Source: Anaerolineales bacterium (lineage in GTDB: Bacteria; Chloroflexota; Anaerolineae; Anaerolineales; Villigracilaceae). From it: a stretch of DNA of 64,000 nucleotides. The stretch covers positions 1 to 64,000 of the forward strand of contig JACZJC010000021.1 in NCBI GenBank assembly GCA_014860745.1, written 5' to 3'. Both the position numbers and the translations under genes were made by a program. Of this stretch, positions 1 through 64,000 are shown piece after piece. The number at the start of each line of letters is the position of its first letter. Within the stretch, counting starts at the first letter, position 1. The notes beneath the pieces are model-generated. The model did not search any database, had not been told where the DNA came from, and was given only the letters and a program-made list of their open reading frames with translations.

Positions 1-215
1 TCGCGGAACGAGATCACAGCCGGGTCAAACTTGATCTGCACCACCTCGGCATGGCCGGTATTTCCATTGCAGACATCCCGATAGGACGGATTGGCGACAT
101 GTCCGTTGGCGTAGCCCGAGTCAACCGAGAGCACGCCTTTCATTTCATCGAAAACGGCTTCCAGACACCAGAAGCACCCCCCGGCCAATGTGATGGTTTC
201 ATAATTTGTGTTCAT
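1..215 (-). CDS. msrA: Peptide-methionine (S)-S-oxide reductase MsrA, partial (N-terminal part)
   Basis: Reduces the S-epimer of methionine sulfoxide in oxidised proteins, in the cytoplasm, recycled by thioredoxin. The first 71 residues are present and the rest lies beyond the left edge. The signature GCFWC is at residues 13-17, with Cys14 the expected catalytic cysteine; the context around it ([18 protein letters not shown]) is typical of MsrA. The ATG is at 213-215 and is preceded by AAGGAG. It lies 16 bp downstream of msrB on the same strand, so the two complementary reductases very likely form one transcript. The family assignment is secure; completeness cannot be judged. Confidence 0.95.
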
Positions 216-231
216 AATAAAATCTCCTTCT

Positions 232-696
232 TTATTTATTCTTTTGGATATCCGTTTTGAAAAGCTCTAAATACTCGCCATAGCCTTCTTTTTCCAATTC
301 TTCCACTGGAATGAAACGCAGGGCTGCGGAGTTGATGCAATAGCGCAAGCCTGTGGGAGCGGGGCCATCGTCAAAAACATGCCCCAGATGTGAGTCACCG
401 TGTTTGGAACGGACCTCCGTCCGCACCATAAAGAACTTGGTGTCGGTATGTGTTGTGATATGTTCCGAGCTTAATGGTTCTGTAAAACTGGGCCAGCCGC
501 AGCCAGAATCGAATTTCTCCAGGGAACTGAACAGCGGCTCTCCAGAGACAATGTCAACGTAGATGCCGTCCTGTTTGTGATCCCAAAATTCGTTCCGAAA
601 AGGCGGCTCTGTCCCCGCATTTTGTGTCACTTGATACTGCTCCGGAGAAAGCCGTTGACGTAATTCTTGATCAGATGGCTTGAGATATGTTTTCAT
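232..696 (-). CDS. msrB: Peptide-methionine (R)-S-oxide reductase MsrB, zinc-free type
   Basis: Reduces the R-epimer of protein-bound methionine sulfoxide and complements the adjacent msrA. The 154-residue protein is a single SelR/MsrB domain. GCGWPSF is at residues 65-71 (Cys66, possible resolving cysteine) and [11 protein letters not shown] has the catalytic Cys120. The two CxxC pairs that bind structural zinc in E. coli MsrB are absent: the corresponding stretches read VDIVSG (48-52 region) and SKHGD (97-101). It therefore belongs to the form without zinc. AAGGAG lies just upstream of the ATG. It is the first gene of the msrB-msrA pair. Confidence 0.95.
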
Positions 697-780
697 TTCA
701 GGTCTCCTTCACTAAAGTCTGGTTTCAACATCCTATGGACAACATGTGTACAGGAAAATATATTAAGAAAGTATTACAGT

Positions 781-815
781 TAAATCAAAAAGGCCGCCCA
801 GCCGGGCGGCCTTTG
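781..815 (-). terminator. Rho-independent terminator downstream of the TPR protein gene
   Basis: An 11-bp GC-rich stem (788-798 paired with 803-813, AAGGCCGCCC type) with a 4-base loop is followed, on the minus strand, by a T-rich tract (TTTTTGATTTAA). It starts within 10 bases of the stop codon of the gene at 822-1874, so it should end that transcript. Confidence 0.85.
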
Positions 816-821
816 GAATTT

Positions 822-1874
822 CTACCTCATTCCCGAGATGGTGATCAATCCGTTCGTTACATTGATATTCATGAGCCGAAGCCCGGGAATTTGCGAGTTG
901 ATCTGTTCTGCAAGCATCTGGTTCAGCCAGGTTTCCGCCTGTGAAAGCAAAATATCCGGGACGTTTTGTTGGCCGATCTGCATGGACTCGATCTCAAAAT
1001 GGGGTTGCTCATTCCCGTCGATGCTGACCGTTCCAACCACCAGCGTGGATGTGGAACCGCTGCTGCCAGTAACCACTCCCCACGCCTGTATTTTTCCATT
1101 CCTCAAATAGACTTGCACCTCGCTCAAGGGCAGGTCGGGATTATTCTTCATTTCCATGGCGATCCATGAAGTGACCTGCTGCTCGGTGATGGTTGCCGAA
1201 GATAACGAGCCGGGCTGGGGAATTGAATTTGCCAACAGAACCTTTGCTTCGCGCGCGGTCACATCGGAGGTGATGATCTCAGCGCCGGGGCGCTCTGGCG
1301 CGCCTTCCATGCCGCTGTCCGAATTTTCAACAGCGAGCAGGATCAACGCATCTACGAGAGGGGCGTATTGCGGATATTTTGTATTGATTTCAGCGCGGGT
1401 TTCAGGAGCGATGTCGCTTGTAAGCAGGGAACTTCCATACATCGTGGGAGTGGCGGCTGCGAGGAATTGGGCTATCTTCGATTCGGGGTTGTTCCGCGCC
1501 ACAACGAGTGTGGTCGTGCCAAATCCGAAGAGCAGCACTACGATGACCAGTATTGCGCGCAGAGTATTTCGGTAGGACCTCTGCGGCTGTACCGGGGGAA
1601 GGGTGTATCTGCCATCGCGTGGGAGGGTGGGGCTGATGGACTCAATGCGGGTGAGCGCGATGCGGATCTCGTTATTATTGGGGTTGATCTTAAGCGCGCG
1701 TTTGTAGCACTCGACCTTGCGCTCTTTTTCCTCCACCACTTTGGCGAGCAGAATCCATGCGGCTTCCTCATTTGGATGTTCCGCAAGAAGGGCAGAGAGA
1801 TATTTCTTTGCCAGGCCGCGGTTGCCGCGCTGGAAGTTATAGTCGGCTTGCTTGAGAAGTTCTTGTTTATTCAT
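822..1874 (-). CDS. TPR-repeat protein with one transmembrane helix
   Basis: A 350-residue protein of unknown function. Residues 1-75 form one or two TPR-like helical hairpins (RGLAKKYLSALLAEHP, KRALKINPNNNEIRI). A proline-rich linker follows, then one membrane helix at about 105-126 (LRAILVIVVLLFGFGTTTLVV). The remaining ~220 residues would lie outside the cytoplasm and resemble a stable alpha/beta domain without motifs I recognise. No signal peptide precedes the TPR part, so the N terminus is probably cytoplasmic. It follows clpC on the same strand, separated by a hairpin. The TPR portion suggests a scaffold or binding role; no enzymatic function can be assigned. Confidence 0.75.
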   Translation of the reverse strand: MNKQELLKQADYNFQRGNRGLAKKYLSALLAEHPNEEAAWILLAKVVEEKERKVECYKRALKINPNNNEIRIALTRIESISPTLPRDGRYTLPPVQPQRSYRNTLRAILVIVVLLFGFGTTTLVVARNNPESKIAQFLAAATPTMYGSSLLTSDIAPETRAEINTKYPQYAPLVDALILLAVENSDSGMEGAPERPGAEIITSDVTAREAKVLLANSIPQPGSLSSATITEQQVTSWIAMEMKNNPDLPLSEVQVYLRNGKIQAWGVVTGSSGSTSTLVVGTVSIDGNEQPHFEIESMQIGQQNVPDILLSQAETWLNQMLAEQINSQIPGLRLMNINVTNGLITISGMR

Positions 1875-1881
1875 TTGAGAT

Positions 1882-1914
1882 AGACCCGAAAGGCTTGAAA
1901 AACCTTTCGGGTCT
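1882..1914 (-). terminator. Perfect 12-bp hairpin between clpC and the TPR gene
   Basis: AGACCCGAAAGG (1882-1893) pairs with CCTTTCGGGTCT (1903-1914) around a 9-base loop, immediately after the clpC stop. No clear T-tract follows on either strand, so it may be a weak terminator, a transcript-end stabiliser or an attenuator ahead of the TPR gene, whose start is only 8 bases away and has a poor ribosome binding site. Confidence 0.5.
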
Positions 1915-1924
1915 CATTGTTTTC

Positions 1925-4408
<2,484 letters not shown>

Positions 4409-4435
4409 AGTTATCTCCTATAATTCCTGCTGGGG

Positions 4436-4444
4436 ATTCTACCA
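4436..4444 (-). promoter_or_regulatory. Probable extended -10 promoter of clpC
   Basis: On the minus strand TGGTAGAAT forms an extended -10 (TGn plus TAGAAT) about 28 bases upstream of the clpC ATG. No convincing -35 hexamer lies 17 bases further up, as is usual for extended -10 promoters. No CIRCE or CtsR-type operator was seen in the 190-base gap. Confidence 0.4.
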
Positions 4445-4599
4445 AAAAGCGGGGGGACTCCGCGTAGGAAAAAGGTTAGAGTTTCCTTACGGGACTGGGT
4501 ATCAGGCGGAATGAACTTCTGAATACCAAGCATTTCACACCTGAGCCTTTCCATTTACGGTTGTTCTTGTCCCCTTTCATCTTACCGCAAAATACCTAG

Positions 4600-5826
4600 C
4601 TAAACGAATAGGGGATTTTTGGCTGGTTTTCTGGAGGCAAAGGTTTGCCTGCTTTTTTGGTTGATCATTTGTTTGTACAGCTTTTCATGTCTGGAAAATG
4701 TGATTTCCAGCTTGAATTTTTCCGCGATGGCACGGCTTTTTATTTTCATATCACGAGCTCTGGCAGAATCGCCCAGAATTCTGATGATTGCCCTGTTCAT
4801 TGAATCGATGTCACCGGGGTTGGTGAGATAGCCGTTGATTCCATGGTGAACGATTTCCGGAATGCAGGTTGCCCGGACGGCCACAATGGGAAGTCCGCTG
4901 GCGGCGGCTTCAAGAATGGCAATCCCCTGAGTCTCGATTTCGGAGGCGGTCACAAACAGGCTGGACATTTTATAGATACCAGCCAGTTCTTCCTTGTCTG
5001 AAATAAAACCGGTGAAACGCACATTCGCCTCGATGCCAAGCGACCTGCATAAATTAATCAGCGCCGGCTTTTCGCAGCCATCCCCGGCAATCAGGAGATA
5101 AATATCCCTTTTATGCACAACTTGCGCGGCAGCCCGGATGACACAGTCCACACGTTTATCCTTGTCCAGCCTGCCGGTGTGGAGGAGGATGGGCTTGCCG
5201 GCCGGAATATGGAATTTAGCACGGAGAGAATCGCCGGCCTGCCCGGCAGGATTCGATTTGAAGGTTTGCAGGTCGATGCCGTAATTGACGGTTTTCGTTT
5301 TTATGCCGATCTTCGCTTTGATGATGTTGGAGATGGTTTTTGTTGGGGAGATCACCAGGGTGTATTTCTCAACGAGCCAGCGGGAATACACCCAGAGCAA
5401 TTTTTCCATCCATCTGCGCAGAAAGGAAATGTTTGGCAGATAGGAGGCGACGAACCACGGAAGTTGGTGCGTGGTCATTGTTATGGGGATGCGGGCGCGG
5501 CTCACATACTTGAGACCGACAAGCCCCATCTGTACCGGCTCATGGACATGGATTATGTCCGGTTGAAAGTCGGTAAGAGCCTTCAATACCGCGCGGCGTT
5601 GAAGGAACATCAGCCGCTGGTTGACCCGCAATGGATTGCGGAAGGATTTCATGCGGAGCACGGTCACATTTTTCCTGCGCTCGACATATGGATAACCCGT
5701 ATCGCTGGCCGCAATGATCAATACTTCATGTCCGAGGCTGGCCATACCCTCTGCCAGTTGTTCGGCAACGATCGCTGCGCCGCTCACCATTGGGGGATAG
5801 GGTTGAGTAAGGTAGGTAATTCGCAT
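4600..5826 (-). CDS. GT4-family glycosyltransferase (GT-B fold)
   Basis: Retaining glycosyltransferase of 408 residues. The N-terminal half begins YLTQPYPPMVSGAAIVAEQLA (residues 5-25), as in GT4 enzymes that act on lipid acceptors. The C-terminal nucleotide-sugar domain starts near residue 213 (ILLHTGRLDKDKR) and holds the EX7E motif at Glu298-Glu306 (EIETQGIAILEAA). It is the last gene of an apparent operon with a VTT membrane protein and a PlsC-like acyltransferase, overlapping the latter by 43 bp. That context points to glycolipid or membrane-lipid synthesis. Donor and acceptor are unknown. Confidence 0.85.
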   Translation of the reverse strand: MRITYLTQPYPPMVSGAAIVAEQLAEGMASLGHEVLIIAASDTGYPYVERRKNVTVLRMKSFRNPLRVNQRLMFLQRRAVLKALTDFQPDIIHVHEPVQMGLVGLKYVSRARIPITMTTHQLPWFVASYLPNISFLRRWMEKLLWVYSRWLVEKYTLVISPTKTISNIIKAKIGIKTKTVNYGIDLQTFKSNPAGQAGDSLRAKFHIPAGKPILLHTGRLDKDKRVDCVIRAAAQVVHKRDIYLLIAGDGCEKPALINLCRSLGIEANVRFTGFISDKEELAGIYKMSSLFVTASEIETQGIAILEAAASGLPIVAVRATCIPEIVHHGINGYLTNPGDIDSMNRAIIRILGDSARARDMKIKSRAIAEKFKLEITFSRHEKLYKQMINQKSRQTFASRKPAKNPLFV

Positions 5827-6467
5827 TCTGTATCCTTTTCCGCTTCTTCAACCAGGGAATAGATGCGGTTCATTAATTCCTCGGTTTGCTGGTGAATGTC
5901 GGCATCGGCATCCGCCAGCCAGGGAGTTCCAAAGCGCATGTAACTTTTGCCGGAGAACTGCCAGGCTCCATGGCGCGGACTTCCATCCCATTGGAAGTTA
6001 AGCCGGGTGAGATTTTGTTTTGGCGCAAATAAACCCAGCGGGATGATCGGCGCGCCTGTTTCAAGAGCCATTCGCACAACGCCTGTCTTGGCGCGGATGC
6101 GGCTTCCATATTCAACATCTTTACCTTCAGGGAAGATGGCAACTGTGCCGCCATTGCGCAGGATTTCGAAGGCATGTTCCATGGCTTCCCTGGCCTTGTC
6201 TGTGCCGCGATAGACAGGGATCTGGCCGGTCTCTTTCAGCATCCGCCCAATGAATGGAATTCGGAACATGCCATCCTGAAGCAGGAAATGAGGCGTTTCA
6301 TCCAGAATGAAAGGCAGGTAGAGCGGGTCGCAGCCGGGGGTGTGGTTCATGGCAATGACCTTCGGCCCTGCGGGCAGGTTTTCACTTCCCTTGACATCGA
6401 AACTGCGATGGAAGACCGTGAAATACGATTTGAGAACTGCGCGTGAGAATTGAACAGAAGTGAACAT
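5784..6467 (-). CDS. PlsC-like 1-acylglycerol-3-phosphate acyltransferase
   Basis: Transfers an acyl chain to a lysophospholipid or related acceptor at the membrane. The 227-residue protein has the family's HX4D motif (NHTPGCD, His42 and Asp47) and FPEG at 112-115, in the normal order and spacing. The ATG overlaps nothing upstream; the 3' end overlaps the next gene by 43 bp, implying translational coupling. The upstream neighbour is a VTT-domain protein only 9 bp away. Family membership is clear, but whether it is the main PlsC or a specialised acyltransferase cannot be told from sequence alone. Confidence 0.88.
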   Translation of the reverse strand: MFTSVQFSRAVLKSYFTVFHRSFDVKGSENLPAGPKVIAMNHTPGCDPLYLPFILDETPHFLLQDGMFRIPFIGRMLKETGQIPVYRGTDKAREAMEHAFEILRNGGTVAIFPEGKDVEYGSRIRAKTGVVRMALETGAPIIPLGLFAPKQNLTRLNFQWDGSPRHGAWQFSGKSYMRFGTPWLADADADIHQQTEELMNRIYSLVEEAEKDTECELPTLLNPIPQW

Positions 6468-6476
6468 GGCCGCCTC

Positions 6477-7136
6477 CTACGCAATCAGAAGATTGGGCCG
6501 CACATTCCGAACCACCACCCAGCCCAGGCAGACGAGCACAATGACGAGAGCGATGACTCCCCAGCTCTGCACACTGAGCTGGCCTCCAAAAGCACCTGCC
6601 GCACTGGTAACCAGGCAGGCCAATCCACGCCCGAAGCAGTTGGCAAGGGTGAAGCGGCGGAATTGGATTTTTCCAAGCCCAGCCACATAGCACATGGCAT
6701 CATTGGGGAAAACGGGGAGGATCAAGGACAGGGCATAAAAACCGACACCCTGACCATTTGCAGCTTTGTCCCATTTCGATAAAACTTGAGGGGCGATCCA
6801 GCGTTCGGCAAAGGGGCGTCCGTAATGGCGAGCCAGCGCGAAGGCCGCCTGCCCGCCTGCGAACAACCCAAACCAGGAGATCAAGAAGCCGGGGCCAAAG
6901 CCATATACGTATCCGCAGGCCACCATCAACGCCTGGCCCGGGATAAAAGCAAGGAAGACTTGCAGAACCAGCAGAAGGATCAACACGAGCGGCCCCCACA
7001 TCCCAAGCCGTTCAATGGAATTGACGACAGCCTCGCGGTTCCCGAACCAGCCAAGTAAATTTGCAACGGGAATGCGAAATGCCCAGACCGTGATAAAAGC
7101 TGCGATGATCAAACTGAAAGTAAAGATTTTTTTCAT
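6477..7136 (-). CDS. TVP38/TMEM64 (VTT-domain) membrane protein
   Basis: Integral membrane protein of 219 residues in the DedA/VTT superfamily, whose members are thought to move lipids between membrane leaflets. The N-terminal helix (ILVIAAF-type, residues 5-25) is followed by several further hydrophobic segments. The typical core GYVYGFGPGFLISWFG and GGQAAFALARHYGRPFAERW lies at about 75-115. AAAGGAG precedes the ATG at 7134-7136. It is the first gene of the three-gene operon with PlsC and GT4, which supports a membrane-lipid role. Confidence 0.88.
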   Translation of the reverse strand: MKKIFTFSLIIAAFITVWAFRIPVANLLGWFGNREAVVNSIERLGMWGPLVLILLLVLQVFLAFIPGQALMVACGYVYGFGPGFLISWFGLFAGGQAAFALARHYGRPFAERWIAPQVLSKWDKAANGQGVGFYALSLILPVFPNDAMCYVAGLGKIQFRRFTLANCFGRGLACLVTSAAGAFGGQLSVQSWGVIALVIVLVCLGWVVVRNVRPNLLIA

Positions 7137-7219
7137 GGCGAACTCCTTTGGTAGTCCTACTTTCGCATTTTTGAACTGCCAAAGACAGGGAAGGAACTGC
7201 CAAAAGACGCCAACTTAAA

Positions 7220-7255
7220 AAATCAGCCCCTGAAGGTTCCAAATCTTCAGGGGCT
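7220..7255 (-). terminator. Rho-independent terminator after the membrane sensor gene
   Basis: An 11-bp stem, AGCCCCTGAAG (7225-7235) with CTTCAGGGGCT (7245-7255). On the minus strand it is followed by GATTTTTTAA, so it terminates the gene at 7276-9018. It also separates that gene from the downstream VTT operon. Confidence 0.85.
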
Positions 7256-7275
7256 TTTAGTACTTTGGTACGGGG

Positions 7276-9018
7276 TTATTTCGCGGCGGGATTTTTTTCC
7301 ATCAACAGTCTCGCCAGTCCGCGGATGGCGTTGCGGCGGGTGCGGTTGAACGTACCCTCCGAAATATACAACCGCGCCATGATCTCGCGGTTCGGCACGC
7401 CCTCCACATAGGCATCGTGCAGGACGGCGTGGTTATACCAGACGCGTGGCAGCGGTTCGGGCGGACGTTTATCGGCGGGCCGCAATAATTCTATCGAGTT
7501 GACAATGGCCTTTTGTAATTCCCTGCCGCGCTCGATGTGCGAGCCTGCTTTAACATCGAGTTTATCGGCCAGCGGCGATTGCCCAAGCACAATGTAATCC
7601 GACAAATGGCGCAGGCCTTCTTCGACAAACTTGACAAATTCCTGGTCGGGGTTGATTTCCATCGCGTCGATCATTTCGCCGGCAACAAAACTTGTCTCGC
7701 TTGCGTTGAGTTCCGATTGCGAGATGATCTGGCTGAGTTGCGGCTGTACATTGCTCAGCGAAACAATGGTGCCCAACTGGTCGGCCACTTCCGAAAGCAG
7801 GTCGAGGTCTCCCTGCGAGTACCCGAGCCTGTTCGTCGGCTTTCCAATTCCAAGGACGGCGATCTGCGTTTGTCCATCGAATGACGGGGCAAAATATTGA
7901 ATGTCTGGGAATTGCTCATTTTGAGTCTGGGTTATATCTTCATAGGCCATTGTAGTGGATGAAAAACGCCGCTCCACCTCCACCGAGTGCCTGCTCGCTG
8001 TGACGATGAATTCATCCCCCTGTTTGACTGCGATGAACCCGCTGGAAGCATTCAAGGTTCGGCATAGCAAGTCGAGACCTTCTTCCAAATGCTGGCGAAG
8101 CGTGTCTTGTGTGGAGTTTTCCCCTTCCAATTTGCGGAGCCGTCTGCGAAACGTGCTGTCGCTGCGGATGCGCAAGCGCTCGAGGAACTCGCGGACGAGG
8201 TCGTAGAGGGAATGCGTCAGCACCACGAACGCTACAAGCAGGCCGACCAATTGAAGGGGGAGTCCGAGGCGCAGTGCTGTCAGCGCGTAGGCGGCGGCCA
8301 GCAGGAGAATCGTCAGGCTGGTGACCGGAAAATCTTGAAGGGTTGTCCTTCGCTCCACCAGGGTTTGATGGCGCGCCACGGAAATGCCCATCAGGAAGAC
8401 GCCGCTGAAGATCATCAGGTCCTGGTATAAGCGCGGCATGGGATTTGGAATGGCAAGCGAGATGATTCCGTAAGTGACACCCGCCACCGGGAAGATGGAT
8501 GCGAACATGAAAAATTTCCCCTGTGAGGTCATGCCGATCCTGCCGTGGGAAAGCAGGTTTTGGAAAAGCCCGAAGCATGCGGCCAGTTCGAAAATTCCGT
8601 ACAGGATGTATGGCAGGTTGATCCCCATGTGTGCCACATACAAGTTGTTCCCCTCTTCGCCGATGAAGGCATTGCGTGTGCTGAGCAATAGCAAAATGGC
8701 GACGAGGCCGAGAATGTAAATTCCAACCGTCCACGGGAGCAGGGATTTGCGGTGTTGGGGAGGCAGTAATTGGAGGGTGATCTCGTACCACGCGCCGATG
8801 CCGATGATAAGAAAGGTGGCGCGCCACGCGGCGGTTCCGTTGACCTGGTTGAAGATGTTGTTGTAAGCGCCGAAGAAAAAAGCAAATAAGGCCAGGAGCA
8901 GAATCACACCCCGCATGGTCACTTTGCTTGGAAATCCCCGCGCGAAAAGGTAGGATGCCATCCACAGGCAGGCTGCCATGGCGGTGAGGTCAACCAATAC
9001 GGTCGCTTGAAATAGCAT
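7276..9018 (-). CDS. Multi-pass membrane sensor with GAF-like domain and C-terminal helix-turn-helix
   Basis: A 580-residue protein that does not match a standard annotated family. Residues 1-260 contain about seven to nine hydrophobic helices, similar in layout to the 7TM input module of histidine kinases. A charged linker (LRIRSDSTFRRRLRKLEGE, about 285-303) leads into a GAF-like domain at about 310-425 (GLDLLCRTLNASSGFIAVKQ ... LGTIVSL). The last ~70 residues (VLHDAYVEGVPNREIMARL, YISEGTFNRTRRNAIRGLA) look like a DNA-binding helix-turn-helix. No kinase or GGDEF domain is present. It may be a one-component membrane-anchored regulator. A strong AGGAGG precedes the ATG. Targets and signal are unknown. 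Confidence 0.65.
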   Translation of the reverse strand: MLFQATVLVDLTAMAACLWMASYLFARGFPSKVTMRGVILLLALFAFFFGAYNNIFNQVNGTAAWRATFLIIGIGAWYEITLQLLPPQHRKSLLPWTVGIYILGLVAILLLLSTRNAFIGEEGNNLYVAHMGINLPYILYGIFELAACFGLFQNLLSHGRIGMTSQGKFFMFASIFPVAGVTYGIISLAIPNPMPRLYQDLMIFSGVFLMGISVARHQTLVERRTTLQDFPVTSLTILLLAAAYALTALRLGLPLQLVGLLVAFVVLTHSLYDLVREFLERLRIRSDSTFRRRLRKLEGENSTQDTLRQHLEEGLDLLCRTLNASSGFIAVKQGDEFIVTASRHSVEVERRFSSTTMAYEDITQTQNEQFPDIQYFAPSFDGQTQIAVLGIGKPTNRLGYSQGDLDLLSEVADQLGTIVSLSNVQPQLSQIISQSELNASETSFVAGEMIDAMEINPDQEFVKFVEEGLRHLSDYIVLGQSPLADKLDVKAGSHIERGRELQKAIVNSIELLRPADKRPPEPLPRVWYNHAVLHDAYVEGVPNREIMARLYISEGTFNRTRRNAIRGLARLLMEKNPAAK

Positions 9019-9143
9019 TTCTCCTCCTTACCCGAATGATCCTTGGAGAACACGAATGCGCTGTGAAGATGGCTGGGATGTATTTACTAACCCCTCATGT
9101 TTCCATTTGTGACGCCGGGCCGAACCCACTGACTGCCGAAATG

Positions 9144-9473
9144 TTACCGGTTATCTCCTTCGCCCTGTATTTTTCCGCGCGCCTGCCTGTCCAATAGTTT
9201 GGTGATGTTGGCTTCGGCCGCTTCATCGAGGGAAATATCCAGCTCGGTGCAGGTTTGGGCGAGGTACCAAAGCACGTCCCCAAGTTCGGCTTTGAGCGCT
9301 TCGCGGGTCTCGGCGCTGATCTCGCCGCCCTTGTCGCGGAAGACCTTTTTGATCTTGCCCGCCACTTCGCCTGCTTCGTTGACCAGGCCAAGCACGGGGT
9401 AGATGACTCCATGCCCAATGGCGGGATATTTTGCGGTGGCGCGGGATTTGGTTTGGTAGTCGGTGAAGTTCAT
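9144..9473 (-). CDS. MazG-like nucleotide pyrophosphohydrolase
   Basis: All-alpha NTP pyrophosphohydrolase that would hydrolyse (d)NTPs to the monophosphate, often as a house-cleaning enzyme. The 109-residue protein is a single MazG-like domain with the metal-binding EXXE...EXXD motif: Glu33 and Glu36 (NEAGEVAG), then Glu63 and Asp66 (AELGDVLWYLA). It is shorter than the two-domain E. coli MazG and resembles the single-domain form found in phages and many bacteria. It stands alone between the sensor gene and the oxidoreductase. Confidence 0.88.
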   Translation of the reverse strand: MNFTDYQTKSRATAKYPAIGHGVIYPVLGLVNEAGEVAGKIKKVFRDKGGEISAETREALKAELGDVLWYLAQTCTELDISLDEAAEANITKLLDRQARGKIQGEGDNR

Positions 9474-9546
9474 GAATTTATTCAGCTTTCTTTGTTTATG
9501 AATTTTTAAATGTATTCGCTAACACTTATATGAAGTGTGGGGAAGT

Positions 9547-10578
9547 TTAGTTGAACGCCTTCGCCAATCCCCGCCACCATTCATCCTTCTCACCAGGGAC
9601 AAAGGGCGTATACAGCGTGATTCTATCTGCGATGCCTTCATAGCGTTTCTTCAAATCATCCGCTAGTTTTTCCTGCGTGGTCATCAGGCAAAATTCCGCC
9701 AGCATCTCATCGGTGACGAGCATGGGCATCTCAGCCCACTCGCCTTTGGAGGCGAAGCCTGAAAGTTTTTCGGCGGTCGTGCCCCAGCCATGGAAATCCA
9801 TCACGGATTTGTAGGAAGGTGTGGATGCGTAAAACGCGACCTGCATCCGTGCAAAGCCTTCCTCTTCCGGTGTAGTCGCCACAAAAGGAGTCATCGAAAT
9901 TGTAAAATCTTTCCTCTTTCTTCTTTCTTTTTCCAGTCCTTCCTCTATCCCTGGCAAAATCACTTCCTTCATATATTGCGGACTGTTAAATGGATGCGCG
10001 TGGAAACCCTCACACATTTCACCGGCGAGTCTGGCAAGGCCGGTATTTACTCCCGCAATGTAAATTGGAATGAGATTTGCCCCCCTCTCCTTTAGGAGAG
10101 GGGCCGGGGGTGAGGTCAGCGGGCCAGGGTTAAAGAACGGCGACATCAAGGTGATCTTGTAATACTCGCCGCGAAAATTTAACTTCGTGCCGTTCTGCCA
10201 CGAATCCCAAAAAGCGCGAATGACTTGAATTTGCTCACGCAATTTTCCCGTCACAGACTCGGGCCACGGGACGCCAAAACGCCTCTCGATATGCGCCTTG
10301 ACCTGTGTGCCCAATCCCAAAATGAATCTACCCCCGGACTGGGCCGCCAAATCCCATGCGGTGTAGGCAAGGTTGGCTGGCGAGCGTGAGAACGACACGG
10401 CAATGGCCGTGCCAAATTCCATGTGCGAAGAATGCTCCGCGATCAGCGTGCAGGGCAAAAACGGATCGTGCTGGGTTTCCTGAGTCCACAGCGCGGCGAA
10501 GCCGATCTCTTCGGCAGCCTTCGCAATGGCAGGGACATCTTTCAATTGAATGGGGGGAAGTGCGGCATCGAGTTTCAT
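9547..10578 (-). CDS. LLM-class F420-dependent oxidoreductase (luciferase-like)
   Basis: TIM-barrel flavin/F420-dependent oxidoreductase of the luciferase-like superfamily. The start MKLDAALPPIQL at 10576-10578 is preferred because AAAGGAAAAC precedes it; seven codons upstream is another ATG without this support. Typical motifs are GFAALWTQETQHDPFLPC, FSRSPANLAYTAWDLAAQSGGRFILGLGTQVKAHIERRFG and IPIYIAGVN. The substrate is unknown. Unusually, a segment reading SPPAPLLKERGA (about residues 174-186) is encoded by a hairpin-forming repeat inserted in frame. The presence of the gene implies that the host makes coenzyme F420. Confidence 0.88.
   Translation of the reverse strand: MKLDAALPPIQLKDVPAIAKAAEEIGFAALWTQETQHDPFLPCTLIAEHSSHMEFGTAIAVSFSRSPANLAYTAWDLAAQSGGRFILGLGTQVKAHIERRFGVPWPESVTGKLREQIQVIRAFWDSWQNGTKLNFRGEYYKITLMSPFFNPGPLTSPPAPLLKERGANLIPIYIAGVNTGLARLAGEMCEGFHAHPFNSPQYMKEVILPGIEEGLEKERRKRKDFTISMTPFVATTPEEEGFARMQVAFYASTPSYKSVMDFHGWGTTAEKLSGFASKGEWAEMPMLVTDEMLAEFCLMTTQEKLADDLKKRYEGIADRITLYTPFVPGEKDEWWRGLAKAFN
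10080..10116. repeat. Short palindromic repeat inserted in frame in the oxidoreductase gene
   Basis: CCCCTCTCC (10082-10090) and GGAGAGGGG (10095-10103) form a perfect 9-bp hairpin with a 4-base loop, flanked by GCCGGGGGTGAGG. The sequence is of a type scattered through many bacterial genomes. It keeps the reading frame open and adds SPPAPLLKERGA to the protein. Confidence 0.75.
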
Positions 10579-10591
10579 GTTTTCCTTTTCC

Positions 10592-10645
10592 AAACACAAA
10601 GGTCATAAAGGAAAAACCCTGGTGTCCTTCGTGCCCTTTGTGTTT
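10592..10645. repeat. Inverted repeat between the oxidoreductase and M42 peptidase genes
   Basis: AAACACAAAGG (10592-10602) and CCTTTGTGTTT (10635-10645) are perfect 11-bp inverted arms, with inner copies (GTCATAAAGG, GTCCTTCGTG) that partly pair. The right arm contains part of the stop codon of the peptidase gene. It is a typical dispersed intergenic repeat. Confidence 0.65.
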
Positions 10646-11687
10646 AATCACTGAGCAAATACGCCATGATCCAATTTGTCGTCGCATTCAGCCCGTCCAT
10701 GTGGGCGCGTTCGTAATTGTGCGAGGCGTCGATGCCCGGGCCGATGAGAGACAAAGACACGTCACCGCCTGCGCGCCAAAACGCTTCGCCGTCCGAACCA
10801 TAAAACGGATACACATCCGTTTTATAGGGAATGCCGTGCTTCTCTGCAATGGCTCGCAGTTTTTTATTTAATCCCTCATGGTATGGACCGCCGCTGTCCT
10901 TGATGCACAAGGTCGCGTGGAATTCATCTGACTCCTGCCCTTCGCCGACGACAGCCATATCCACTGAAATCAATTCCGCAACTTCGGATGGAATTCCTGC
11001 GGATGCGCCGTGACCGACCTCTTCATAATTGGAAACGTGGAAATATACGCTTCGTGCCGGACTTTGGCCTGATTCCACCATCGACTTGATCGCCGCTACA
11101 AGATTTGCCACGCAAGCCTTGTCATCGAGGAACCGCGAGCGGATGAATCCATTCGTCACCTCGGTGCGGGTATCGAAAGCCACGCAATCGCCGATTTTGA
11201 TTCCAAGTGCGCGGGTTTCTTTTTCAGAGGTCGTGCGTGCATCCAGGCGGACTTCCAAATGCTTGTCATCGCGCGGAATATCCGCCCCGTTGTGAATGTG
11301 ACCGGATGCCACGTCGATCAACACCGACCCGCGAACCTTATCACCTTTCGAAGTGAACACCCACACGCCTTCTGTCTCAATGGTGGGCCATTGAATCCCG
11401 CCAATGCGGCTGAGTTTCAATCGGCCATTGCCTTTAATTTCCTTCACCACCGCGCCAAGTGTATCCACGTGCGCGGTCAATGCAACGGGCGGCGAATCAC
11501 TCTTGACTTGCCACTTTGCTACAAGCGCCCCTTTGCGAGTTCTTGATAATTCCAATTGCTTATACTTGGACAGTTCCTTCTCCACAAACCCAATCGCGGG
11601 TTCTGCGAATCCAGTGGGCGATGGGATGTTGAGCAGGTCAACGAGGAAGTTAATGAAATATTTTTCGTCAATTTTTGGAAGGGACAT
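10644..11687 (-). CDS. M42-family metallo-aminopeptidase (glutamyl aminopeptidase/FrvX-like)
   Basis: Cytosolic zinc or cobalt aminopeptidase that forms large tetrahedral complexes and trims peptides. The chosen start, MSLPKIDEKYF at 11685-11687, gives 347 residues, the normal family length. The frame stays open 43 codons further upstream, but that extension is translated from a dispersed repeat. Metal-site motifs are ALTAHVDTLG, FLDDKACVANLVAAI, VSNYEEVGHGAS (catalytic Glu and metal Glu) and ISVDMAVVGEG. The C-terminal part has YPFYGSDGEAFWRAGGDV and the final metal histidine in HNYERAHMDGL. The stop codon lies in another repeat. Confidence 0.9.
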   Translation of the reverse strand: MSLPKIDEKYFINFLVDLLNIPSPTGFAEPAIGFVEKELSKYKQLELSRTRKGALVAKWQVKSDSPPVALTAHVDTLGAVVKEIKGNGRLKLSRIGGIQWPTIETEGVWVFTSKGDKVRGSVLIDVASGHIHNGADIPRDDKHLEVRLDARTTSEKETRALGIKIGDCVAFDTRTEVTNGFIRSRFLDDKACVANLVAAIKSMVESGQSPARSVYFHVSNYEEVGHGASAGIPSEVAELISVDMAVVGEGQESDEFHATLCIKDSGGPYHEGLNKKLRAIAEKHGIPYKTDVYPFYGSDGEAFWRAGGDVSLSLIGPGIDASHNYERAHMDGLNATTNWIMAYLLSD

Positions 11688-11715
11688 GGAGGGTTTCCTT
11701 ATTCTATATTTCCAC

Positions 11716-11842
11716 TGGTGGTCGAGTAGGGTCGAGCCGCTTTTTGGCGAGACACGTATCGAGACCACAATTTTAAGTTTCATACAAACTTGGCGGCCTC
11801 GATATGCCCTTCGCAAAGGACGCTCAAGCTACTCGACCACCA
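11716..11842. repeat. 127-bp MITE-like inverted-repeat element
   Basis: Perfect 14-bp terminal arms, TGGTGGTCGAGTAG (11716-11729) and CTACTCGACCACCA (11829-11842), enclose further inverted segments (ACGTATCGAGACC; GCGGCCTCGATATG). It has no coding capacity of its own and fills the gap between the peptidase and the thioesterase. No target-site duplication was evident by eye. Confidence 0.7.
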
Positions 11843-11850
11843 GAGTAACA

Positions 11851-12270
11851 TTACAAACCTTCAAATGCCTTTATCTTCTCGCGCCATTCGTGAGGGATGT
11901 TGATGGTCTTTTCCTCTTTGTAGTCATACGTCACCATCACAACTTCCCCTTTGGCTAGCTCCTTGCCTGTCTTCGCGTCCGCGATATTCTGCGCCCACGT
12001 CATGGACTTGTTTCCCATTTTCAAAACATGAACCCCAACTTTGACACGTTCTCCAAAATAAACGGGTGCAAGATAGGTGATGTGAATATCCGCCAGAATT
12101 ACGCCGATCTCCATGAACGATTGGTCTTTCGTGAACAATCCCAATTCGATCATGTAGGCAATGCGCGCCTGCTCGAAGTACGTCAGGTGTTTTGCATTAT
12201 TTACATGTCCCTGCGGGTCCAAATCCCCGTAGCGGACTTCGGTCGGGTGGAAGAATTTGTAGTCGGCCAT
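11851..12270 (-). CDS. Acyl-CoA thioesterase, 4HBT (YbgC/FadM) family
   Basis: Hot-dog-fold thioesterase of 139 residues that hydrolyses acyl-CoA or acyl-ACP thioesters. The N-terminal catalytic segment VRYGDLDPQGHVNNAKHLTYFEQARI (residues 13-38) carries the family's catalytic aspartate (Asp18) in DxQGHVNN. The rest of the domain (ILADIHITYLAPVYFGERVKVGVHVLKMGNKSMTW) is also typical. The ATG has no Shine-Dalgarno sequence and sits 6 bases from a perfect TATAAT, so the mRNA is probably leaderless. It is divergent from the DUF951 gene. The preferred acyl substrate is unknown. Confidence 0.88.
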   Translation of the reverse strand: MADYKFFHPTEVRYGDLDPQGHVNNAKHLTYFEQARIAYMIELGLFTKDQSFMEIGVILADIHITYLAPVYFGERVKVGVHVLKMGNKSMTWAQNIADAKTGKELAKGEVVMVTYDYKEEKTINIPHEWREKIKAFEGL

Positions 12271-12282
12271 GGCGGGATTATA
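12271..12282 (-). promoter_or_regulatory. -10 box of a probably leaderless thioesterase transcript
   Basis: On the minus strand TATAAT (12282-12277) is followed by CCCGCC and then the ATG. Initiation at the usual distance would start the RNA at or beside the start codon. No strong -35 was found. Confidence 0.55.
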
Positions 12283-12309
12283 TATGATATTTCATGGCAT
12301 GGGCGGCGG

Positions 12310-12322
12310 TATAATCCTGCAC
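12310..12322 (+). promoter_or_regulatory. -10 box of a probably leaderless DUF951 transcript
   Basis: TATAAT (12310-12315) is followed by CCTGCAC and the ATG at 12323, with no Shine-Dalgarno sequence between them. It mirrors the divergent minus-strand promoter only 28 bases away. Confidence 0.55.
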
Positions 12323-12541
12323 ATGCTTCCAGATCTGCAAATGAACGATCATTTGCGTTTGCGCAAACCTCATCCCTGCGGCTCCTATGAGTGGACGGTG
12401 GTGCGTCTCGGCGCGGATATTGGCCTGGAATGCAAGGGGTGCGGTCATCGCGTAATGTTGACAAGGCGGGAACTCGCGAAGCGCTTGAAAGTAAATTTGA
12501 CACCTCACGAAGAAAACAAAACAGACCCACAAGATATGTAG
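12323..12541 (+). CDS. DUF951 family protein
   Basis: A 72-residue protein matching the small DUF951 family, whose function is not established. The characteristic core RKPHPCGSYEWTVVRLGADI is followed by LECKGCGHRVMLTRREL. Its three cysteines (one in HPCG and two in CKGC) are positioned like a partial metal-binding knuckle, as is usual for the family. An ATG at 12323 is chosen over an in-frame ATG at 12269 because it matches family length and lies 7 bases from a TATAAT. A second candidate ATG is at 12341. A GT4 gene follows 21 bp later behind a good ribosome binding site. Confidence 0.85.
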   Translation: MLPDLQMNDHLRLRKPHPCGSYEWTVVRLGADIGLECKGCGHRVMLTRRELAKRLKVNLTPHEENKTDPQDM

Positions 12542-12562
12542 GGTCTTCATCGAGGAGATTTT

Positions 12563-13882
12563 ATGGAATCACAGCACACAGACCAGCAGCTTCCCATTGG
12601 CTCGCTTCGTATTGGCTTGTTCACAGATACCTACGCGCCGCAGGTGAACGGCGTTTCGATTTCTCTGCAATTGGTCTCGGAGGGACTTAAGAGTCGTGGA
12701 CATCAGGTCACCATATTTGCGCCGAAGTTTCCCGGGTACAAGGATGACCAACCGAATGTGATGCGCCTGCCCTCGCTCAAATATTTGAACAATCCGCCGA
12801 TCTATGTGGCGGTGCTGGGTACGCCGCGCTCCACCTGGTCGCTGACCCGCAGGCACTTTGATGTACTGCACGCGCACAGCCCGTTGAGCGTGGGGCTGCT
12901 GGCCTATCTTACAGCCTCCACCAAGCGCCTGCCGTTGATCTATACCTATCACACCTCCATCACGGATTACACTCATTATGTCAAATTCATCGGTGGGACG
13001 CGGGTGATGAAGTACGCAGCACGCTGGTTCAGTTCGGCATCCACCAATCTCGGCGATCAGATCGTGGTGCCATCACCCAAATTCCAACGCTTGTTACTTG
13101 CACAGAAGATCAGCAGCCCGATCACTGTCATTCCAAATGGGATCGATCTGAGTAGTTTCAAGGCCGCGAAAAAGCCCGGTAGTCTGCGAAACAGACTGGG
13201 GATTAAGCCCGAGGCGCCGATTCTCCTCACGGTTGGCCGCATGGACCCGGAAAAACGTCTCGATTTCATTGTGGATGCGTTTGCCATTCTGTCTCAGAAA
13301 ACCCCCAATGCCCATTTGGTATTTGCCGGGGATGGAAGCGCGCGCAAGGGACTCGAATCCAAGGTGAGCGAGACCAGCGTAAAAGAACGCATCCACTTTT
13401 TAGGAATGGTGGTTCGCGCGGAACTGCCGAATGTTTTACATGATGCAGACTTGTTTTTATCCGCATCAACGACAGAGGTGCATCCCATTTCGGTGATCGA
13501 AGCGATTGCATCGGGCAAGCCACTGGTGGCGGTGGAGGATGAAGCCTTCGAAGGCATGATCGAAAACGACCGCAACGGTTATATGGTTCCGCTGGATGCG
13601 CGGGTATTTGCCGATACAGTCGCAGGCCTGCTGGCAGACCGCGAAAAGCTGGAACGCTTTGGAAGACATTCCATGGCCTTGAGCGAGAAATATTCCATCG
13701 AAGGCCAGGTACAGGCGCTGGAGAAATTGTATTTGGAAGCCATCCTGCAAAACTGGCGTGGTAATTTTTTCCAACGGATGATCTCGAGCAATATGAGCAG
13801 TATGAATAAAATCCCAACGCGCATCAATCGCATGATCCGCACCGAGATCGGGAAAATGATGCCGGGCAGAAAGAAAAAATAA
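12563..13882 (+). CDS. GT4 glycosyltransferase, probably diacylglycerol glucosyl-/mannosyltransferase-like
   Basis: GT-B glycosyltransferase of 439 residues. The N-terminal acceptor domain reads GLFTDTYAPQVNGVSISLQLVSEGL and later YHTSITDYTHYVKFIGG, close to enzymes that glycosylate diacylglycerol or phosphatidylinositol. The donor domain starts near residue 213 (ILLTVGRMDPEKRLDF). The EX7E-type segment is STTEVHPISVIEAIASGKPLV, and the C-terminal tail is basic (IGKMMPGRKKK), suiting peripheral membrane attachment. GGAG precedes the ATG. Lipid glycosylation is inferred from family resemblance only. Confidence 0.82.
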   Translation: MESQHTDQQLPIGSLRIGLFTDTYAPQVNGVSISLQLVSEGLKSRGHQVTIFAPKFPGYKDDQPNVMRLPSLKYLNNPPIYVAVLGTPRSTWSLTRRHFDVLHAHSPLSVGLLAYLTASTKRLPLIYTYHTSITDYTHYVKFIGGTRVMKYAARWFSSASTNLGDQIVVPSPKFQRLLLAQKISSPITVIPNGIDLSSFKAAKKPGSLRNRLGIKPEAPILLTVGRMDPEKRLDFIVDAFAILSQKTPNAHLVFAGDGSARKGLESKVSETSVKERIHFLGMVVRAELPNVLHDADLFLSASTTEVHPISVIEAIASGKPLVAVEDEAFEGMIENDRNGYMVPLDARVFADTVAGLLADREKLERFGRHSMALSEKYSIEGQVQALEKLYLEAILQNWRGNFFQRMISSNMSSMNKIPTRINRMIRTEIGKMMPGRKKK

Positions 13883-14012
13883 AATACTTTGTACTCGGAC
13901 GATCCGGAGTGTGCGTTAAAGATGAAACGCCCGTGAATCCTATACTGAGTCAGCCAAAGTAACCGTGTTCAAAACCTGCACGGATTTTCTGAGGTTGGAA
14001 TTGGGGGCGGTG

Positions 14013-14018
14013 TATAAT
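14013..14018 (+). promoter_or_regulatory. -10 box ahead of tsaE
   Basis: TATAAT lies 9 bases before the ATG at 14028, so the 5' leader would be only about 2-3 bases. The -35 region is poor. This is the likely promoter of the tsaE-tsaB-rimI-UDG run. Confidence 0.5.
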
Positions 14019-14027
14019 TCTGAGGCC

Positions 14028-14525
14028 ATGCCAATTTTAGACGCACACATGCTGGAGTTTTTCAGCCGCAGCCCGGAGCAGACGCGCCGCATTGGCATGC
14101 GTCTTGGCGGATCACTTAAAAAAGGGGATGTGGTCTGTTTACAGGGTGAGCTTGGCGCGGGAAAAACCACTTTTGTGCAGGGGCTCGCGCAGGGCTGGGG
14201 TTCGCTCGATTCGGTTTCAAGCCCCACATTCATACTTGTCAATCAATACCGCCGCGCTGATGGCGAAAAACTTTTTCATCTCGATGCCTATCGGCTTGAT
14301 TCAGTGCCGGAGGCTGAGGAACTCGATCTTGATTCCATGCTGGCAGAAGGGGCGCTTCTCATTGAATGGCCGGAGCGTTTGGGCAATTTGATTCCCGCAG
14401 AAAATCTATGGATCAACCTCGATCATATTGCCGATGAGCATCGCCAGATGAATTTCAAAGCGAACGGCAGACGCTTTGACGATCTTCTGGACGGCGTCCG
14501 TCATGCCATGGTGGGAGGCGCGTGA
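14028..14525 (+). CDS. tsaE: tRNA threonylcarbamoyladenosine biosynthesis ATPase TsaE
   Basis: ATPase partner of TsaB and TsaD in making the t6A37 modification of ANN-decoding tRNAs. The 165-residue protein has Walker A GELGAGKT at 40-47 and the family segments SSPTFILVNQY and LFHLDAYRLDS. ILIEWPERLG follows near residue 112. The start at 14028 is supported by the TATAAT upstream; ATG at 14049 is a possible alternative. The gene overlaps the next one (tsaB) at the stop codon. tsaD is not in the window. Confidence 0.93.
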   Translation: MPILDAHMLEFFSRSPEQTRRIGMRLGGSLKKGDVVCLQGELGAGKTTFVQGLAQGWGSLDSVSSPTFILVNQYRRADGEKLFHLDAYRLDSVPEAEELDLDSMLAEGALLIEWPERLGNLIPAENLWINLDHIADEHRQMNFKANGRRFDDLLDGVRHAMVGGA

Positions 14526-15190
14526 TGCTGCTGGCTGTCGATACTTCCACCGCGCAGGTGGGATTGGCTTTATATGACGGAGCCCAGGTTCTGGGCGAGA
14601 TGATTTGGACGACCCGCCAACATCATACAACCGAATTGGCACCGGCTCTTTCCGGACTTTTGAATCGGTCGGCGGTTTCGATGGATATGGTCAGCGCTTT
14701 GGCAGTTGCCATTGGACCGGGTTCGTTCACGAGTTTGCGAGTCGGGCTGTCTTTGGTAAAAGGAATCGCCTTTGCGCGCCGCCTGCCCGTTGTGGGCATT
14801 CCAACTCTTGATATCATTGCGGCGGCCCAGCCTTTGGCAAAGCATCCACTCGTGGCGCTGCTGCAAGCCGGGCGGACGCGAATCGCTTTCAGCCTGTATC
14901 AAAGCCAGAAGAAAGAGTGGCAGGCCGAGGGTCCCATACGAAGCGGTACGTTGGCTGAATTGTTGAAGGAGATCGAGAGTCCAACCATCATCGCGGGTGA
15001 AGTAACCGCCGAGGAACGAAAGAAGATATCGAAAAATAAAAATATTTTGCTGGCCTCGCCGGTGAATTGTGTGCGCCGCCCAGCTGTTCTGGCGGAACTT
15101 GCGTGGGCGCGCTGGCAGAATCAACAAGTGGACGATGCGGCCTCGCTTGCGCCCATCTATTTACATGTAGCCGGGACACCGATCCAATAG
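14525..15190 (+). CDS. tsaB: tRNA threonylcarbamoyladenosine biosynthesis protein TsaB
   Basis: Non-catalytic ASKHA-fold partner of TsaD in t6A synthesis. The 221-residue protein starts MLLAVDTSTAQVGLALYD and has the family's core VAIGPGSFTSLRVGLSLVKGIAFA with PVVGIPTLD. The ATG at 14525 overlaps the tsaE stop by one base (TGATG); a GTG at 14522 is a near-equal alternative. The order tsaE-tsaB-rimI is conserved in many bacteria and supports the call. Confidence 0.93.
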   Translation: MLLAVDTSTAQVGLALYDGAQVLGEMIWTTRQHHTTELAPALSGLLNRSAVSMDMVSALAVAIGPGSFTSLRVGLSLVKGIAFARRLPVVGIPTLDIIAAAQPLAKHPLVALLQAGRTRIAFSLYQSQKKEWQAEGPIRSGTLAELLKEIESPTIIAGEVTAEERKKISKNKNILLASPVNCVRRPAVLAELAWARWQNQQVDDAASLAPIYLHVAGTPIQ

Positions 15191-15239
15191 GCCTGACGGG
15201 TCTCAAGGAGTATCGGATTAACAGAAAGAATTTTCGTTC

Positions 15240-15731
15240 ATGAACGGCCGTTTATCGAACAACTCTGAAGACCTGTCCGGTATGGTCATTCGCAAAATGA
15301 CACTGGAGGATTTCGATCAGGTGGTTGCCATCGATCAATTGTCCTTCAGCCTGCCGTGGCCGGCGCGTTCCTTTCGTTTCGAGTTGACGGATAACCCGGC
15401 TTCACGCTGCTGGGTGACGGAGTTGGACGGGCGCGTGGTGGGAATGCTGGTGGCATGGTTGATCGTGGATGAGATTCACATTGCCACGATTGCGACCCAT
15501 CCGGATTTTCGCGGCCGCGGCATCGGCAGGAATTTGCTTTCTCATGCGCTGCGCTCGGCCATGGATGAGGGAGTCGTGAAATCGTTTTTGGAAGTGCGCG
15601 AGAGCAATGAAGTTGCGCGGAAGATGTATCGAAGTTTTGGGTTCATGGAAGACGGCCGCCGCAAGGAATATTACAAGGACAATGGCGAGGATGCCATTTT
15701 GATGTCGCTGAATCATTTGCCCGGAGGATAG
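15240..15731 (+). CDS. rimI: Ribosomal-protein-alanine N-acetyltransferase RimI-like (GNAT)
   Basis: GNAT acetyltransferase of 163 residues. It has the acetyl-CoA binding motif IATHPDFRGRGIGRNLL near residues 84-100 and the RimI-typical LEVRESNEVARKMYRSFGFMEDGRRKEYYKDNGEDAILM. The position directly after tsaE-tsaB is the usual one for rimI. The N-terminal 14 residues lack similarity, so the true start may be the second methionine (MVIRKM, 15282). Like many RimI homologues outside enterics, its protein substrate is not certain. Confidence 0.85.
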   Translation: MNGRLSNNSEDLSGMVIRKMTLEDFDQVVAIDQLSFSLPWPARSFRFELTDNPASRCWVTELDGRVVGMLVAWLIVDEIHIATIATHPDFRGRGIGRNLLSHALRSAMDEGVVKSFLEVRESNEVARKMYRSFGFMEDGRRKEYYKDNGEDAILMSLNHLPGG

Positions 15732-16379
15732 ATGACCGCCGAAGAGACGCTTGCTAAAATTGCGAAGGATGTGTCTGTTTGCACAAAATGTGCGCTGCAT
15801 GAAGGACGGAAAAAATCCGTGCCGGGGGATGGTCCCGCCGACGCGGAGATCATGTTCATTGGCGAAGGGCCGGGCTTTCACGAGAACGAACAGGGACATC
15901 CCTTTGTGGGTGCGGCCGGCAAATTTTTGGATCAACTGCTGGCGCAGGCAAACGTCACCCGCGCGGAGGTGTTCATTGGCAATGTGGTGAAATGCCGTCC
16001 GCCCGGCAACCGCGACCCGTTGCCCGATGAATTGGCGGCCTGTGATCTTCATCTTGAAGCACAGATTCAGGCCATTAATCCGAGTATCATTGTGACGCTT
16101 GGCCGTTTTTCGATGAACAAGTTCATCCCCGGCGCGAAGATTAGCACGGTCCACGGGCAGATGCGGAAGGTGGGCGAGCGCTTTGTCATTCCGATGTTCC
16201 ATCCCGCGGCAGCGCTGCACCAGGCGGCGTTGAAACCGTCCATCCTGGCGGATTTTGCGAAACTGCCCGACCAATTGAATGAAGTGCGCGCCGCGCTGGG
16301 TAGGAAAGTTGTAGTTCAAAAGAAGAAGGAAGCGGTTGTTCAGCAGGATGAAAAGCCGAAGCAGTTGAGTATGTTCTAA
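15732..16379 (+). CDS. Family 4 uracil-DNA glycosylase with a C-terminal sliding-clamp motif
   Basis: Fe-S uracil-DNA glycosylase that starts base-excision repair of deaminated cytosine. The 215-residue protein has the N-terminal cluster cysteines CTKC (17-20). The active-site motif GEGPGFHENEQGHPFVGAAG follows at about 44-63, then VVKCRPPGNRDP (third cysteine), a further cysteine in LAACDLHL, and the C-terminal HPAAAL motif. The last five residues, QLSMF, match the QL(S/D)LF beta-clamp binding motif at the end of a charged tail. The gene begins directly after the rimI stop. Confidence 0.92.
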   Translation: MTAEETLAKIAKDVSVCTKCALHEGRKKSVPGDGPADAEIMFIGEGPGFHENEQGHPFVGAAGKFLDQLLAQANVTRAEVFIGNVVKCRPPGNRDPLPDELAACDLHLEAQIQAINPSIIVTLGRFSMNKFIPGAKISTVHGQMRKVGERFVIPMFHPAAALHQAALKPSILADFAKLPDQLNEVRAALGRKVVVQKKKEAVVQQDEKPKQLSMF

Positions 16380-16385
16380 ATTGTC

Positions 16386-16483
16386 ATTGCGAGGAGCGCT
16401 CTTGTTCTTGCGACGAAGCAATCTCAAAATTTTAAGGGGATTGCTTCGGGGTTTCGACGCTACCGCGTCTCAACCCTCGCAAT
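16386..16483. repeat. Nested inverted-repeat element upstream of wbpA
   Basis: Outer arms ATTGCGAGG (16386-16394) and CCTCGCAAT (16475-16483), and inner arms CGAAGCAATC (16414-16423) and GATTGCTTCG (16439-16448), are all perfect. The type (TTGCGAGGAGC...GAAGCAATCTC) is common between genes in several phyla. It fills the gap ahead of the polysaccharide locus. Confidence 0.7.
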
Positions 16484-16502
16484 TACAAGCAAAAAGGAAA
16501 AA

Positions 16503-17825
16503 ATGTCAACAAAAGAAATTCTCGTAAAAAAACTGAAAGATAAATCTGCAAAGGTCGCCATTCTTGGGTTGGGGTATGTCGGCCTGCCGCTCGCAGTTGT
16601 ATTTGGTGAGGCAGGATTCCATGTCACAGGTGTGGACCCGGACAAACGTAAGATCGATGCGTTGAAAGAAGGGAAGTCTTATATCCCGGATGTGAAATCG
16701 GAAATCGTTGCGAAGCTCGTCAAGGACGGCCTGTTTACCGCCACAACAGATTTCTCTGTTTTGAAGGAAATGGATGCGGTCAGCATTTGCGTGCCGACTC
16801 CGCTGCGCCAGACGGGCGACCCGGATATGTCCTTCATCATTTCCGCGACAGAGGAACTGGCAAAGTACATGCACAAAGGCATGGTGGTGGTACTGGAATC
16901 CACAACGTATCCGGGCACGACCCGTGAACTGCTCCTGCCAAAATTGGGCATTGACCACAACCTAACGGTGGGCGAGGACTGGTTCCTTGCATTTTCCCCG
17001 GAGCGTGTGGACCCCGGACGCGAAGACTTTACCACCATCAATACTCCCAAGGTAGTGGGTGGCATTACCGAAGCCTGCGGCGAGGTGGCAACTGTCTGGT
17101 ATGAGGGAGCGATCAAGACGGTGCATCATGTCTCGACGGCGGAAGCGGCGGAAATGTCCAAGCTGTTGGAGAACACCTTCCGCATGATTAATATCGGCCT
17201 GGTCAATGAGCTGGCGATCATGTGCGAGCGCCTCGGCGTGGATGTGTGGGAGGTGATCGATGCCGCTGCCACGAAGCCATTCGGATTCATGAAATTTACG
17301 CCGGGTCCCGGGTTGGGCGGTCACTGCATTCCGATTGACCCGCTATATCTTTCGTGGAAGATGAAATCATTTAATTACAATGCGCGCTTCATCGAGCTGG
17401 CTTCCGAGATCAACACGAACATGCCGCGTTATGTGGTCAGCCGTGTGCTGGAAGGGATGAACGACCGCGGCAAATCGCTCAAGGGTTCGAAGGTGCTTGT
17501 GCTAGGCGTGGCCTACAAACCAGACATAGATGATGTGCGTGAATCTCCTGCGCTGGACGTGATTGGCCTCCTGCAAAAGAAGGGAGCGATCGTGGAATAT
17601 CATGATCCATATATCCCGCACATCCATCACGAATATGACGGCTGGCAGATGGACAGCGTGACAGACATGATGCAATCCGTGAAGGAATCGGATGCGGTGG
17701 TGATCGTGACCAATCACAGTGACTATAATTACAAGGCCATTATCGAAGCTGCCAAATTTGTATTTGACTCACGCAACGCGACAGGTAAATTTGGAAAGAA
17801 CAACGAAAAGGTTGAGAGACTCTAG
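16503..17825 (+). CDS. wbpA: UDP-N-acetyl-D-glucosamine 6-dehydrogenase (WbpA type)
   Basis: NAD-dependent four-electron oxidation of UDP-GlcNAc to UDP-GlcNAcA, the first step to several acetamido uronic acids. The 440-residue protein has the Rossmann motif GLGYVG at 22-27 and NAD-domain segments SICVPTPL and LESTTYPGTT. The catalytic GGHCIPIDP has Cys275. Segments VVGGITEACGEVATVWYEGA and MVFTPGPGLGG-like KFTPGPGLGG are closer to WbpA/WbpO than to UDP-glucose dehydrogenases. A good ribosome binding site (AAAAAGGA) is present. It opens the large glycan locus; wbpB, wbpD and wbpE lie 20 kb away. Confidence 0.88.
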   Translation: MSTKEILVKKLKDKSAKVAILGLGYVGLPLAVVFGEAGFHVTGVDPDKRKIDALKEGKSYIPDVKSEIVAKLVKDGLFTATTDFSVLKEMDAVSICVPTPLRQTGDPDMSFIISATEELAKYMHKGMVVVLESTTYPGTTRELLLPKLGIDHNLTVGEDWFLAFSPERVDPGREDFTTINTPKVVGGITEACGEVATVWYEGAIKTVHHVSTAEAAEMSKLLENTFRMINIGLVNELAIMCERLGVDVWEVIDAAATKPFGFMKFTPGPGLGGHCIPIDPLYLSWKMKSFNYNARFIELASEINTNMPRYVVSRVLEGMNDRGKSLKGSKVLVLGVAYKPDIDDVRESPALDVIGLLQKKGAIVEYHDPYIPHIHHEYDGWQMDSVTDMMQSVKESDAVVIVTNHSDYNYKAIIEAAKFVFDSRNATGKFGKNNEKVERL

Positions 17826-17905
17826 GTTTCAGGTTCCAGGTGTCAAGTTCCAGGTTCGATAAGCACAGACTTGACACTTGATATCTGACACATGAAACGT
17901 GGAAT
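17826..17905. repeat. Imperfect inverted repeat between wbpA and the epimerase gene
   Basis: GTGTCAAGT (17840-17848) and ACTTGACAC (17869-17877) pair, flanked by related GTTTCAGGTTCC and ATGAAACGTGG halves. The composition resembles dispersed intergenic repeats. It fills the 84-bp spacer. Confidence 0.5.
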
Positions 17906-17912
17906 TTAAAAT

Positions 17913-18884
17913 ATGGCTCATTATCTGGTAACAGGCGCGGCAGGCTTTATTGGGGCACGGACTTCGGAGATGCTTATCGAACAGGGGCATACCGTGGTCG
18001 GCATTGACAACTTCAACGATGCGTACGATCCGCGCATCAAGGAATACCGCTTGAACCGGCTTCAGAAGTTGAAGGGATTTACATTTCACAGGCGCGATAT
18101 TTCCGATAAATCCATTGTGGATTTATTCCGGAATGAAAAAATTGACGGGGTTATTAACCTTGCAGCGCGGGCCGGCGTGCGTTTCAGCGTGGATAATCCC
18201 TGGGTGTTCGTGGAGTCGAACGTCACTGGCACATTGAATATGTTGGAAGTCTGCCGCCAGACGGGCTGTAAAAAATTCATTCTTGCTTCCACCTCCAGCA
18301 TTTATGGTGAAAACCCGCCGTATCCAACGCCCGAAACTGCATCCAGCAGTGAGCCGCTCCAGCCGTATGCCGCCAGTAAAAAGGGGGCGGAGGCGCTCGC
18401 CCATTCCTATCATCATCTTTATGATATCGATGTGACCATCGTCCGTTATTTCACGGTCTATGGCCCGGCCGGCCGCCCGGACCTTGCCATCTTCCGTTTT
18501 GTGCAATGGGTCATGGAAGGCAAGCCCGTGCGCATTAACGGCGATGGAACCCAGTCGCGCGGATTTACCTACATCGATGACATTGTGCGCGGGACGATTG
18601 CCGCGCTGAAGCCTGTCGGCTTCGAAGTGATCAATCTTGGGGGGCATGAAGTCATTACCATCAATGAGCTTGTGGAATTGGTGGAGGAATTGACCGGCAA
18701 GCAGGCAACCGTGCAATACGGTCCGCCCAACCTCGCGGATATGTTCACCAACTGGGCGGACGTGACCAAGGCGCGCGAAATGCTGGGATGGAATCCGCAG
18801 TTCAATATGCGGGATGGAATCAAGAACCTGATCGATTGGTATAACGAAGAACGAGAATGGGCGAAGGATATCCTTACGCCGTAA
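17913..18884 (+). CDS. NAD-dependent UDP-uronate 4-epimerase (GAE-like SDR)
   Basis: Extended SDR epimerase of 323 residues. The NAD motif TGAAGFIG is at 7-14 and the catalytic YAASK has Tyr152 and Lys156. The sequences AARAGVRFSVDNPWVFVESNVTGTLNMLE and RYFTVYGPAGRPDLAIFRF are the hallmark of UDP-glucuronate 4-epimerases. Next to wbpA it may act on UDP-GlcNAcA to give UDP-GalNAcA rather than on UDP-GlcA; sequence alone does not decide this. No UDP-glucose dehydrogenase is visible. A good Shine-Dalgarno sequence is lacking. Confidence 0.85.
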   Translation: MAHYLVTGAAGFIGARTSEMLIEQGHTVVGIDNFNDAYDPRIKEYRLNRLQKLKGFTFHRRDISDKSIVDLFRNEKIDGVINLAARAGVRFSVDNPWVFVESNVTGTLNMLEVCRQTGCKKFILASTSSIYGENPPYPTPETASSSEPLQPYAASKKGAEALAHSYHHLYDIDVTIVRYFTVYGPAGRPDLAIFRFVQWVMEGKPVRINGDGTQSRGFTYIDDIVRGTIAALKPVGFEVINLGGHEVITINELVELVEELTGKQATVQYGPPNLADMFTNWADVTKAREMLGWNPQFNMRDGIKNLIDWYNEEREWAKDILTP

Positions 18885-18896
18885 CCTTCAAGGTAA

Positions 18897-18945
18897 TTAC
18901 CAATTACCAATTACGCCCTTATAATCTGTAATTGGTAATTGGTAA
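18897..18945. repeat. Perfect 18-bp inverted repeat upstream of the flippase gene
   Basis: Arms at 18897-18914 (TTACCAATTACCAATTAC) and 18928-18945 are perfect complements with a 13-base loop. The hairpin ends 6 bases before the ATG at 18952, so it covers any ribosome binding site. Its unit GGTAATTGG recurs in frame inside the next glycosyltransferase gene. Confidence 0.8.
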
Positions 18946-18951
18946 ATTTTT

Positions 18952-20283
18952 ATGTCCCTCCTCTCGAAATTTAAAAACGAGCCCCTCTTTGCAAAAGTGA
19001 TCCGCTCCAGCGGATCGTTATTCAGCAGCAATGCCATCGCGCTGGGATTGAGCGTTTTGCAGGGCATTATGGCCACGCGCCTGCTTGGGCCTGCGGGCTT
19101 TGGCCTTATCGGTGTGGTGATGGCGTTCGCCTCCACCGTCAACAGCATCTTCTCATTCCGCATGAGCGAGCTGGTTGTCCGCTATGGCGGCGAATATCTC
19201 AACAGGGGAGAAAAAGATAAAGCTTCGGCGGTGATTAAAATAGCGGGCTTCACCGAGGGGATCGTTTCACTGCTTGCTTTTTTTGTTGTGGTTGCCGCCG
19301 CCAGTCTCGCAGAGACCCATCTTGCAAAAACCCCCGGCGTTTCGTGGATGTTCACAGTCTACGCGCTTGGCTTGCTTGCAAATTTCAACACAGAAACATC
19401 CACAGGCATTCTTCAGATTACTGACCGGATCAAGCTGCAAGGGACGATCAATCTCGCGCAAAGTATTTTTACATCCATCGTCATTGTCGGCGCGTTTTTC
19501 CTGAATGGCACACTGCCCATCGTGCTCGGCGCGTATCTGCTCGGCAAGTCCATCCTTGGGCTTGGCATGTTCGTCGCCGCGCAGATTCAATTGAATAAGC
19601 GCCTTGGCAGCGGATGGTGGCGCACGCCATTTTCTGCACTCACGGCTCGAAAGGATATATTCCGTTTTGCGTTCAGTTCCAACATCAGCGCAACTCTCAT
19701 CAAGATCTTTCGCGAGAGTGATCTGATCTGGGTGGGCTTCTTCCTCGATACCACCGCCGTCGGATATTACCGTGTGGCATACACGCTCGTGCATTTCCTT
19801 GCCATTCCCGCCGACCCGCTTATCGCAGCCACCTTTCCTGAGATCAACCGCCTTGCTGTTGAGAAGGCATGGAATAAACTCAAAAGTTTTCTGCGCAAGG
19901 TTACAGCCTTTTCATTTGCATACAACATCATCCTTGGCGGGGGGCTGATCATCTTTGGGCCATGGCTCATCCGTATTTATTCGGGCGCAGAGTATCTTGG
20001 CGCGTATCCCGCTCTTGTTGCGCTGGTCATCGGCCTTGTCTTCAATTACATTCTATTTTGGAATCGTCCGCTTTTGCTTTCGCTTGGCCTGCCTGAATTC
20101 CCGGTGTACGCCACGTTGATCGCCGGTCTGCTCAAACTGGGTTTCTCATTCGCATTCGTTCCACGGTATGGCATCGTTGCCGCGGGCGCTCTGCTTTCGT
20201 TTTATTACATTGCATCGGTGGGGATGATGGTTATACGGGGGGTGGGCGAGATTCAAAAGCAAAGAAGAAAGATGCAAGAATGA
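18952..20283 (+). CDS. Wzx-type polysaccharide flippase (MOP superfamily)
   Basis: Integral membrane protein of 443 residues with about 12-14 hydrophobic helices, consistent with a lipid-linked oligosaccharide flippase. The start LFSSNAIALGLSVLQGIMATRLLGPAGFGLIGVVMAF (about 25-60) is typical of the polysaccharide biosynthesis/MATE-like N-terminal half. GYYRVAYTLVHFLAIPADPLIAATFPEINRL (about 265-295) is the conserved mid-region. The next gene overlaps its stop by 4 bases. Together with a separate ABC exporter it suggests two export routes, or two products, in the locus. Confidence 0.85.
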   Translation: MSLLSKFKNEPLFAKVIRSSGSLFSSNAIALGLSVLQGIMATRLLGPAGFGLIGVVMAFASTVNSIFSFRMSELVVRYGGEYLNRGEKDKASAVIKIAGFTEGIVSLLAFFVVVAAASLAETHLAKTPGVSWMFTVYALGLLANFNTETSTGILQITDRIKLQGTINLAQSIFTSIVIVGAFFLNGTLPIVLGAYLLGKSILGLGMFVAAQIQLNKRLGSGWWRTPFSALTARKDIFRFAFSSNISATLIKIFRESDLIWVGFFLDTTAVGYYRVAYTLVHFLAIPADPLIAATFPEINRLAVEKAWNKLKSFLRKVTAFSFAYNIILGGGLIIFGPWLIRIYSGAEYLGAYPALVALVIGLVFNYILFWNRPLLLSLGLPEFPVYATLIAGLLKLGFSFAFVPRYGIVAAGALLSFYYIASVGMMVIRGVGEIQKQRRKMQE

Positions 20284-21434
20284 AGATTGCTCTGATTACA
20301 AACTCGCGAATCCCGTCACTCACTGCCAATTCAATTCAGGCGATGAAGGTTGCCCAGGCATTGATGCAGCTGGGACATGACTTGCGGATGTTTGCGCCTG
20401 CGGAAGTTGAATCTGCAACTCAGGAATCACTTCTCACGCATTACGGATTACGCCTCTCTCCCCGCCTGGACCTGCTTCCGTCCATCAAGCAGCTCAAACG
20501 CCTTGACTTTATCATCCATGCCCAGCGTGCCGCGAAAAACTTTGGCGCGGAATTAATTTACACATGGCTTCCTCAATCCGCTGTGCTGGGATTGTGGTCT
20601 GGTTATCCTGTTGTGCTTGAAATGCACGCGGATAATTCTGGAAAACTGGGCGCGTGGTGGCTGCGTCAGTTCTGGAAGTTAAAGGGCCGTAAATTGATGA
20701 CGGTCACTACGTCAGCGTTGCGAAATGCTTTGGAACGTTCGACCAACTTGCAGTTTAAGAATGAGGCGGTGCTGCTCGCGCCGAACGGCGTCGAATTGGA
20801 AAAGTATGAAGGCCTGCCAAATCCAGTTGAGGCGCGTCGTCAATTAAATCTGCCTGAAGGTTTGACCGTTGGATTCACAGGGCATATTTATCCCGGGCGC
20901 GGCGCGGATTTGTTGTTTGAGCTTGCGAAGCAAATGCCGCAGGTGAATTTTTTGTGGGTGGGCGGCACGCCTGAGTTGGTGGCGCATTGGCGCGGGGAGT
21001 TGCAGCGCGCGCAGATGACGAACGTGACGATGACGGGTTTTGTGAAGCATGAAAGCATCCCGCTGTATCAGGCCGCTGCGGATATTTTGCTGATGCCATA
21101 CAGCCGTTCCATCGAAGCCAGCAGCGGACAGGATATTGCCGAGGTCATCAATCCAATGAAGATGTTCGAGTACATGGCGGCAGGACGGGCCATCGTTTCG
21201 GCGGACTTGCTTTCGATCCGCGAGGTGTTGAATGAGGGGAGTTCTGTGTTGGTGGATGCGGGGAATTGGGAATCGGTAATTGGTAATTGGAAATCAGCGA
21301 TTGAGTCTTTGCTTGTAGATGAGCCGCGCAGGCTGGCATTGGGCGCTAAGGCGCAGAAAGATGTTGCGAGGTTAACTTGGGTGAAGAGGGAGGAGATGGT
21401 GATGGAGAGAATTGGAAGATATTTTGTTGTTTAG
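20280..21434 (+). CDS. GT4 glycosyltransferase
   Basis: GT-B glycosyltransferase of 384 residues, overlapping the flippase gene by ATGA. The N-terminal domain reads IALITNSRIPSLTANSIQAMKVAQALMQLGHDL. The donor domain includes TVGFTGHIYPGRGADLLFELA and YQAAADILLMPYSRSIEASSG ... PMKMFEYMAAGRAIVSAD, a glycosyltransferase motif variant with Glu in MFEYMAAG. Near residue 328 the peptide GNWESVIGNWKSAIE is encoded by a dispersed repeat inserted in frame. Donor and acceptor are unknown. Confidence 0.85.
   Translation: MKIALITNSRIPSLTANSIQAMKVAQALMQLGHDLRMFAPAEVESATQESLLTHYGLRLSPRLDLLPSIKQLKRLDFIIHAQRAAKNFGAELIYTWLPQSAVLGLWSGYPVVLEMHADNSGKLGAWWLRQFWKLKGRKLMTVTTSALRNALERSTNLQFKNEAVLLAPNGVELEKYEGLPNPVEARRQLNLPEGLTVGFTGHIYPGRGADLLFELAKQMPQVNFLWVGGTPELVAHWRGELQRAQMTNVTMTGFVKHESIPLYQAAADILLMPYSRSIEASSGQDIAEVINPMKMFEYMAAGRAIVSADLLSIREVLNEGSSVLVDAGNWESVIGNWKSAIESLLVDEPRRLALGAKAQKDVARLTWVKREEMVMERIGRYFVV
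21261..21302. repeat. GGTAATTGG-type repeat inside a glycosyltransferase gene
   Basis: Tandem GGTAATTGG/GGAAATCAG units encode GNWESVIGNWKSAIE in frame. The core matches the arms of the inverted repeat at 18897-18945, 2.3 kb upstream. Confidence 0.7.
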
Positions 21435-21577
21435 AAAGATCTGCCATCGCCAGTTTTGAAATAACCGATCATCGTGGTATACAAAGTCTCAAGAAATCTC
21501 ATTCCTAAAGTTTTGTGTTTTAGGTGCTAATCTTTGACCACTATTGTTTATCTGTGGGTTGCGGTTTCAGATTGTTT

Positions 21578-22330
21578 TTACCTTTCACAAAGAATATCGC
21601 TGAATTGCTCATTATTTGTCTTATAAGTTGTATAGAAAGTTAAGTATGATTGTAATGTGATATTACGAACTTTCGCTGTCAAAGATATGGTTTTACTTTT
21701 CTGTAGATCAATTGATATTGTTCCATTTGCAATAACGCTATAATGGCCGTTTGGTTTAAATTCCCAAACATTGGTTTTGTCACTAAACAATTTTTCAATC
21801 GCACCTGTTTGTTCCCCTCCCGCGGTTTTGTAATGAGAAGCTTGCAATAGTGCATTGTATCCAATGCCATATGGTGAGTGCGATGAACTACCACCTGTAT
21901 TAGGGTCATTATCGGAGTCAATGGCTACACCCCACCCAATTTCCCCGACGCCTGATCTCAACTCCATTTTATTAATTGTAATTTGGCTGGGTAGTTCTCT
22001 AAGGCTAAAAACTACAGTTAGCATTACCCCATCAAGGCTTGTTGAAACTTTTGTAATATCAATATAGCCAGGAAGTAAGTCGTCAATTGCGCCTTGAACA
22101 GTAGTGCCAGGATTGCAAACTGGCGCAGGTGTTGCCATTAAAGTTGGTACAGGGGTAGATGTATCAGTGGGTATATGCGTTTGTGTACTGGTGGATGTTG
22201 GTATTGCTGTCCCTGTGGACGATGGCAGCGACGTTGTTGAAGGCTCAAATGTCTGTCCTAGGGTACAACCTGAAATAATTAAGCTCAGGGTCAAAAAATA
22301 CTTTGTAAATAACTTACTGCTTGTGTGCAC
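21578..22330 (-). CDS. Putative secreted lipoprotein with Thr/Ser/Pro linker
   Basis: Unrecognised protein of 250 residues. A GTG start at 22328-22330 is chosen because AGGAGG lies 6 bases upstream; the frame is open 21 codons further but without such a site. The N-terminal signal ends in a lipobox, LSLIISGC, so the cysteine would be lipidated and the protein anchored outside the membrane. A linker rich in Thr, Ser and Pro (about residues 25-70) precedes a probable beta-sandwich domain (VSTSLDGVMLTVVFSLRELP; GEIGWGVAIDSDNDPNTGG). The DSDNDPNTGG segment may bind calcium. Its base composition is visibly more AT-rich than its neighbours, hinting at acquisition. It runs against the direction of the locus. 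Confidence 0.7.
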   Translation of the reverse strand: MHTSSKLFTKYFLTLSLIISGCTLGQTFEPSTTSLPSSTGTAIPTSTSTQTHIPTDTSTPVPTLMATPAPVCNPGTTVQGAIDDLLPGYIDITKVSTSLDGVMLTVVFSLRELPSQITINKMELRSGVGEIGWGVAIDSDNDPNTGGSSSHSPYGIGYNALLQASHYKTAGGEQTGAIEKLFSDKTNVWEFKPNGHYSVIANGTISIDLQKSKTISLTAKVRNITLQSYLTFYTTYKTNNEQFSDILCER

Positions 22331-22653
22331 GATTTTCCTCCTGCTATTATGGGCGAAGAGTCTGTCATTGGTAAAAATTGGAAAAGCAGCCAATTATGTC
22401 TTAGGTATATTCTATATCAACACCTACAAACGGATTATAGCCACAATCTTTGCTGTTGTAATTATCAAAACGACCAGTTCCTCTGGCGGTAGAATTTTTA
22501 TATACTCCAACAATATTATGGCTCGCGAAAATCAATATAGTTTATCCTTGCAGAAATCATTATCTTTGCCCTGCTTACATCGGTTTGGCGGAATATTTCT
22601 TTACAGAAAGACATCTATTCCTGAGCCGATACTCAAGCTTCGTTTTGTAGAGC
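22331..22653. other. 323-bp AT-rich spacer without a recognisable gene
   Basis: Lies between the lipoprotein and the diguanylate cyclase, both on the minus strand. It should hold the lipoprotein promoter and AGGAGG site at its left end. No strong terminator, repeat or coding signature was seen; an open plus-strand frame here is antisense to the lipoprotein and has no family resemblance. Confidence 0.6.
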
Positions 22654-24654
22654 CTACCCGGCCTGCCAAACTGTAACCTTGTTGCGCCCCAGGCGTTTTG
22701 ATTCGTATAAAGCCCAATCTGCTTTGCTGATCATTTCCTCGCCGCCCGTAGAGGGATGTGCCGGGTAGGATGTTACGCCAAATGACGCGGTCACCCGGAT
22801 TTTCTGGTTTTGATGGCGCAATACCGCATTTTCAAATAAGAGTCTGAATTCCTCCGCGCGTTGAACGGCTGTCTCGAGGTCTGTTTCTTTCAATACCAGC
22901 AGGAATTCTTCACCGCCGTACCGGAAGGCAACATCCGATTTTCTGATGTGGTAGTGAAGAATATCGGCGGTGGCCTTCAAAAAGGCATCCCCGGCAAGAT
23001 GACCATAGGTATCATTGAGCTCTTTAAAGTGGTCAATATCCATAAGGATGATGCTCAAGGGTTGGGATTCGAATATGGTAAGCTGAAATTCCAGCTCTAT
23101 GCTCTCGATCATGTAACGTCGATTGTACAGCCCAGTCAAGGGGTCACGAATGGTTTGGTGGCGAAGCTCTGCTTCAAGAGCGGTTATTTTTTCGATCTTA
23201 TTCTCAAGTTGAAGGTTGGTTTCCCTTAATTCGGCTTCCGATTTCCGCAGGGCAACTTCCGCATTCTTTTGAGTGGTGATGTCTTCTTTGATGGCAATGA
23301 AGTTGACGATGGCTCCATTGCCATCCTTTACGGGCGCAATGACGGTTGCATCCCAGTAGTATTCCCCGTTCTTTTTTCTATTTAGAATTTCCCCGCGCCA
23401 GATATTGCCAGCCTTTATGGTTTTCCACATTTCTTCGTTGCTTGGGTCCGGTGTTTGCATGGAGTCAATGATGCTGATATTTTTTCCGATGGCTTCTTCA
23501 CGGGAATACCCGGTCAGGCTGGTGAACTGAGGGTTGACATACTCGATAACGGCATTTGGGTTGATGATGACTACTGCTGTCGGGCTCTGGTCCACAGCCA
23601 GGGTAAGCTGCAACAAGTGCAGTTCCTCCTGTTTTCGTTCGGTGATGTTATGGAGCATGACGATTTGCCCGCTGATTTGCCCCGCACGGTCCATCAGAGG
23701 CATGGATTGGATTTCAAAGTGCTCAACCTGCCCATTGAGCATTTCCACCCTGGCTTCTTTTATAAAGATCATTTTATCCAGGCGGGTGGGAGAGAGCGTC
23801 ATGAAATTGGTAAAAACCTCCCTGCTTTCCTTTCCAACAATAGTAGCGTTGACTTGTAGGAATCGTTGGGCAGACGGGTTGATATCCACAATGCGATCTT
23901 TCGCATCCAGGACCACCACCCCGACTGGTATGACTTCAACCAGGGTTGTGCGCGCCAGTGGGAGGATATCCAGCCAGCGATACCGGAATATTGCCACAGC
24001 AAACAGCCCGCCCGATACGACCAGCGCATGGGGGGTGAAATCGAATCCCTTGATCGGACTGACATCGAGGATGGTTATGGCATTAACGATGAACAGGATA
24101 AACATCGCTGATAAGATGGTGATTGTCTGCTGTTGTTTGATTTGATTTGCGCTGGAGAGGGAACGGAGCAGGAAATAATATGTAATGATGGAAATCCCCT
24201 GCAATGAAAGCATGACAGGCGTATACAGGATGCCATGTTTCTTCAAAAGCACATCCAGAGACCCGATTCTCTCCAGGGTATAGCCATACTCAAACATTTC
24301 GTTGTGCCGGGGCGTCAATACGAGTGCGATAATTACCAGCGAGGGGAGTATTAATAGTGCCAGCCGCCGCCGTGTAAGCAAATGTTCAATTCCCAAATGC
24401 TCGAATGTAAGCAGCAGGAATGCCAGCGGCCCAAAGCTAACGATGACATAAACGATTTTCACTGACGCAATTTTTACCTGTATGTCATTGGATGCGATTT
24501 CAATTCCATACGCGAGCGCCCATATAAAGCCGATCAGGAATACCAGGATCAGGGGTTTGGCGGCGGGCTCGTTCCTGCGTCCCCAAGTGTAAGCTGCCAT
24601 CAGCAGTTGGAGCATGGCTGAAAACATTAAAGTGTAAACGACTAATTCGCGCAT
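22654..24654 (-). CDS. Membrane diguanylate cyclase (7TM sensor, two PAS, GGDEF)
   Basis: Makes cyclic di-GMP from two GTP, in response to an unknown membrane or PAS signal. Of 666 residues, 1-220 form a histidine-kinase-type 7TM module (LMAAYTWGRRNEPAAKPLILVFLIGFIWALAYGIEIAS). PAS domain 1 is at about 230-340 (VLDAKDRIVDINPSAQRFL). PAS/PAC domain 2 is at about 345-465 (YVNPQFTSLTGYSREEAIGKNISII). A short coiled coil leads to the GGDEF domain from about 500. The active site is GGEEF, and RKSD five residues before it is an intact inhibitory I-site. Located inside the polysaccharide locus, it may tune exopolysaccharide production. Confidence 0.9.
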   Translation of the reverse strand: MRELVVYTLMFSAMLQLLMAAYTWGRRNEPAAKPLILVFLIGFIWALAYGIEIASNDIQVKIASVKIVYVIVSFGPLAFLLLTFEHLGIEHLLTRRRLALLILPSLVIIALVLTPRHNEMFEYGYTLERIGSLDVLLKKHGILYTPVMLSLQGISIITYYFLLRSLSSANQIKQQQTITILSAMFILFIVNAITILDVSPIKGFDFTPHALVVSGGLFAVAIFRYRWLDILPLARTTLVEVIPVGVVVLDAKDRIVDINPSAQRFLQVNATIVGKESREVFTNFMTLSPTRLDKMIFIKEARVEMLNGQVEHFEIQSMPLMDRAGQISGQIVMLHNITERKQEELHLLQLTLAVDQSPTAVVIINPNAVIEYVNPQFTSLTGYSREEAIGKNISIIDSMQTPDPSNEEMWKTIKAGNIWRGEILNRKKNGEYYWDATVIAPVKDGNGAIVNFIAIKEDITTQKNAEVALRKSEAELRETNLQLENKIEKITALEAELRHQTIRDPLTGLYNRRYMIESIELEFQLTIFESQPLSIILMDIDHFKELNDTYGHLAGDAFLKATADILHYHIRKSDVAFRYGGEEFLLVLKETDLETAVQRAEEFRLLFENAVLRHQNQKIRVTASFGVTSYPAHPSTGGEEMISKADWALYESKRLGRNKVTVWQAG

Positions 24655-24703
24655 TGGGTCGTGTCTTTCGTTTAATTAACACCCTGCAGGTATGGACGAT
24701 ACT

Positions 24704-24730
24704 TTGATGGCTGATGTGCTATTCTATAAT
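24704..24730 (+). promoter_or_regulatory. Possible promoter for the 24.8-kb membrane gene
   Basis: TTGATG (24704-24709) and a perfect TATAAT (24725-24730) are separated by 15 bases, shorter than ideal. It lies in the divergent gap between the diguanylate cyclase and the plus-strand genes. Confidence 0.3.
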
Positions 24731-24813
24731 TAAATCATACTCCAGTTTGCCTATGTTGCCGGCGAATTTTGTCAACTTACATAATTGGAATCTCGAGGGA
24801 ACCACAAACGACC

Positions 24814-25440
24814 ATGCCTGATCCAATTTCTGGTGGTGGTAGAATTTTAAAAATGATTCAACAACGGTTTGCCTCGAGAAAATCGATTCTGCTGGTTCTG
24901 GCGGGGATTCTCCTGCTTGCTTTGCTTGCGCTCACTTGGCGGATCATTTCCTTGCAAAAGGAAGCATCTGAAATTGTCGCTGAAAAGGTTCTCAAACTCC
25001 GTTATTGCGGCGCAAACCCGGATGAATTGTGCATCCTTTCCTTTGGACGGGATGCGGAGGAAAACCTGGCGGTGAGTCTGTTTGTGCCAGACCGCAAATT
25101 CCCCGATTTTTATTTGAAGATCAAAAGGATTACGGGGGAAAGCGTCTATGAATGTGAGAAAAACAAGGAAGTGTCGACCAGCGTATTCTGTTACGGGGAG
25201 ATGGTCAATTTGCAGGAAAAAATGGAAGTCAGTTTGTTGGCAGAGAAGGATGACCGTTTGCTGGCGGCGGGAAACCTGACCTTGAATGCGATTCTGCTTT
25301 CGACCCAATCGCAGGGATCCGACGGCACGCCAACTTTGGCGGCTGGCGCCACAGCGGAAACATTGACATCAACCGCCGAAACTCCGATTGCAGCGACATT
25401 AACCCCGCAGCTTTCCTATCCCAACCCGTCCTACCCATAG
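24814..25440 (+). CDS. Single-pass membrane protein of unknown function
   Basis: About 208 residues from the ATG at 24814; an earlier in-frame ATG at 24769 is possible and neither has a clear ribosome binding site. A cytoplasmic N-terminus precedes one strong membrane helix (SILLVLAGILLLALLALTW). The outer domain of about 130 residues contains four cysteines (YCGANPDELC; YECEKNKEVSTSVFC), which could form two disulfides. The last 40 residues are a Thr/Ala/Pro-rich tail. No family is recognised. It precedes a large membrane protein by 11 bp, so the two may work together. Confidence 0.6.
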   Translation: MPDPISGGGRILKMIQQRFASRKSILLVLAGILLLALLALTWRIISLQKEASEIVAEKVLKLRYCGANPDELCILSFGRDAEENLAVSLFVPDRKFPDFYLKIKRITGESVYECEKNKEVSTSVFCYGEMVNLQEKMEVSLLAEKDDRLLAAGNLTLNAILLSTQSQGSDGTPTLAAGATAETLTSTAETPIAATLTPQLSYPNPSYP

Positions 25441-25451
25441 CGGCTTCAACC

Positions 25452-27209
25452 ATGAATGTTTGGGCGGACGGCCTATCCGTTATTGTTGACCGGGCTTGGG
25501 TGGTCTTCAGCATCTTCGCCACCATCATTTGGGGGCAGGTCTTGATCGTTGCGCCGCTCAGGAAACACTTCAGATCAAGGTTTACAAATGCCGAATACGC
25601 TTCGCTCGGTATGGCGGGATGGATTTTGCCCGTCGCTTTCGGGGCTGTGTTGCTATTTGCGGGAAGTTATCTTTTTGGCGATATTGCCGAATTGATTTTT
25701 ACCCTACTTGCTGTGACAGTATTTATATCCGCCCTGGTTTATGGAAAATCCTATCAGGTTATTACCCCGGCATGGATGCCCATCTTTTTGATTTCGGTCA
25801 TTTTGCAGTTTTCATTTCTTGATAAAACGATCCTGCCGTTGTATTTTGATTCGGCGGAGCATTATCGAATTATCAAATTTTTAACAGGGTACTACGAACT
25901 GACAGGCAGCGGACAGCCTTTAATTAATTATTATCACGTGGGGTTTCATTTTATAAGCGCGGCTGTCGCTCATCTCTTTCAATTGGGCATTGTCGATATC
26001 ATGCTCGTGTTCGGGCAGGCTGTGCTTGTGGTTTTGCCTTTTTCCCTGTTTTTTATAATCAAACAGGAGACCCAGTCAAATATGGCGGCAGCCTTCGCTT
26101 GCCTGCTGGCTGGCATCGGCTGGCACATGCCAGCCCATCTGGTGAATTGGGGCAAGTATCCTGCTTTGTTTAGTTTGCCAGGTATCCTGTTTGTTTTCAG
26201 TATCGGATATTTGCTTTTTCAAAATAAAAAATCCAGGCCATCGATTTTGTATTTGCTTATGGGCTTTGGCATTTTGATCTCCGTTTTAATTCATTCCCGT
26301 TCACTGGTCGTTTTTTTCTTTTCGGCAATCTCCCTATATTTGACTTTCTGGCGGAAACGATTACCGCCGATATATCAGCACCTTGTCTTTGGGATCGTTT
26401 TGTTCATCTTCATGATCGAAATCGGTTATGTACACAAAAGCGCCGCGCTTTCACCCCTGCTGGATGGATATTTAAGAAACGACCTATGGATGATTATCCT
26501 CGCGGCGGCCCTGACCTTATTTTCGATCCGATTTTTTACAGACTTGACCTTCTTATTGTTCGCCTCTCTTTCCTTCCTGGTGCTTGGTCTGTTCGTCCCC
26601 GTGCATTTGCCAGGCTTCGGCACGTTGACACTTCTGGATCGGCCTTATGTGCAAATGCTGTTTTACCTTCCGCTCTCCATATTTGGCGGGTTGGGGTTGG
26701 CGGGATTGTATCGATTTCTCCAGGGATTTTATTATTACCCAAAGCAATTAACCCGATTAGCGGCGTTTTTAATGTTTGGTTTTGTCATATTAAACGCCAT
26801 GGTCAACCACGACTTTTACCCATCCGATTGCTGCCAGATCGTCAGCCGGGATGACCTCACAGCACTGCAATGGATGGACAAAACGCTCCCGTCCGATGTA
26901 AGTGTTCTCATCGCTTCCGCGGATTTGTTCGTTACATCGTTTGAATCTCCGGCCGCGCAGGCGGGTGTGGATGGCGGAGTTTGGATCTCGGCGTTGATTT
27001 CCCGAAAAACGTTCTCCCTTCCGGGGGAGGCGGATTTTTACCAATCCCAAACTCACGCCGAAGTCTGCAAGCTGGGCGCAGACTATATTTACGCGGGCGG
27101 AATGCCGCAAAGTTTTAACGTTCAACAGCTCGATGAACAGGATAATTGGTATCTGCCCGTTTTCTCGCTTCCTGCTGTAAAAATTTATCGAGTGAACGGA
27201 TGCGAATAA
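25452..27209 (+). CDS. Large integral membrane protein, GT-C-like
   Basis: A 585-residue protein with about a dozen hydrophobic helices over most of its length and a soluble C-terminal region of about 130 residues (residues ~455-585). An early non-membrane loop contains LPLYFDSAEHYRI (Asp-Ser-Ala-Glu near residue 134), the position where GT-C glycosyltransferases carry their acidic catalytic residues. YYHVGFHFI follows. This layout suggests a polyprenol-phosphate-sugar-dependent glycosyltransferase, but no specific family is identified. It is followed by three more proteins of similar build in the next 8 kb. Confidence 0.6.
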   Translation: MNVWADGLSVIVDRAWVVFSIFATIIWGQVLIVAPLRKHFRSRFTNAEYASLGMAGWILPVAFGAVLLFAGSYLFGDIAELIFTLLAVTVFISALVYGKSYQVITPAWMPIFLISVILQFSFLDKTILPLYFDSAEHYRIIKFLTGYYELTGSGQPLINYYHVGFHFISAAVAHLFQLGIVDIMLVFGQAVLVVLPFSLFFIIKQETQSNMAAAFACLLAGIGWHMPAHLVNWGKYPALFSLPGILFVFSIGYLLFQNKKSRPSILYLLMGFGILISVLIHSRSLVVFFFSAISLYLTFWRKRLPPIYQHLVFGIVLFIFMIEIGYVHKSAALSPLLDGYLRNDLWMIILAAALTLFSIRFFTDLTFLLFASLSFLVLGLFVPVHLPGFGTLTLLDRPYVQMLFYLPLSIFGGLGLAGLYRFLQGFYYYPKQLTRLAAFLMFGFVILNAMVNHDFYPSDCCQIVSRDDLTALQWMDKTLPSDVSVLIASADLFVTSFESPAAQAGVDGGVWISALISRKTFSLPGEADFYQSQTHAEVCKLGADYIYAGGMPQSFNVQQLDEQDNWYLPVFSLPAVKIYRVNGCE

Positions 27210-27248
27210 GTAGGGAGCAGGGATGAATTTCATGGTAAAAGTGGGGAT

Positions 27249-28844
27249 ATGAAGAATATAAGGCAGCAAGATTTTTTGTGGATTGTCCCGTCCGCGCTTG
27301 GCTTGGGGGCGATTTTAGCTTCACTCCAGCCGGGCAGTTGGTTCATCGGCTGGTTGGGATTTTCCTTCCTCTTTCTTCTTTCATTTTTGTTGCTGACCTT
27401 GTCTGCGAGATGGGCGGGTGGGGGGAAGGCTTTGGCCTGGATGGTTGCACTCGCATTTGCGTTACGATTCGTTGGCGGCGTTGCAGTATATTTTGCATTA
27501 CCCGTGTATGGCTATGTAGAGGACGAGGATCAAAGCGCCGGCTTTGTCTACACGGATGCGCACCGCCGCGACACGCAGGCCTGGGAACTGGCCGCCTCTG
27601 AAACCCCCATCATCACTGCGTTTCAGGAAAAATATGCCTATGACCAGTACGGCGGCTTGCTTGCATTCAGCGCCTTTATTTATCGTTATCTTTCCCCGGA
27701 TGCGCACCGCGTCTTGATGCTGGTGTTAATGTCCGCTTTGATGGGGGCGTTGGGATTGCCTTTTTTGTGGAAGGGAGTCAACCTGCAATGGGGTGAAAAG
27801 GCGGCGCTTGCTTCTGGGTGGATCTTTGCTTTGTACCCCGAAAGTATTTTGCTCGGCGGTTCAGCCATGCGTGAGCCGTATTTGATGGTTTTCTCTGCGT
27901 TTGCGCTTTGGGGATTTGTAAACTGGTATGCCAATCAAAATAAAAAGGATTTAGGCTGGTTTGGGCTTGGGATTGCAGGCATGCTGCTCGTTTCACCCTC
28001 TGTGGCGCTGGTGACATTGGTAATTTTAGGCGGCTGGTTGTATTTCACAAGAGAGCGCGGGCGTATTTCGTGGTGGATGATCGCCCTCGCTGCTGCCGTG
28101 TTTGTTGCCGGGTTATTTATTCTCTCCTCCGCTTTGGACCGGCAGGGAAACCTGGGCGGCGGGACGCCGATTGCGGTGATCAATAATTTCGTCCGCGAAG
28201 CCTTTAAATGGAATGTTTTCAAAATTGAAGAGGGCTCAGGCTGGGTACAGAAACTTTTCGATGAAATGCCCGAATGGATGCGCCTGCCTTTTGTGATGAT
28301 CTACGGCGTTTTACAACCTGTCTTGCCCGCGATATTTTTTGTGCCAACCACATCCATCTGGAAGATCATTGGCATCCTGCGTGCTGTGGGTTGGTACTCT
28401 TTACTGCCAGCTTTGATTCTCTCCTTCGTCGCTTCAACAGGCTTGGGCGGTGTCCTGAGCGTGTCGAAGGGCGGGGGGAAGAAGCGAAAAATATTCCTGT
28501 GGCTAATTCTGGTGGTGTGGGGATGGATCCTGTTTACGGCTCTGCGCGGCGGCGGCGATCAATGGGATAATCCGCGCTACCGGGCGATTCTTTTTTTGTG
28601 GCAGGCAATTCTTGCTGGGAATGTTTGGGTTTGGTGGCGGGAAACGAAAAATCCCTGGTTTCTGCGTGTGATGGCAATGGAGCTTGTGCTTGTGGCGGTC
28701 TTTGCCCAGTGGTATGCCAACCGTTATTTGCATGTTGGGTTGCAATTGCCATTTGCCTTAATGGTTGTCATTGTTTTCGGAATATGGGTTTTGATCTTTA
28801 TCTTCGGCATGTGGCGTGACCGAAATCTCGCACATCGGAGATAG
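27249..28844 (+). CDS. Integral membrane protein, GT-C/ArnT-like layout
   Basis: A 531-residue polytopic protein. The first outside loop holds VYGYVEDEDQSAGFVYTDAHRRD (about residues 81-103), with several acidic residues, and is followed by EKYAYDQYGGLLAFSAFIYRYLSPD, a pattern seen in membrane glycosyltransferases of the GT39/GT83 type. About ten further helices follow. A stretch GVLSVSKGGGKKRK near residue 401 is encoded by a dispersed repeat inserted in frame in a cytoplasmic loop. No exact family can be assigned. It lies between another GT-C-like gene and gmd. Confidence 0.6.
   Translation: MKNIRQQDFLWIVPSALGLGAILASLQPGSWFIGWLGFSFLFLLSFLLLTLSARWAGGGKALAWMVALAFALRFVGGVAVYFALPVYGYVEDEDQSAGFVYTDAHRRDTQAWELAASETPIITAFQEKYAYDQYGGLLAFSAFIYRYLSPDAHRVLMLVLMSALMGALGLPFLWKGVNLQWGEKAALASGWIFALYPESILLGGSAMREPYLMVFSAFALWGFVNWYANQNKKDLGWFGLGIAGMLLVSPSVALVTLVILGGWLYFTRERGRISWWMIALAAAVFVAGLFILSSALDRQGNLGGGTPIAVINNFVREAFKWNVFKIEEGSGWVQKLFDEMPEWMRLPFVMIYGVLQPVLPAIFFVPTTSIWKIIGILRAVGWYSLLPALILSFVASTGLGGVLSVSKGGGKKRKIFLWLILVVWGWILFTALRGGGDQWDNPRYRAILFLWQAILAGNVWVWWRETKNPWFLRVMAMELVLVAVFAQWYANRYLHVGLQLPFALMVVIVFGIWVLIFIFGMWRDRNLAHRR
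28449..28475. repeat. Short dispersed repeat inserted in frame (VLSVSKG peptide)
   Basis: GTCCTGAGCGTGTCGAAGG has the form of the widespread CCTGAGCGNNGTCGAAGG intergenic repeat. Here it sits inside a membrane protein gene and adds VLSVSKGGG without shifting the frame. Confidence 0.6.
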
Positions 28845-29846
<1,002 letters not shown>

Positions 29847-29855
29847 ACCCTGTTT

Positions 29856-31730
29856 ATGAAAACGCCCGAAATTTTTAATGAGAAAATGCTGCCTTCATGG
29901 ATGCCGGTCCTGCTGGCTGGCGTGGGGGCGCTTCTCTATTTAATTCAAGCGGTGATTTACGCGCATACCACGGTGAGCAGTCTCGATGAAGGTTCGTATC
30001 TGATCAAAGGGATTTTTTATCTGCGCGGGGTGTATGAACCGTTCGAACCCTATGGCCCGCTGACGAATAAAGCTCCGTTCGCATTTTTAATCCCAGGCTT
30101 TGCCGAATTTTTATTCGGCGCGGGTCTGCGCACGGGACGTTATTTCTCCATCTTCCTGGGCTTGCTGACCGTTTTAGGGGTTTGGATCACAGCCCGCCGC
30201 TGGGCGGGGAAGTGGATTGCTGCCGGAACGGTGTGGGTCTTTGCCCTCAGCCCGATGATCATCAAATTACATGCGCGCACGGTTTCCGAGGTGGTCATTG
30301 CCTCCATGCTGGCGTGGATGTGTGTGCTGGTGCTGGATGAGGAACGTCCGCTCTGGCAGATCATCCTTGGCTCAGTGCTGGCAACGATGGCGGTGCTGAC
30401 CCGCCAAAACATGATTTTGATTCTGCCCCTGCTCATCCTTTATATTTTCTGGAATCACGGCAGGCAAAAAGCCATCTGGTCGCTGGCGGTCAGCGGCGCC
30501 GTGTTCATTGCCGTCCATGCATATTACTGGCCCCACATCCTCACCATCTGGGCGCCCTGGCTGCCCGATTCAATCACTCCTTTTCTGAATGCGTTTCGCC
30601 TCCCGGATGACACCGTCCCCATTTGGGATCCATCCATCGATTTTTGGAATCGGATGAACGCCTTCTTTCAGGGGATGCGTTATCACTTTATTGCCCTCGT
30701 TGGCGGACTCTTTGCTCTCATGATGTGGTCGCCTCGCACTGACGGGAAATCTGCTCCTGTCATGCGAGCGGCAGTTTTCCTCGCCCTGTCCTATTTCATC
30801 CTCTTCGCCATGCACGCCTGGGCGGCGCTGGCGAGTCAATACGAAAGTTACAGCTGCGTCTTCTGCTTTTCAAATTACCTGACATTTTTCGACCCATTGG
30901 GAATCCTGTTCTTCGTGCTCGTATTTTCCGCAGCGTGGAATCGCCGTCCATCCCGCCTTGTCCAGACCCTGGCGATTCTTTTTGTCCTTATTTTTTCGGC
31001 GGGGATCGGTTTCTCCCTGTTTGAAAGCGTCGGCCGCGGCCTCCTTGATCTGTCTGTGCCGCGGATGCGCGATGGCCAGTTTCTGCCCGGAGCAACCACC
31101 CTGGTTGACATTTTGAGATATAAATTTACTTTGGAATTGCCCGTCATCAAAAGGTTGATCAGTTCCGTTATCGGCCTGGGGGTTGGCGTGAGCATTCTGG
31201 TCGTTGCATTTTTAATCTGGCGGCGATCAAAAAATTCTCAAAACCGCGCAGGCTTTGCGCTGGTTTTGGTCAATTCCTATCTCGCAGCCGGCTTGCTCCT
31301 TTCGCCTTTGTTGAATTTGGGAGAAAGAAGTATCGATTGCAGGCGGGATATGATCCTCGCTCATGAGCAGCTTGGCGCGTACCTTTCAGAAATCATCCCA
31401 TCGAATAGTCTGGTATATTGGGATGGCGGAAATGCGTTTACGCCGATGGTCTATGTGCCGGAAGCCCGTATTTTCCCGCCCCAGATCAACGACGGATATT
31501 CCTACCGCTTTGGAGGCGATGCGGATACGCTCTATCGCTTCAGCCATTGGAACGATGAATTGATCGCCGAGTGGAAAGCCAGCGCCGATGTGTTTATCAT
31601 CGAAGCCAAGCGTTTCTCCGTTTGGAAGGATTTTTTGACTCCGCAGGCTTTTGAAGAATATGCTCCGCCTCCCGCTGCGCCAACCTGCTATGAGGGCGGT
31701 GAATTAAGGATATTTCACAGAATTCCATGA
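29856..31730 (+). CDS. GT39-like membrane glycosyltransferase
   Basis: A 624-residue polytopic protein. The first periplasmic loop reads TTVSSLDEGSYLIKGIFYLRGVYEPFEPYGPLTNKAPFAFLIPGF (about residues 35-78). The Asp-Glu pair and YGPLTNKAPF pattern are characteristic of PMT/ArnT-related glycosyltransferases of family GT39, which use polyprenol-phosphate sugars. About ten helices follow, then a soluble C-terminal tail from roughly residue 490. It overlaps the next gene (a polyprenol-phosphate GT2) by 4 bases, which would supply exactly that kind of donor. The acceptor is unknown. Confidence 0.75.
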   Translation: MKTPEIFNEKMLPSWMPVLLAGVGALLYLIQAVIYAHTTVSSLDEGSYLIKGIFYLRGVYEPFEPYGPLTNKAPFAFLIPGFAEFLFGAGLRTGRYFSIFLGLLTVLGVWITARRWAGKWIAAGTVWVFALSPMIIKLHARTVSEVVIASMLAWMCVLVLDEERPLWQIILGSVLATMAVLTRQNMILILPLLILYIFWNHGRQKAIWSLAVSGAVFIAVHAYYWPHILTIWAPWLPDSITPFLNAFRLPDDTVPIWDPSIDFWNRMNAFFQGMRYHFIALVGGLFALMMWSPRTDGKSAPVMRAAVFLALSYFILFAMHAWAALASQYESYSCVFCFSNYLTFFDPLGILFFVLVFSAAWNRRPSRLVQTLAILFVLIFSAGIGFSLFESVGRGLLDLSVPRMRDGQFLPGATTLVDILRYKFTLELPVIKRLISSVIGLGVGVSILVVAFLIWRRSKNSQNRAGFALVLVNSYLAAGLLLSPLLNLGERSIDCRRDMILAHEQLGAYLSEIIPSNSLVYWDGGNAFTPMVYVPEARIFPPQINDGYSYRFGGDADTLYRFSHWNDELIAEWKASADVFIIEAKRFSVWKDFLTPQAFEEYAPPPAAPTCYEGGELRIFHRIP

Positions 31731-32689
31731 ACTTATCGCTTGTTGTTCCGGTTTATAACGAGCAGGAAAACCTGCCCCTCTTGTTTGATGCCATCTATCA
31801 AACCATGAATGCCATGCAGAAATCCTGGGAAGTGATCCTCGTGGATGATGGCAGCTATGATAAAAGCCTTTCCGTCCTTCGGGAATACGCCCTAAAAGAC
31901 CCCGAGCACATTCGCGTGATTTCCTTCCGCCGCAATTTTGGGCAGACAGCCGCCATTGCCGCCGGGCTGGATTATTCGCAGGGCGAGATCATCGTCCTTT
32001 TGGATGCGGATATGCAGAACGACCCCGCCGACATTCCCATGATGCTTGCAAAACTCGACGAAGGCTACGACCTCGTCAGCGGCTGGCGCAAGGATCGAAA
32101 AGACAATGCCTTTACCCGGAATTTCCCATCCATGCTGGCGAACTCACTTATCTCGCGCGTGACCGGGGTGCATCTGCATGACTATGGCTGCACGCTCAAA
32201 GTATATCGACGCGACGTGCTGGAAGGCTTCCGTCTGTACGGAGAAATGCATCGTTTCATTCCCGTATATGCCAGTTCGGTCGGCGCGAATATCACCGAGC
32301 TAGCCGTCCGCCACCACCCCCGCAAATTTGGAAAGACCAAGTATGGGCTGGAAAGAACCGCGAAAGTCGTCCTCGACCTGTTTACAGTGAAATTCCTGGT
32401 TTCGTATGCTTCCAAACCGATCTATCTGTTTGGCGGCGCAGGCGGTTTATTGATGGTGGTCAGCGCGTTCATCATGTTCTATCTTTTCGTCCGCCGCATC
32501 TTCTTTTTTGTCGGCATTGCCAACTCGCCGCTGCTGCAGATGAGCGCCATGTTCTTTATCCTCGGCGTCCAGTCCATGTTGATGGGGCTGATCGCGGAAC
32601 TGCTGGTGCGCACCTATCATGAGTCCCAGCGCAAACCCACGTACACGGTCCGCACCAAGATCAACCTGGATCAGGACATCGATGATTAA
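31727..32689 (+). CDS. Polyprenol-phosphate glycosyltransferase (GT2, DPM1/ArnC-like)
   Basis: Transfers a sugar from a nucleotide donor to undecaprenyl phosphate at the inner face of the membrane. The 320 residues comprise a GT2 catalytic domain with VVPVYNEQENL (6-16), VDDGS (39-43), LLDADMQNDP (91-100) and FGKTKYGLERTAKVVLDL. Two C-terminal membrane helices follow (about 230-255 and 268-290). This is the ArnC/DPM1 architecture. It is translationally coupled to the GT39-like gene upstream and overlaps the next membrane protein by 8 bases, so the three probably act together in adding a sugar outside the membrane. Confidence 0.88.
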   Translation: MNLSLVVPVYNEQENLPLLFDAIYQTMNAMQKSWEVILVDDGSYDKSLSVLREYALKDPEHIRVISFRRNFGQTAAIAAGLDYSQGEIIVLLDADMQNDPADIPMMLAKLDEGYDLVSGWRKDRKDNAFTRNFPSMLANSLISRVTGVHLHDYGCTLKVYRRDVLEGFRLYGEMHRFIPVYASSVGANITELAVRHHPRKFGKTKYGLERTAKVVLDLFTVKFLVSYASKPIYLFGGAGGLLMVVSAFIMFYLFVRRIFFFVGIANSPLLQMSAMFFILGVQSMLMGLIAELLVRTYHESQRKPTYTVRTKINLDQDIDD

Positions 32690-33587
32690 TTGGTTCCGTG
32701 AAAACCGCCAGTCCATTGCGCGGGTGTTGGGCAGTGTACTGGCGCTGGCGCTTTTGATCGTTTTGATTGAAGAGGAGGGGGACGGCGAACTTTTTTCCGC
32801 ATTGAGGCGTGTTTCGTTCGGATATTTCCTTGCCGCGATCGTGGCATTGTCCATCTCGCGCCTATTCGCCGCATCCCGCTGGCATGTATTGCTTAAGTCG
32901 GCGGGGGTGAAAATTTCCTTTCTACGCTCGATCATGTTGACATTCACCGGCAATTTTTCCTCCAATTTTTTGCCGACGACCATCGGCGGCGATGTGGTGC
33001 GGTTGACCGGCGCAATGCAGCTGGGCTATGACCGGGCCATCTGTGTCGCCTCGCTCGTCGCGGACCGTTTGATTGGTCTTGCCGGAATGAGCCTGGCCCT
33101 CCCTTTGGGTTTGGTTCCGGTATTCTCGCTTAGTGATGGAACCTCCCAGGCGATTGCGGTTTCTGCTTTGTTTCAAAAAGTCGTTGATTTTTCAAAACGC
33201 ACCTTTGAATCCTTTTCCATCTGGTTGAAAAAACCGCTCGCTCTGGCAAGCTCGCTCCTTTCCACACTGGGCAATATGGCTTTCATCTATCTGGCAGTCT
33301 ACCTGCTCCTGCTTGGAATCGACCATGAGGTTTCCTACTGGCTGGTGGCAGGGCTGTACACTCTGACATATTTCGTCACGCTGGTTCCCATTTCCATTAA
33401 TGGCCTGGGTGTGCAGGAACTTTCCATGACCTTCCTGCTCACCCAGTTGGGCGGGTTAAGTTCTTCAGAAGGCGCCACTGTTGCTCTGCTGACCCGTTTA
33501 ATCTTCATCATCACCAGCCTGCCCGGGGCATTTTTTTTGCCGTCCATTCTCGCAGCCATGAATGAGAAAAAGATCAAGCCTGATTAA
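32682..33587 (+). CDS. Lysylphosphatidylglycerol-synthase TM-region (UPF0104/AglD) family membrane protein
   Basis: A 301-residue integral membrane protein. The start ATG at 32682 overlaps the GT2 stop region; a longer frame upstream only reads through that gene. Family features are SRLFAASRWHVLLKSAGVKISFLRSIMLTFTGNFSSNFLPTTIGGDVVRLTG (about 45-100) and the C-terminal VPISINGLGVQELSMTFLL. Members are often next to polyprenol-phosphate glycosyltransferases and are proposed to flip lipid-linked sugars. That role is inferred here from the neighbours. Confidence 0.85.
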   Translation: MINWFRENRQSIARVLGSVLALALLIVLIEEEGDGELFSALRRVSFGYFLAAIVALSISRLFAASRWHVLLKSAGVKISFLRSIMLTFTGNFSSNFLPTTIGGDVVRLTGAMQLGYDRAICVASLVADRLIGLAGMSLALPLGLVPVFSLSDGTSQAIAVSALFQKVVDFSKRTFESFSIWLKKPLALASSLLSTLGNMAFIYLAVYLLLLGIDHEVSYWLVAGLYTLTYFVTLVPISINGLGVQELSMTFLLTQLGGLSSSEGATVALLTRLIFIITSLPGAFFLPSILAAMNEKKIKPD

Positions 33588-33603
33588 TTGAACGGATTGG
33601 AAC

Positions 33604-35592
33604 ATGGAATCCCTCTCTTCAAAAAAATTCCTGCAAACATTTCTCTGGTCCAGCATCCTGTTGAGCGGTCTTGCCGCCGTTCAAACCGTTCAGCGAGTCG
33701 ATGAGCTGGAAATTCTTCTCTGGCGATCCAAATGGGTTTTCCTGCTCGCCATTTTTTTGTTAAATATCGCCGTTGGCGCGATCCTGCTCCGCCAGGCGTA
33801 CCTGGAGCGCATCACCAGCTGGCTGGATATTGTTGAATTCGACCCATCGAATAATCTCAAAAAAGTTTTGGGGATTGCCCTGCTGATTTCCGGCTTCCTG
33901 CTCATCTGGGGAATCCGTTTATTCTTTTTCGGAAATATCCTTCCCCAATTAATGCCCATCTTTTGGGTGTTCTTGTGGGCGAGCCTTGTGCAGACTTTTG
34001 GCTTGAAATTGATGACCGGCTTCAAGTGGTATCCGCTCTTTGCCGCGGTGATCCTCCTGCAGGGATTGGTCTACCAAATTTACGGCCGCCTTTCCATCAT
34101 CACCGATTATCCCTTTTCCCTCGGTTATTCCGAGGCCAGCCGCCATTATTATGCCTCGCTGTTTTTCGCCAAATCGTTGTATGGAATGCAGCTCCCTTAT
34201 CCCTTTTTACATCCATCGAGATACATGATCATGTCTCTGCCCTTTCTTGTGGATGGGTTGCCGCTCTGGTTCCATCGCATGTGGCAATCCATGTTATGGA
34301 TCGGACTCACCTCCGCGTCCGCGTACTTATTGGTCCGCCGAATGAGTCTGAGGAACTGGATATCTTTCCTGGCCTTTGCATGGGCATTCTTGTATTTTTT
34401 GCAGGGCGCGGTGTATTACCATCTCCATGTTTGTGTCATCCTGGTGCTGGCCGGCGTTTCGGTGAAACATCCCTGGCGGTCTCTTCTTTTTGTTTTTCTC
34501 GCCTCGATCTGGGCGGGTGTCAGCCGCGTGAACTGGTTCCCGGTCCCGGCCATGCTGGGGATCGCCATCTATGTTCTTGAAACCCCGTTGGTTGAGCGTG
34601 TCAAAGCCCCGCTGGTTGGAAAAGGCTGGCGTTATTGGGTGTATCCCTTCCTTATGGGAGTGGCCGGGCTGGGAACTGCCCTTGCAGCTCAATTTATTTA
34701 CATTGAAATTTCCGGCAATGCCGACGCCCGCGCCTTCGGCTCCAGTTTCACCTCGGACCTGCTATGGAATCGATTGCTTCCCAACAGCATGTTTCCCCTG
34801 GGCATCCTGCCGGGCATCTTGATTGTCTCCGCCCCGCTCGGATATGCGCTTTATCAGATGCTGCGCGGAAAACTTGCAAACCTGCATCCCCTGCGTTCCC
34901 TTGTCCTCCTTGTGCTGTTGTTGATCTTGTTTTTCGGCGGGCTGGTGGTGAGCACCAAGATCGGCGGCGGCGGCGACCTGCATAACATGGATGCCTTCCT
35001 TGTCATGCTTGCGTTGATTGCTGCTTCGTTTTTTGGAGGCCGTGTGGATCCGGATGGTGAAACAGCTAAAAGCTGGGGAAAGATCCAATGGGGCGTGGCA
35101 GCATTCCTTGTCCCGCTTGGATTCGCGCTTCCGCAGATCGGGTTCTTTCATTCGTACGATCATGTCCAGGCGGAAAAAGATATCCAAAAAATCCAGCAGG
35201 CCGTTGCGGAAGTTGTCGCCAACGGCGGCGAAGTCCTCTTTGTCACCGAGCGACAGCTCCTGACCTTCGATGAGCTGAAAAACGTTCCCCTCATCCCTGA
35301 ATACGAGCAGATCGAATTGATGGAAATGGCGATGTCGCGCAACCGCGATTATTTGGAACAGTATTATTCCGATCTCGATAACCGCCGCTTTGCGCTGGTC
35401 ATTGCCGAGGAACAAAAATTCACACAGCAGAAAAAAGGCGCATTCGTTGAGGAGAACAACGCCTGGGTGCGTTACATCGGCGCGCCGCTTCTGTGTGCTT
35501 ACAAACCCGTTGAGACTCTCCTATCGACCAATGTGCAGATCTTCGAGCCGCGTTCCGGGCATCCGCTCTGCAAAGACCCGTTTGCCGAATAA
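33604..35592 (+). CDS. Large integral membrane protein of unknown function (GT-C-like)
   Basis: A 662-residue protein with about twelve hydrophobic segments up to residue ~520, then a soluble domain of about 140 residues (HSYDHVQAEKDIQKIQQAVAEV onward). After several helices, an outside loop contains SIITDYPFSLGYSEASRHYYASLFFAKSLYG (about 178-208). Its acidic residues and hydrophobic surroundings resemble the catalytic loop of GT-C enzymes. The following LPYPFLHPSRYMIMSLPFLVDGLPLWFHRMW is also conserved-looking. No family was identified. It is closely spaced with neighbours on both sides (16 and 8 bp). Confidence 0.6.
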   Translation: MESLSSKKFLQTFLWSSILLSGLAAVQTVQRVDELEILLWRSKWVFLLAIFLLNIAVGAILLRQAYLERITSWLDIVEFDPSNNLKKVLGIALLISGFLLIWGIRLFFFGNILPQLMPIFWVFLWASLVQTFGLKLMTGFKWYPLFAAVILLQGLVYQIYGRLSIITDYPFSLGYSEASRHYYASLFFAKSLYGMQLPYPFLHPSRYMIMSLPFLVDGLPLWFHRMWQSMLWIGLTSASAYLLVRRMSLRNWISFLAFAWAFLYFLQGAVYYHLHVCVILVLAGVSVKHPWRSLLFVFLASIWAGVSRVNWFPVPAMLGIAIYVLETPLVERVKAPLVGKGWRYWVYPFLMGVAGLGTALAAQFIYIEISGNADARAFGSSFTSDLLWNRLLPNSMFPLGILPGILIVSAPLGYALYQMLRGKLANLHPLRSLVLLVLLLILFFGGLVVSTKIGGGGDLHNMDAFLVMLALIAASFFGGRVDPDGETAKSWGKIQWGVAAFLVPLGFALPQIGFFHSYDHVQAEKDIQKIQQAVAEVVANGGEVLFVTERQLLTFDELKNVPLIPEYEQIELMEMAMSRNRDYLEQYYSDLDNRRFALVIAEEQKFTQQKKGAFVEENNAWVRYIGAPLLCAYKPVETLLSTNVQIFEPRSGHPLCKDPFAE

Positions 35593-35600
35593 TAAACTTC

Positions 35601-36734
35601 ATGCGAATCCTCACGATCATTTATGAATTTCCGCCAATCGGAGGCGGTGGAGGCCGGGCGGCCTACGATATATGCAGAGAACTTGTTGCGCGAGGACATG
35701 ACGTCACCGTGCTGACCGCCCATATGCACGGTCTTCCCTTTCAGGATGACGCGGATGGGATTCACATCCGGCGGATTTCATCTTTAAGGACCCAGGCATT
35801 CGGGGCGAGTTTTGCCACCATGCTGGCCTACGTTCTTGCGGGACTTTGGGCCGGGCTCCGTTTGATCTACATTCACCGCCCCGATGTCATTCACACCCAC
35901 TTCGCTGTCCCTTCAGGGGCACTTGCATGGATGTTATCTGTGCTGACCGGAATCCCATACATCCTGACCGCGCATTTGGGAGATGTCCCCGGGGGCGTTC
36001 CGGAAAAAACAGGAAAATGGTTCCGCTGGCTTGAACCGTTTACAAAACCCATCTGGAAACGAGCAAAAAAAGTGGTCGCTGTCAGCGAGTTTACACGTCA
36101 ACTTGCATTGAAGCATTATCCTGTGGAAATACAGGTCATCCCCAATGGCGCGGATGTGCTGCATCTCGTTCCATCCGAAATTAAATTGAACAAACCACCG
36201 CACCTGGTGTTTGCCGGGCGTTTTGTTTACCAGAAAAACCCACTCGCCATCATCCAGATTCTCGCCAGCCTCAAAGACCTGGATTGGACTTGCTCCATGG
36301 TGGGAGACGGCCCCATGTTCGCGGAAGTAAAACAGGAAATCGCAAAGCATGGCCAGACCGAACGCTTCAACCTGCCCGGCTGGGTTATCCCGCAGGAGGT
36401 TCTGAATCAATTTTCCAAAAGCGACATTTTGTTTATGCCGTCTTTTTCCGAGGGGCTGCCAGTTGTCGGCGTGCAGGCGCTTGCAAAGGGGCTGGCGATT
36501 GTCGCCAGCAAAATCGGCGGATTTTTAGACCTGGTGTCCCATGAAAGAAACGGCTACTTGATCAATGTGCACGACAAAGCCGCTTTTTCACAGGCTTTGC
36601 GCGAACTGATCTCCAGTCCCGATCTTCTCCTGCGATTCAGAAAATCCAGCATTGAAAAGTCGCGCGATTTTGATATCCAAAAAGTTGTGGATAGGTATCA
36701 AACCATTTTCCAAAATGAGATTGCCGGAAAATGA
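35601..36734 (+). CDS. GT4 glycosyltransferase
   Basis: GT-B enzyme of 377 residues. The N-terminus is ILTIIYEFPPIGGGGGRAAYDICRELVARGHDVTVLTAH, with the glycine-rich loop typical of the GT4 acceptor domain. The donor domain begins near 194 (HLVFAGRFVYQKNPLAI), and the EX7E-type motif is in MPSFSEGLPVVGVQALAKGLAIVAS, where the second Glu is replaced by Gln (GVQAL). That substitution also occurs in some active GT4 enzymes. It closes the run of genes before the regulator. Specificity is unknown. Confidence 0.85.
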   Translation: MRILTIIYEFPPIGGGGGRAAYDICRELVARGHDVTVLTAHMHGLPFQDDADGIHIRRISSLRTQAFGASFATMLAYVLAGLWAGLRLIYIHRPDVIHTHFAVPSGALAWMLSVLTGIPYILTAHLGDVPGGVPEKTGKWFRWLEPFTKPIWKRAKKVVAVSEFTRQLALKHYPVEIQVIPNGADVLHLVPSEIKLNKPPHLVFAGRFVYQKNPLAIIQILASLKDLDWTCSMVGDGPMFAEVKQEIAKHGQTERFNLPGWVIPQEVLNQFSKSDILFMPSFSEGLPVVGVQALAKGLAIVASKIGGFLDLVSHERNGYLINVHDKAAFSQALRELISSPDLLLRFRKSSIEKSRDFDIQKVVDRYQTIFQNEIAGK

Positions 36735-36762
36735 GAAAATCCCGGGAAACTGGGATTCCAAC

Positions 36763-36810
36763 TTGACAGGCGGGAATTTCCATGTGAGAATTCAGAAACT
36801 GAATTCTCAC
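36763..36810 (+). promoter_or_regulatory. Promoter and 12-bp palindromic operator of the MarR/EPS-like regulator gene
   Basis: TTGACA (36763-36768), a 17-base spacer and GAGAAT (36786-36791) form a plausible promoter. Overlapping the -10 and start site is a perfect inverted repeat, GTGAGAATTCAG (36784-36795), AAA, CTGAATTCTCAC (36799-36810), ending 2 bases before the ATG. The arrangement suits autorepression by the encoded winged-helix protein. A degenerate copy with the same spacing lies at 39920-39967, and the core recurs at 28850-28866. Confidence 0.75.
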
Positions 36811-36812
36811 CC

Positions 36813-37280
36813 ATGACAGAAATCAAACAGCACGAATACGCCCTGCTAAATGAAATTGCGCAAGACTCAATGGTCACCCAGGCGAATCTCTCCGACCGCC
36901 TGGGTATTGCTGTTGGCAGCGTCAATTGGTATATCAAAAGGCTGATCCACCGCGGATGGGTCAAGGTCTCACATCTCGACCGCACCCGCTTGAAATATGA
37001 CCTCACGCCGGAAGGCATGAAGGTCTTCACCCAGCGGGCGCTGTCCTATGCGCGCGATTCGCTCAAAGTGTACGGAAATTTTCGCCAAAAGGCAAAGGCG
37101 CTGGTCGCCGAGCTGCAGAAGCAGGGCGTCGAAAATGTCTATCTCAACGGCGATGATGCGACGATGGATATCCTGCGGCTGACCTGCATCGAAGCGGGGA
37201 TTCAGATAAGCAATATTCCAGATGAATTAATTCTTGAATCCATCGGTGATGGATATCAAGTGAAACGAGTCAGAGCATAA
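36813..37280 (+). CDS. MarR/EPS-associated winged-helix transcriptional regulator
   Basis: DNA-binding regulator of 155 residues. A winged helix-turn-helix spans about 8-75: YALLNEIAQDS, then ANLSDRLGIAVGSVNWYIKRLIHRGWVKV as helices 2-3, then the wing and KYDLTPEGMKVF. This resembles the EPS-associated MarR-like regulators found in polysaccharide loci. A basic helix (ARDSLKVYGNFRQKAKALVAEL) leads to a small C-terminal alpha/beta segment (VENVYLNGDDATMDILRLTCIEAGIQI), which could sense a metabolite. The gene starts 2 bases after a perfect palindrome and probably represses itself. It is followed closely by wbpB, so it heads the UDP-diacetamido-uronate operon. Confidence 0.85.
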   Translation: MTEIKQHEYALLNEIAQDSMVTQANLSDRLGIAVGSVNWYIKRLIHRGWVKVSHLDRTRLKYDLTPEGMKVFTQRALSYARDSLKVYGNFRQKAKALVAELQKQGVENVYLNGDDATMDILRLTCIEAGIQISNIPDELILESIGDGYQVKRVRA

Positions 37281-37297
37281 AGCTGAAAGGGAAACCC

Positions 37298-38239
37298 ATG
37301 ACAAAAAACTTTGCTGTGATCGGCGTGGGCGGTTACATCGCGCCGCGCCATTTGCGAGCCATTCGGGATACGGGCAATCAACTCCTTGCCGCAGTAGACC
37401 CCAAGGATTCGGTGGGCGTGCTGGATCAATATTCATTCGATGTGAAATTCTTTACCGAGATCGAACGCTTCGACCGTCATCTCGAAAAACTGCGCCGCGG
37501 ACCCGAAGAAGGGCGCATCCACTATGTTTCGATCTGCTCGCCAAACTATTTGCATGACGCCCACTGCCGCCTTGCCCTGCATTCCGGCGCGGACGTGATC
37601 TGCGAAAAACCGCTTGTCATCAACCCCTGGAATTTGGATGCCCTTGAAGAGATCGAAGCGGAAACCCAGCATCGCATCCATACGATCCTGCAATTGCGTG
37701 TGCACCCTGAATTGATCAAACTTCGAGAGTCGCTTCAAAAGCAAAACGCCGTCCATGATGTGGAGTTAACCTACATCACCAGCCGCGGACCCTGGTATCA
37801 GGTCTCCTGGAAGGGGCATGCGGATAAATCCGGCGGCGTGGCCACAAATATCGGCGTGCATTTCTTTGATTTGTTGATGTGGCTCTTCGGTTCTGTAAAC
37901 GGCATCAAGGTTTATCGCTCGGACGAACAGCGCATGTCCGGGTTCATCGAGTTGGAAAAGGCGCGCGTGCGCTGGTATTTATCCGTCGATAAAAATGACC
38001 TGCCGCCTCAGGTGAAGGCTGGCGGCAAAACCACCTATCGTTCCATCACGGTGGATGGAAAGGAAGTTGAATTTTCCGAAGGCTTCACCGATCTGCACAC
38101 CCGCGTATACGAAGAGACGCTTGCCGGACGCGGTTTTGGAATTAAGGATGCGCGTTCTTCTATTACTCTCACGCATGCCATTCGAACTTCGCCCATCTCA
38201 GCGGTGGATGAGTTGGTCCACCCGTTTTTGAAGAAATGA
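37298..38239 (+). CDS. wbpB: UDP-N-acetyl-2-amino-2-deoxyglucuronate dehydrogenase (WbpB/WlbA)
   Basis: Oxidises C3 of UDP-GlcNAcA to the 3-keto sugar, using NAD. The 313-residue protein belongs to the Gfo/Idh/MocA family, with the N-terminal dinucleotide motif [17 protein letters not shown] and the CEKPLVIN motif (EKP at 103-105). [20 protein letters not shown] (about 184-203) is typical of the WbpB/WlbA subgroup and carries the catalytic His. It is followed without gaps by wbpD and wbpE, the next two enzymes of the same pathway, which makes the call secure. Confidence 0.93.
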
Positions 38240-38826
38240 AGAAGAGAATGGCGGATTATTTCGTTCACGAATCCAGTTATGTGGATGATGGCGCTCAGAT
38301 CGGCGCGGGCACCAAGATTTGGCATTTCTGCCATGTGATGCCCCGCGCGAAAATCGGCGAGCGATGCAACATCGGCCAGAACGTCCTGGTCTCTTCGGAT
38401 GTGAGCATCGGGGATAATGTAAAGATTCAAAACAATGTTTCATTGTATACAGGCGTGATCGTGGAGGACGATGTTTTTCTTGGACCCTCGATGGTATTTA
38501 CCAATGTCATCAATCCGCGCAGCCATGTCAGCAGGAAAGATGAATATAAAACCACGTTGGTTCGAAAGGGTGCCTCCATTGGGGCGAATGCCACGATCGT
38601 GTGCGGTACAACGTTGGGTAAATATTGTTTTGTCGGCGCGGGGGCTGTGGTAACGAAGGATGTCCCAGACTATGCACTCGTCTATGGCTCGCCCGCCCGC
38701 GTGCGCGGATGGATGTGTCAATGCGGCGAGCAGTTGAAATTCGAAGGTGACCGCGCCGTCTGCAACAGCTGCGGAGATGCTTATAGAAAACAGGACCAGG
38801 TTGTCGATCCGGAGAGAGGCGAGTGA
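38236..38826 (+). CDS. wbpD: UDP-2-acetamido-3-amino-2,3-dideoxyglucuronate N-acetyltransferase (WbpD/WlbB)
   Basis: Acetylates the 3-amino group made by WbpE, using acetyl-CoA. The 196-residue protein is a left-handed beta-helix with hexapeptide repeats ([31 protein letters not shown]). It has the family's [37 protein letters not shown] segment. The C-terminal 40 residues add four cysteines in two pairs (CQC and CNSC), a probable zinc ribbon seen in part of the family. ATGA overlaps the wbpB stop. The start MKKRM is followed by a second Met at residue 5. Confidence 0.93.
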
Positions 38827-39923
38827 TGATTTCATTAGTCGATTTAACGACGCAGTATCATTCCATCAAGAAGGAGATCGATGCGGCTGTCCTATCCACG
38901 CTGGAATCGGGACATTTTATTCTTGGGCCGCAGGTGACAAAATTCGAGGAAAGCATTGCAACGTATCTGGGCGTGAACCATGCGATTGGCCTCGCTTCCG
39001 GGACGGATGCATTGGTGCTGGCCTTGCGCGCGTTGAATATCGGGGCGGGCGACGAAGTGATCATCCCCGCTTATACATTTTTTGCCACGGCTGGCACGGT
39101 GATGTCGGTTGGCGCGAAGCCGGTGTTCGTGGATGTGGAACCGCAGAGTTATCAAATGGATGTGAACAGGATCGCGGCGATGATTACATCGAAAACAAAG
39201 GCGATCATTCCGGTGCATTTGTATGGCCATCCCGCCGAGATGAATCCAATCCTTGAAATTGCACGTATCCATAACTTGAAAGTGATCGAAGATAATGCGC
39301 AGGGTTTTGGCGCGGAATATTTGGGAAAGAAAACAGGTTCGCTTGGCGACATTGGCTGTTTGAGTTTTTTCCCGACGAAAAATCTCGGCGCATTTGGGGA
39401 TGCCGGCATGGTGTTGACGAACGACCCCGCGCTGGCGGAACGAATGCGGATGCTGCGCACGCACGGCTGGAAGAAAAAATATTATTCAGAAGAGGTTGGC
39501 TATAACAGCCGCCTGGATGCCTTGCAGGCAGCGATCTTACAGGCGAAGTTTGCGCATGTCGATTCGTGGAATGAAAAGCGCCGCGAGCTTGCGCATCGAT
39601 ATAGCGAGCACCTTGCTCCGCTGGGAGTGGTTGTCCCAGTCGAACGCGATTGGGGGAAGCATGTGTACCACTTGTACATCATCCGGTCCAAGCGCCGCGA
39701 TGAATTGCAGGCCTTCCTGAAGCAGAAGGGGATCGCTTCGGAAGTGTATTATCCATTGCCGCCGCATCTTTCCGTGCCATGCCGCGCGTTTGGATATAAA
39801 GAAGGCGATTTTCCGCACGCCGAGCTGGCCGCACGCGAGACGCTGGCGCTTCCACTGTACCCGGAGTTGACTCTGTCTCAACAGGATGAAGTCATCGCGG
39901 CTGTGAGAGCGTTTGTTGGTTGA
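38826..39923 (+). CDS. wbpE: UDP-2-acetamido-2-deoxy-3-oxo-glucuronate aminotransferase (WbpE/WlbC)
   Basis: PLP-dependent DegT/DnrJ/EryC1/StrS aminotransferase that installs the 3-amino group with glutamate as donor. In the 365-residue protein the PLP lysine is Lys185 in FFPTKNLGAFGDAG. IEDNAQGFGAEYLGKKTGSLGD (154-175) and the N-terminal ESGHFILGPQVTKFE are typical of the family. The ATG at 38826 overlaps the wbpD stop by one base; a GTG three bases upstream is also possible. With wbpA, wbpB and wbpD it gives UDP-2,3-diacetamido-2,3-dideoxyglucuronic acid. No wbpI 2-epimerase was seen. Confidence 0.92.
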   Translation: MISLVDLTTQYHSIKKEIDAAVLSTLESGHFILGPQVTKFEESIATYLGVNHAIGLASGTDALVLALRALNIGAGDEVIIPAYTFFATAGTVMSVGAKPVFVDVEPQSYQMDVNRIAAMITSKTKAIIPVHLYGHPAEMNPILEIARIHNLKVIEDNAQGFGAEYLGKKTGSLGDIGCLSFFPTKNLGAFGDAGMVLTNDPALAERMRMLRTHGWKKKYYSEEVGYNSRLDALQAAILQAKFAHVDSWNEKRRELAHRYSEHLAPLGVVVPVERDWGKHVYHLYIIRSKRRDELQAFLKQKGIASEVYYPLPPHLSVPCRAFGYKEGDFPHAELAARETLALPLYPELTLSQQDEVIAAVRAFVG

Positions 39924-39967
39924 TATTGGATTGGAAATGTGTGAGAAACCAGAAACTGAATGTTCAA
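39920..39967 (+). promoter_or_regulatory. Promoter with degenerate copy of the regulator palindrome, ahead of wzm-wzt
   Basis: TTGATA (39920-39925), a 17-base spacer and GAGAAA (39943-39948) copy the arrangement at the regulator promoter. The 27 bases 39941-39967 match the palindrome at 36784-36810 at 22 positions; GTGAGAA, CAGAAACTGAAT and TCA are intact. The -35 overlaps the wbpE stop codon. Confidence 0.6.
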
Positions 39968-40004
39968 CCTGAAATTTGAAAATGCATGCAGGTAATTGAA
40001 AATC

Positions 40005-40862
40005 ATGGAAAAATCGCTCGAAAATCAAAAGTGGACGGATGTTATTAAGCCCCAAAGAAACTGGCTGGACTGGCGTTTGGGCGAGCTTTGGCGCGCGCGC
40101 GACCTGGTGATGCTATTCGTGTGGCGGGATTTTGTCTCCGTCTATAAGCAGACCATCCTTGGGCCGCTCTGGTATCTGATCCAGCCGCTGCTCACCACGT
40201 TAACCTTCACGATCATATTTGGGAGGATCGCCTCCCTGCCCACGGATGAGCTTCCCGATTTTCTTTTTTATCTGGCCGGTTCCGTCATTTGGACCTATTT
40301 TGCGGAGTGCTTGAATAAGACTTCGGTTACGTTCATTTCGAATTCGAGTTTGTTCGGCAAGGTATATTTCCCGCGACTGGCTGTGCCCATTTCGATCCTG
40401 ATCTCGAACCTGATCACTTTTGCGATCCAGTTTGGATTATTCCTGGTCTTCGTTGTCTATTATCTGATCGTCAGCGATGCGGTCGTTCCCAATTGGACCA
40501 TGCTGCTGCTGCCGTTTTATATTTTTGTGATGGCCGGGCTGGGGCTGGGTTTTGGCATTATCGTTTCGGCTCTGACCACCCGCTTTCGCGACCTTCAATT
40601 CCTGGTCCGCTTTGGGGTGCAGTTATTGATGTATGCCACACCGATCATTTATCCACTCTCTTCCATCCCGGAGAAATATCAACTTTTGATCGTAGCCAAC
40701 CCGATGACTTCCATTGTGGAAGGGTTCCGTTATTCGTTTCTCGGCTCGGGTGAATTGAATCCACTCCATCTGCTGTACAGTTTTGTTTTTATGCTGGCGG
40801 CCTTGATGATTGGCATCATGCTCTTTAATCGGATTGAAACGACATTCATGGATACCGTATGA
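40005..40862 (+). CDS. wzm: Polysaccharide ABC exporter permease (Wzm-like)
   Basis: Membrane half of an ABC-2 type transporter that exports lipid-linked O-antigen or capsule-like chains. The 285-residue protein has a cytoplasmic N-terminus ending in LGELWRARDLVMLFVWRDFVSVYKQTILGPLWYLIQPLLTTL, a signature of Wzm/TagG permeases. Six membrane helices follow (FTIIFG, FLFYLAGSVIWTYF, ILISNLITFAIQFGLFLVFVV and so on). The ATG at 40005 is preferred to a TTG nine bases upstream. It is coupled by a 4-base overlap to the ATPase gene and preceded by a putative regulated promoter. Confidence 0.93.
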   Translation: MEKSLENQKWTDVIKPQRNWLDWRLGELWRARDLVMLFVWRDFVSVYKQTILGPLWYLIQPLLTTLTFTIIFGRIASLPTDELPDFLFYLAGSVIWTYFAECLNKTSVTFISNSSLFGKVYFPRLAVPISILISNLITFAIQFGLFLVFVVYYLIVSDAVVPNWTMLLLPFYIFVMAGLGLGFGIIVSALTTRFRDLQFLVRFGVQLLMYATPIIYPLSSIPEKYQLLIVANPMTSIVEGFRYSFLGSGELNPLHLLYSFVFMLAALMIGIMLFNRIETTFMDTV

Positions 40863-42148
40863 CCATTTCAATTTCTGTGGAGAATCTTTCCAAACAATAC
40901 CGCCTCGGTGTGATTGGGAATCGCACCCTGTATGAAGACCTTAATCGCTGGTGGGCGCGTGTGCGGGGCCGTCCCGACCCGCTCGAGAAGATCGGTGAAG
41001 TGGACCATGGCAATCGCACCGAGGGATTGATCTGGGCGCTGCGGGATGTCAGCTTTCAATTGGAGCAGGGTGAAGTGCTTGGGGTGATCGGCCGCAACGG
41101 CGCCGGAAAAAGCACATTGCTGAAGATTCTCTCAAAGGTCACCGGCCCAACTACAGGTCTGGTAAAGATGCGGGGGCGGATCGCGAGCTTGTTGGAAGTG
41201 GGGACTGGCTTCCATCCTGAATTGACCGGCAGGGAGAATATCTACCTGAATGGCGCCATCCTGGGAATGTCACGCAATGAAATCACCAGGAAATTCGATG
41301 AGATCATCTCCTTTTCGGAAGTCGAGAAGTTTGTGGATACTCCGGTAAAAAGATATTCCAGCGGTATGTACGTCCGTCTGGCGTTTGCCGTGGCCGCTCA
41401 TTTGGACCCGGAGATCATGGTGGTGGATGAAGTGCTTGCGGTGGGCGATGCTTCATTCCAGCGTAAGTGCCTCGGCAAGTTGAGCGAAAATGCGGGGGAG
41501 GGCCGTACGGTTTTGTTTGTCAGCCATAACATGGCGGCGATCAATCGTTTGTGCAGCCGCGCCATCCTTTTGGATCGGGGGCAAACGATCGCGGATGGTC
41601 CCGCCGCGGAGATTACGGCAAAATATCTGGCCGGTGCGGCTGAAGAAGACGGCGCGCGGACCTGGAATGAGGACGAAGCGCCCGGCACCGAGGAAGTACG
41701 CCTGATGGGTCTGAGTTTGTACAGTAATGATGGGGTTTCCAAATCGGTGTTCGATGTGAACGATGAGATATTCATTCGTTTGTCTTACCGGGTTGGCGTG
41801 CCGAATATAAGCTTCCGCTGTGCGCTAATTTTTAATACCCAGGGTGTGATCGCATTTGCCAGCATCGAACCTTCCGAGACCGTGCGTGCGGAAAAGGGCT
41901 TGTACACATCCACGTTGAAAGTCCCCGCCCATTTATTGGCCGAAAGTGAATATTCATTGAATATTTCAATTTTTGCCTCGGCAGGAGCGAAAAAGCATTT
42001 TGTAAACCTTAGGAATGCGATTAATTTTCAGGTTTACGATTCCATGACGAAGCCGTCCGCGCGCGGCGACTATACCCAGAACCTGCTGGGCATTGTCCGC
42101 CCCATGTTGAATTGGGACACTTCCGCGAAATTGGGCGAAATTAAGTAA
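40859..42148 (+). CDS. wzt: Polysaccharide ABC exporter ATPase with Wzt C-terminal domain
   Basis: Energises export by Wzm. Of 429 residues, the ATPase spans about 1-245: Walker A GRNGAGKST (78-86), signature YSSGM (166-170) and Walker B MVVDE (187-191). LEVGTGFHPELTGRENIYLNG is typical of TagH/Wzt ATPases. The extra C-terminal domain at about 275-429 (SKSVFDVNDEIFIRLSYRV ... NISIFASAGAKKHFVNLRNAINFQV) is the Wzt carbohydrate-binding beta-sandwich. In systems of this kind it recognises the modified chain end, which fits the methyltransferase genes downstream. Confidence 0.94.
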   Translation: MTISISVENLSKQYRLGVIGNRTLYEDLNRWWARVRGRPDPLEKIGEVDHGNRTEGLIWALRDVSFQLEQGEVLGVIGRNGAGKSTLLKILSKVTGPTTGLVKMRGRIASLLEVGTGFHPELTGRENIYLNGAILGMSRNEITRKFDEIISFSEVEKFVDTPVKRYSSGMYVRLAFAVAAHLDPEIMVVDEVLAVGDASFQRKCLGKLSENAGEGRTVLFVSHNMAAINRLCSRAILLDRGQTIADGPAAEITAKYLAGAAEEDGARTWNEDEAPGTEEVRLMGLSLYSNDGVSKSVFDVNDEIFIRLSYRVGVPNISFRCALIFNTQGVIAFASIEPSETVRAEKGLYTSTLKVPAHLLAESEYSLNISIFASAGAKKHFVNLRNAINFQVYDSMTKPSARGDYTQNLLGIVRPMLNWDTSAKLGEIK

Positions 42149-42154
42149 ATCGAT

Positions 42155-43138
42155 ATGAACACCTTTAAAAATGCTCTTGTTTCCTTGTGGACAAAACCAC
42201 CCAAGCCTTACCCGGAATTGGTAAAGCTGGTGTCGAATTATGACTCACGGCGGAAGGCCGCGGAAGTCCTTTATTTGGGCGATTCGGTGCTTGAGCGAAT
42301 TTCCTGGAATGACAGGGATAAAAGAACCCTGGACCGCATGGTGGCAGGCCGCCTCGCAGGACGGAAGCGTCTCTTATGCATTTCGCATTCCGCCTATCAT
42401 TTGAAGGTGTTTTATCATCTCCTGCATATATTGAAACGCACCCGTCAAAAACCGGAACTGGTGATCGTCCCGATCAATATGAGGAGCTTTTCACCTCAAT
42501 GGGATTTGAATCCGGCCTGGCAGTTCGATGAGGAAATTGACATCCTGAAAAAATATATCGAGACTCCCGGGATGGAAATTCCGGTGCTGGGAAAACCGGT
42601 GGATTCCGTTCCCTTGACGGAAGCGGAAAAAATGATGGAAGTGAAATATCCGTTTACAGAATTGAACCGTCTTGGTGAGTTTCACGATTTAATTAAAAGC
42701 AATCCTTCCACGGAGGATGAAAAGCGCCGGCGGAAAAAACAGATCTATATTTTCCATTACCTTCACCCCTTATCATCGACCCATCCCCGGTTGCAGGCTT
42801 TGCCGATGATCATGGAGCTGCTTCGCGAATTGAACATCGGCTTGTTGGCGTATGTCACCCCGATAAATTATCAAGGCGGGGCAAGATTTATTGGAGAAGG
42901 GTTCATTGAAGTAATGCGCGCAAATATCGGCGTGGCGCGGGATCTCATTGCCCGGTTTCACGTGCGGGATGCTTTCCATTTTCTCGACTTAAGTGAAGCA
43001 TTGTCTTCTGAATATTTCTTCCACGCAGATGAAGCCACGGAGCATTTGAATCAAGATGGGCGCGCGCAATTGGCGGAAAAAATCGCCAATGAGATTTTCC
43101 TGATGGGCGTAAAAAAGAATGGAGTTCCTTCCTTATGA
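42155..43138 (+). CDS. SGNH-like protein, possible glycan O-acyl-modifying enzyme
   Basis: A 327-residue protein of unknown function. EVLYLGDSVLERISW (about residues 37-51) resembles block I (GDS) of SGNH/GDSL esterases. Near the C-terminus HADEATEHLNQDGRAQLAEKIANEI resembles block V (DxxHLN), but the aspartate is two positions further from the histidine than usual. PELVIVPINMRSFSPQW fits block III. No signal peptide is seen. Position between wzt and a methyltransferase suggests O-acetyl addition or removal on the glycan. The substrate is unknown and the catalytic assignment is tentative. Confidence 0.55.
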   Translation: MNTFKNALVSLWTKPPKPYPELVKLVSNYDSRRKAAEVLYLGDSVLERISWNDRDKRTLDRMVAGRLAGRKRLLCISHSAYHLKVFYHLLHILKRTRQKPELVIVPINMRSFSPQWDLNPAWQFDEEIDILKKYIETPGMEIPVLGKPVDSVPLTEAEKMMEVKYPFTELNRLGEFHDLIKSNPSTEDEKRRRKKQIYIFHYLHPLSSTHPRLQALPMIMELLRELNIGLLAYVTPINYQGGARFIGEGFIEVMRANIGVARDLIARFHVRDAFHFLDLSEALSSEYFFHADEATEHLNQDGRAQLAEKIANEIFLMGVKKNGVPSL

Positions 43139-43902
43139 AATCGCGGCTTAAAGCTTTGGTCTGGGCAATTTTTCGATTGATTGGGATCGACGCCTTTTTC
43201 CGCAAGCCCGACCACCATTATGTGCGGGACTACTTTGGCAAATCTGCGCATAAACAAGGGGACATTCGGACGCTTCCCATATTTGGAGAACTGGCCGGTC
43301 AGGTCATTCGTGATGGACGATGCTCTCTTTATTACGACCGCCTCTTTACCATCCACCAGATTTTGGTTCACTTAAATTCCTTCGAAAAAAAGGGGAGGGA
43401 AATTCACCTGGCGGAAGTTGGCGTGTATAAGGGCGGGACGAGTTTTTTCATCGCCTCCCTCGCGGAAAAGCTTGATCTGCAGGTCCGCCTTCATTGCTTC
43501 GATACGTTCGAAGGCCATGCCGCGGAGGATATCAACACGGCCGTTGAAATTGCGCATACCCCCGGCGTATTCGGCGATACAAGTTTTGAATCTGTAAAGG
43601 AATACCTGGCACAGTTCAAGAATATCGATGTCTATAAAGGCCGGTTTCAGGATACGTCCCATCAGATAAAGGATGTCCCCACGCACTTTGTGCATCTCGA
43701 CATGGATATTTACGAACCGACAATTTTTGCTCTTAATTTTTTTGATGACAGGCTGGTTCACGGCGGTGTAATCTTGCTGGATGATTATGGCTTTGAAACT
43801 TGCCCCGGCATCGAGAAGGCGGTTGCAGAGTTTATCGCCAGCCAGAAGCATTATTTCGGGACCTCTCTGTTGAGCGGCCAGTATATGCTCGTGAAACTAT
43901 AG
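43135..43902 (+). CDS. TylF/MycF-type SAM-dependent methyltransferase
   Basis: Macrocin O-methyltransferase-like class I methyltransferase of 255 residues. Motif I is LAEVGVYKGGTSFFIASL (about 92-109), followed by RLHCFDTFEGHAAED. The metal-site segments THFVHLDMDIYEPTIFAL and GGVILLDDYGFETCPG carry the acidic residues that bind Mg2+ in this family. It overlaps the SGNH-like gene by 4 bases. In a polysaccharide locus with a Wzt carrying a glycan-binding domain, it could methylate a sugar hydroxyl, perhaps as a terminal cap. The acceptor is unknown. Confidence 0.85.
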   Translation: MKSRLKALVWAIFRLIGIDAFFRKPDHHYVRDYFGKSAHKQGDIRTLPIFGELAGQVIRDGRCSLYYDRLFTIHQILVHLNSFEKKGREIHLAEVGVYKGGTSFFIASLAEKLDLQVRLHCFDTFEGHAAEDINTAVEIAHTPGVFGDTSFESVKEYLAQFKNIDVYKGRFQDTSHQIKDVPTHFVHLDMDIYEPTIFALNFFDDRLVHGGVILLDDYGFETCPGIEKAVAEFIASQKHYFGTSLLSGQYMLVKL

Positions 43903-43917
43903 GAATGGAAAAGCCAA

Positions 43918-44967
43918 ATGACCAGAGAACTTACGATCGACAATTTCACAATATCCGATGACAGTGATTGCTACGTCATTGCCGAGATCGGCAATAACCA
44001 TCAGGGCGATTTGCAAAAGGCGAAGGAATTGTTCAAAGCCGCCAAGGAATGCGGCGTGGATGCGGTTAAACTGCAGAAGCGCGATAACAAATCCCTGCTG
44101 ACGAGGGCCGCATACGACAAGCCGTATGATAACGAAAACAGTTTTGGTGCCACCTATGGCGAACACCGTGAGGCATTGGAGTTTGGACGCGAAGAATATA
44201 TCGAGTTGAAGAAGTATGCTCATGAACTTGGCCTGACAATGTTCGCCACCGCTTTCGACATGAAAAGTGCGGACTTTCTTGCTGAACTCGATATGCCGCT
44301 TTATAAAGTCGCTTCGGGAGATCTGAAGAACACCCCGCTTCTCAAACATATTGCAAAGATCGGCAGGCCGATGATCATCAGCACGGGCGGCGGAACGATG
44401 GAAGACGTCCAACGTGCTTATGACGCCATCATGCCTATTAATTCAAAGTTATGCATATTGCAGTGCACCGCATCCTACCCCGCCGAACCGCAGGATTTGA
44501 ATCTGCGCGTCATCACCACCTATCGTGAAGCGTTCCCCGATGTGGTGATTGGTTTATCCGACCATGAAAACGGCATTGCAATGGCGGTGGCAGCGTATGT
44601 GCTAGGCTCCCGTATGGTGGAACAGCACTTCACGCTCAACCATACGTGGAAAGGCACCGACCATGCCTTTTCCCTCGAACCGATCGGCATGCGGAAACTT
44701 GTCCGAGACTTGCGCCGGGTACGTGCCGCCCTTGGAGATGGTGAGAAAAAAATCTACCCCAGTGAAGTTAATCCCATCACAAAGATGGGGAAGAAACTCG
44801 TCGCTTCACACGACCTCAAAGCTGGTCATACGTTGACGATGTCGGACATCGCTGTCAAATCTCCCAGCGACGGCATCCCGCCGTATGAATTGGATAATGT
44901 CATCGGCAGAACCCTGACGAAGGATCTGCTCGAGGATGATAATTTTTCGTTCGAGATTTTGAAGTAA
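43918..44967 (+). CDS. neuB: N-acetylneuraminate/nonulosonate synthase (NeuB family)
   Basis: Condenses phosphoenolpyruvate with a 6-carbon amino sugar to give a 9-carbon nonulosonic acid. The 349-residue protein has the TIM-barrel start YVIAEIGNNHQGDLQKAKELFKAAKECGVDAVKLQ (19-53). Other conserved segments are FATAFDMKSADFL, YKVASGDLKNTPLL and GLSDHENGIAMA, and EQHFTLNHTWKGTDHAFSLEP. The antifreeze-like SAF domain is at about 290-349. Whether the product is sialic, legionaminic or another acid cannot be told from sequence. Neighbouring aldehyde dehydrogenase, CMP-transferase and transketolase genes suggest a non-standard product. Confidence 0.92.
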   Translation: MTRELTIDNFTISDDSDCYVIAEIGNNHQGDLQKAKELFKAAKECGVDAVKLQKRDNKSLLTRAAYDKPYDNENSFGATYGEHREALEFGREEYIELKKYAHELGLTMFATAFDMKSADFLAELDMPLYKVASGDLKNTPLLKHIAKIGRPMIISTGGGTMEDVQRAYDAIMPINSKLCILQCTASYPAEPQDLNLRVITTYREAFPDVVIGLSDHENGIAMAVAAYVLGSRMVEQHFTLNHTWKGTDHAFSLEPIGMRKLVRDLRRVRAALGDGEKKIYPSEVNPITKMGKKLVASHDLKAGHTLTMSDIAVKSPSDGIPPYELDNVIGRTLTKDLLEDDNFSFEILK

Positions 44968-44976
44968 TTTACGATT

Positions 44977-45046
44977 TGTCATTCTGAGCGAAGCGGAGAA
45001 TCTCTCCCCATGAAAGTAGAGACCTTTCGCTATGCTCAGGGTGACA
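44977..45046. repeat. TGTCATTCTGAGCGAAG-type intergenic inverted repeat
   Basis: TGTCATTCTGAGC (44977-44989) and GCTCAGGGTGACA (45034-45046) form imperfect inverted ends of a roughly 70-bp element. The type is widespread between genes in many phyla. It separates neuB from the aldehyde dehydrogenase gene. Confidence 0.7.
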
Positions 45047-45069
45047 TGGTGTAGTAATAAAGGCACATT

Positions 45070-46530
45070 ATGCTTCCCACTCAAATCCCCAACTGGATCG
45101 GAATTCAGGAAAAGCCCACTCAAGCGGATGAGTGGTTCGATAAACTCAACCCCGCAAACGGACAACTCCTCTGCAAAGTGGCGCGTTCGCGTGCTGCGGA
45201 TATTGCTCAAGCCATTGAAGCGGCGAAGAAGGCCCAGCCTGCCTGGGCGGAGACGCCCGCTGTGCAGCGCGGCATGATCCTGCATAAGATTGTGGTAGGG
45301 ATGCAAAACCGTCAGAGTGAGATCGCTGCCATTGTCGCCGCCGAAACTGGAAAGTCTATGAAAGAGGCGTTGGGCGAAACGGGCGGAGCGATTCAATGTG
45401 GATTGTTCTACGCCAGCGAAGGTCAACGTTTGTATGGTCGCACCACTACGAGCGGCACGGCGAATAAATATGCGATGACGATTCGTCAGCCCATCGGTGT
45501 GGCGGGATTAATTATTGCGGCAAATACTCCCATTGCAAATGTGGCGTGGAAAGTTTTTCCCGCTTTGGTTTGCGGCAATGCCGCGATTTTGAAAGCTGCT
45601 GAAGATACGCCAGCCACGGCATGGATCTTTGGGCAGATCGCAAAGGAAGCAGGCTTACCCGATGGTGTGTTGAGCATCATGCAGGGTTTTGGCGAAGAGG
45701 CGGGCGCGCCATTGGTGGAACACCCTGATGTGGGCGTGATCAGTTTCACTGGCTCGACCGAGGTGGGGCGCATGATCAATCGCTCGGCGGGGGAACGCTT
45801 CGCGCGCATCTCGCTGGAACTGGGCGGGAAGAATCCGCTTGTGGTGTGTGACGACGCCGATCTGGAGAACGCTGCCAAGTGGGTGTTGCTCTCCGCATTC
45901 AGCAATGCAGGACAGCGTTGCGCTTCTACCAGCCGTGTTATCATTTTTGAATCGGTATATGAAAAGTTCCGTGACATGCTGGTGGAAAAGACAAAAAAGT
46001 TGAAAGTTGGTATCACGGATGATTGTGATTTTGGCGCTGTTATAAATGAAGGACAATTGCTCAATATGGTCTCTGCCGTGGAAAAGGCGAAAAAGAACGG
46101 CGCGACGATTTTATGTGGCGGCGAGCGCATGACCGATGACGAGCACCGCGAAGGCTATTACATGGCGCCGACTCTGATTGAAAACGTCGACCCGCATGAT
46201 GAAATTTCGGAGTGCGAATTGTTTGGTCCAGTGGCATTGTTATTCCGTGCAAAGGACTTTGAACACGCATTGGCAATGGCGAACGATACGCCATATGGAT
46301 TGACGGCCAGCATTCACACCAAGAGTATTCACCGCGCTACCCGTTTTTACGACAAAGTTCAAACAGGTGTGGCAGTCGTCAATGCTGGCACGCACGGCTC
46401 CGAGCCACACATGCCATTCGGCGGGCGCAAACTTTCGGGCAACGGTTCGCGTGAACCGGGCACCGAGGCGCTCAATATTTATTCTGAATTGAAAGATGTC
46501 TATATCAACATCGACCCGGCGCAGGTATGA
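45070..46530 (+). CDS. Aldehyde dehydrogenase (NAD(P)-dependent)
   Basis: Oxidises an aldehyde to a carboxylic acid. The 486 residues form a complete ALDH. They include AANTPIANVAWK (150-161, oxyanion Asn), FTGSTEVGRMI (226-236), the general base Glu250 in LELGGKNP and the nucleophile Cys284 in GQRCAST. FGPVALLFRAKDFEHALAMANDTPYGL and the C-terminal PFGGRKLSGNGSREPG are also present. The substrate is unknown. Its stop overlaps the start of the CMP-transferase by 4 bases, so it is part of the nonulosonate module, which is unusual. A sugar semialdehyde substrate is an inference. Confidence 0.9.
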   Translation: MLPTQIPNWIGIQEKPTQADEWFDKLNPANGQLLCKVARSRAADIAQAIEAAKKAQPAWAETPAVQRGMILHKIVVGMQNRQSEIAAIVAAETGKSMKEALGETGGAIQCGLFYASEGQRLYGRTTTSGTANKYAMTIRQPIGVAGLIIAANTPIANVAWKVFPALVCGNAAILKAAEDTPATAWIFGQIAKEAGLPDGVLSIMQGFGEEAGAPLVEHPDVGVISFTGSTEVGRMINRSAGERFARISLELGGKNPLVVCDDADLENAAKWVLLSAFSNAGQRCASTSRVIIFESVYEKFRDMLVEKTKKLKVGITDDCDFGAVINEGQLLNMVSAVEKAKKNGATILCGGERMTDDEHREGYYMAPTLIENVDPHDEISECELFGPVALLFRAKDFEHALAMANDTPYGLTASIHTKSIHRATRFYDKVQTGVAVVNAGTHGSEPHMPFGGRKLSGNGSREPGTEALNIYSELKDVYINIDPAQV

Positions 46531-47276
46531 GCAAAGAGAACCCTTCGATCATCGCCTTGATTCCCGCGCGTGCCGGTTCTAAACGTGTACAGGGAAAAAA
46601 TATCCGTCCGCTGGCGGGGCATCCGCTCATTGCGTACAGCATCTGTGCCGCAAAGCAGAGCGGAATCTTTTCTGATATTCTCGTCTCCACTGATTCGGAA
46701 GAGTACGCTGAAATTTCCCGTGAGTATGGTGCGGAAGTTCCATTTTTGCGCCCTGCGGAGATTTCTGGAGATCTTGCTCTTGACATCGAATGGCTGGATT
46801 TCACGCTTCACAAACTTAAAGAGATGGGACGCGAGTACGATTGCTTCAGCATCCTGCGCCCGACCAGCCCCTTCCGATTGCCGAGTACCATTCAGCGGGC
46901 GTGGAAGGAATTTCTAGCTGAAGAAGGTGTGGACTCATTGCGTGCGGTGGAGAAGGTGAAGGAACACCCCGGCAAGATGTGGGTGATTCGCGGCAAGCGT
47001 ATGATGCCTTTGCTTCCGTTCGGACCGAAGGAGCAGCCTTGGCACAGCACACCGTATCAAGGCTTGCCCGAAGTCTATTCGCAGAATGCCAGCCTTGAAA
47101 TTGCCTGGTCGCGTGTGGTCTTTGATGGACGGACGATTGCGGGGGAAGTGGTCATGCCCTTCATCTCGGAAGGCTATGAAGGCTTTGACGTGAATCATCC
47201 CTACGATTGGGAGTTGGCGGAACGTCTCATTGCGAGCGGAGAGGCGGAACTGCCGAAGATAGAAAAAATTTCATAA
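46527..47276 (+). CDS. CMP-nonulosonate cytidylyltransferase (NeuA/LegF/PseF-like)
   Basis: Activates a nonulosonic or related 2-keto-3-deoxy sugar acid with CTP. The 249-residue protein has the family motif LIPARAGSKRVQGKNIRPLAGHPL (11-34), SDILVSTDSEEYAEISREYGAEVPFLRP and CFSILRPTSPFRLPSTI. The C-terminal AGEVVMPFISEGYEGFDVNHPYDWELAE is usual for the family. It overlaps the aldehyde dehydrogenase gene and is separated from the transketolase gene by a GC-rich hairpin region. It pairs logically with neuB. Confidence 0.9.
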   Translation: MSKENPSIIALIPARAGSKRVQGKNIRPLAGHPLIAYSICAAKQSGIFSDILVSTDSEEYAEISREYGAEVPFLRPAEISGDLALDIEWLDFTLHKLKEMGREYDCFSILRPTSPFRLPSTIQRAWKEFLAEEGVDSLRAVEKVKEHPGKMWVIRGKRMMPLLPFGPKEQPWHSTPYQGLPEVYSQNASLEIAWSRVVFDGRTIAGEVVMPFISEGYEGFDVNHPYDWELAERLIASGEAELPKIEKIS

Positions 47277-47325
47277 TTTTGCTCAAGCCGCCGTCCTCGG
47301 CGGCGGAGACGCCGCCGGAGCAAAA
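47277..47325 (+). other. Multi-hairpin element upstream of transketolase
   Basis: Outer arms TTTTGCTC (47277-47284) and GAGCAAAA (47318-47325) enclose three complementary GC blocks, GCCGCCG, CGGCGGC and GCCGCCG. The middle block can pair with either flank, giving two mutually exclusive hairpins. It may be a dispersed repeat or an attenuator-like leader. Confidence 0.5.
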
Positions 47326-47339
47326 CACAAAGAGGAAAC

Positions 47340-49316
47340 ATGGTTGAACTAAAATTAATCCCTGTGGAAGAATTCAAGCGTGTGCGCAATTCTTCTGCCG
47401 ACAAATACAAGAAACTCCAGATCATTGCGGATATGTGCCGCGCCAACACGCTCACGGAAGTGAAGCGTGCCGGGTCAGGTCATCTTGGCTCGAGCTTCAG
47501 TGCGATGGATATCGTGGTCTGGATGTACTACGAAGAGATGAACACGCTCAAGGTTGGTTTTGACAGCCCTGACCGCGATATTTATTTTTCATCGAAAGGG
47601 CATGATGTGCCGGGCTTGTATGCCGTGCTTCATTCGCTCGGTGAAATTTCCGATGCCATGCTTATGTCACTGCGCCGCCTCAATGGGTTGAACGGTCATC
47701 CCGATATCGGCAATCGCGGCATGGAAGCCAACTCGGGTTCGCTCGGCATGGGCATCTCGAAGGGGCGCGGCATGGCGTGGGCGAAGAAGTACAACAACAA
47801 TGGCGGGCATGTGTTCGTGATGACTGGCGACGGCGAGTTGCAGGAAGGTCAGAATTACGAAGCCTTGCATGTTACTGCACATCAAAAGGTCGATAATCTC
47901 ACTGTGATTGTCGATGACAACAAGGTGCAATCTGATAAGCCCGTTGCCGAGATTATTGATCTTCGCAACCTTGTCGAAAAATTCACTGCGTTTGGCTGGC
48001 ATGTCATTCGCATTGATGGGCATGATTTTCGTTCCATCGAAAAGGCGCTTGCCGAAGCCAAGCAGGTCAAAGGCAAGCCGCAGATCATCATCGCCGATAC
48101 CATCAAGGGTCGCGGCATCTCGTTCATGGAGCATCCTGCTGCGCTTGAGATTGGAAAAGGACTCTACCCCTGGCATTCTGGTGCGCCGGATGATGCAGCC
48201 TTCGAGACGGGTTATTCTGAACTGATTCAGCGCATCCATGCGGACCTCAAAGCTGTGTCGCTCGACCCGTTGCATTTGACTCCCGTTGAGCCGGAAGTGA
48301 AAACAGCGACGCCATCAATGCTCGTAGGTGAACCTCTCAGCCAGGCGGCGCTGGATCGTCTTTCTGTGAAGCCAACAGATGAATACGTTTCGCGCGCGTA
48401 TGGTCAAGCCTTGGTGGAACTTGCCGCCAAGCGCAAGGACATTGTCGTGCTCGATGCTGACCTCTCCTCTGATTGCAAAGTCCGCGACTTTGAAAATACC
48501 TATCCCGACCGCTTCATCGAGAACGGCATCGCCGAACAGGATATGGTTTCAATGGCGGCAGGTCTTGCCCGTCAGGGACTTCTGCCTGTCGTCAATTCAT
48601 TTGCCAGTTTCCTTGCTTCGCGCGCCAATGAGCAAATTTATAACGCCGCGGGCGAGAAATCCAAAATCATTTATGCATTGCATTATGCGGGCTTGATTCC
48701 TGCGGGACCGGGTAAATCGCACCAATCTTTGCGCGATATTTCACTCTTCTCCGCGTTGCCGAATTGCACCATCTTGCAACCATGCAACGCCGAAGAAACC
48801 CGCATGGCAATGGATTACGCCGTGAACAAAACCGATGACGTGGTTGCGTTGCGACTCATCATTGGACCCAGTCCGCGCCGGATTGCGCTCCCGAATGGGT
48901 ACGAGTTTAAGCCTGGGCAGGGCTGCCAACTCACAGTGGGGAAAGATGCGGTCATGTTCGCGTATGGACCGGTCATGTTGCAGGAAGCGCTACTCGCCAG
49001 CGAACTCCTCGCCGAGCGCGGATTCGGCTTGAGCATCATCAACATGCCCTGGCTTAACCGCGTGGATGTGAAATGGCTGACCCAAGTTCTCAAGCCTTAC
49101 TCAAATATCTTCATGCTCGAAGATCATCACCCCGCTGGCGGCTTGATGGATAACATCCTCACTGTTTGCAGCGAACATGGTTTATTGAATGGCAAGCAGA
49201 TGATCAAATTTGCTGTGGAAGGCTATCCCGCCTGCGGAACTCCGCAGCAGGCATTGGCATATCACGAACTGGATGGTGTGTCATTGTCCAAGCGTGTGAT
49301 GAAATATTGTGGTTAA
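47340..49316 (+). CDS. Transketolase (full length, both domains)
   Basis: Thiamine-diphosphate enzyme that moves two-carbon ketol units. The 658-residue protein contains the N-terminal TPP domain with AGSGHLGSSFSAMDI, FSSKGHDVPGLYAVL, the TPP motif GDGELQEGQNYEALHVTAHQKVDNLTVIVDDN, and IIADTIKGRGISFMEH. The pyrimidine-binding domain starts near 349 (YVSRAYGQALVELA) with FIENGIAEQDMVSMAAGLAR and FASFLASRANEQI. The C-terminal domain follows. Domain order is standard. Its place directly after the CMP-transferase, with a good GAGGAAA site, suggests it makes a special sugar precursor rather than serving central metabolism. Confidence 0.85.
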   Translation: MVELKLIPVEEFKRVRNSSADKYKKLQIIADMCRANTLTEVKRAGSGHLGSSFSAMDIVVWMYYEEMNTLKVGFDSPDRDIYFSSKGHDVPGLYAVLHSLGEISDAMLMSLRRLNGLNGHPDIGNRGMEANSGSLGMGISKGRGMAWAKKYNNNGGHVFVMTGDGELQEGQNYEALHVTAHQKVDNLTVIVDDNKVQSDKPVAEIIDLRNLVEKFTAFGWHVIRIDGHDFRSIEKALAEAKQVKGKPQIIIADTIKGRGISFMEHPAALEIGKGLYPWHSGAPDDAAFETGYSELIQRIHADLKAVSLDPLHLTPVEPEVKTATPSMLVGEPLSQAALDRLSVKPTDEYVSRAYGQALVELAAKRKDIVVLDADLSSDCKVRDFENTYPDRFIENGIAEQDMVSMAAGLARQGLLPVVNSFASFLASRANEQIYNAAGEKSKIIYALHYAGLIPAGPGKSHQSLRDISLFSALPNCTILQPCNAEETRMAMDYAVNKTDDVVALRLIIGPSPRRIALPNGYEFKPGQGCQLTVGKDAVMFAYGPVMLQEALLASELLAERGFGLSIINMPWLNRVDVKWLTQVLKPYSNIFMLEDHHPAGGLMDNILTVCSEHGLLNGKQMIKFAVEGYPACGTPQQALAYHELDGVSLSKRVMKYCG

Positions 49317-49320
49317 TCGA

Positions 49321-50730
49321 ATGTCTGAAATAAAAATTGGCATCCCCCTGCATGGCAAGATGGCGGCGCGCGCCTTCCATCAGCCTTCCTTCCGCCAGCG
49401 ATTGACGGAAGGCGGTTTCAAGCCGATGTATTTTCTCAGCCCGGTTTATTATCGTTCTTTTGAATTTGACCCCGAACAATATTTTGAGCTGCAAGTGGAG
49501 CAGTATGATGCTCAATACAAAAAACACTTCCTCTTACAGCAGTTAAGAATGCTGCGCCGATTTGTCGTTGTCACCGAGACGACCGACCTGCGTCTCCGTG
49601 AGATGATTGAAAGCAAGCTTTTCGATGCAACCCTTTTGGGAATGGCGGTGCAAATGAGCTATGTCAGCACCCTGCGTCGAATTCCCGGCATGGGCAGGTT
49701 GTTGGCATGGCTGGAAAGACAGCTTTATATTACTCACGAACATGACAAAGACTTCAAAAAGCAGGATATTCGTTGTGTGTTGACGCCGGGGATGGGTAAT
49801 TATGGCTATTGGAATGAAAACAACTTTGCGCTTGAAGCACGAAGGATGGGACTTCCTGTCTATTGTGCAATATCCAACTACGATAACATTGTGAATATGG
49901 GCTATCGCGGTTTCACTCCGGATTGCATGGCCGTTTGGAGCCGGCAAATGGCAGATGAAGCCATCCGACTGCACAAGTTCCCTGCAAAAAGGTTGGAAAT
50001 AACCGGTCCCGTTCAATACGACCGATTTATGCAGCCCCTTCCTCTCAGTCGGGAGGAATTTCTACGATCCATAAATCTCGACCCCGCCAAAAAGACCATC
50101 TTATTTGCGGGTGGTGTGAACATAAACCATTATTTCGATATTTACCGCGTCTTCGTTGACCAAAGGGAAAAAGTCTGGCACGAACCGTTCAACTTTGTCG
50201 TCCGCCCATACCCGCATATCAAATTACTCGGTTCGCCCGCTTGGCAGGTCCTGGAAGATTTGTTTAGGAAAGCAGGTGCGTACATATCCAATCCCGGCTC
50301 CATCGATGCCAACGGTGACCGTACCGCCGAACTAAGCGTGGACCTTGCCTTCGATGAAGGCCCCGACGAACTCAACTACCTCCTTCGCTGTAGCGATGTG
50401 ATGGTGAACTACTTTTCCACCATCGGATTGGAGGCCGCGATCTGCGATCTGCCCACTATCCATGTTGCGTTCGATCCGTATACTTTTGGCTTGCGGTTCA
50501 GCGTTACTACAAGTTTTCTTCAGCGCCAGACACATAACCGCAGACCCTTACGCCTTGCTGCCGCCCGCGTAGCAAAAGATGAGAAGGATCTATTCAAGGC
50601 TCTCGATGATTATCTTAACAACAGAACGCTTGACCGTGATGCCCGTCGTGTCTATGCCGAATCTGAATGTGGCGAGCTGGATGGCGGGGCCGGCGCTCGT
50701 CTGGTGAATATGATAAAGAGCAGATTGTAA
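49321..50730 (+). CDS. Putative GT-B glycosyl/glycerophosphotransferase-like protein
   Basis: A 469-residue protein without a firm family. The start MSEIKIGIPLHGKMAARAFHQPSF at 49321 is preferred to a GTG four codons upstream. Its C-terminal half resembles the CDP-glycerol glycerophosphotransferase and capsule-type GT-B fold: KRLEITGPVQYDRFM, AKKTILFAGGVNINHYFDIYRVF, NFVVRPYPHIKL and especially YLLRCSDVMVNYFSTIGLEAAICDLPTIHVAFD. No membrane helix is evident. Coming right after the CMP-transferase and transketolase genes, it is a candidate for the transferase that uses the CMP-sugar. That is an inference. Confidence 0.55.
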   Translation: MSEIKIGIPLHGKMAARAFHQPSFRQRLTEGGFKPMYFLSPVYYRSFEFDPEQYFELQVEQYDAQYKKHFLLQQLRMLRRFVVVTETTDLRLREMIESKLFDATLLGMAVQMSYVSTLRRIPGMGRLLAWLERQLYITHEHDKDFKKQDIRCVLTPGMGNYGYWNENNFALEARRMGLPVYCAISNYDNIVNMGYRGFTPDCMAVWSRQMADEAIRLHKFPAKRLEITGPVQYDRFMQPLPLSREEFLRSINLDPAKKTILFAGGVNINHYFDIYRVFVDQREKVWHEPFNFVVRPYPHIKLLGSPAWQVLEDLFRKAGAYISNPGSIDANGDRTAELSVDLAFDEGPDELNYLLRCSDVMVNYFSTIGLEAAICDLPTIHVAFDPYTFGLRFSVTTSFLQRQTHNRRPLRLAAARVAKDEKDLFKALDDYLNNRTLDRDARRVYAESECGELDGGAGARLVNMIKSRL

Positions 50731-50746
50731 TTTTTAGGTTATTGGA

Positions 50747-51448
50747 ATGGATATCTTGAATACGAATTATGCCCCTGAACGGTCGAGTATATGGAAAGGA
50801 AATCATGTCACCTATAGGCGCTTATGGCTTGATTCCTGCCTTCAAACATCCTCGGATGAAATTCATGGGTTCGTAATTGACCTCGGTGGAAAACGCGAGA
50901 ACAAGCGCGGCTCCTTTCAGCCTCCTGTCCATCAGGCGGATGCCTGGTGGTATGTCAACCTGGATTTGGAGACCGCCCCCGATATTTTTGCCGATGTGAC
51001 CGAAGTTCCCCTCATTAGCCGGCAGGTGGATTACATTATCTGCACCGAAGTGCTCGAACATCTTGCCAGACCCCAGGCCTGCGTGGATGAAATGCATCGC
51101 CTCCTTCGTGACGATGGAGTTGTATTTGTCTCTGTTCCATTTTTCTACCCCGTACATGCAGATCCGTATGATTATCAACGCTTCACCGAGGATGGTCTCA
51201 GGCACTTGTTCAAGAATTTCAAGTCAGTTGAGATCCATCGCATGGGAGGATATGCCGGCGTTTTGGGGTTGATGGTCGAGTTGGGAATGGCAGGAGTGGA
51301 GGGGAATTCCTTTTTTGATAAATTCCTGCGCAGGGCCATGAAGTGGATCTCGCGCTGGCTTTGTTGGTATGATCTAGGGAGTTTTGCCGGGGAACGTCTC
51401 CCCTGGAGAAAATTCACCACTGGATATTTTTTACGAGCTCTCAAATAG
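50747..51448 (+). CDS. Class I SAM-dependent methyltransferase
   Basis: A 233-residue protein. FVIDLGGKRENKRG (about 43-56) is a modified motif I. Further on are the typical CTEVLEHLARPQACVDEMHRLLRDDGVVFVSVPFFYPVHADPYDYQRFTEDGL of methyltransferase-11 type enzymes and a downstream helical part. It lies between a putative glycosyltransferase and a carbamoyltransferase, so it probably decorates the same glycan. The acceptor is unknown. Confidence 0.82.
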   Translation: MDILNTNYAPERSSIWKGNHVTYRRLWLDSCLQTSSDEIHGFVIDLGGKRENKRGSFQPPVHQADAWWYVNLDLETAPDIFADVTEVPLISRQVDYIICTEVLEHLARPQACVDEMHRLLRDDGVVFVSVPFFYPVHADPYDYQRFTEDGLRHLFKNFKSVEIHRMGGYAGVLGLMVELGMAGVEGNSFFDKFLRRAMKWISRWLCWYDLGSFAGERLPWRKFTTGYFLRALK

Positions 51449-51524
51449 ACTGCGGATTCACCTTGCAATTCAGAGAGCTTTCCGTAAAATTCAAAATCAG
51501 AAATCATAATAATTGGAGGAATGA

Positions 51525-53294
51525 ATGAAAACAGTTTTAGGCGTTACCTTGGGTCATGATACAAGCTTTGCCTATATAGTAGATGGGAAGGTGATGGGTA
51601 TCATGGAGGCGGAGCGTTATTTTCGTCAGAAGAGATATAAGCTGCATTGCCATACGCTCGAACGCGGAAAGCATATCAGCGGGTATCAATATGTGAGCCT
51701 TGACGACATGGAACTTTTCCTTGGCCTTGTTGCCAAGGAATGGGGCACAAAATTCGATGCGCTTGCCGTTCAGAATGCGGGCAGGGTTGAGGAGTTCAAT
51801 AATTTCAAAAGCGTGCTTGAAACGGCCGGGTTCAAATTTGAGGCCTCGTATCAGGTTGACCATCATCTCAGCCATGCCGCCCTTGCATATTACACATCCC
51901 CCTCTGATGACGCACTGATCCTGAGCTATGACGGGGAAGGCAACGACGGGCAAACGATCCTATTCAAAGGACTCGGAAACAGCCTGACCTATATCCATAA
52001 CAACCCGCTGCGTTTCGGACAAAGTTATAACAACCTTGGCTACATTGTGGGAATCAAACCTGAAGTGGAAGGGACGACTTCCGGAAAAACAATGGGTCTG
52101 ACCGCCTATGGGGAAGTGGTTGATGAATGGATGCCTTACGCCCGTGATTATGTTCGAAAATATGTAAAAGCGCCTGCAAGAAAGATCGAAGGCCTTAATA
52201 ATTACGGGAAGGCGCATCGGATAAACTCCGTGGCGCTGCGAGATATCCCAGATCTTAAAAAATACCTTGTACCGGATGACCGTGAAGGCAGCTTGAAAAG
52301 GACGCTTCGAAAAATCGTAGGCATGCAAAAGGATGTCCTGCTCCTTCCTGGGCCTGAGGATAAAACTGCACAGAATCTGGCGCGCACCGTCCAGGAGGCA
52401 TGGACGGATGAGGTGATGGAATTGATCAAACCTTATTTTGGCCAATACAAGAATTTGTGCATTGTTGGCGGATGTGCGTTAAACGGAGTCACCAATTATG
52501 AGATCCAACAACTGGGTGTATTCGAGTCCACCTATTTTGTACCGAATCCATCCGATTGCGGGTTATCCGCTGGTGCAGCCTTGTTCGTCTATTGGAATCG
52601 CGGAGAAAATGGAACGTTCCATGGATACGGTGAGTATTTTTCACCCTATCTTGGCGCAGAAGTATTCGATAAGAACGATCTCCCAGCGCTTAAAGGGAAA
52701 TATCCCCATGTCGTCCTCGACACAGAACGCGCCGCCGGGATACTTGCGAAACTCGTTTACACGGACAATATGGTTGGGGTTATTCGTGGAAGGTATGAGG
52801 TCGGGCCTCGTGCGTTGGGTAATAGGTCTATCCTTTGCAATCCGTTGAACAAGGATATGAAAGATATTGTCAACCGGAAAGTAAAGCATCGGGAATGGTA
52901 TCGTCCTTTTGCGCCGATCGCAGCGGCGGAACGCGCAGCGGATTTTTTCACTAATACTGTGGATATCCCGTATATGTCGGTGATCTGTTATACAAAACCT
53001 GAATATCAGGAACAACTGCCTTCCATTACTCATGTAGACGGCAGCAGCCGCTTGCAAACCCTTCGGCAGGACCAACATCCTTTCATGCACAAAACCTTGA
53101 TGGAATTTGAAAAGCTCGCCGGGATGCCGATCATGCTCAATACTTCATTCAATCCGGGCGGCGAACCCATCCTTAATTATTATTCCGTTGGGTTGGAGAT
53201 GTTGAACTCCACGGAACTCGACTATGTCCTGATAGAGGAAACCTTGTTCTCTAAACCTGGTCGGGAAGATAAGCTTGCTTCCCTGATAGCCTAA
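51525..53294 (+). CDS. Carbamoyltransferase (NodU/CmcH/TobZ family)
   Basis: Transfers a carbamoyl group from carbamoyl phosphate, via carbamoyl-AMP, to a sugar hydroxyl. The 589-residue protein has the N-terminal Kae1-like domain with GVTLGHDTSFAYIVDGKV (6-23) and the metal-site DHHLSHAA (112-119). ILSYDGEGNDGQT and CIVGGCALNGVTNYEIQ follow. The C-terminal YrdC-like part contains GRYEVGPRALGNRSILCNP and REWYRPFAPIAAAE. Ribosome binding site GGAGGA is clear. It is the last gene before a terminator, so it closes the decoration operon. Confidence 0.93.
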   Translation: MKTVLGVTLGHDTSFAYIVDGKVMGIMEAERYFRQKRYKLHCHTLERGKHISGYQYVSLDDMELFLGLVAKEWGTKFDALAVQNAGRVEEFNNFKSVLETAGFKFEASYQVDHHLSHAALAYYTSPSDDALILSYDGEGNDGQTILFKGLGNSLTYIHNNPLRFGQSYNNLGYIVGIKPEVEGTTSGKTMGLTAYGEVVDEWMPYARDYVRKYVKAPARKIEGLNNYGKAHRINSVALRDIPDLKKYLVPDDREGSLKRTLRKIVGMQKDVLLLPGPEDKTAQNLARTVQEAWTDEVMELIKPYFGQYKNLCIVGGCALNGVTNYEIQQLGVFESTYFVPNPSDCGLSAGAALFVYWNRGENGTFHGYGEYFSPYLGAEVFDKNDLPALKGKYPHVVLDTERAAGILAKLVYTDNMVGVIRGRYEVGPRALGNRSILCNPLNKDMKDIVNRKVKHREWYRPFAPIAAAERAADFFTNTVDIPYMSVICYTKPEYQEQLPSITHVDGSSRLQTLRQDQHPFMHKTLMEFEKLAGMPIMLNTSFNPGGEPILNYYSVGLEMLNSTELDYVLIEETLFSKPGREDKLASLIA

Positions 53295-53300
53295 GGCGAA

Positions 53301-53337
53301 GAGATACTCCCCCGATAAACATGTCGGGGAGTATCTC
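53301..53337 (+). terminator. Hairpin terminator after the carbamoyltransferase gene
   Basis: GAGATACTCC plus CCCGA (53301-53315) pairs with TCGGGGAGTATCTC (53324-53337) with one bulged C, giving a strong 14-bp stem. Only a weak T-rich stretch follows. It lies 6 bases after the stop codon. Confidence 0.7.
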
Positions 53338-53425
53338 AATTATTCTTCTACGCAAAGCGAACAAAAAAACTCTTAATAAGTTTATTGCTCCCTGGCATGG
53401 ACCTGGAAATATCAAATAAGTGTAC

Positions 53426-53459
53426 TTGTGAAAAAAATAGTTTCACTGTATTAGTGTAA
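53426..53459 (+). promoter_or_regulatory. Possible promoter with small inverted repeat, start of the last operon
   Basis: TTGTGA (53426-53431), 17 bases, then TATTAG (53449-53454). The inverted repeat TTTCACT (53441-53447) / AGTGTAA (53453-53459) overlaps the -10. It lies between a terminator and the glycosyltransferase at 53480, where a new transcript would be expected to begin. Confidence 0.4.
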
Positions 53460-53479
53460 TTAGGAATATTGGCAGTCTG

Positions 53480-54469
53480 ATGTCTTTCAAACAAAAACTT
53501 GGTGTGCGATACATGGTGGATGGAATCGGGGATCTTGCTGCCGCACTGATCGCGCAATTCTCCTCCGCCGACCTGTCCATCTTCCATGAATTCGAGCCGC
53601 CACCGGCGGGTGGCGGGCATCAATTCCTGCGGGCGTTCATGCGGCAGGCGCAGGCGCGCAGCTTGCGGATAGAGAATAATACGATCTCGCATACCACCCG
53701 CGCCTGCCTGTTCAATTCGTTCAATTTCAAGGAACAGCGGCTTTCTCGAATGAAGCGTGATTCGGTATTGTATGTTCATCGCGTAGATGGACCTGTGGAT
53801 GTGTACCGCGGCTGGGATGGCGGCGTGGATCGGCACATTTATGAGGTCAACCAAAAATTTGCTGACAAGACGATTTTTCAGTCGAACTATAGTTTGGAAA
53901 AACATCTTGAACTTGGAATGGAATTTCGGAGCCCGGTTGTTATCATGAATGCGGCAGACCCTGAGATTTTTCACCCGCGAGGCAGGGTTGATTTTTCACG
54001 CGAGCGAAAGATCCGATTGATCGCGGCAAGCTGGTCGAGCAACGTCAACAAGGGTGCACCGGTGTATCAATGGCTGGATGAGAATTTGAATTGGGAGCGC
54101 TTTGAATTCACTTTTGTCGGGAGCAGTCCGATTCGTTTTAGGAATATCCGCATGATTCCCCCGCTTGATTCATACAAGCTTGCCGATCTAATGAGAGAAC
54201 ACGATATCTATATTACCGCCAGTAAAAACGATCCCTGTTCCAATTCGCTGATTGAAGCGCTGTCCTGCGGGCTTCCGGCGATCCACCTTCAGAGTGGCGG
54301 CCACCCGGAGATTGTGAAGCAGGCCGGGGCGGGATTCGAGGCGGCGGAGCAAATCCCCGGGCTGCTGAGTCAGGTTGTGGACGGATATGAGTCGTTCCAG
54401 TCGAGCATATCCCTCCCATCCATCGAAGATGTGAGTGAGCGTTATTTGAAAATATTGGAGTTGTTATGA
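53480..54469 (+). CDS. GT4 glycosyltransferase
   Basis: A 329-residue GT-B enzyme, shorter than usual at the N-terminus. It starts FKQKLGVRYMVDGIGDL. It has VLYVHRVDGPVDVYRGWDGGVDRHIYEVNQKFADKTIFQSNYSLEKH as acceptor-domain core, then IRLIAASWSSNVNKG for the donor domain. ITASKNDPCSNSLIEALSCGLPAIHLQSGGHPEIV is the EX7E-type region, with Asp-Pro-Cys before Glu. It begins a new transcription unit and overlaps the next glycosyltransferase by ATGA. Specificity is unknown. Confidence 0.82.
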   Translation: MSFKQKLGVRYMVDGIGDLAAALIAQFSSADLSIFHEFEPPPAGGGHQFLRAFMRQAQARSLRIENNTISHTTRACLFNSFNFKEQRLSRMKRDSVLYVHRVDGPVDVYRGWDGGVDRHIYEVNQKFADKTIFQSNYSLEKHLELGMEFRSPVVIMNAADPEIFHPRGRVDFSRERKIRLIAASWSSNVNKGAPVYQWLDENLNWERFEFTFVGSSPIRFRNIRMIPPLDSYKLADLMREHDIYITASKNDPCSNSLIEALSCGLPAIHLQSGGHPEIVKQAGAGFEAAEQIPGLLSQVVDGYESFQSSISLPSIEDVSERYLKILELL

Positions 54470-55569
54470 AGGTGATGAAAGAGGCGGCGCAGAAAATCGC
54501 AAAGGGAGTCCTGCGCGCGGCCTCATGGAATTGGAGGCCCTACTCGCGTTTGATTTTGTACGGCGAGAAAGCGGAGTGGGTGTTGGATTGGGAAATGCGC
54601 GCGCTTGCAAATACCTGCGACCGCTTGGGGGTGCGGATGGCAGACCCGATCTGGAAGAACGCCTCGCAACCGCAGTCCATTTTTTTCTCCAACCATTTTT
54701 TCCTGTTGAACGTCGACTGGCAGAGGCTTTTACCTTCACACATCGGCTTTGCCTATTTTCATGGATTGCCGCATACCGGAGATCCGCTTTTTGATAATTT
54801 TTACAAATTCTTGTGCAAGAATCATGAACATTTTACGCGTGTTCAGGTTTCTCATTCTCAGATGCGGGATGTGACGCTGGGTACGGGTATCGATCCTTCC
54901 AAGGTATTTATCATTCCGATTGGGATCAATGTGGATTTCTTTCCATTTCGGAGCGCGGAGCAGAAACAAACGGCGCGTGCGGAGTTAGGCATTCCGCAAT
55001 CGTCCTTTGTGGTCGGTTCGTTTCAAAAAGATGGGGTGGGTTGGGAGGAAGGGTTGGAACCGAAGTTGATCAAGGGGCCGGATGTGTTTTTATCCACGAT
55101 CGAAATGTTGAAAAGAGATATCGGTGATTTGTTCGTTTTACTTTCCGGTCCTTCGCGCGGATATGTGAAAGATGGTCTTGAAAAGATGGGGGTTCCGTAT
55201 AAACACTTGTACATCAAGTCGTATCCTGACGTGGCAAAGTTGTTCCATGCTTTGGATGTGTATCTGGTGGCTTCGCGGCAGGAGGGCGGGCCGAAGGCAA
55301 TTTTGGAAAGCATGGCAAGCGGAGTGCCGATTGTCACCACCCGTGTGGGGCAGGCCATGGATTTGGTAAAGCACGGCAGGAATGGCTGGATGGTGGCTGT
55401 GGAGGATTCGGATTCGCTTGCCCGTTGTATTCTTGAGGTGCGTAACATGGATCCGCAGGACCTGATGCCGATTCTGAAAAATGGGCGCGCAACGGCGGAG
55501 GCGAATACTTACGAAAGCCAGCTTCCGTTATGGGCTGATTTTATGAAAGGGTTTGTGGAGACCCGTTAA
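54466..55569 (+). CDS. GT4 glycosyltransferase
   Basis: A 367-residue GT-B enzyme. The N-terminal half contains IGFAYFHGLPHTGDPLFDNFYKFLCKNHEHFTRVQVSHSQMRDV. The donor domain has GIPQSSFVVGSFQKDGVGWEEGLEPKLIKGPDVFLSTI and VYLVASRQEGGPKAILESMASGVPIVTTRVG, with the EX7E pattern at EGGPKAILE. The sequence FQKDGVGWEEGLEPKLIKGPD is seen in a subgroup of cell-surface GT4 enzymes. It is translationally coupled to both the gene before it and, 4 bases later, the one after it. Donor and acceptor are unknown. Confidence 0.85.
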   Translation: MKVMKEAAQKIAKGVLRAASWNWRPYSRLILYGEKAEWVLDWEMRALANTCDRLGVRMADPIWKNASQPQSIFFSNHFFLLNVDWQRLLPSHIGFAYFHGLPHTGDPLFDNFYKFLCKNHEHFTRVQVSHSQMRDVTLGTGIDPSKVFIIPIGINVDFFPFRSAEQKQTARAELGIPQSSFVVGSFQKDGVGWEEGLEPKLIKGPDVFLSTIEMLKRDIGDLFVLLSGPSRGYVKDGLEKMGVPYKHLYIKSYPDVAKLFHALDVYLVASRQEGGPKAILESMASGVPIVTTRVGQAMDLVKHGRNGWMVAVEDSDSLARCILEVRNMDPQDLMPILKNGRATAEANTYESQLPLWADFMKGFVETR

Positions 55570-55573
55570 CAAG

Positions 55574-56719
55574 ATGCTTCGGAAATTTATCGATTTTTTC
55601 AAATATCGTTTTCCGGGAATCTTCCGGGCGGTCATCCGCCTGCGGGATTTCTTTCTCATTCGCATTCCGGGCCGGTTAAATATTTTGCGGATCAGGAAAA
55701 GCAACTCTGGAATTTCCGTTTTTTACCTGACAACGAACTTCCCGTATCGCCCGGCCCGGCGCGGAGAGCACGCGCACGGCGGTTCGGTCAAATTGACCTA
55801 CCTTGCGGAGGAATTTCCACATGCGTTTCCCGCGGCAAATCTTGCATATATCGTTACCAGCGTCGGGCATTCCATGCAGAAGGAAATCCTTGAACGTGCA
55901 AAGCGGACTGGGTTGAAATTCGTCATTAACCATGACGGGGTTGCATTCCCGGCCTGGGCTGGCGATCAAACTATCGAGTTCAATCGCATCTCAAAAAATA
56001 TTTTGGACCAGGCGGATTTTGTTATCTACCAGAGTCGCTTTTCCAAATTAAGCGCGGACCTGTATCTTTCTCCGCCCAGTGTGCCGCAGGAGATCATTTA
56101 CAACCCCGTGGACCTTCGGCATTTTTCGCCCCAGATGATAACGAAACCAAAAGAGTTGACCCTTTTGCTTGGCGGGAATCAATATGAAAAATACCGCCTC
56201 CAGCTCGCATTGAAGACGCTTCAATCTTTGCTCGCGCATGTTCCAAATGCCCGGCTGATCGTCACCGGGACATTGTGGCTGCCATACCGCGAAGCGGAAG
56301 AGTGGACCGCCCGCACGCTAAAAGAAATGAATTTGACCGATCACGTGACGTTCGTTGGAACCTACACTCAGGCGGAAGCGCCGCTTCTTTTCTCACGGGC
56401 GCACATGCTCATCCATACCAAATATGCAGATCCCTGCCCGGGGCTGGTTGCGGAAGTGCTCGGCTGCGGGTTACCTGTTGTTTACGTGGGGAATGGCGGT
56501 GTACCGGAACTGGTCGAAGAGGCCGGGATTGGCGTCCCTGTGGAGCATAGTTGGGAGACCATCAACCTGCCTGCACCTGAAAAGATGGCTGAAGCTGTGA
56601 TGCGGGTATATGAAAACCTGAGTGATTATTCCCAAGCCGCGCGCCGCCAGGCGCAGAAATTTTCACTGGAAACCTTCGTTGCCAGACATAGGGATATTTT
56701 CACGAAGGTATTGGATTGA
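55574..56719 (+). CDS. GT4 glycosyltransferase
   Basis: A 381-residue GT-B enzyme from the ATG at 55574; an earlier ATG at 55553 would overlap the previous gene. A basic N-terminus (MLRKFIDFFKYRFPGIFRAVIRLRDFF) suggests membrane association. FPYRPARRGEHAHGGSVKLTYLAEEFP matches the acceptor-domain start. The donor domain begins at ELTLLLGGNQYEKYRLQLALKTL. The C-terminal active-site region is LIHTKYADPCPGLVAEVLGCGLPVVYVGNGGVPELV. It is one of a run of four glycosyltransferases. Specificity is unknown. Confidence 0.83.
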   Translation: MLRKFIDFFKYRFPGIFRAVIRLRDFFLIRIPGRLNILRIRKSNSGISVFYLTTNFPYRPARRGEHAHGGSVKLTYLAEEFPHAFPAANLAYIVTSVGHSMQKEILERAKRTGLKFVINHDGVAFPAWAGDQTIEFNRISKNILDQADFVIYQSRFSKLSADLYLSPPSVPQEIIYNPVDLRHFSPQMITKPKELTLLLGGNQYEKYRLQLALKTLQSLLAHVPNARLIVTGTLWLPYREAEEWTARTLKEMNLTDHVTFVGTYTQAEAPLLFSRAHMLIHTKYADPCPGLVAEVLGCGLPVVYVGNGGVPELVEEAGIGVPVEHSWETINLPAPEKMAEAVMRVYENLSDYSQAARRQAQKFSLETFVARHRDIFTKVLD

Positions 56720-56720
56720 A

Positions 56721-57629
56721 ATGACGAGCTCAAGAATCAGTGTCATCATCTGCACCCGCAATCGGTTTGACGATTTTCGAATGACTGTATCTTCGTTGAT
56801 GCTTCAATCCCGCCTGCCGGACGAATTGGTGGTCGTTGATTCATCCGATATAAATGAACTTGAGCCATACTTAAAATCCGCCGGCCTGCCGGTTCCAGTG
56901 AAATATGTCCATTCCAGGCCCGGCTTGACCCTCCAGCGAAACGTAGGCATCCGCAACAGCAAAGGTGACCTTGTTTTTTTCTTCGACGACGATTGTGAGC
57001 TGGAGGTGAATTACCTTGCGAAAGTGGAAGCTGTCTTCGAGCAGGATGCGCAGGGTAGGATCGGCGCAGTGGGGGGACGGCTCGAGAATCTGTTTGGTAA
57101 TCAGCCCATGACTTTAAAGTTCAGCGTGGAGCGCATGGTCTTTGGTTTGATTCGCTCTCTTTTTGGTTTGGATGATTATGGAAGCGGGCGGTTCCGTTTA
57201 TCTGGAATGGCAACCTTCCCTCACGATTCGATGAAGGCAAGGTATATTGACTGCCTGAGCGGCGGGTTGATGGCGTTTCGGAGGGAGGTCTTTCAAAAGG
57301 TTGAATTCGATGAGAACCTGCCGGGCTATGGGTTGATGGAAGATTGGTCCATTTCCAAAAGCACGTTGAATGCGGGGTATAAAATCTATTACGAACCATC
57401 TGCTTCGCTGGTACACAAGGAAAGCCCCCAAAACCGGCTGAATTATTTTCGCTGGGCGGAGATGATGGTTGCCAATTACGATTATCTTTTCCAAAAAAAT
57501 TGGCGCCGCGACTGGTTCCGCCGCCCGTTTTATTACTGGGCTTTGCTGGGGCTGGTCGTGATCAACCTGCACAACCGGGATGCCCTGCGCGGCACGTTGA
57601 GCGGTATCAAACAGTTGAAGAAGGGTTGA
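56721..57629 (+). CDS. GT2 glycosyltransferase
   Basis: Inverting GT-A glycosyltransferase of 302 residues from the ATG at 56721, one base after the previous stop; upstream codons only read through that gene. Motifs are ISVIICTRNRFDDF (6-19), LVVVDSSD (36-43) and RNVGIRNSKGDLVFFFDDDCEL with the DXD-type DDD at 89-91. LSGGLMAFRREVF and GLMEDWSISKSTLNAGYKI (ED motif of the acceptor base) follow. The C-terminus has a hydrophobic stretch (FYYWALLGLVVINL), possibly a membrane anchor. It is followed by rmd. Confidence 0.85.
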   Translation: MTSSRISVIICTRNRFDDFRMTVSSLMLQSRLPDELVVVDSSDINELEPYLKSAGLPVPVKYVHSRPGLTLQRNVGIRNSKGDLVFFFDDDCELEVNYLAKVEAVFEQDAQGRIGAVGGRLENLFGNQPMTLKFSVERMVFGLIRSLFGLDDYGSGRFRLSGMATFPHDSMKARYIDCLSGGLMAFRREVFQKVEFDENLPGYGLMEDWSISKSTLNAGYKIYYEPSASLVHKESPQNRLNYFRWAEMMVANYDYLFQKNWRRDWFRRPFYYWALLGLVVINLHNRDALRGTLSGIKQLKKG

Positions 57630-57633
57630 GCAA

Positions 57634-58557
57634 ATGTCCCGCGCATTGATCACTGGAATTTCTGGTTTTGTTGGCAGGCATCTCGAGCGTCGACTTGCCG
57701 AACGGGGATGGCAGGTCTTTGGGTTTGACATCCGCGCCGAACGTGAAAATGTCTTCGCGGGCGATCTGACCGACCGAGCTGCGCTTTCTTCCGCAATTAA
57801 GCAAAGCAAACCGGGCGCAATCTTCCACCTTGCCGGTGTGATCAAATCTGATTCGCCCGAAATATTTTACAAGGCAAATTTGTTGGGTACATTGGCTTTG
57901 TTCGATGCGATCATGGAGGCGGATATTCATCCGAACGTTGTGGTGGCAAGTTCCAGCGCGGTATATGGCCGAACGTCGGGTGAGAAGCCGATCACTGAGA
58001 GGATGCAACTGCGCCCGGTGACCGATTATGCGGTCAGCAAGGCGGCGCAGGAGACTGCGGCTCTTCGATACTTTGATGCATTCGGCATGCGAGTAACGAT
58101 TGTGCGGATGTTCAACCTGCTCGGACCCGGTCAATCGCCTGACCTGGCTTGCTCTGCGTTTGCGCGTCAGATCGCGCTGGCGGAAAGATCTGGGCAAATG
58201 GAGATCGTCACCGGCAACCTCGATGCCAGGCGTGATTTTGTGGATGTGCGCGATGCTGTCCGCGCGTTTGAGCTGGTTGCCCAAAAGGGAAAGCCGGGTC
58301 AGGTCTATAATGTCTGTTCGGGGCGGGCGGTGGCGGTTCGAAAATGCTTGAGCGGGATGATGTCCATGTCGCCCAGGCAGTTGTCGGCTAGAATCGATGC
58401 GGATAGAGTCCAGAAGAATGATGTCCCCGTGCAGGTGGGGAGTTATCAAAAGTTGAAGAAAGCTTCAGGCTGGAGTCCGAAGATTTCGTTGAAACAATCC
58501 CTGGCCGATTTGCTGAATGATTGGCGCGAGCGAGTCAAAGAAGTGGAGTCAAAATGA
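57634..58557 (+). CDS. rmd: GDP-4-keto-6-deoxy-D-mannose reductase (Rmd-like SDR)
   Basis: Probably reduces the product of Gmd to GDP-D-rhamnose. The 307-residue SDR has TGISGFVG (7-14), FHLAGVIKSDSPEIFYKANLLGTL and ASSSAVYG. The catalytic YAVSK has Tyr132 and Lys136. VRMFNLLGPGQSPDLACSAFARQIA is the segment typical of the Rmd/Tld group. The gmd gene is 29 kb upstream, so the pathway is split over the locus. GDP-6-deoxy-talose is an alternative product that sequence cannot exclude. Confidence 0.75.
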   Translation: MSRALITGISGFVGRHLERRLAERGWQVFGFDIRAERENVFAGDLTDRAALSSAIKQSKPGAIFHLAGVIKSDSPEIFYKANLLGTLALFDAIMEADIHPNVVVASSSAVYGRTSGEKPITERMQLRPVTDYAVSKAAQETAALRYFDAFGMRVTIVRMFNLLGPGQSPDLACSAFARQIALAERSGQMEIVTGNLDARRDFVDVRDAVRAFELVAQKGKPGQVYNVCSGRAVAVRKCLSGMMSMSPRQLSARIDADRVQKNDVPVQVGSYQKLKKASGWSPKISLKQSLADLLNDWRERVKEVESK

Positions 58558-59543
58558 ATTGGAATGGCGTGAAGGTTTTAGTGACTGGCGCGGGCGGATT
58601 TATCGCCAGCCATTTAGTGGAACGATTGGTGAGCGAAGGTGCACAGGTGCGGGCGTTCGTGAGATACAACTCGCGCAACGATGTGGGGATGCTGCGGCTG
58701 ATTCCCGCCGATGTTTTTTCGCAGCTTGAGATCGTGCATGGCGACCTGCGGGATGTGGAAGCCTTGCGCGATGCAGTGAAGGGCATGGATACGGTTTTTC
58801 ATCTTGGCGCATTGATCGCCATTCCTTATTCCTACGTTCATCCGCGCGAGGTGTTCGATGTGAATGTGATGGGCACCATGAATGTGATGATGGCGGCGCG
58901 GGATTTTGGCGTACGGCGCGTGGTTCATACATCCACCAGCGAAGTATACGGCACCGCGCAATATGTTCCGATCGATGAAGCGCATCCCCTGCAAGGTCAA
59001 TCGCCGTATTCTGCCAGTAAAATCGGCGCGGATAAAATTGCCGAAAGTTTTTATCGTTCGTTCGAAGTGCCGGTGGTTACGCTGCGTCCCTTCAATACCT
59101 ATGGTCCTCGTCAATCTGCGCGGGCGGTGATTCCAACCATCATCACCCAGGCATTGACCCGCGACGAGGTGAAACTTGGCAGCCTCGAGCCTTCGCGCGA
59201 TTTCACTTTTGTTAAAGATACTGCCAGCGGCTTTTTGAAAGTCGCCGAAGCCGAAGGTGTGCTTGGCGAGGAAGTGAATCTCGGCAATGACAACACCATT
59301 CGCATCGGTGATTTGGCGAACAAGATCTTTGAGATCATTGGTAGGAATCCGAAGGTCATCGCCGACCCGCAGCGTATCCGCCCTGGAAAAAGTGAAGTGA
59401 TGAAGTTGTGGGCCTCGAACGAAAAAGCCAGACGCATGATCGGATGGGAACCCCGCGTCTCTTTGGACGAGGGCCTGCGTGCCACCATTGAGTGGATCTC
59501 CGCTCATCTCGACCACTACCGACCTGATGAATACACGGTGTAA
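58554..59543 (+). CDS. NAD-dependent 4,6-dehydratase/epimerase, LegB-like
   Basis: Extended SDR of 329 residues from the ATG at 58554, overlapping the rmd stop (ATGA); an upstream in-frame extension runs through rmd. It has TGAGGFIA (11-18) and GALIAIPYSYVHPREVFDVNVMGTMNVM. HTSTSEVYGTAQYVPIDEAHPLQGQSPYSASK gives Tyr152 and Lys156, followed by RPFNTYGPRQSARAVIPTII. This set is characteristic of the dehydratases at the start of legionaminic acid-type pathways. A LegC aminotransferase is not adjacent in the window. It is followed 5 bp later by a sugar nucleotidyltransferase. Confidence 0.8.
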   Translation: MNWNGVKVLVTGAGGFIASHLVERLVSEGAQVRAFVRYNSRNDVGMLRLIPADVFSQLEIVHGDLRDVEALRDAVKGMDTVFHLGALIAIPYSYVHPREVFDVNVMGTMNVMMAARDFGVRRVVHTSTSEVYGTAQYVPIDEAHPLQGQSPYSASKIGADKIAESFYRSFEVPVVTLRPFNTYGPRQSARAVIPTIITQALTRDEVKLGSLEPSRDFTFVKDTASGFLKVAEAEGVLGEEVNLGNDNTIRIGDLANKIFEIIGRNPKVIADPQRIRPGKSEVMKLWASNEKARRMIGWEPRVSLDEGLRATIEWISAHLDHYRPDEYTV

Positions 59544-59548
59544 TTGAT

Positions 59549-60268
59549 ATGCGAGCTGTCATTCTTGCCGGAGGGAAAGGCGCGCGCCTCGCCCCGTACA
59601 CGACCGTTCTTCCCAAACCGCTCATGCCGGTTGGCGATATGCCGATTCTGGAAATTGTCATCCGCCAGTTGCAGAAAAAAGGCTTTGACGATATTACTCT
59701 CGCAACCGGCTATCTCGCCGAACTGCTGATGGCCTACTGCGGCGATGGAAGCAAGTTCAATGTCAAAATTGATTACTCCCGCGAAGAACAACCCCTTGGC
59801 ACGGCGGGTCCGATTGCCATTGTGCCGAACTTGAGTGACACTTTTTTGGTGATGAACGGCGATCTGCTGACAACCATCGATTACGGTGCCATGCTGAAAT
59901 ATCACCGTGAACGCGGCGCGCTGGCCACGGTTGCCTGTTACCAGCGTGATGTAAAAATCGATCTGGGTGTCATTCAAGTGGATGAAGAGAATTGGGTGTC
60001 CGATTACATAGAAAAACCGACCTATCATTACTCGGTGAGCATGGGCATTTATCTCTTCGAACCTGTGATTCTGAACTACATCCCGAGAGGACAGCACCTC
60101 GACCTTCCTGAACTGGTGCTGAAGTTGATGCGCGACGGCAAAAAGGTCAATGTGTTCAACTTTGACGGGTACTGGCTGGACATCGGCCGCCACGACGATT
60201 ATGAGCGTGCCATCGAAGAGTTTGCGGCGCATCGTGACGCCTTCCTTTCTGATGATGAAACCGCATGA
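59549..60268 (+). CDS. Sugar-1-phosphate nucleotidyltransferase (GDP-type)
   Basis: Makes an NDP-sugar from a sugar-1-phosphate. The 239-residue protein is a single NTP_transferase domain. It has the pyrophosphorylase motif LAGGKGARLAPYTTVLPKPLMPVGDMP (6-32), LGTAGPIAIVPNLSDTFLVMNGDLLTTIDY with the metal Asp, and EKPTYHYSVSMGIYLFEPVIL. FNFDGYWLDIGRHDDYERA is also present. It lacks the C-terminal extension of the large GDP-mannose enzymes. It could supply GDP-mannose for gmd or, being next to a LegB-like gene, GDP-glucosamine as in Campylobacter legionaminate synthesis. Confidence 0.83.
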   Translation: MRAVILAGGKGARLAPYTTVLPKPLMPVGDMPILEIVIRQLQKKGFDDITLATGYLAELLMAYCGDGSKFNVKIDYSREEQPLGTAGPIAIVPNLSDTFLVMNGDLLTTIDYGAMLKYHRERGALATVACYQRDVKIDLGVIQVDEENWVSDYIEKPTYHYSVSMGIYLFEPVILNYIPRGQHLDLPELVLKLMRDGKKVNVFNFDGYWLDIGRHDDYERAIEEFAAHRDAFLSDDETA

Positions 60269-61506
60269 TCCTTTTCTTGTTTGCGGCATCCTATCCATAT
60301 GATTTTGCAGTGGAGCAGACCTTTCTGGCAGAGGAGGTTCGCATCCTCGCCAAAAAATTCGACCGGGTCATTCTTGTGCCGAAACTCAAGCGCGGGAATC
60401 GATTGTCCATTCCGGCCGGTGTGGAGGTGGATACGAGTTTCGCAGAGTCCTTTTCGTCTGCCAGGCAGGTTCGCTTTGGGATTTTGTCCATGTTCTCGCG
60501 GGATTTTTTCGAGGATATAAAGAACCGCCTGCCCAAGTCTTTGTCCTTTGTTTATATGAGGAGGTTGGTTTCGTTTTTGGCAGGCGCGCGCCTCACACAG
60601 GACTGGGTACAAAACTGGTTCCTAAAAAATAACATCCCCGACTCTTCTGCTGTTTTTTATACCTTTTGGTTCGATGATATTTCGATGGGGATTGGTCTGG
60701 CGAAGAATACCCATCCCAATTTGCGCGTGGTTTCGAGAACGCATGGATATGATCTCTACGAAGAGTTGTATGCCCTGTGGCCCTGCCGCTCCAAAGCCAT
60801 TTCCCTGATGGACGGCCTCTTCGCGGATTCAGATGCGGGAGCGGAATATCTTCGCGAAAAATATCCAGCCTTCAAGGATCGTTACCAAACCGCACTGCTG
60901 GGTGTGCGCGACCCGGGCGCGGTTGCCGACCCTTCCATGGATGGTGTTTTGCGAATCGTTTCCTGCTCCATGCTTAATCCCATAAAACGGATCGACCTGC
61001 TTTTGGAAGGCATCGCCTGTGCGGCGCGCAGGCGCATAGGACAGAAGATCGAGTGGTGGCATTTCGGCGAGGGCGAACCACGGGAGGAATTAATCAAAAG
61101 GGCAGCCAATGAATTTCCACCGAATGCCAGCGCCGATTTTCCCGGATATAAGAGCCAGGCCGACCTCATCAAAAACTACATCGATAATCCGGTGGATGTT
61201 TTCGTCAATGTCAGCTCCACCGAAGGGACCCCGGTCTCCATCATGGAAGCGGTGAGCTGCGGAATCCCGGTCATTGCCGCGGCGGTCGGCGGCAACGCGG
61301 AAATCGTTTCTGAAAAGAATGGATTTTTATTGAACGAAAATCCCACAGCGGAAGAAATCGCGGATGCCCTTCTGAAAGTCTGCGACCAGCGTGAGGAAAT
61401 GCAAAGGAAACGACGCGCCAGCCGAGAGGTCTGGCTGGAACGATATAATGAAACGACCAACTTTGAGGCGTTTGCCCAAAAATTGGTCGAGATAAGGAAG
61501 CGTTAA
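60265..61506 (+). CDS. GT4 glycosyltransferase
   Basis: A 413-residue GT-B enzyme, overlapping the nucleotidyltransferase by 4 bases. The N-terminal half contains YPYDFAVEQTFLAEEVRILAKKFDRVILVPKL and, later, VVSRTHGYDLYEELYALWPCRSKAISLMDGLFADSDAGAEYLREKYP. The donor domain has LRIVSCSMLNPIKRIDLLLEGI and VFVNVSSTEGTPVSIMEAVSCGIPVIAAAVGGNAEIV, with EX7E at Glu-Gly-Thr-Pro...Glu-Ala. It is close to the colanic-acid WcaL/AmsK type. Acceptor is unknown. Confidence 0.85.
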   Translation: MILFLFAASYPYDFAVEQTFLAEEVRILAKKFDRVILVPKLKRGNRLSIPAGVEVDTSFAESFSSARQVRFGILSMFSRDFFEDIKNRLPKSLSFVYMRRLVSFLAGARLTQDWVQNWFLKNNIPDSSAVFYTFWFDDISMGIGLAKNTHPNLRVVSRTHGYDLYEELYALWPCRSKAISLMDGLFADSDAGAEYLREKYPAFKDRYQTALLGVRDPGAVADPSMDGVLRIVSCSMLNPIKRIDLLLEGIACAARRRIGQKIEWWHFGEGEPREELIKRAANEFPPNASADFPGYKSQADLIKNYIDNPVDVFVNVSSTEGTPVSIMEAVSCGIPVIAAAVGGNAEIVSEKNGFLLNENPTAEEIADALLKVCDQREEMQRKRRASREVWLERYNETTNFEAFAQKLVEIRKR

Positions 61507-61512
61507 TACGTC

Positions 61513-63399
61513 ATGTGTGGAATTACAGGTATATGGAATTTGGACGGCAGGCCGGTCTCCCGCGAAGAGTTGATCCGCTTTACGAATCAGCTCGCTCATC
61601 GCGGCCCCGACGGCTGGGATGTGCACGTGGAGGATTCTGCCGCTGTGGGCTTTGGTCATCGCCGCCTCGCCATCATCGACTTGAACACCGGCGACCAGCC
61701 CATGTCCTTTGCCGACGGCCGTTATTGGACCGTCTTCAACGGCGAAATTTATAATTTTGTTGAGTTGAAAAAAGAGCTTGAAGGCCTGGGTTATCAATTC
61801 AAGACCGACTCGGATACCGAAGTGGTGCTGGCCAGTTATGACAAATGGGGCGAGGACTGCCAGTTCAAATTAAACGGCATGTGGGCCTGCGCCATCTGGG
61901 ACCGGCGCGAGCAGAAACTTTTTATTTCACGCGACCGCTTTGGCGTAAAACCACTCGTCTATTTTTTTGACGGCAAACGCTTTGCCTTCGCTTCTGAAAT
62001 GAAAGCTTTTCTTGCGCTTGAAGGTTTTCACGCGGAATACAACCCGACCGTGCTTGCCAACTCATTGGATAACGCGGCGCACGTGGAAGGCGCGGAAGAT
62101 TGCCTGTTCTTGGGACTCAAACGTGTGCTGGGCGGCCATTGCCTGACGTTGACGGCAAACGGCGAATTGAATATCCGCCGCTGGTGGAACACGCTCGATC
62201 ATCTTCAAGATGTGTCCGGACGATACGACGACCAGGTTCAGCAATATCGCGAATTGTTTCTGGATGCCTGCCGCATCCGCATGCGAAGTGATGTGCCGAT
62301 TGGCACGGCTTTAAGCGGCGGCCTGGATTCCAGTTCGGTGCTTTCGTCCATGAGTTATATCCGCAAGTCCGGTGATGCGACCATGCGCATGGCGCATGAA
62401 TGGCAGAAGGCTTTCATCGGGACGTATCCCGGCAAGATCATTGACGAGCGTCGTTACGCCGACGAGGTCATCAGGCACACAGGCGTGCAGCCCATATACT
62501 GTGAAATGAACGCGGATATGTATCTTGACCATTTCAACGACATTCTTTATCAATACGAGGAACTGTCCGATATTCATCTCGGTCCGTGGTTCGTGCACAA
62601 GAAGCAGCGTGAAAACGGCGTAGTCGTGACCATCGACGGCCACGGCGGGGATGAGGCATTGGGCGGGTACACCTGGCACGTCTTCGCGGCGATGCGCGAT
62701 GCAAAACCAATCCGATTTTTGGAACTGGCGTTAATTCGTAACAGCATGAGTCTGACAAATAATCTCGGAACCTATGTGATCGCTGCGAAAAACCGCCTGC
62801 TTGGAAAAAAATCCGCCCTGAATCAAACCTCATGGCTGAACATACAGCCGCAGGCATTCACCTCCGCCGCGATGGAGGAGGATCTGCCGCGTATTGCAAA
62901 CCGCGACTCCTTGTTCAAATCGCTTTACATCGATTTTCATTTCACGAATTTGCCGATGAACCTGCGCGACTTCGACCGCCTTTCGATGGCGCATGGCGTT
63001 GAAGTCCGCTCGCCGTTCATGGACTGGCGGCTGGTTACCTTCGCCTTCTCGATTCCATCCGCGCATAAAATCGGCGCGGGTTACACCAAACGGATTTTGC
63101 GCGACTCGATGAAAGACATCCTGCCCGAAGCGATTCGCGCCCGCACGAAAAAACTCGGCTTTCCGAATCTGGATGAAGGCTGGAACTCTCCGCGCGGACA
63201 TCAATTCATCCGCGATTCGATTTCTTCATTAGACTTTAAATCGTCTCCATATTGGAACGGAACACGCATCACCTTGGACCTCGAGCCTGCTTTTCGGACC
63301 CATGACAGTTCCCGCATCTACAAGGCTTGGAAGCTCGTCCAGGCTCAATCCCTGATGCGGATGTTCCGCGAGAAAAATGAAAGGATGCAAACCGCATGA
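61513..63399 (+). CDS. Asparagine-synthase-type glutamine amidotransferase
   Basis: ATP- and glutamine-dependent amidation of a carboxylate. The 628-residue protein has the N-terminal class II glutaminase domain with Cys2 (MCGITGIWNL), QLAHRGPDGWDVH and FNGEIYN. The synthetase domain has the PP-loop SGGLDSS (268-274) and, later, DGHGGDEALGGY. The C-terminal VRSPFMDWRLVTFAFSIPSAHKIGAGYTKRILRDSM is also typical. In polysaccharide loci such AsnB-like enzymes convert uronic acids to uronamides (compare Francisella WbtH). The ATGA overlap with hisH links it with ammonia-transfer chemistry. Use as a true asparagine synthetase is less likely here. Confidence 0.85.
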   Translation: MCGITGIWNLDGRPVSREELIRFTNQLAHRGPDGWDVHVEDSAAVGFGHRRLAIIDLNTGDQPMSFADGRYWTVFNGEIYNFVELKKELEGLGYQFKTDSDTEVVLASYDKWGEDCQFKLNGMWACAIWDRREQKLFISRDRFGVKPLVYFFDGKRFAFASEMKAFLALEGFHAEYNPTVLANSLDNAAHVEGAEDCLFLGLKRVLGGHCLTLTANGELNIRRWWNTLDHLQDVSGRYDDQVQQYRELFLDACRIRMRSDVPIGTALSGGLDSSSVLSSMSYIRKSGDATMRMAHEWQKAFIGTYPGKIIDERRYADEVIRHTGVQPIYCEMNADMYLDHFNDILYQYEELSDIHLGPWFVHKKQRENGVVVTIDGHGGDEALGGYTWHVFAAMRDAKPIRFLELALIRNSMSLTNNLGTYVIAAKNRLLGKKSALNQTSWLNIQPQAFTSAAMEEDLPRIANRDSLFKSLYIDFHFTNLPMNLRDFDRLSMAHGVEVRSPFMDWRLVTFAFSIPSAHKIGAGYTKRILRDSMKDILPEAIRARTKKLGFPNLDEGWNSPRGHQFIRDSISSLDFKSSPYWNGTRITLDLEPAFRTHDSSRIYKAWKLVQAQSLMRMFREKNERMQTA

Positions 63400-64000
63400 T
63401 CGTTGTTGTCGATTATGGTGTTGGCAATCTCGGTTCGATTGTCAACATGTTCAAGAAGGTGGGAGCGAAGGCGGTCGCTTCCTCTGACCATTCCGTGATT
63501 CGATCTGCGGAAAAATTGATTCTGCCCGGGGTCGGCGCGTTCGATGCCGCCATGCGGAAATTCCACGAGACTGGGCTGGTTCCAGTGGTGGGTGAGCTGG
63601 TGCTGGAGAAGAAAATTCCCGTGCTCGGCCTTTGCGTTGGACTCCAACTCATGACGAATGGAAGTGAAGAGGGTCAGCTGGCAGGCCTGGGCTGGTTCGA
63701 TGCGGATACGGTCCGCTTCAAATTCGACGAGGAACATGCCCATCTCAAAGTCCCCCACATGGGCTGGAACTCGGTGCACGTCCGTCGCCAGCATCCCCTG
63801 GTTGCAGATTGGGATGAAGAGTCTCGTTTTTATTTTGTGCATTCCTTTCATGTGGTCGCAAAAGAGATGGATGCCGTGCTTGCCGAAACCGAATATGGGG
63901 TGATCATTCATTCCGTTTTGGGCCGGGGCAACATCATGGGCACGCAGTTCCACCCGGAGAAAAGCCACCGATTCGGGATGCGCCTGCTGAAGAATTTCGC
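63396..64000 (+). CDS. hisH: Imidazole glycerol phosphate synthase glutaminase subunit HisH, partial at window edge
   Basis: Class I glutaminase that releases ammonia for a partner synthase. 201 codons are present with no stop, so the gene is nearly complete (usual length about 200-210). The nucleophile is Cys80 in VLGLCVGLQLM; the His-Glu pair is His186 and Glu188 in TQFHPEKS. VVDYGVGNLGSI (4-15), ILPGVGAFDAAM and PHMGWNSV are standard HisH motifs. Its overlap with the AsnB-like gene places it in the glycan locus. It is likely the second-copy HisH that, with HisF, feeds amidine formation on diacetamido sugars, as known for Pseudomonas O antigen. Confidence 0.9.
   Translation, partial: MIVVVDYGVGNLGSIVNMFKKVGAKAVASSDHSVIRSAEKLILPGVGAFDAAMRKFHETGLVPVVGELVLEKKIPVLGLCVGLQLMTNGSEEGQLAGLGWFDADTVRFKFDEEHAHLKVPHMGWNSVHVRRQHPLVADWDEESRFYFVHSFHVVAKEMDAVLAETEYGVIIHSVLGRGNIMGTQFHPEKSHRFGMRLLKNF

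Follow-up and report, generated by a model that had tools for sequence, protein, structure and literature searches.

A recurrent bacterial gene module with an atypical transketolase, predicted to encode a CMP-ulosonate pathway

We identified a gene module that appears to encode an uncharacterised CMP-ulosonate pathway of up to six enzymes, the product of which is presumably destined for a surface glycan. The locus is from an Anaerolineales bacterium (GCA_014860745.1, contig JACZJC010000021.1) and was analysed within a 64,000-nt stretch of DNA, hereafter the window. Because this assembly line recurs in many bacteria and includes a transketolase (TK) with an altered pocket, its carriers probably make an unusual surface sugar.

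In the ORF listing of the window four genes lie in tandem on the + strand. The first encodes a NeuB-family PEP-dependent ulosonate (phosphate) synthase (43918..44967, 349 aa) with both superfamily domains, PF03102 (1.4e-79) and SAF (3.9e-8). It is followed by genes for an aldehyde dehydrogenase (ALDH; 45070..46530, 486 aa; PF00171, 6e-155), a NeuA/PseF-like CMP-ulosonate cytidylyltransferase (46527..47276, 249 aa; PF02348, 4e-21) and a full-length transketolase-like ThDP enzyme (47340..49316, 658 aa; Transketolase_N/pyr/C). A sequence-only reading of this DNA had described the four genes as a compact module, with ALDH coupled to the CMP-transferase; the arrangement is indeed conserved elsewhere, and the ALDH and NeuA genes overlap by 4 bp (ATGA). 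The TK gene overlaps the next gene (49309-50730) by 8 bp. Catalytic residues are intact in the window proteins, for those residues checked, and no curated NCBIfam model reached its cut-off among the module proteins scanned.

The four-gene neighbourhood, which the same reading had proposed to seek in other genomes, is widespread. Among 80 loci kept from a scan for the NeuB subfamily, 38 contain NeuB, ALDH, NeuA and TK (partial genes at contig ends counted), and these span nine phyla according to record titles; cultured carriers include Tistlia consotensis and Moorena bouillonii. Neighbours were counted in the 47 of the 80 loci whose downstream sequence extends for 7.5 kb or more: 41 have ALDH, 39 TK, 38 NeuA (at least 55% identity), 38 an SDR and 26 a HAD phosphatase. 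Outside the window's genus the SDR is the usual partner of the four-gene set and a KdsC-type phosphatase a frequent one, and both lie outside what the window alone could show. Within the genus, SDR and HAD relatives occur in a separate locus with its own NeuB (contig C57), and we assume that they serve the module from there.

The NeuB and ALDH types are confined to the same 15 of 61 genomes, the source genome included, and the TK type occurs in those 15 plus one more, a 71%-complete genome. A survey of 301 genomes of the phylum found the NeuB type in six and the TK type in seven, those six among them. Distance matrices of the four module proteins correlate (r 0.81-0.88). Given the recurrence in other phyla, the shared presence and absence within the order and the correlated matrices, the association of the four genes is not due to chance.

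Membership is not uniform. Sixteen genomes whose loci have no TK in the stretch were searched for a copy elsewhere, and 14 of them (5/5 plus 9/11) encode one with 47-73% identity to the query; a further 19 loci of this kind lay outside the search. ALDH occurs without TK in the stretch at 13 loci; five of these genomes were searched, and four encode TK elsewhere. The search for a module-type TK was negative in genomes L069 and L090, the latter of which carries a module-type ALDH fragment. No module-type ALDH was found in L069, L081, L103, L128 and L131 (best match 31-36%), and all five genomes still encode NeuB, SDR and NeuA. In four genomes TK occurs in the absence of a module-type ALDH. A Streptomyces relative has NeuB, SDR and TK with no ALDH match; inspection by eye placed a class-III aminotransferase, also an aldehyde-using enzyme, nearby. 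A plasmid search for NeuB returned one record, Streptomyces NBC_01237, and a phage search only two partial matches (33-36%). Viral contigs searched for TK gave 20 stretches that fit a pattern and no relatives.

The active site of the synthase departs from that of sialic acid synthases. The window NeuB scores 314.7 bits against TIGR03569 (N-acetylneuraminate synthase), below the cut-off of 399.65. According to the accessible part of PMC6795526, Arg314 of sialic acid synthase places the N-acetyl group. Ser315 of the window protein sits at the Arg314 position of meningococcal NeuB; the 79 module NeuBs compared have Ser (70), Cys (6) or Val (3) in this column and none has Arg, and three other SAF-bearing NeuBs have Arg, Lys and Lys. 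Of the 13 substrate-site residues listed in the accessible part of that paper, nearly all module NeuBs retain ten. Since Asn184 (to Ala/Ser) and Phe288 (to Lys) are also changed, the acceptor may differ beyond the N-acetyl group. Together, the absence of the N-acetyl Arg and the KdsC-type phosphatase that often adjoins (26 of 47 loci) point to a phosphorylated, non-N-acetylated aldose as the acceptor. The earlier reading had also remarked on a missing 2-epimerase, and a Pfam scan of 30 window ORFs found no hydrolysing enzyme of the PF02350 type (NeuC/LegG); this absence need not be strange, however, for a NeuB that has no N-acetyl Arg and is often accompanied by such a phosphatase.

ThDP and donor residues are retained in all 41 module TKs compared, including the ThDP/Mg residues H26, H66, H100, D155, E160, N185, E411 and H473, and this full set is shared with housekeeping and split-chain TKs. 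The substrate pocket, in contrast, is altered. We take R358, S385, H461, R520 and D469 of E. coli TktA to be the phosphate-binding and substrate residues of the housekeeping enzyme, with D469 presumably reading the acceptor C2-OH. In all 41 module TKs, unlike the housekeeping and split-chain enzymes, D469 is gone, S385 is replaced by Asp, and R358, H461 and R520 are not at their own columns. Eleven have no Arg or His within one column of these three positions. The other 30, the window's type included, have a His one column off H461, and nine of those (the window genus) have an Arg one column off R358. Every module TK has an Arg three columns off R520, which one alignment pairs with an Arg of human TK. 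The phosphate residues thus appear clearly missing in 11 TKs and either shifted or missing in 30; with shifted His and Arg candidates so near, the 30 cannot be said to have lost the phosphate pocket, and we rejected the stronger statement of a complete loss of phosphate residues across the module TKs. In five outside TKs compared, R520 is present in all and R358, H461 and D469 occur together in two.

The source genome also encodes a second, ordinary TK (G000:C18) that keeps all phosphate-site residues and D469. The earlier reading had named two findings as fatal to its interpretation, a sole TK serving central metabolism and a neighbourhood without conservation in other genomes; instead there is a second copy, and the neighbourhood recurs elsewhere. 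With this second copy and the changed module pocket, we rejected a housekeeping role for the module TK. It is likewise hardly credible that chance inserted a housekeeping TK and an ALDH from general metabolism into a locus for ordinary sialic, legionaminic or pseudaminic acid synthesis. NeuB and NeuA do belong to the right superfamilies for this, but it is contradicted by the conservation in other phyla and the second TK, and the changed NeuB and TK active sites do not agree with it, nor does the scan of 30 ORFs, which found no epimerase of the PF02350 family.

The remaining enzymes have only distant named relatives. The KduD-like SDR resembles D-mannonate oxidoreductase (best), gluconate 5-dehydrogenase and KduD, with all scores below cut-off; these enzymes act on sugar acids by oxidising the penultimate carbon. 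One HAD was scored, that of locus L078, and it fell short of both models: 99 bits for KDN-9-P phosphatase (NF058599; cut-off 180) and 125.1 for KdsC (NF007019; cut-off 208). NeuA is nearest to PseF (TIGR03584; 136 bits, cut-off 205.7), and residues R15, G17, S18, R20, K24 and N25 occur in 47/47 module NeuAs. The window ALDH has catalytic Cys284 and Glu250, and the Cys and Glu are present in 50/50 module ALDHs. Its nearest named families, all far below cut-off, are alpha-ketoglutaric semialdehyde dehydrogenase, 2,5-dioxovalerate dehydrogenase and HpaE. These families use small semialdehydes, and ALDH is dispensable in five genomes, so ALDH and TK might supply a separate building block, as a decoration or precursor pool, and not act on the ulosonate. 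We consider this improbable: TK co-occurs almost completely with the NeuB subfamily where tested, and no transferase for such a block was identified among the conserved neighbours, a minority of whose clusters are annotated.

We tentatively propose, with rather less than even confidence, that NeuB, HAD phosphatase, SDR, TK, ALDH and NeuA act in sequence to yield CMP-3-deoxy-hept-2-ulosaric acid. NeuB would join PEP to a non-N-acetylated aldose phosphate, for which mannose-6-phosphate is our best guess, and the KdsC-type HAD phosphatase, presumably also in the window genus, would release the ulosonate. The SDR would oxidise the hydroxyl next to the terminal one, at C8 in a nonulosonate, and so create a terminal HOCH2-CO-CHOH-, the motif cleaved by TK. 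TK would then remove C8-C9 as a two-carbon ketol and leave an aldehyde at C7, which ALDH would turn into a carboxylate, and NeuA would activate the resulting heptulosaric acid with CMP. In this order each enzyme's substrate comes from another. Placing TK before ALDH suits the distribution of the genes, as four of five searched genomes with ALDH but no TK in the stretch hold TK elsewhere and four genomes have TK without module-type ALDH. Against the scheme, none of the resemblances noted for the SDR, ALDH, NeuA and HAD reaches a curated cut-off, the HAD is present in only 26 of 47 loci and ALDH is missing in five genomes. Its core, in which the pocket-remodelled TK shortens an SDR-oxidised nonulosonate by two carbons and ALDH caps the end as a carboxylate, so that CMP-heptulosaric acids arise by chain shortening, is possible though doubtful. 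Two-carbon transfer and aldehyde oxidation had both been suggested by the earlier reading; they fit the enzymes, but we regard two-carbon removal from a keto-ulosonate as at least as likely as transfer onto a sugar.

Transketolase reactions are reversible, and TK could instead add a ketol to the aldehyde or ketone of an SDR-oxidised ulosonate; the ulosonic acid formed would then be longer or branched. The loss of D469 in 41/41 TKs makes an unusual acceptor possible, and TKs with nearby His and Arg could use a phosphorylated donor; such addition is nonetheless unlikely, leaving no obvious substrate for an ALDH found in 41 of 47 loci. About as unlikely, or slightly more so, is that the trimming precedes NeuB. 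ALDH would convert an aldose to an aldonate, the SDR would make a hexuluronate, TK would take C1-C2, and NeuB would condense the four-carbon aldehyde acid with PEP to give a heptulosaric acid. This order employs ALDH, SDR, TK, NeuB and NeuA and is compatible with D-mannonate oxidoreductase as the best SDR relative and with the changed TK pocket. Set against it is the retention, in nearly all module NeuBs, of ten of the 13 sialic acid synthase substrate-site residues in the accessible part of PMC6795526. It also gives no role to the KdsC-type phosphatase of 26 of 47 loci, and five genomes without ALDH retain NeuB, SDR and NeuA.

Several known systems resemble parts of the proposed six-enzyme pathway, and we know of none that combines SDR, ALDH and TK. 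The KDN-9-phosphate pathway comprises a NeuB-type KDN-9-P synthase, a KdsC-type phosphatase and a CMP-transferase. Like the module it uses a NeuB-family synthase, a C0-type HAD phosphatase and a CMP-transferase without a hydrolysing epimerase; to our knowledge it includes no SDR, ALDH or TK, and the L078 HAD falls below the cut-off of NF058599. In the CMP-8-amino-Kdo pathway of Shewanella (KdnB/KdnA), as proposed for the module, a side-chain alcohol of the ulosonate is oxidised prior to CMP activation. There, however, another type of alcohol dehydrogenase acts with a PLP aminotransferase, and no carbon is known to be removed from the chain. The Kdo pathway (KdsA, KdsC, KdsB) shares PEP condensation, dephosphorylation and CMP activation, and the module phosphatase is KdsC-like, but the module has NeuB in place of KdsA, a PseF-like transferase and three extra enzymes.

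The proposed product is a diacid of the same class, the 3-deoxy-2-ulosaric acids, as the plant sugar Dha. By our own derivation it would have the L-arabino configuration if made from mannose-6-phosphate, whereas Dha is D-lyxo, and Dha itself was rejected as the product from this precursor on that ground. The biosynthetic enzymes of Dha are listed as unidentified in the accessible part of PMC12168206. If the product is an ulosaric acid, the module would be the first bacterial gene set for a class whose plant member is, as far as that part of PMC12168206 goes, without known biosynthetic enzymes. The carriers are largely uncultured bacteria, and their acidic sugar would be either new or unexplained. 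Chain shortening, if true, would be a new route to nucleotide-activated sugars and a possible lead on the origin of Dha-type sugars. No description of the pathway was found among the matches listed in the open-access literature, with subscription papers and preprints beyond that scope, and the accessible parts of PMC12342839, PMC11766843 and PMC11547076 contain nothing relevant to the module.

A putative glycosyltransferase gene follows TK in the window (49309..50730, + strand), with an NF046086 domain (8e-14) at residues 201-278 only. Same-position relatives in loci of the genus are 62-83% identical; the gene after TK varies by lineage, and no glycosyltransferase counterpart is shown outside the genus. 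Direct comparison with a TIGR04396 protein (L069:4573-5976) gave no significant similarity, and the predicted structure (mean pLDDT 45.9) is uninformative. Use of the CMP-sugar by this protein is plausible. In some lineages the module adjoins genes for serine palmitoyltransferase and a fatty acyl-AMP ligase, hinting that the glycan is sphingolipid-anchored in that part of the lineages.

The window encodes a NeuB synthase (43918-44967), an aldehyde dehydrogenase (ALDH; 45070-46530), a CMP-transferase (NeuA; 46527-47276) and a transketolase (TK; 47340-49316). The reading frames lie exactly where the sequence-only reading had placed them, and domain scans concur; none of the four proteins reached a curated NCBIfam cut-off among the matches shown. 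ALDH and NeuA, proposed to be coupled, overlap by 4 bp (ATGA), and the reported lack of a hydrolysing 2-epimerase is matched by the absence of PF02350 from the 30 window ORFs scanned. That these genes constitute a module is almost certain. The module is real and widespread, and is apparently an undescribed variant of CMP-ulosonate biosynthesis: no description of the gene set appeared among the matches listed from the open-access literature, a scope that places most subscription papers and all preprints outside. For plant Dha, the biosynthetic enzymes are given as unidentified in a 2025 review (PMC12168206).

Wide distribution was evident when an alignment of seven NeuBs was used as query and the best 80 of 252 relatives were kept (64-91% identity to the window NeuB). 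By title, these include Chloroflexota, delta-type lineages, Gamma- and Alphaproteobacteria, Cyanobacteria, Gemmatimonadota, Acidobacteriota, Methylomirabilota, Calditrichota, Nitrospinota, Omnitrophota, Verrucomicrobiota and Latescibacterota. Among named loci, the closest belong to Chloroflexota genomes whose titles read Anaerolineales or Candidatus Villigracilaceae. The four-gene neighbourhood, which had been suggested as a check, recurs in the fetched stretch of 38 of the 80 loci, some of them cut by contig ends. Going by titles, these 38 represent nine phyla, together with a contig labelled Bifidobacterium breve MAG, which carries the full module and is probably mis-binned. Among the 47 loci with at least 7.5 kb downstream (33 were dropped, many on contigs ending early), we identified ALDH in 41, TK in 39, NeuA (at least 55% identity) in 38, a short-chain dehydrogenase/reductase (SDR) in 38 and a KdsC-type HAD phosphatase in 26. 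Pairwise distance matrices of the four proteins correlate (r 0.81-0.88, 33 loci and the window; reached by 0 of 2000 permutations), as expected from joint inheritance and also from species relatedness. Phyla are partly mixed in the NeuB tree (12 label changes versus a least possible 6), compatible with some transfer between phyla.

Within Anaerolineales the cassette belongs to the accessory genome, and its genes are inherited together. The ALDH type occurs in 15 of 61 genomes, own included, at 72% identity or more (next best ALDHs, at most 40%). The NeuB type occurs in the identical set, and the TK type in these 15 plus one 71%-complete genome. A survey of 301 Chloroflexota genomes, own included, with up to four TK and six NeuB candidates scored per genome, placed the NeuB type in six and the TK type in seven, all six being among the seven; the two genes are <4 kb apart on one contig in five carriers and on separate contigs in the sixth. 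Most loci read in the window's genus retain the order NeuB-ALDH-NeuA-TK. Some have an extra gene between NeuA and TK, and NeuB is displaced by about 7 kb in genome G031 and about 3 kb in G017. Genome G029 has two copies of the module (contigs C85 and C74), the second cut by contig ends. In G017 (L051:5421-11184) ALDH, NeuA and a glycosyltransferase are each in two frames, possibly assembly errors, and TK is intact.

The SDR was recognised as a module member because a Streptomyces NBC_01237 megaplasmid has it between a NeuB and a TK (54% and 43% identical to those of the window); no ALDH or NeuA match was found in this 21.9-kb stretch. The HAD, recognised by sequence, is sited between NeuB and SDR, and the one scanned matches KdsC and KDN-9-phosphatase models below cut-off. 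TK is absent from 35 of the 80 fetched stretches. Called by identity (47-73% to the query), it lies elsewhere in 14 of 16 such genomes searched (5/5 cyanobacterial, 9/11 in a second set); in the other two, the genome of locus L069 yielded no TK of the query type and that of L090 a best match of only 32%. Moorena bouillonii has NeuA and TK side by side some 17-18 kb away from NeuB, and in one Rhodospirillaceae genome SDR, ALDH, NeuA, TK and the end of a HAD are grouped about 200 kb from NeuB. Module-type ALDH was not found in five genomes whose locus lacks it (L069, L081, L103, L128 and L131; best matches 31-36%). Since TK is mostly recovered elsewhere and ALDH was not in these five, the core would seem to consist of NeuB, SDR and TK, with ALDH frequent yet dispensable.

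Neither an SDR nor a HAD separates NeuB from ALDH in the window's genus. Relatives occur in a separate locus (SDR 42-51%, HAD 36-44% identical), the SDR in 51 of 57 genus genomes (32/32 good ones) and the HAD in 50 (31/32 good ones). We infer that the genus cassette borrows both activities from there. Both such loci that were read encode the HAD as a fusion with a NeuA domain, next to a short NeuB. This core genus locus, on contig C57 of the own genome (L174:5207-14556; also L176), additionally encodes, by eye, a sulfate adenylyltransferase/APS kinase, a membrane protein and a sulfotransferase-like protein.

Active-site residues bear on the likely substrates. In the meningococcal sialic acid synthase, SAF-domain Arg314 positions the N-acetyl group of ManNAc and the R314A mutant is inactive (PMC6795526). 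This column is Ser in 70, Cys in six and Val in three of the 79 module NeuBs compared (of 80, one being partial), and Arg or Lys in three other SAF-bearing NeuBs. Of the 13 residues assigned there to the substrate site, ten persist in almost every module NeuB: Glu25, Gln55, Asn74 (74/79, in a column bordering alignment gaps), Thr110, Phe112, Lys129, Tyr186, Ser213, His215 and Glu234. Asn184 is replaced by Ala or Ser, and Phe288 by Lys in 78/79, a Lys that could hold a phosphate. The NeuB substrate is likely not N-acetylated.

Using E. coli TktA numbering, we compared 41 full-length module TKs of 45 found. All keep H26, H66, H100, D155, E160, N185, E411, F434, F437 and H473, and all have D at S385. 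H261 is not conserved, and the aligned columns of R358 (S/A/V/L/I), H461 (L/C/G/S/T), R520 (I/S) and D469 (A/G/S) differ. No Asp or Glu lies within three columns of D469; an Arg is one column off R358 in nine TKs, a His one column off H461 in 30, and an Arg three columns off R520 in all 41. The window's Arg near R520 falls on a human Arg when aligned with human TK, and five outside TKs show a second Arg absent from module TKs. From these neighbouring columns and alignments, the substrate pocket has certainly been altered; loss of the phosphate site is probable in the 11 TKs that have no basic residue within one column of any of the three positions, and uncertain in the other 30, including that of the window. 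We somewhat favour an unphosphorylated TK substrate. The possibility that the window's TK is the genome's sole copy, serving central metabolism, is removed by a second TK on contig C18 (662-aa frame, 33% identity over the first domain) that retains every compared residue. The own genome (4.32 Mb, 82 contigs, the window being on C40) also has two further NeuB genes (40% and 34% identity). The residues checked are intact in ALDH (Cys/Glu, 50/50), SDR (Tyr/Lys, 54/54) and NeuA (nucleotide motif, 47/47).

Relatives of the SDR include D-mannonate oxidoreductase, gluconate 5-dehydrogenase and KduD, enzymes that catalyse oxidation at the penultimate carbon of sugar acids. Acting on a nonulosonate, the SDR would create a HOCH2-CO-CHOH- end, a TK donor; TK would then remove C8-C9, and ALDH would oxidise the resulting C7 aldehyde to a C7 acid. 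Because the C7 hydroxyl takes no part in the pyranose ring of a nonulosonate, ring opening would not be required. TK might instead act before NeuB, or extend or branch the chain, or the pathway might involve a separate building block; trimming is the sole arrangement we found in which each of the six enzymes would have a substrate made by another. The dispensability of ALDH counts against any model that needs it everywhere, and we propose trimming only tentatively, with appreciable doubt.

The genus gene after TK, a candidate user of the sugar, has just a partial match to a glycosyltransferase model, and structure prediction gave no usable fold for its product. In 11 of 42 loci listed, what comes after TK is one or two members of a single blast cluster, the three scanned proteins of which are TIGR04396 surface-carbohydrate proteins; a further protein follows in nine of the 11, a sulfotransferase in the one case scanned. 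An oxidoreductase, hexapeptide acetyltransferase and DegT aminotransferase (named by eye) lie in tandem at 37298-39923 of the window, presumably resembling the WlbA/WbpD/WbpE amino-sugar pathway, and such a trio adjoins the module in several genus loci. In the Streptomyces sp. NBC_01237 locus (L035:2948-15416), an RraA-like protein and a class-III aminotransferase accompany NeuB, SDR and TK, next to genes of hydroxyphenylglycine type and for an adenylation-domain protein (all families assigned by eye); a ulosonate-derived natural product is possible. In several lineages blast clusters place a fatty acyl-AMP ligase, an epimerase-like protein and a serine palmitoyltransferase upstream of NeuB, which suggests a sphingolipid-anchored acidic glycan. 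At L070:5215-9466 the ligase scored 767 bits (cut-off 600) and the palmitoyltransferase 632 bits (cut-off 500), the epimerase-like protein being named by eye; blast clusters group the same genes, scanned in L070, at L072, L081, L086, L092, L118, L129 and similar loci.
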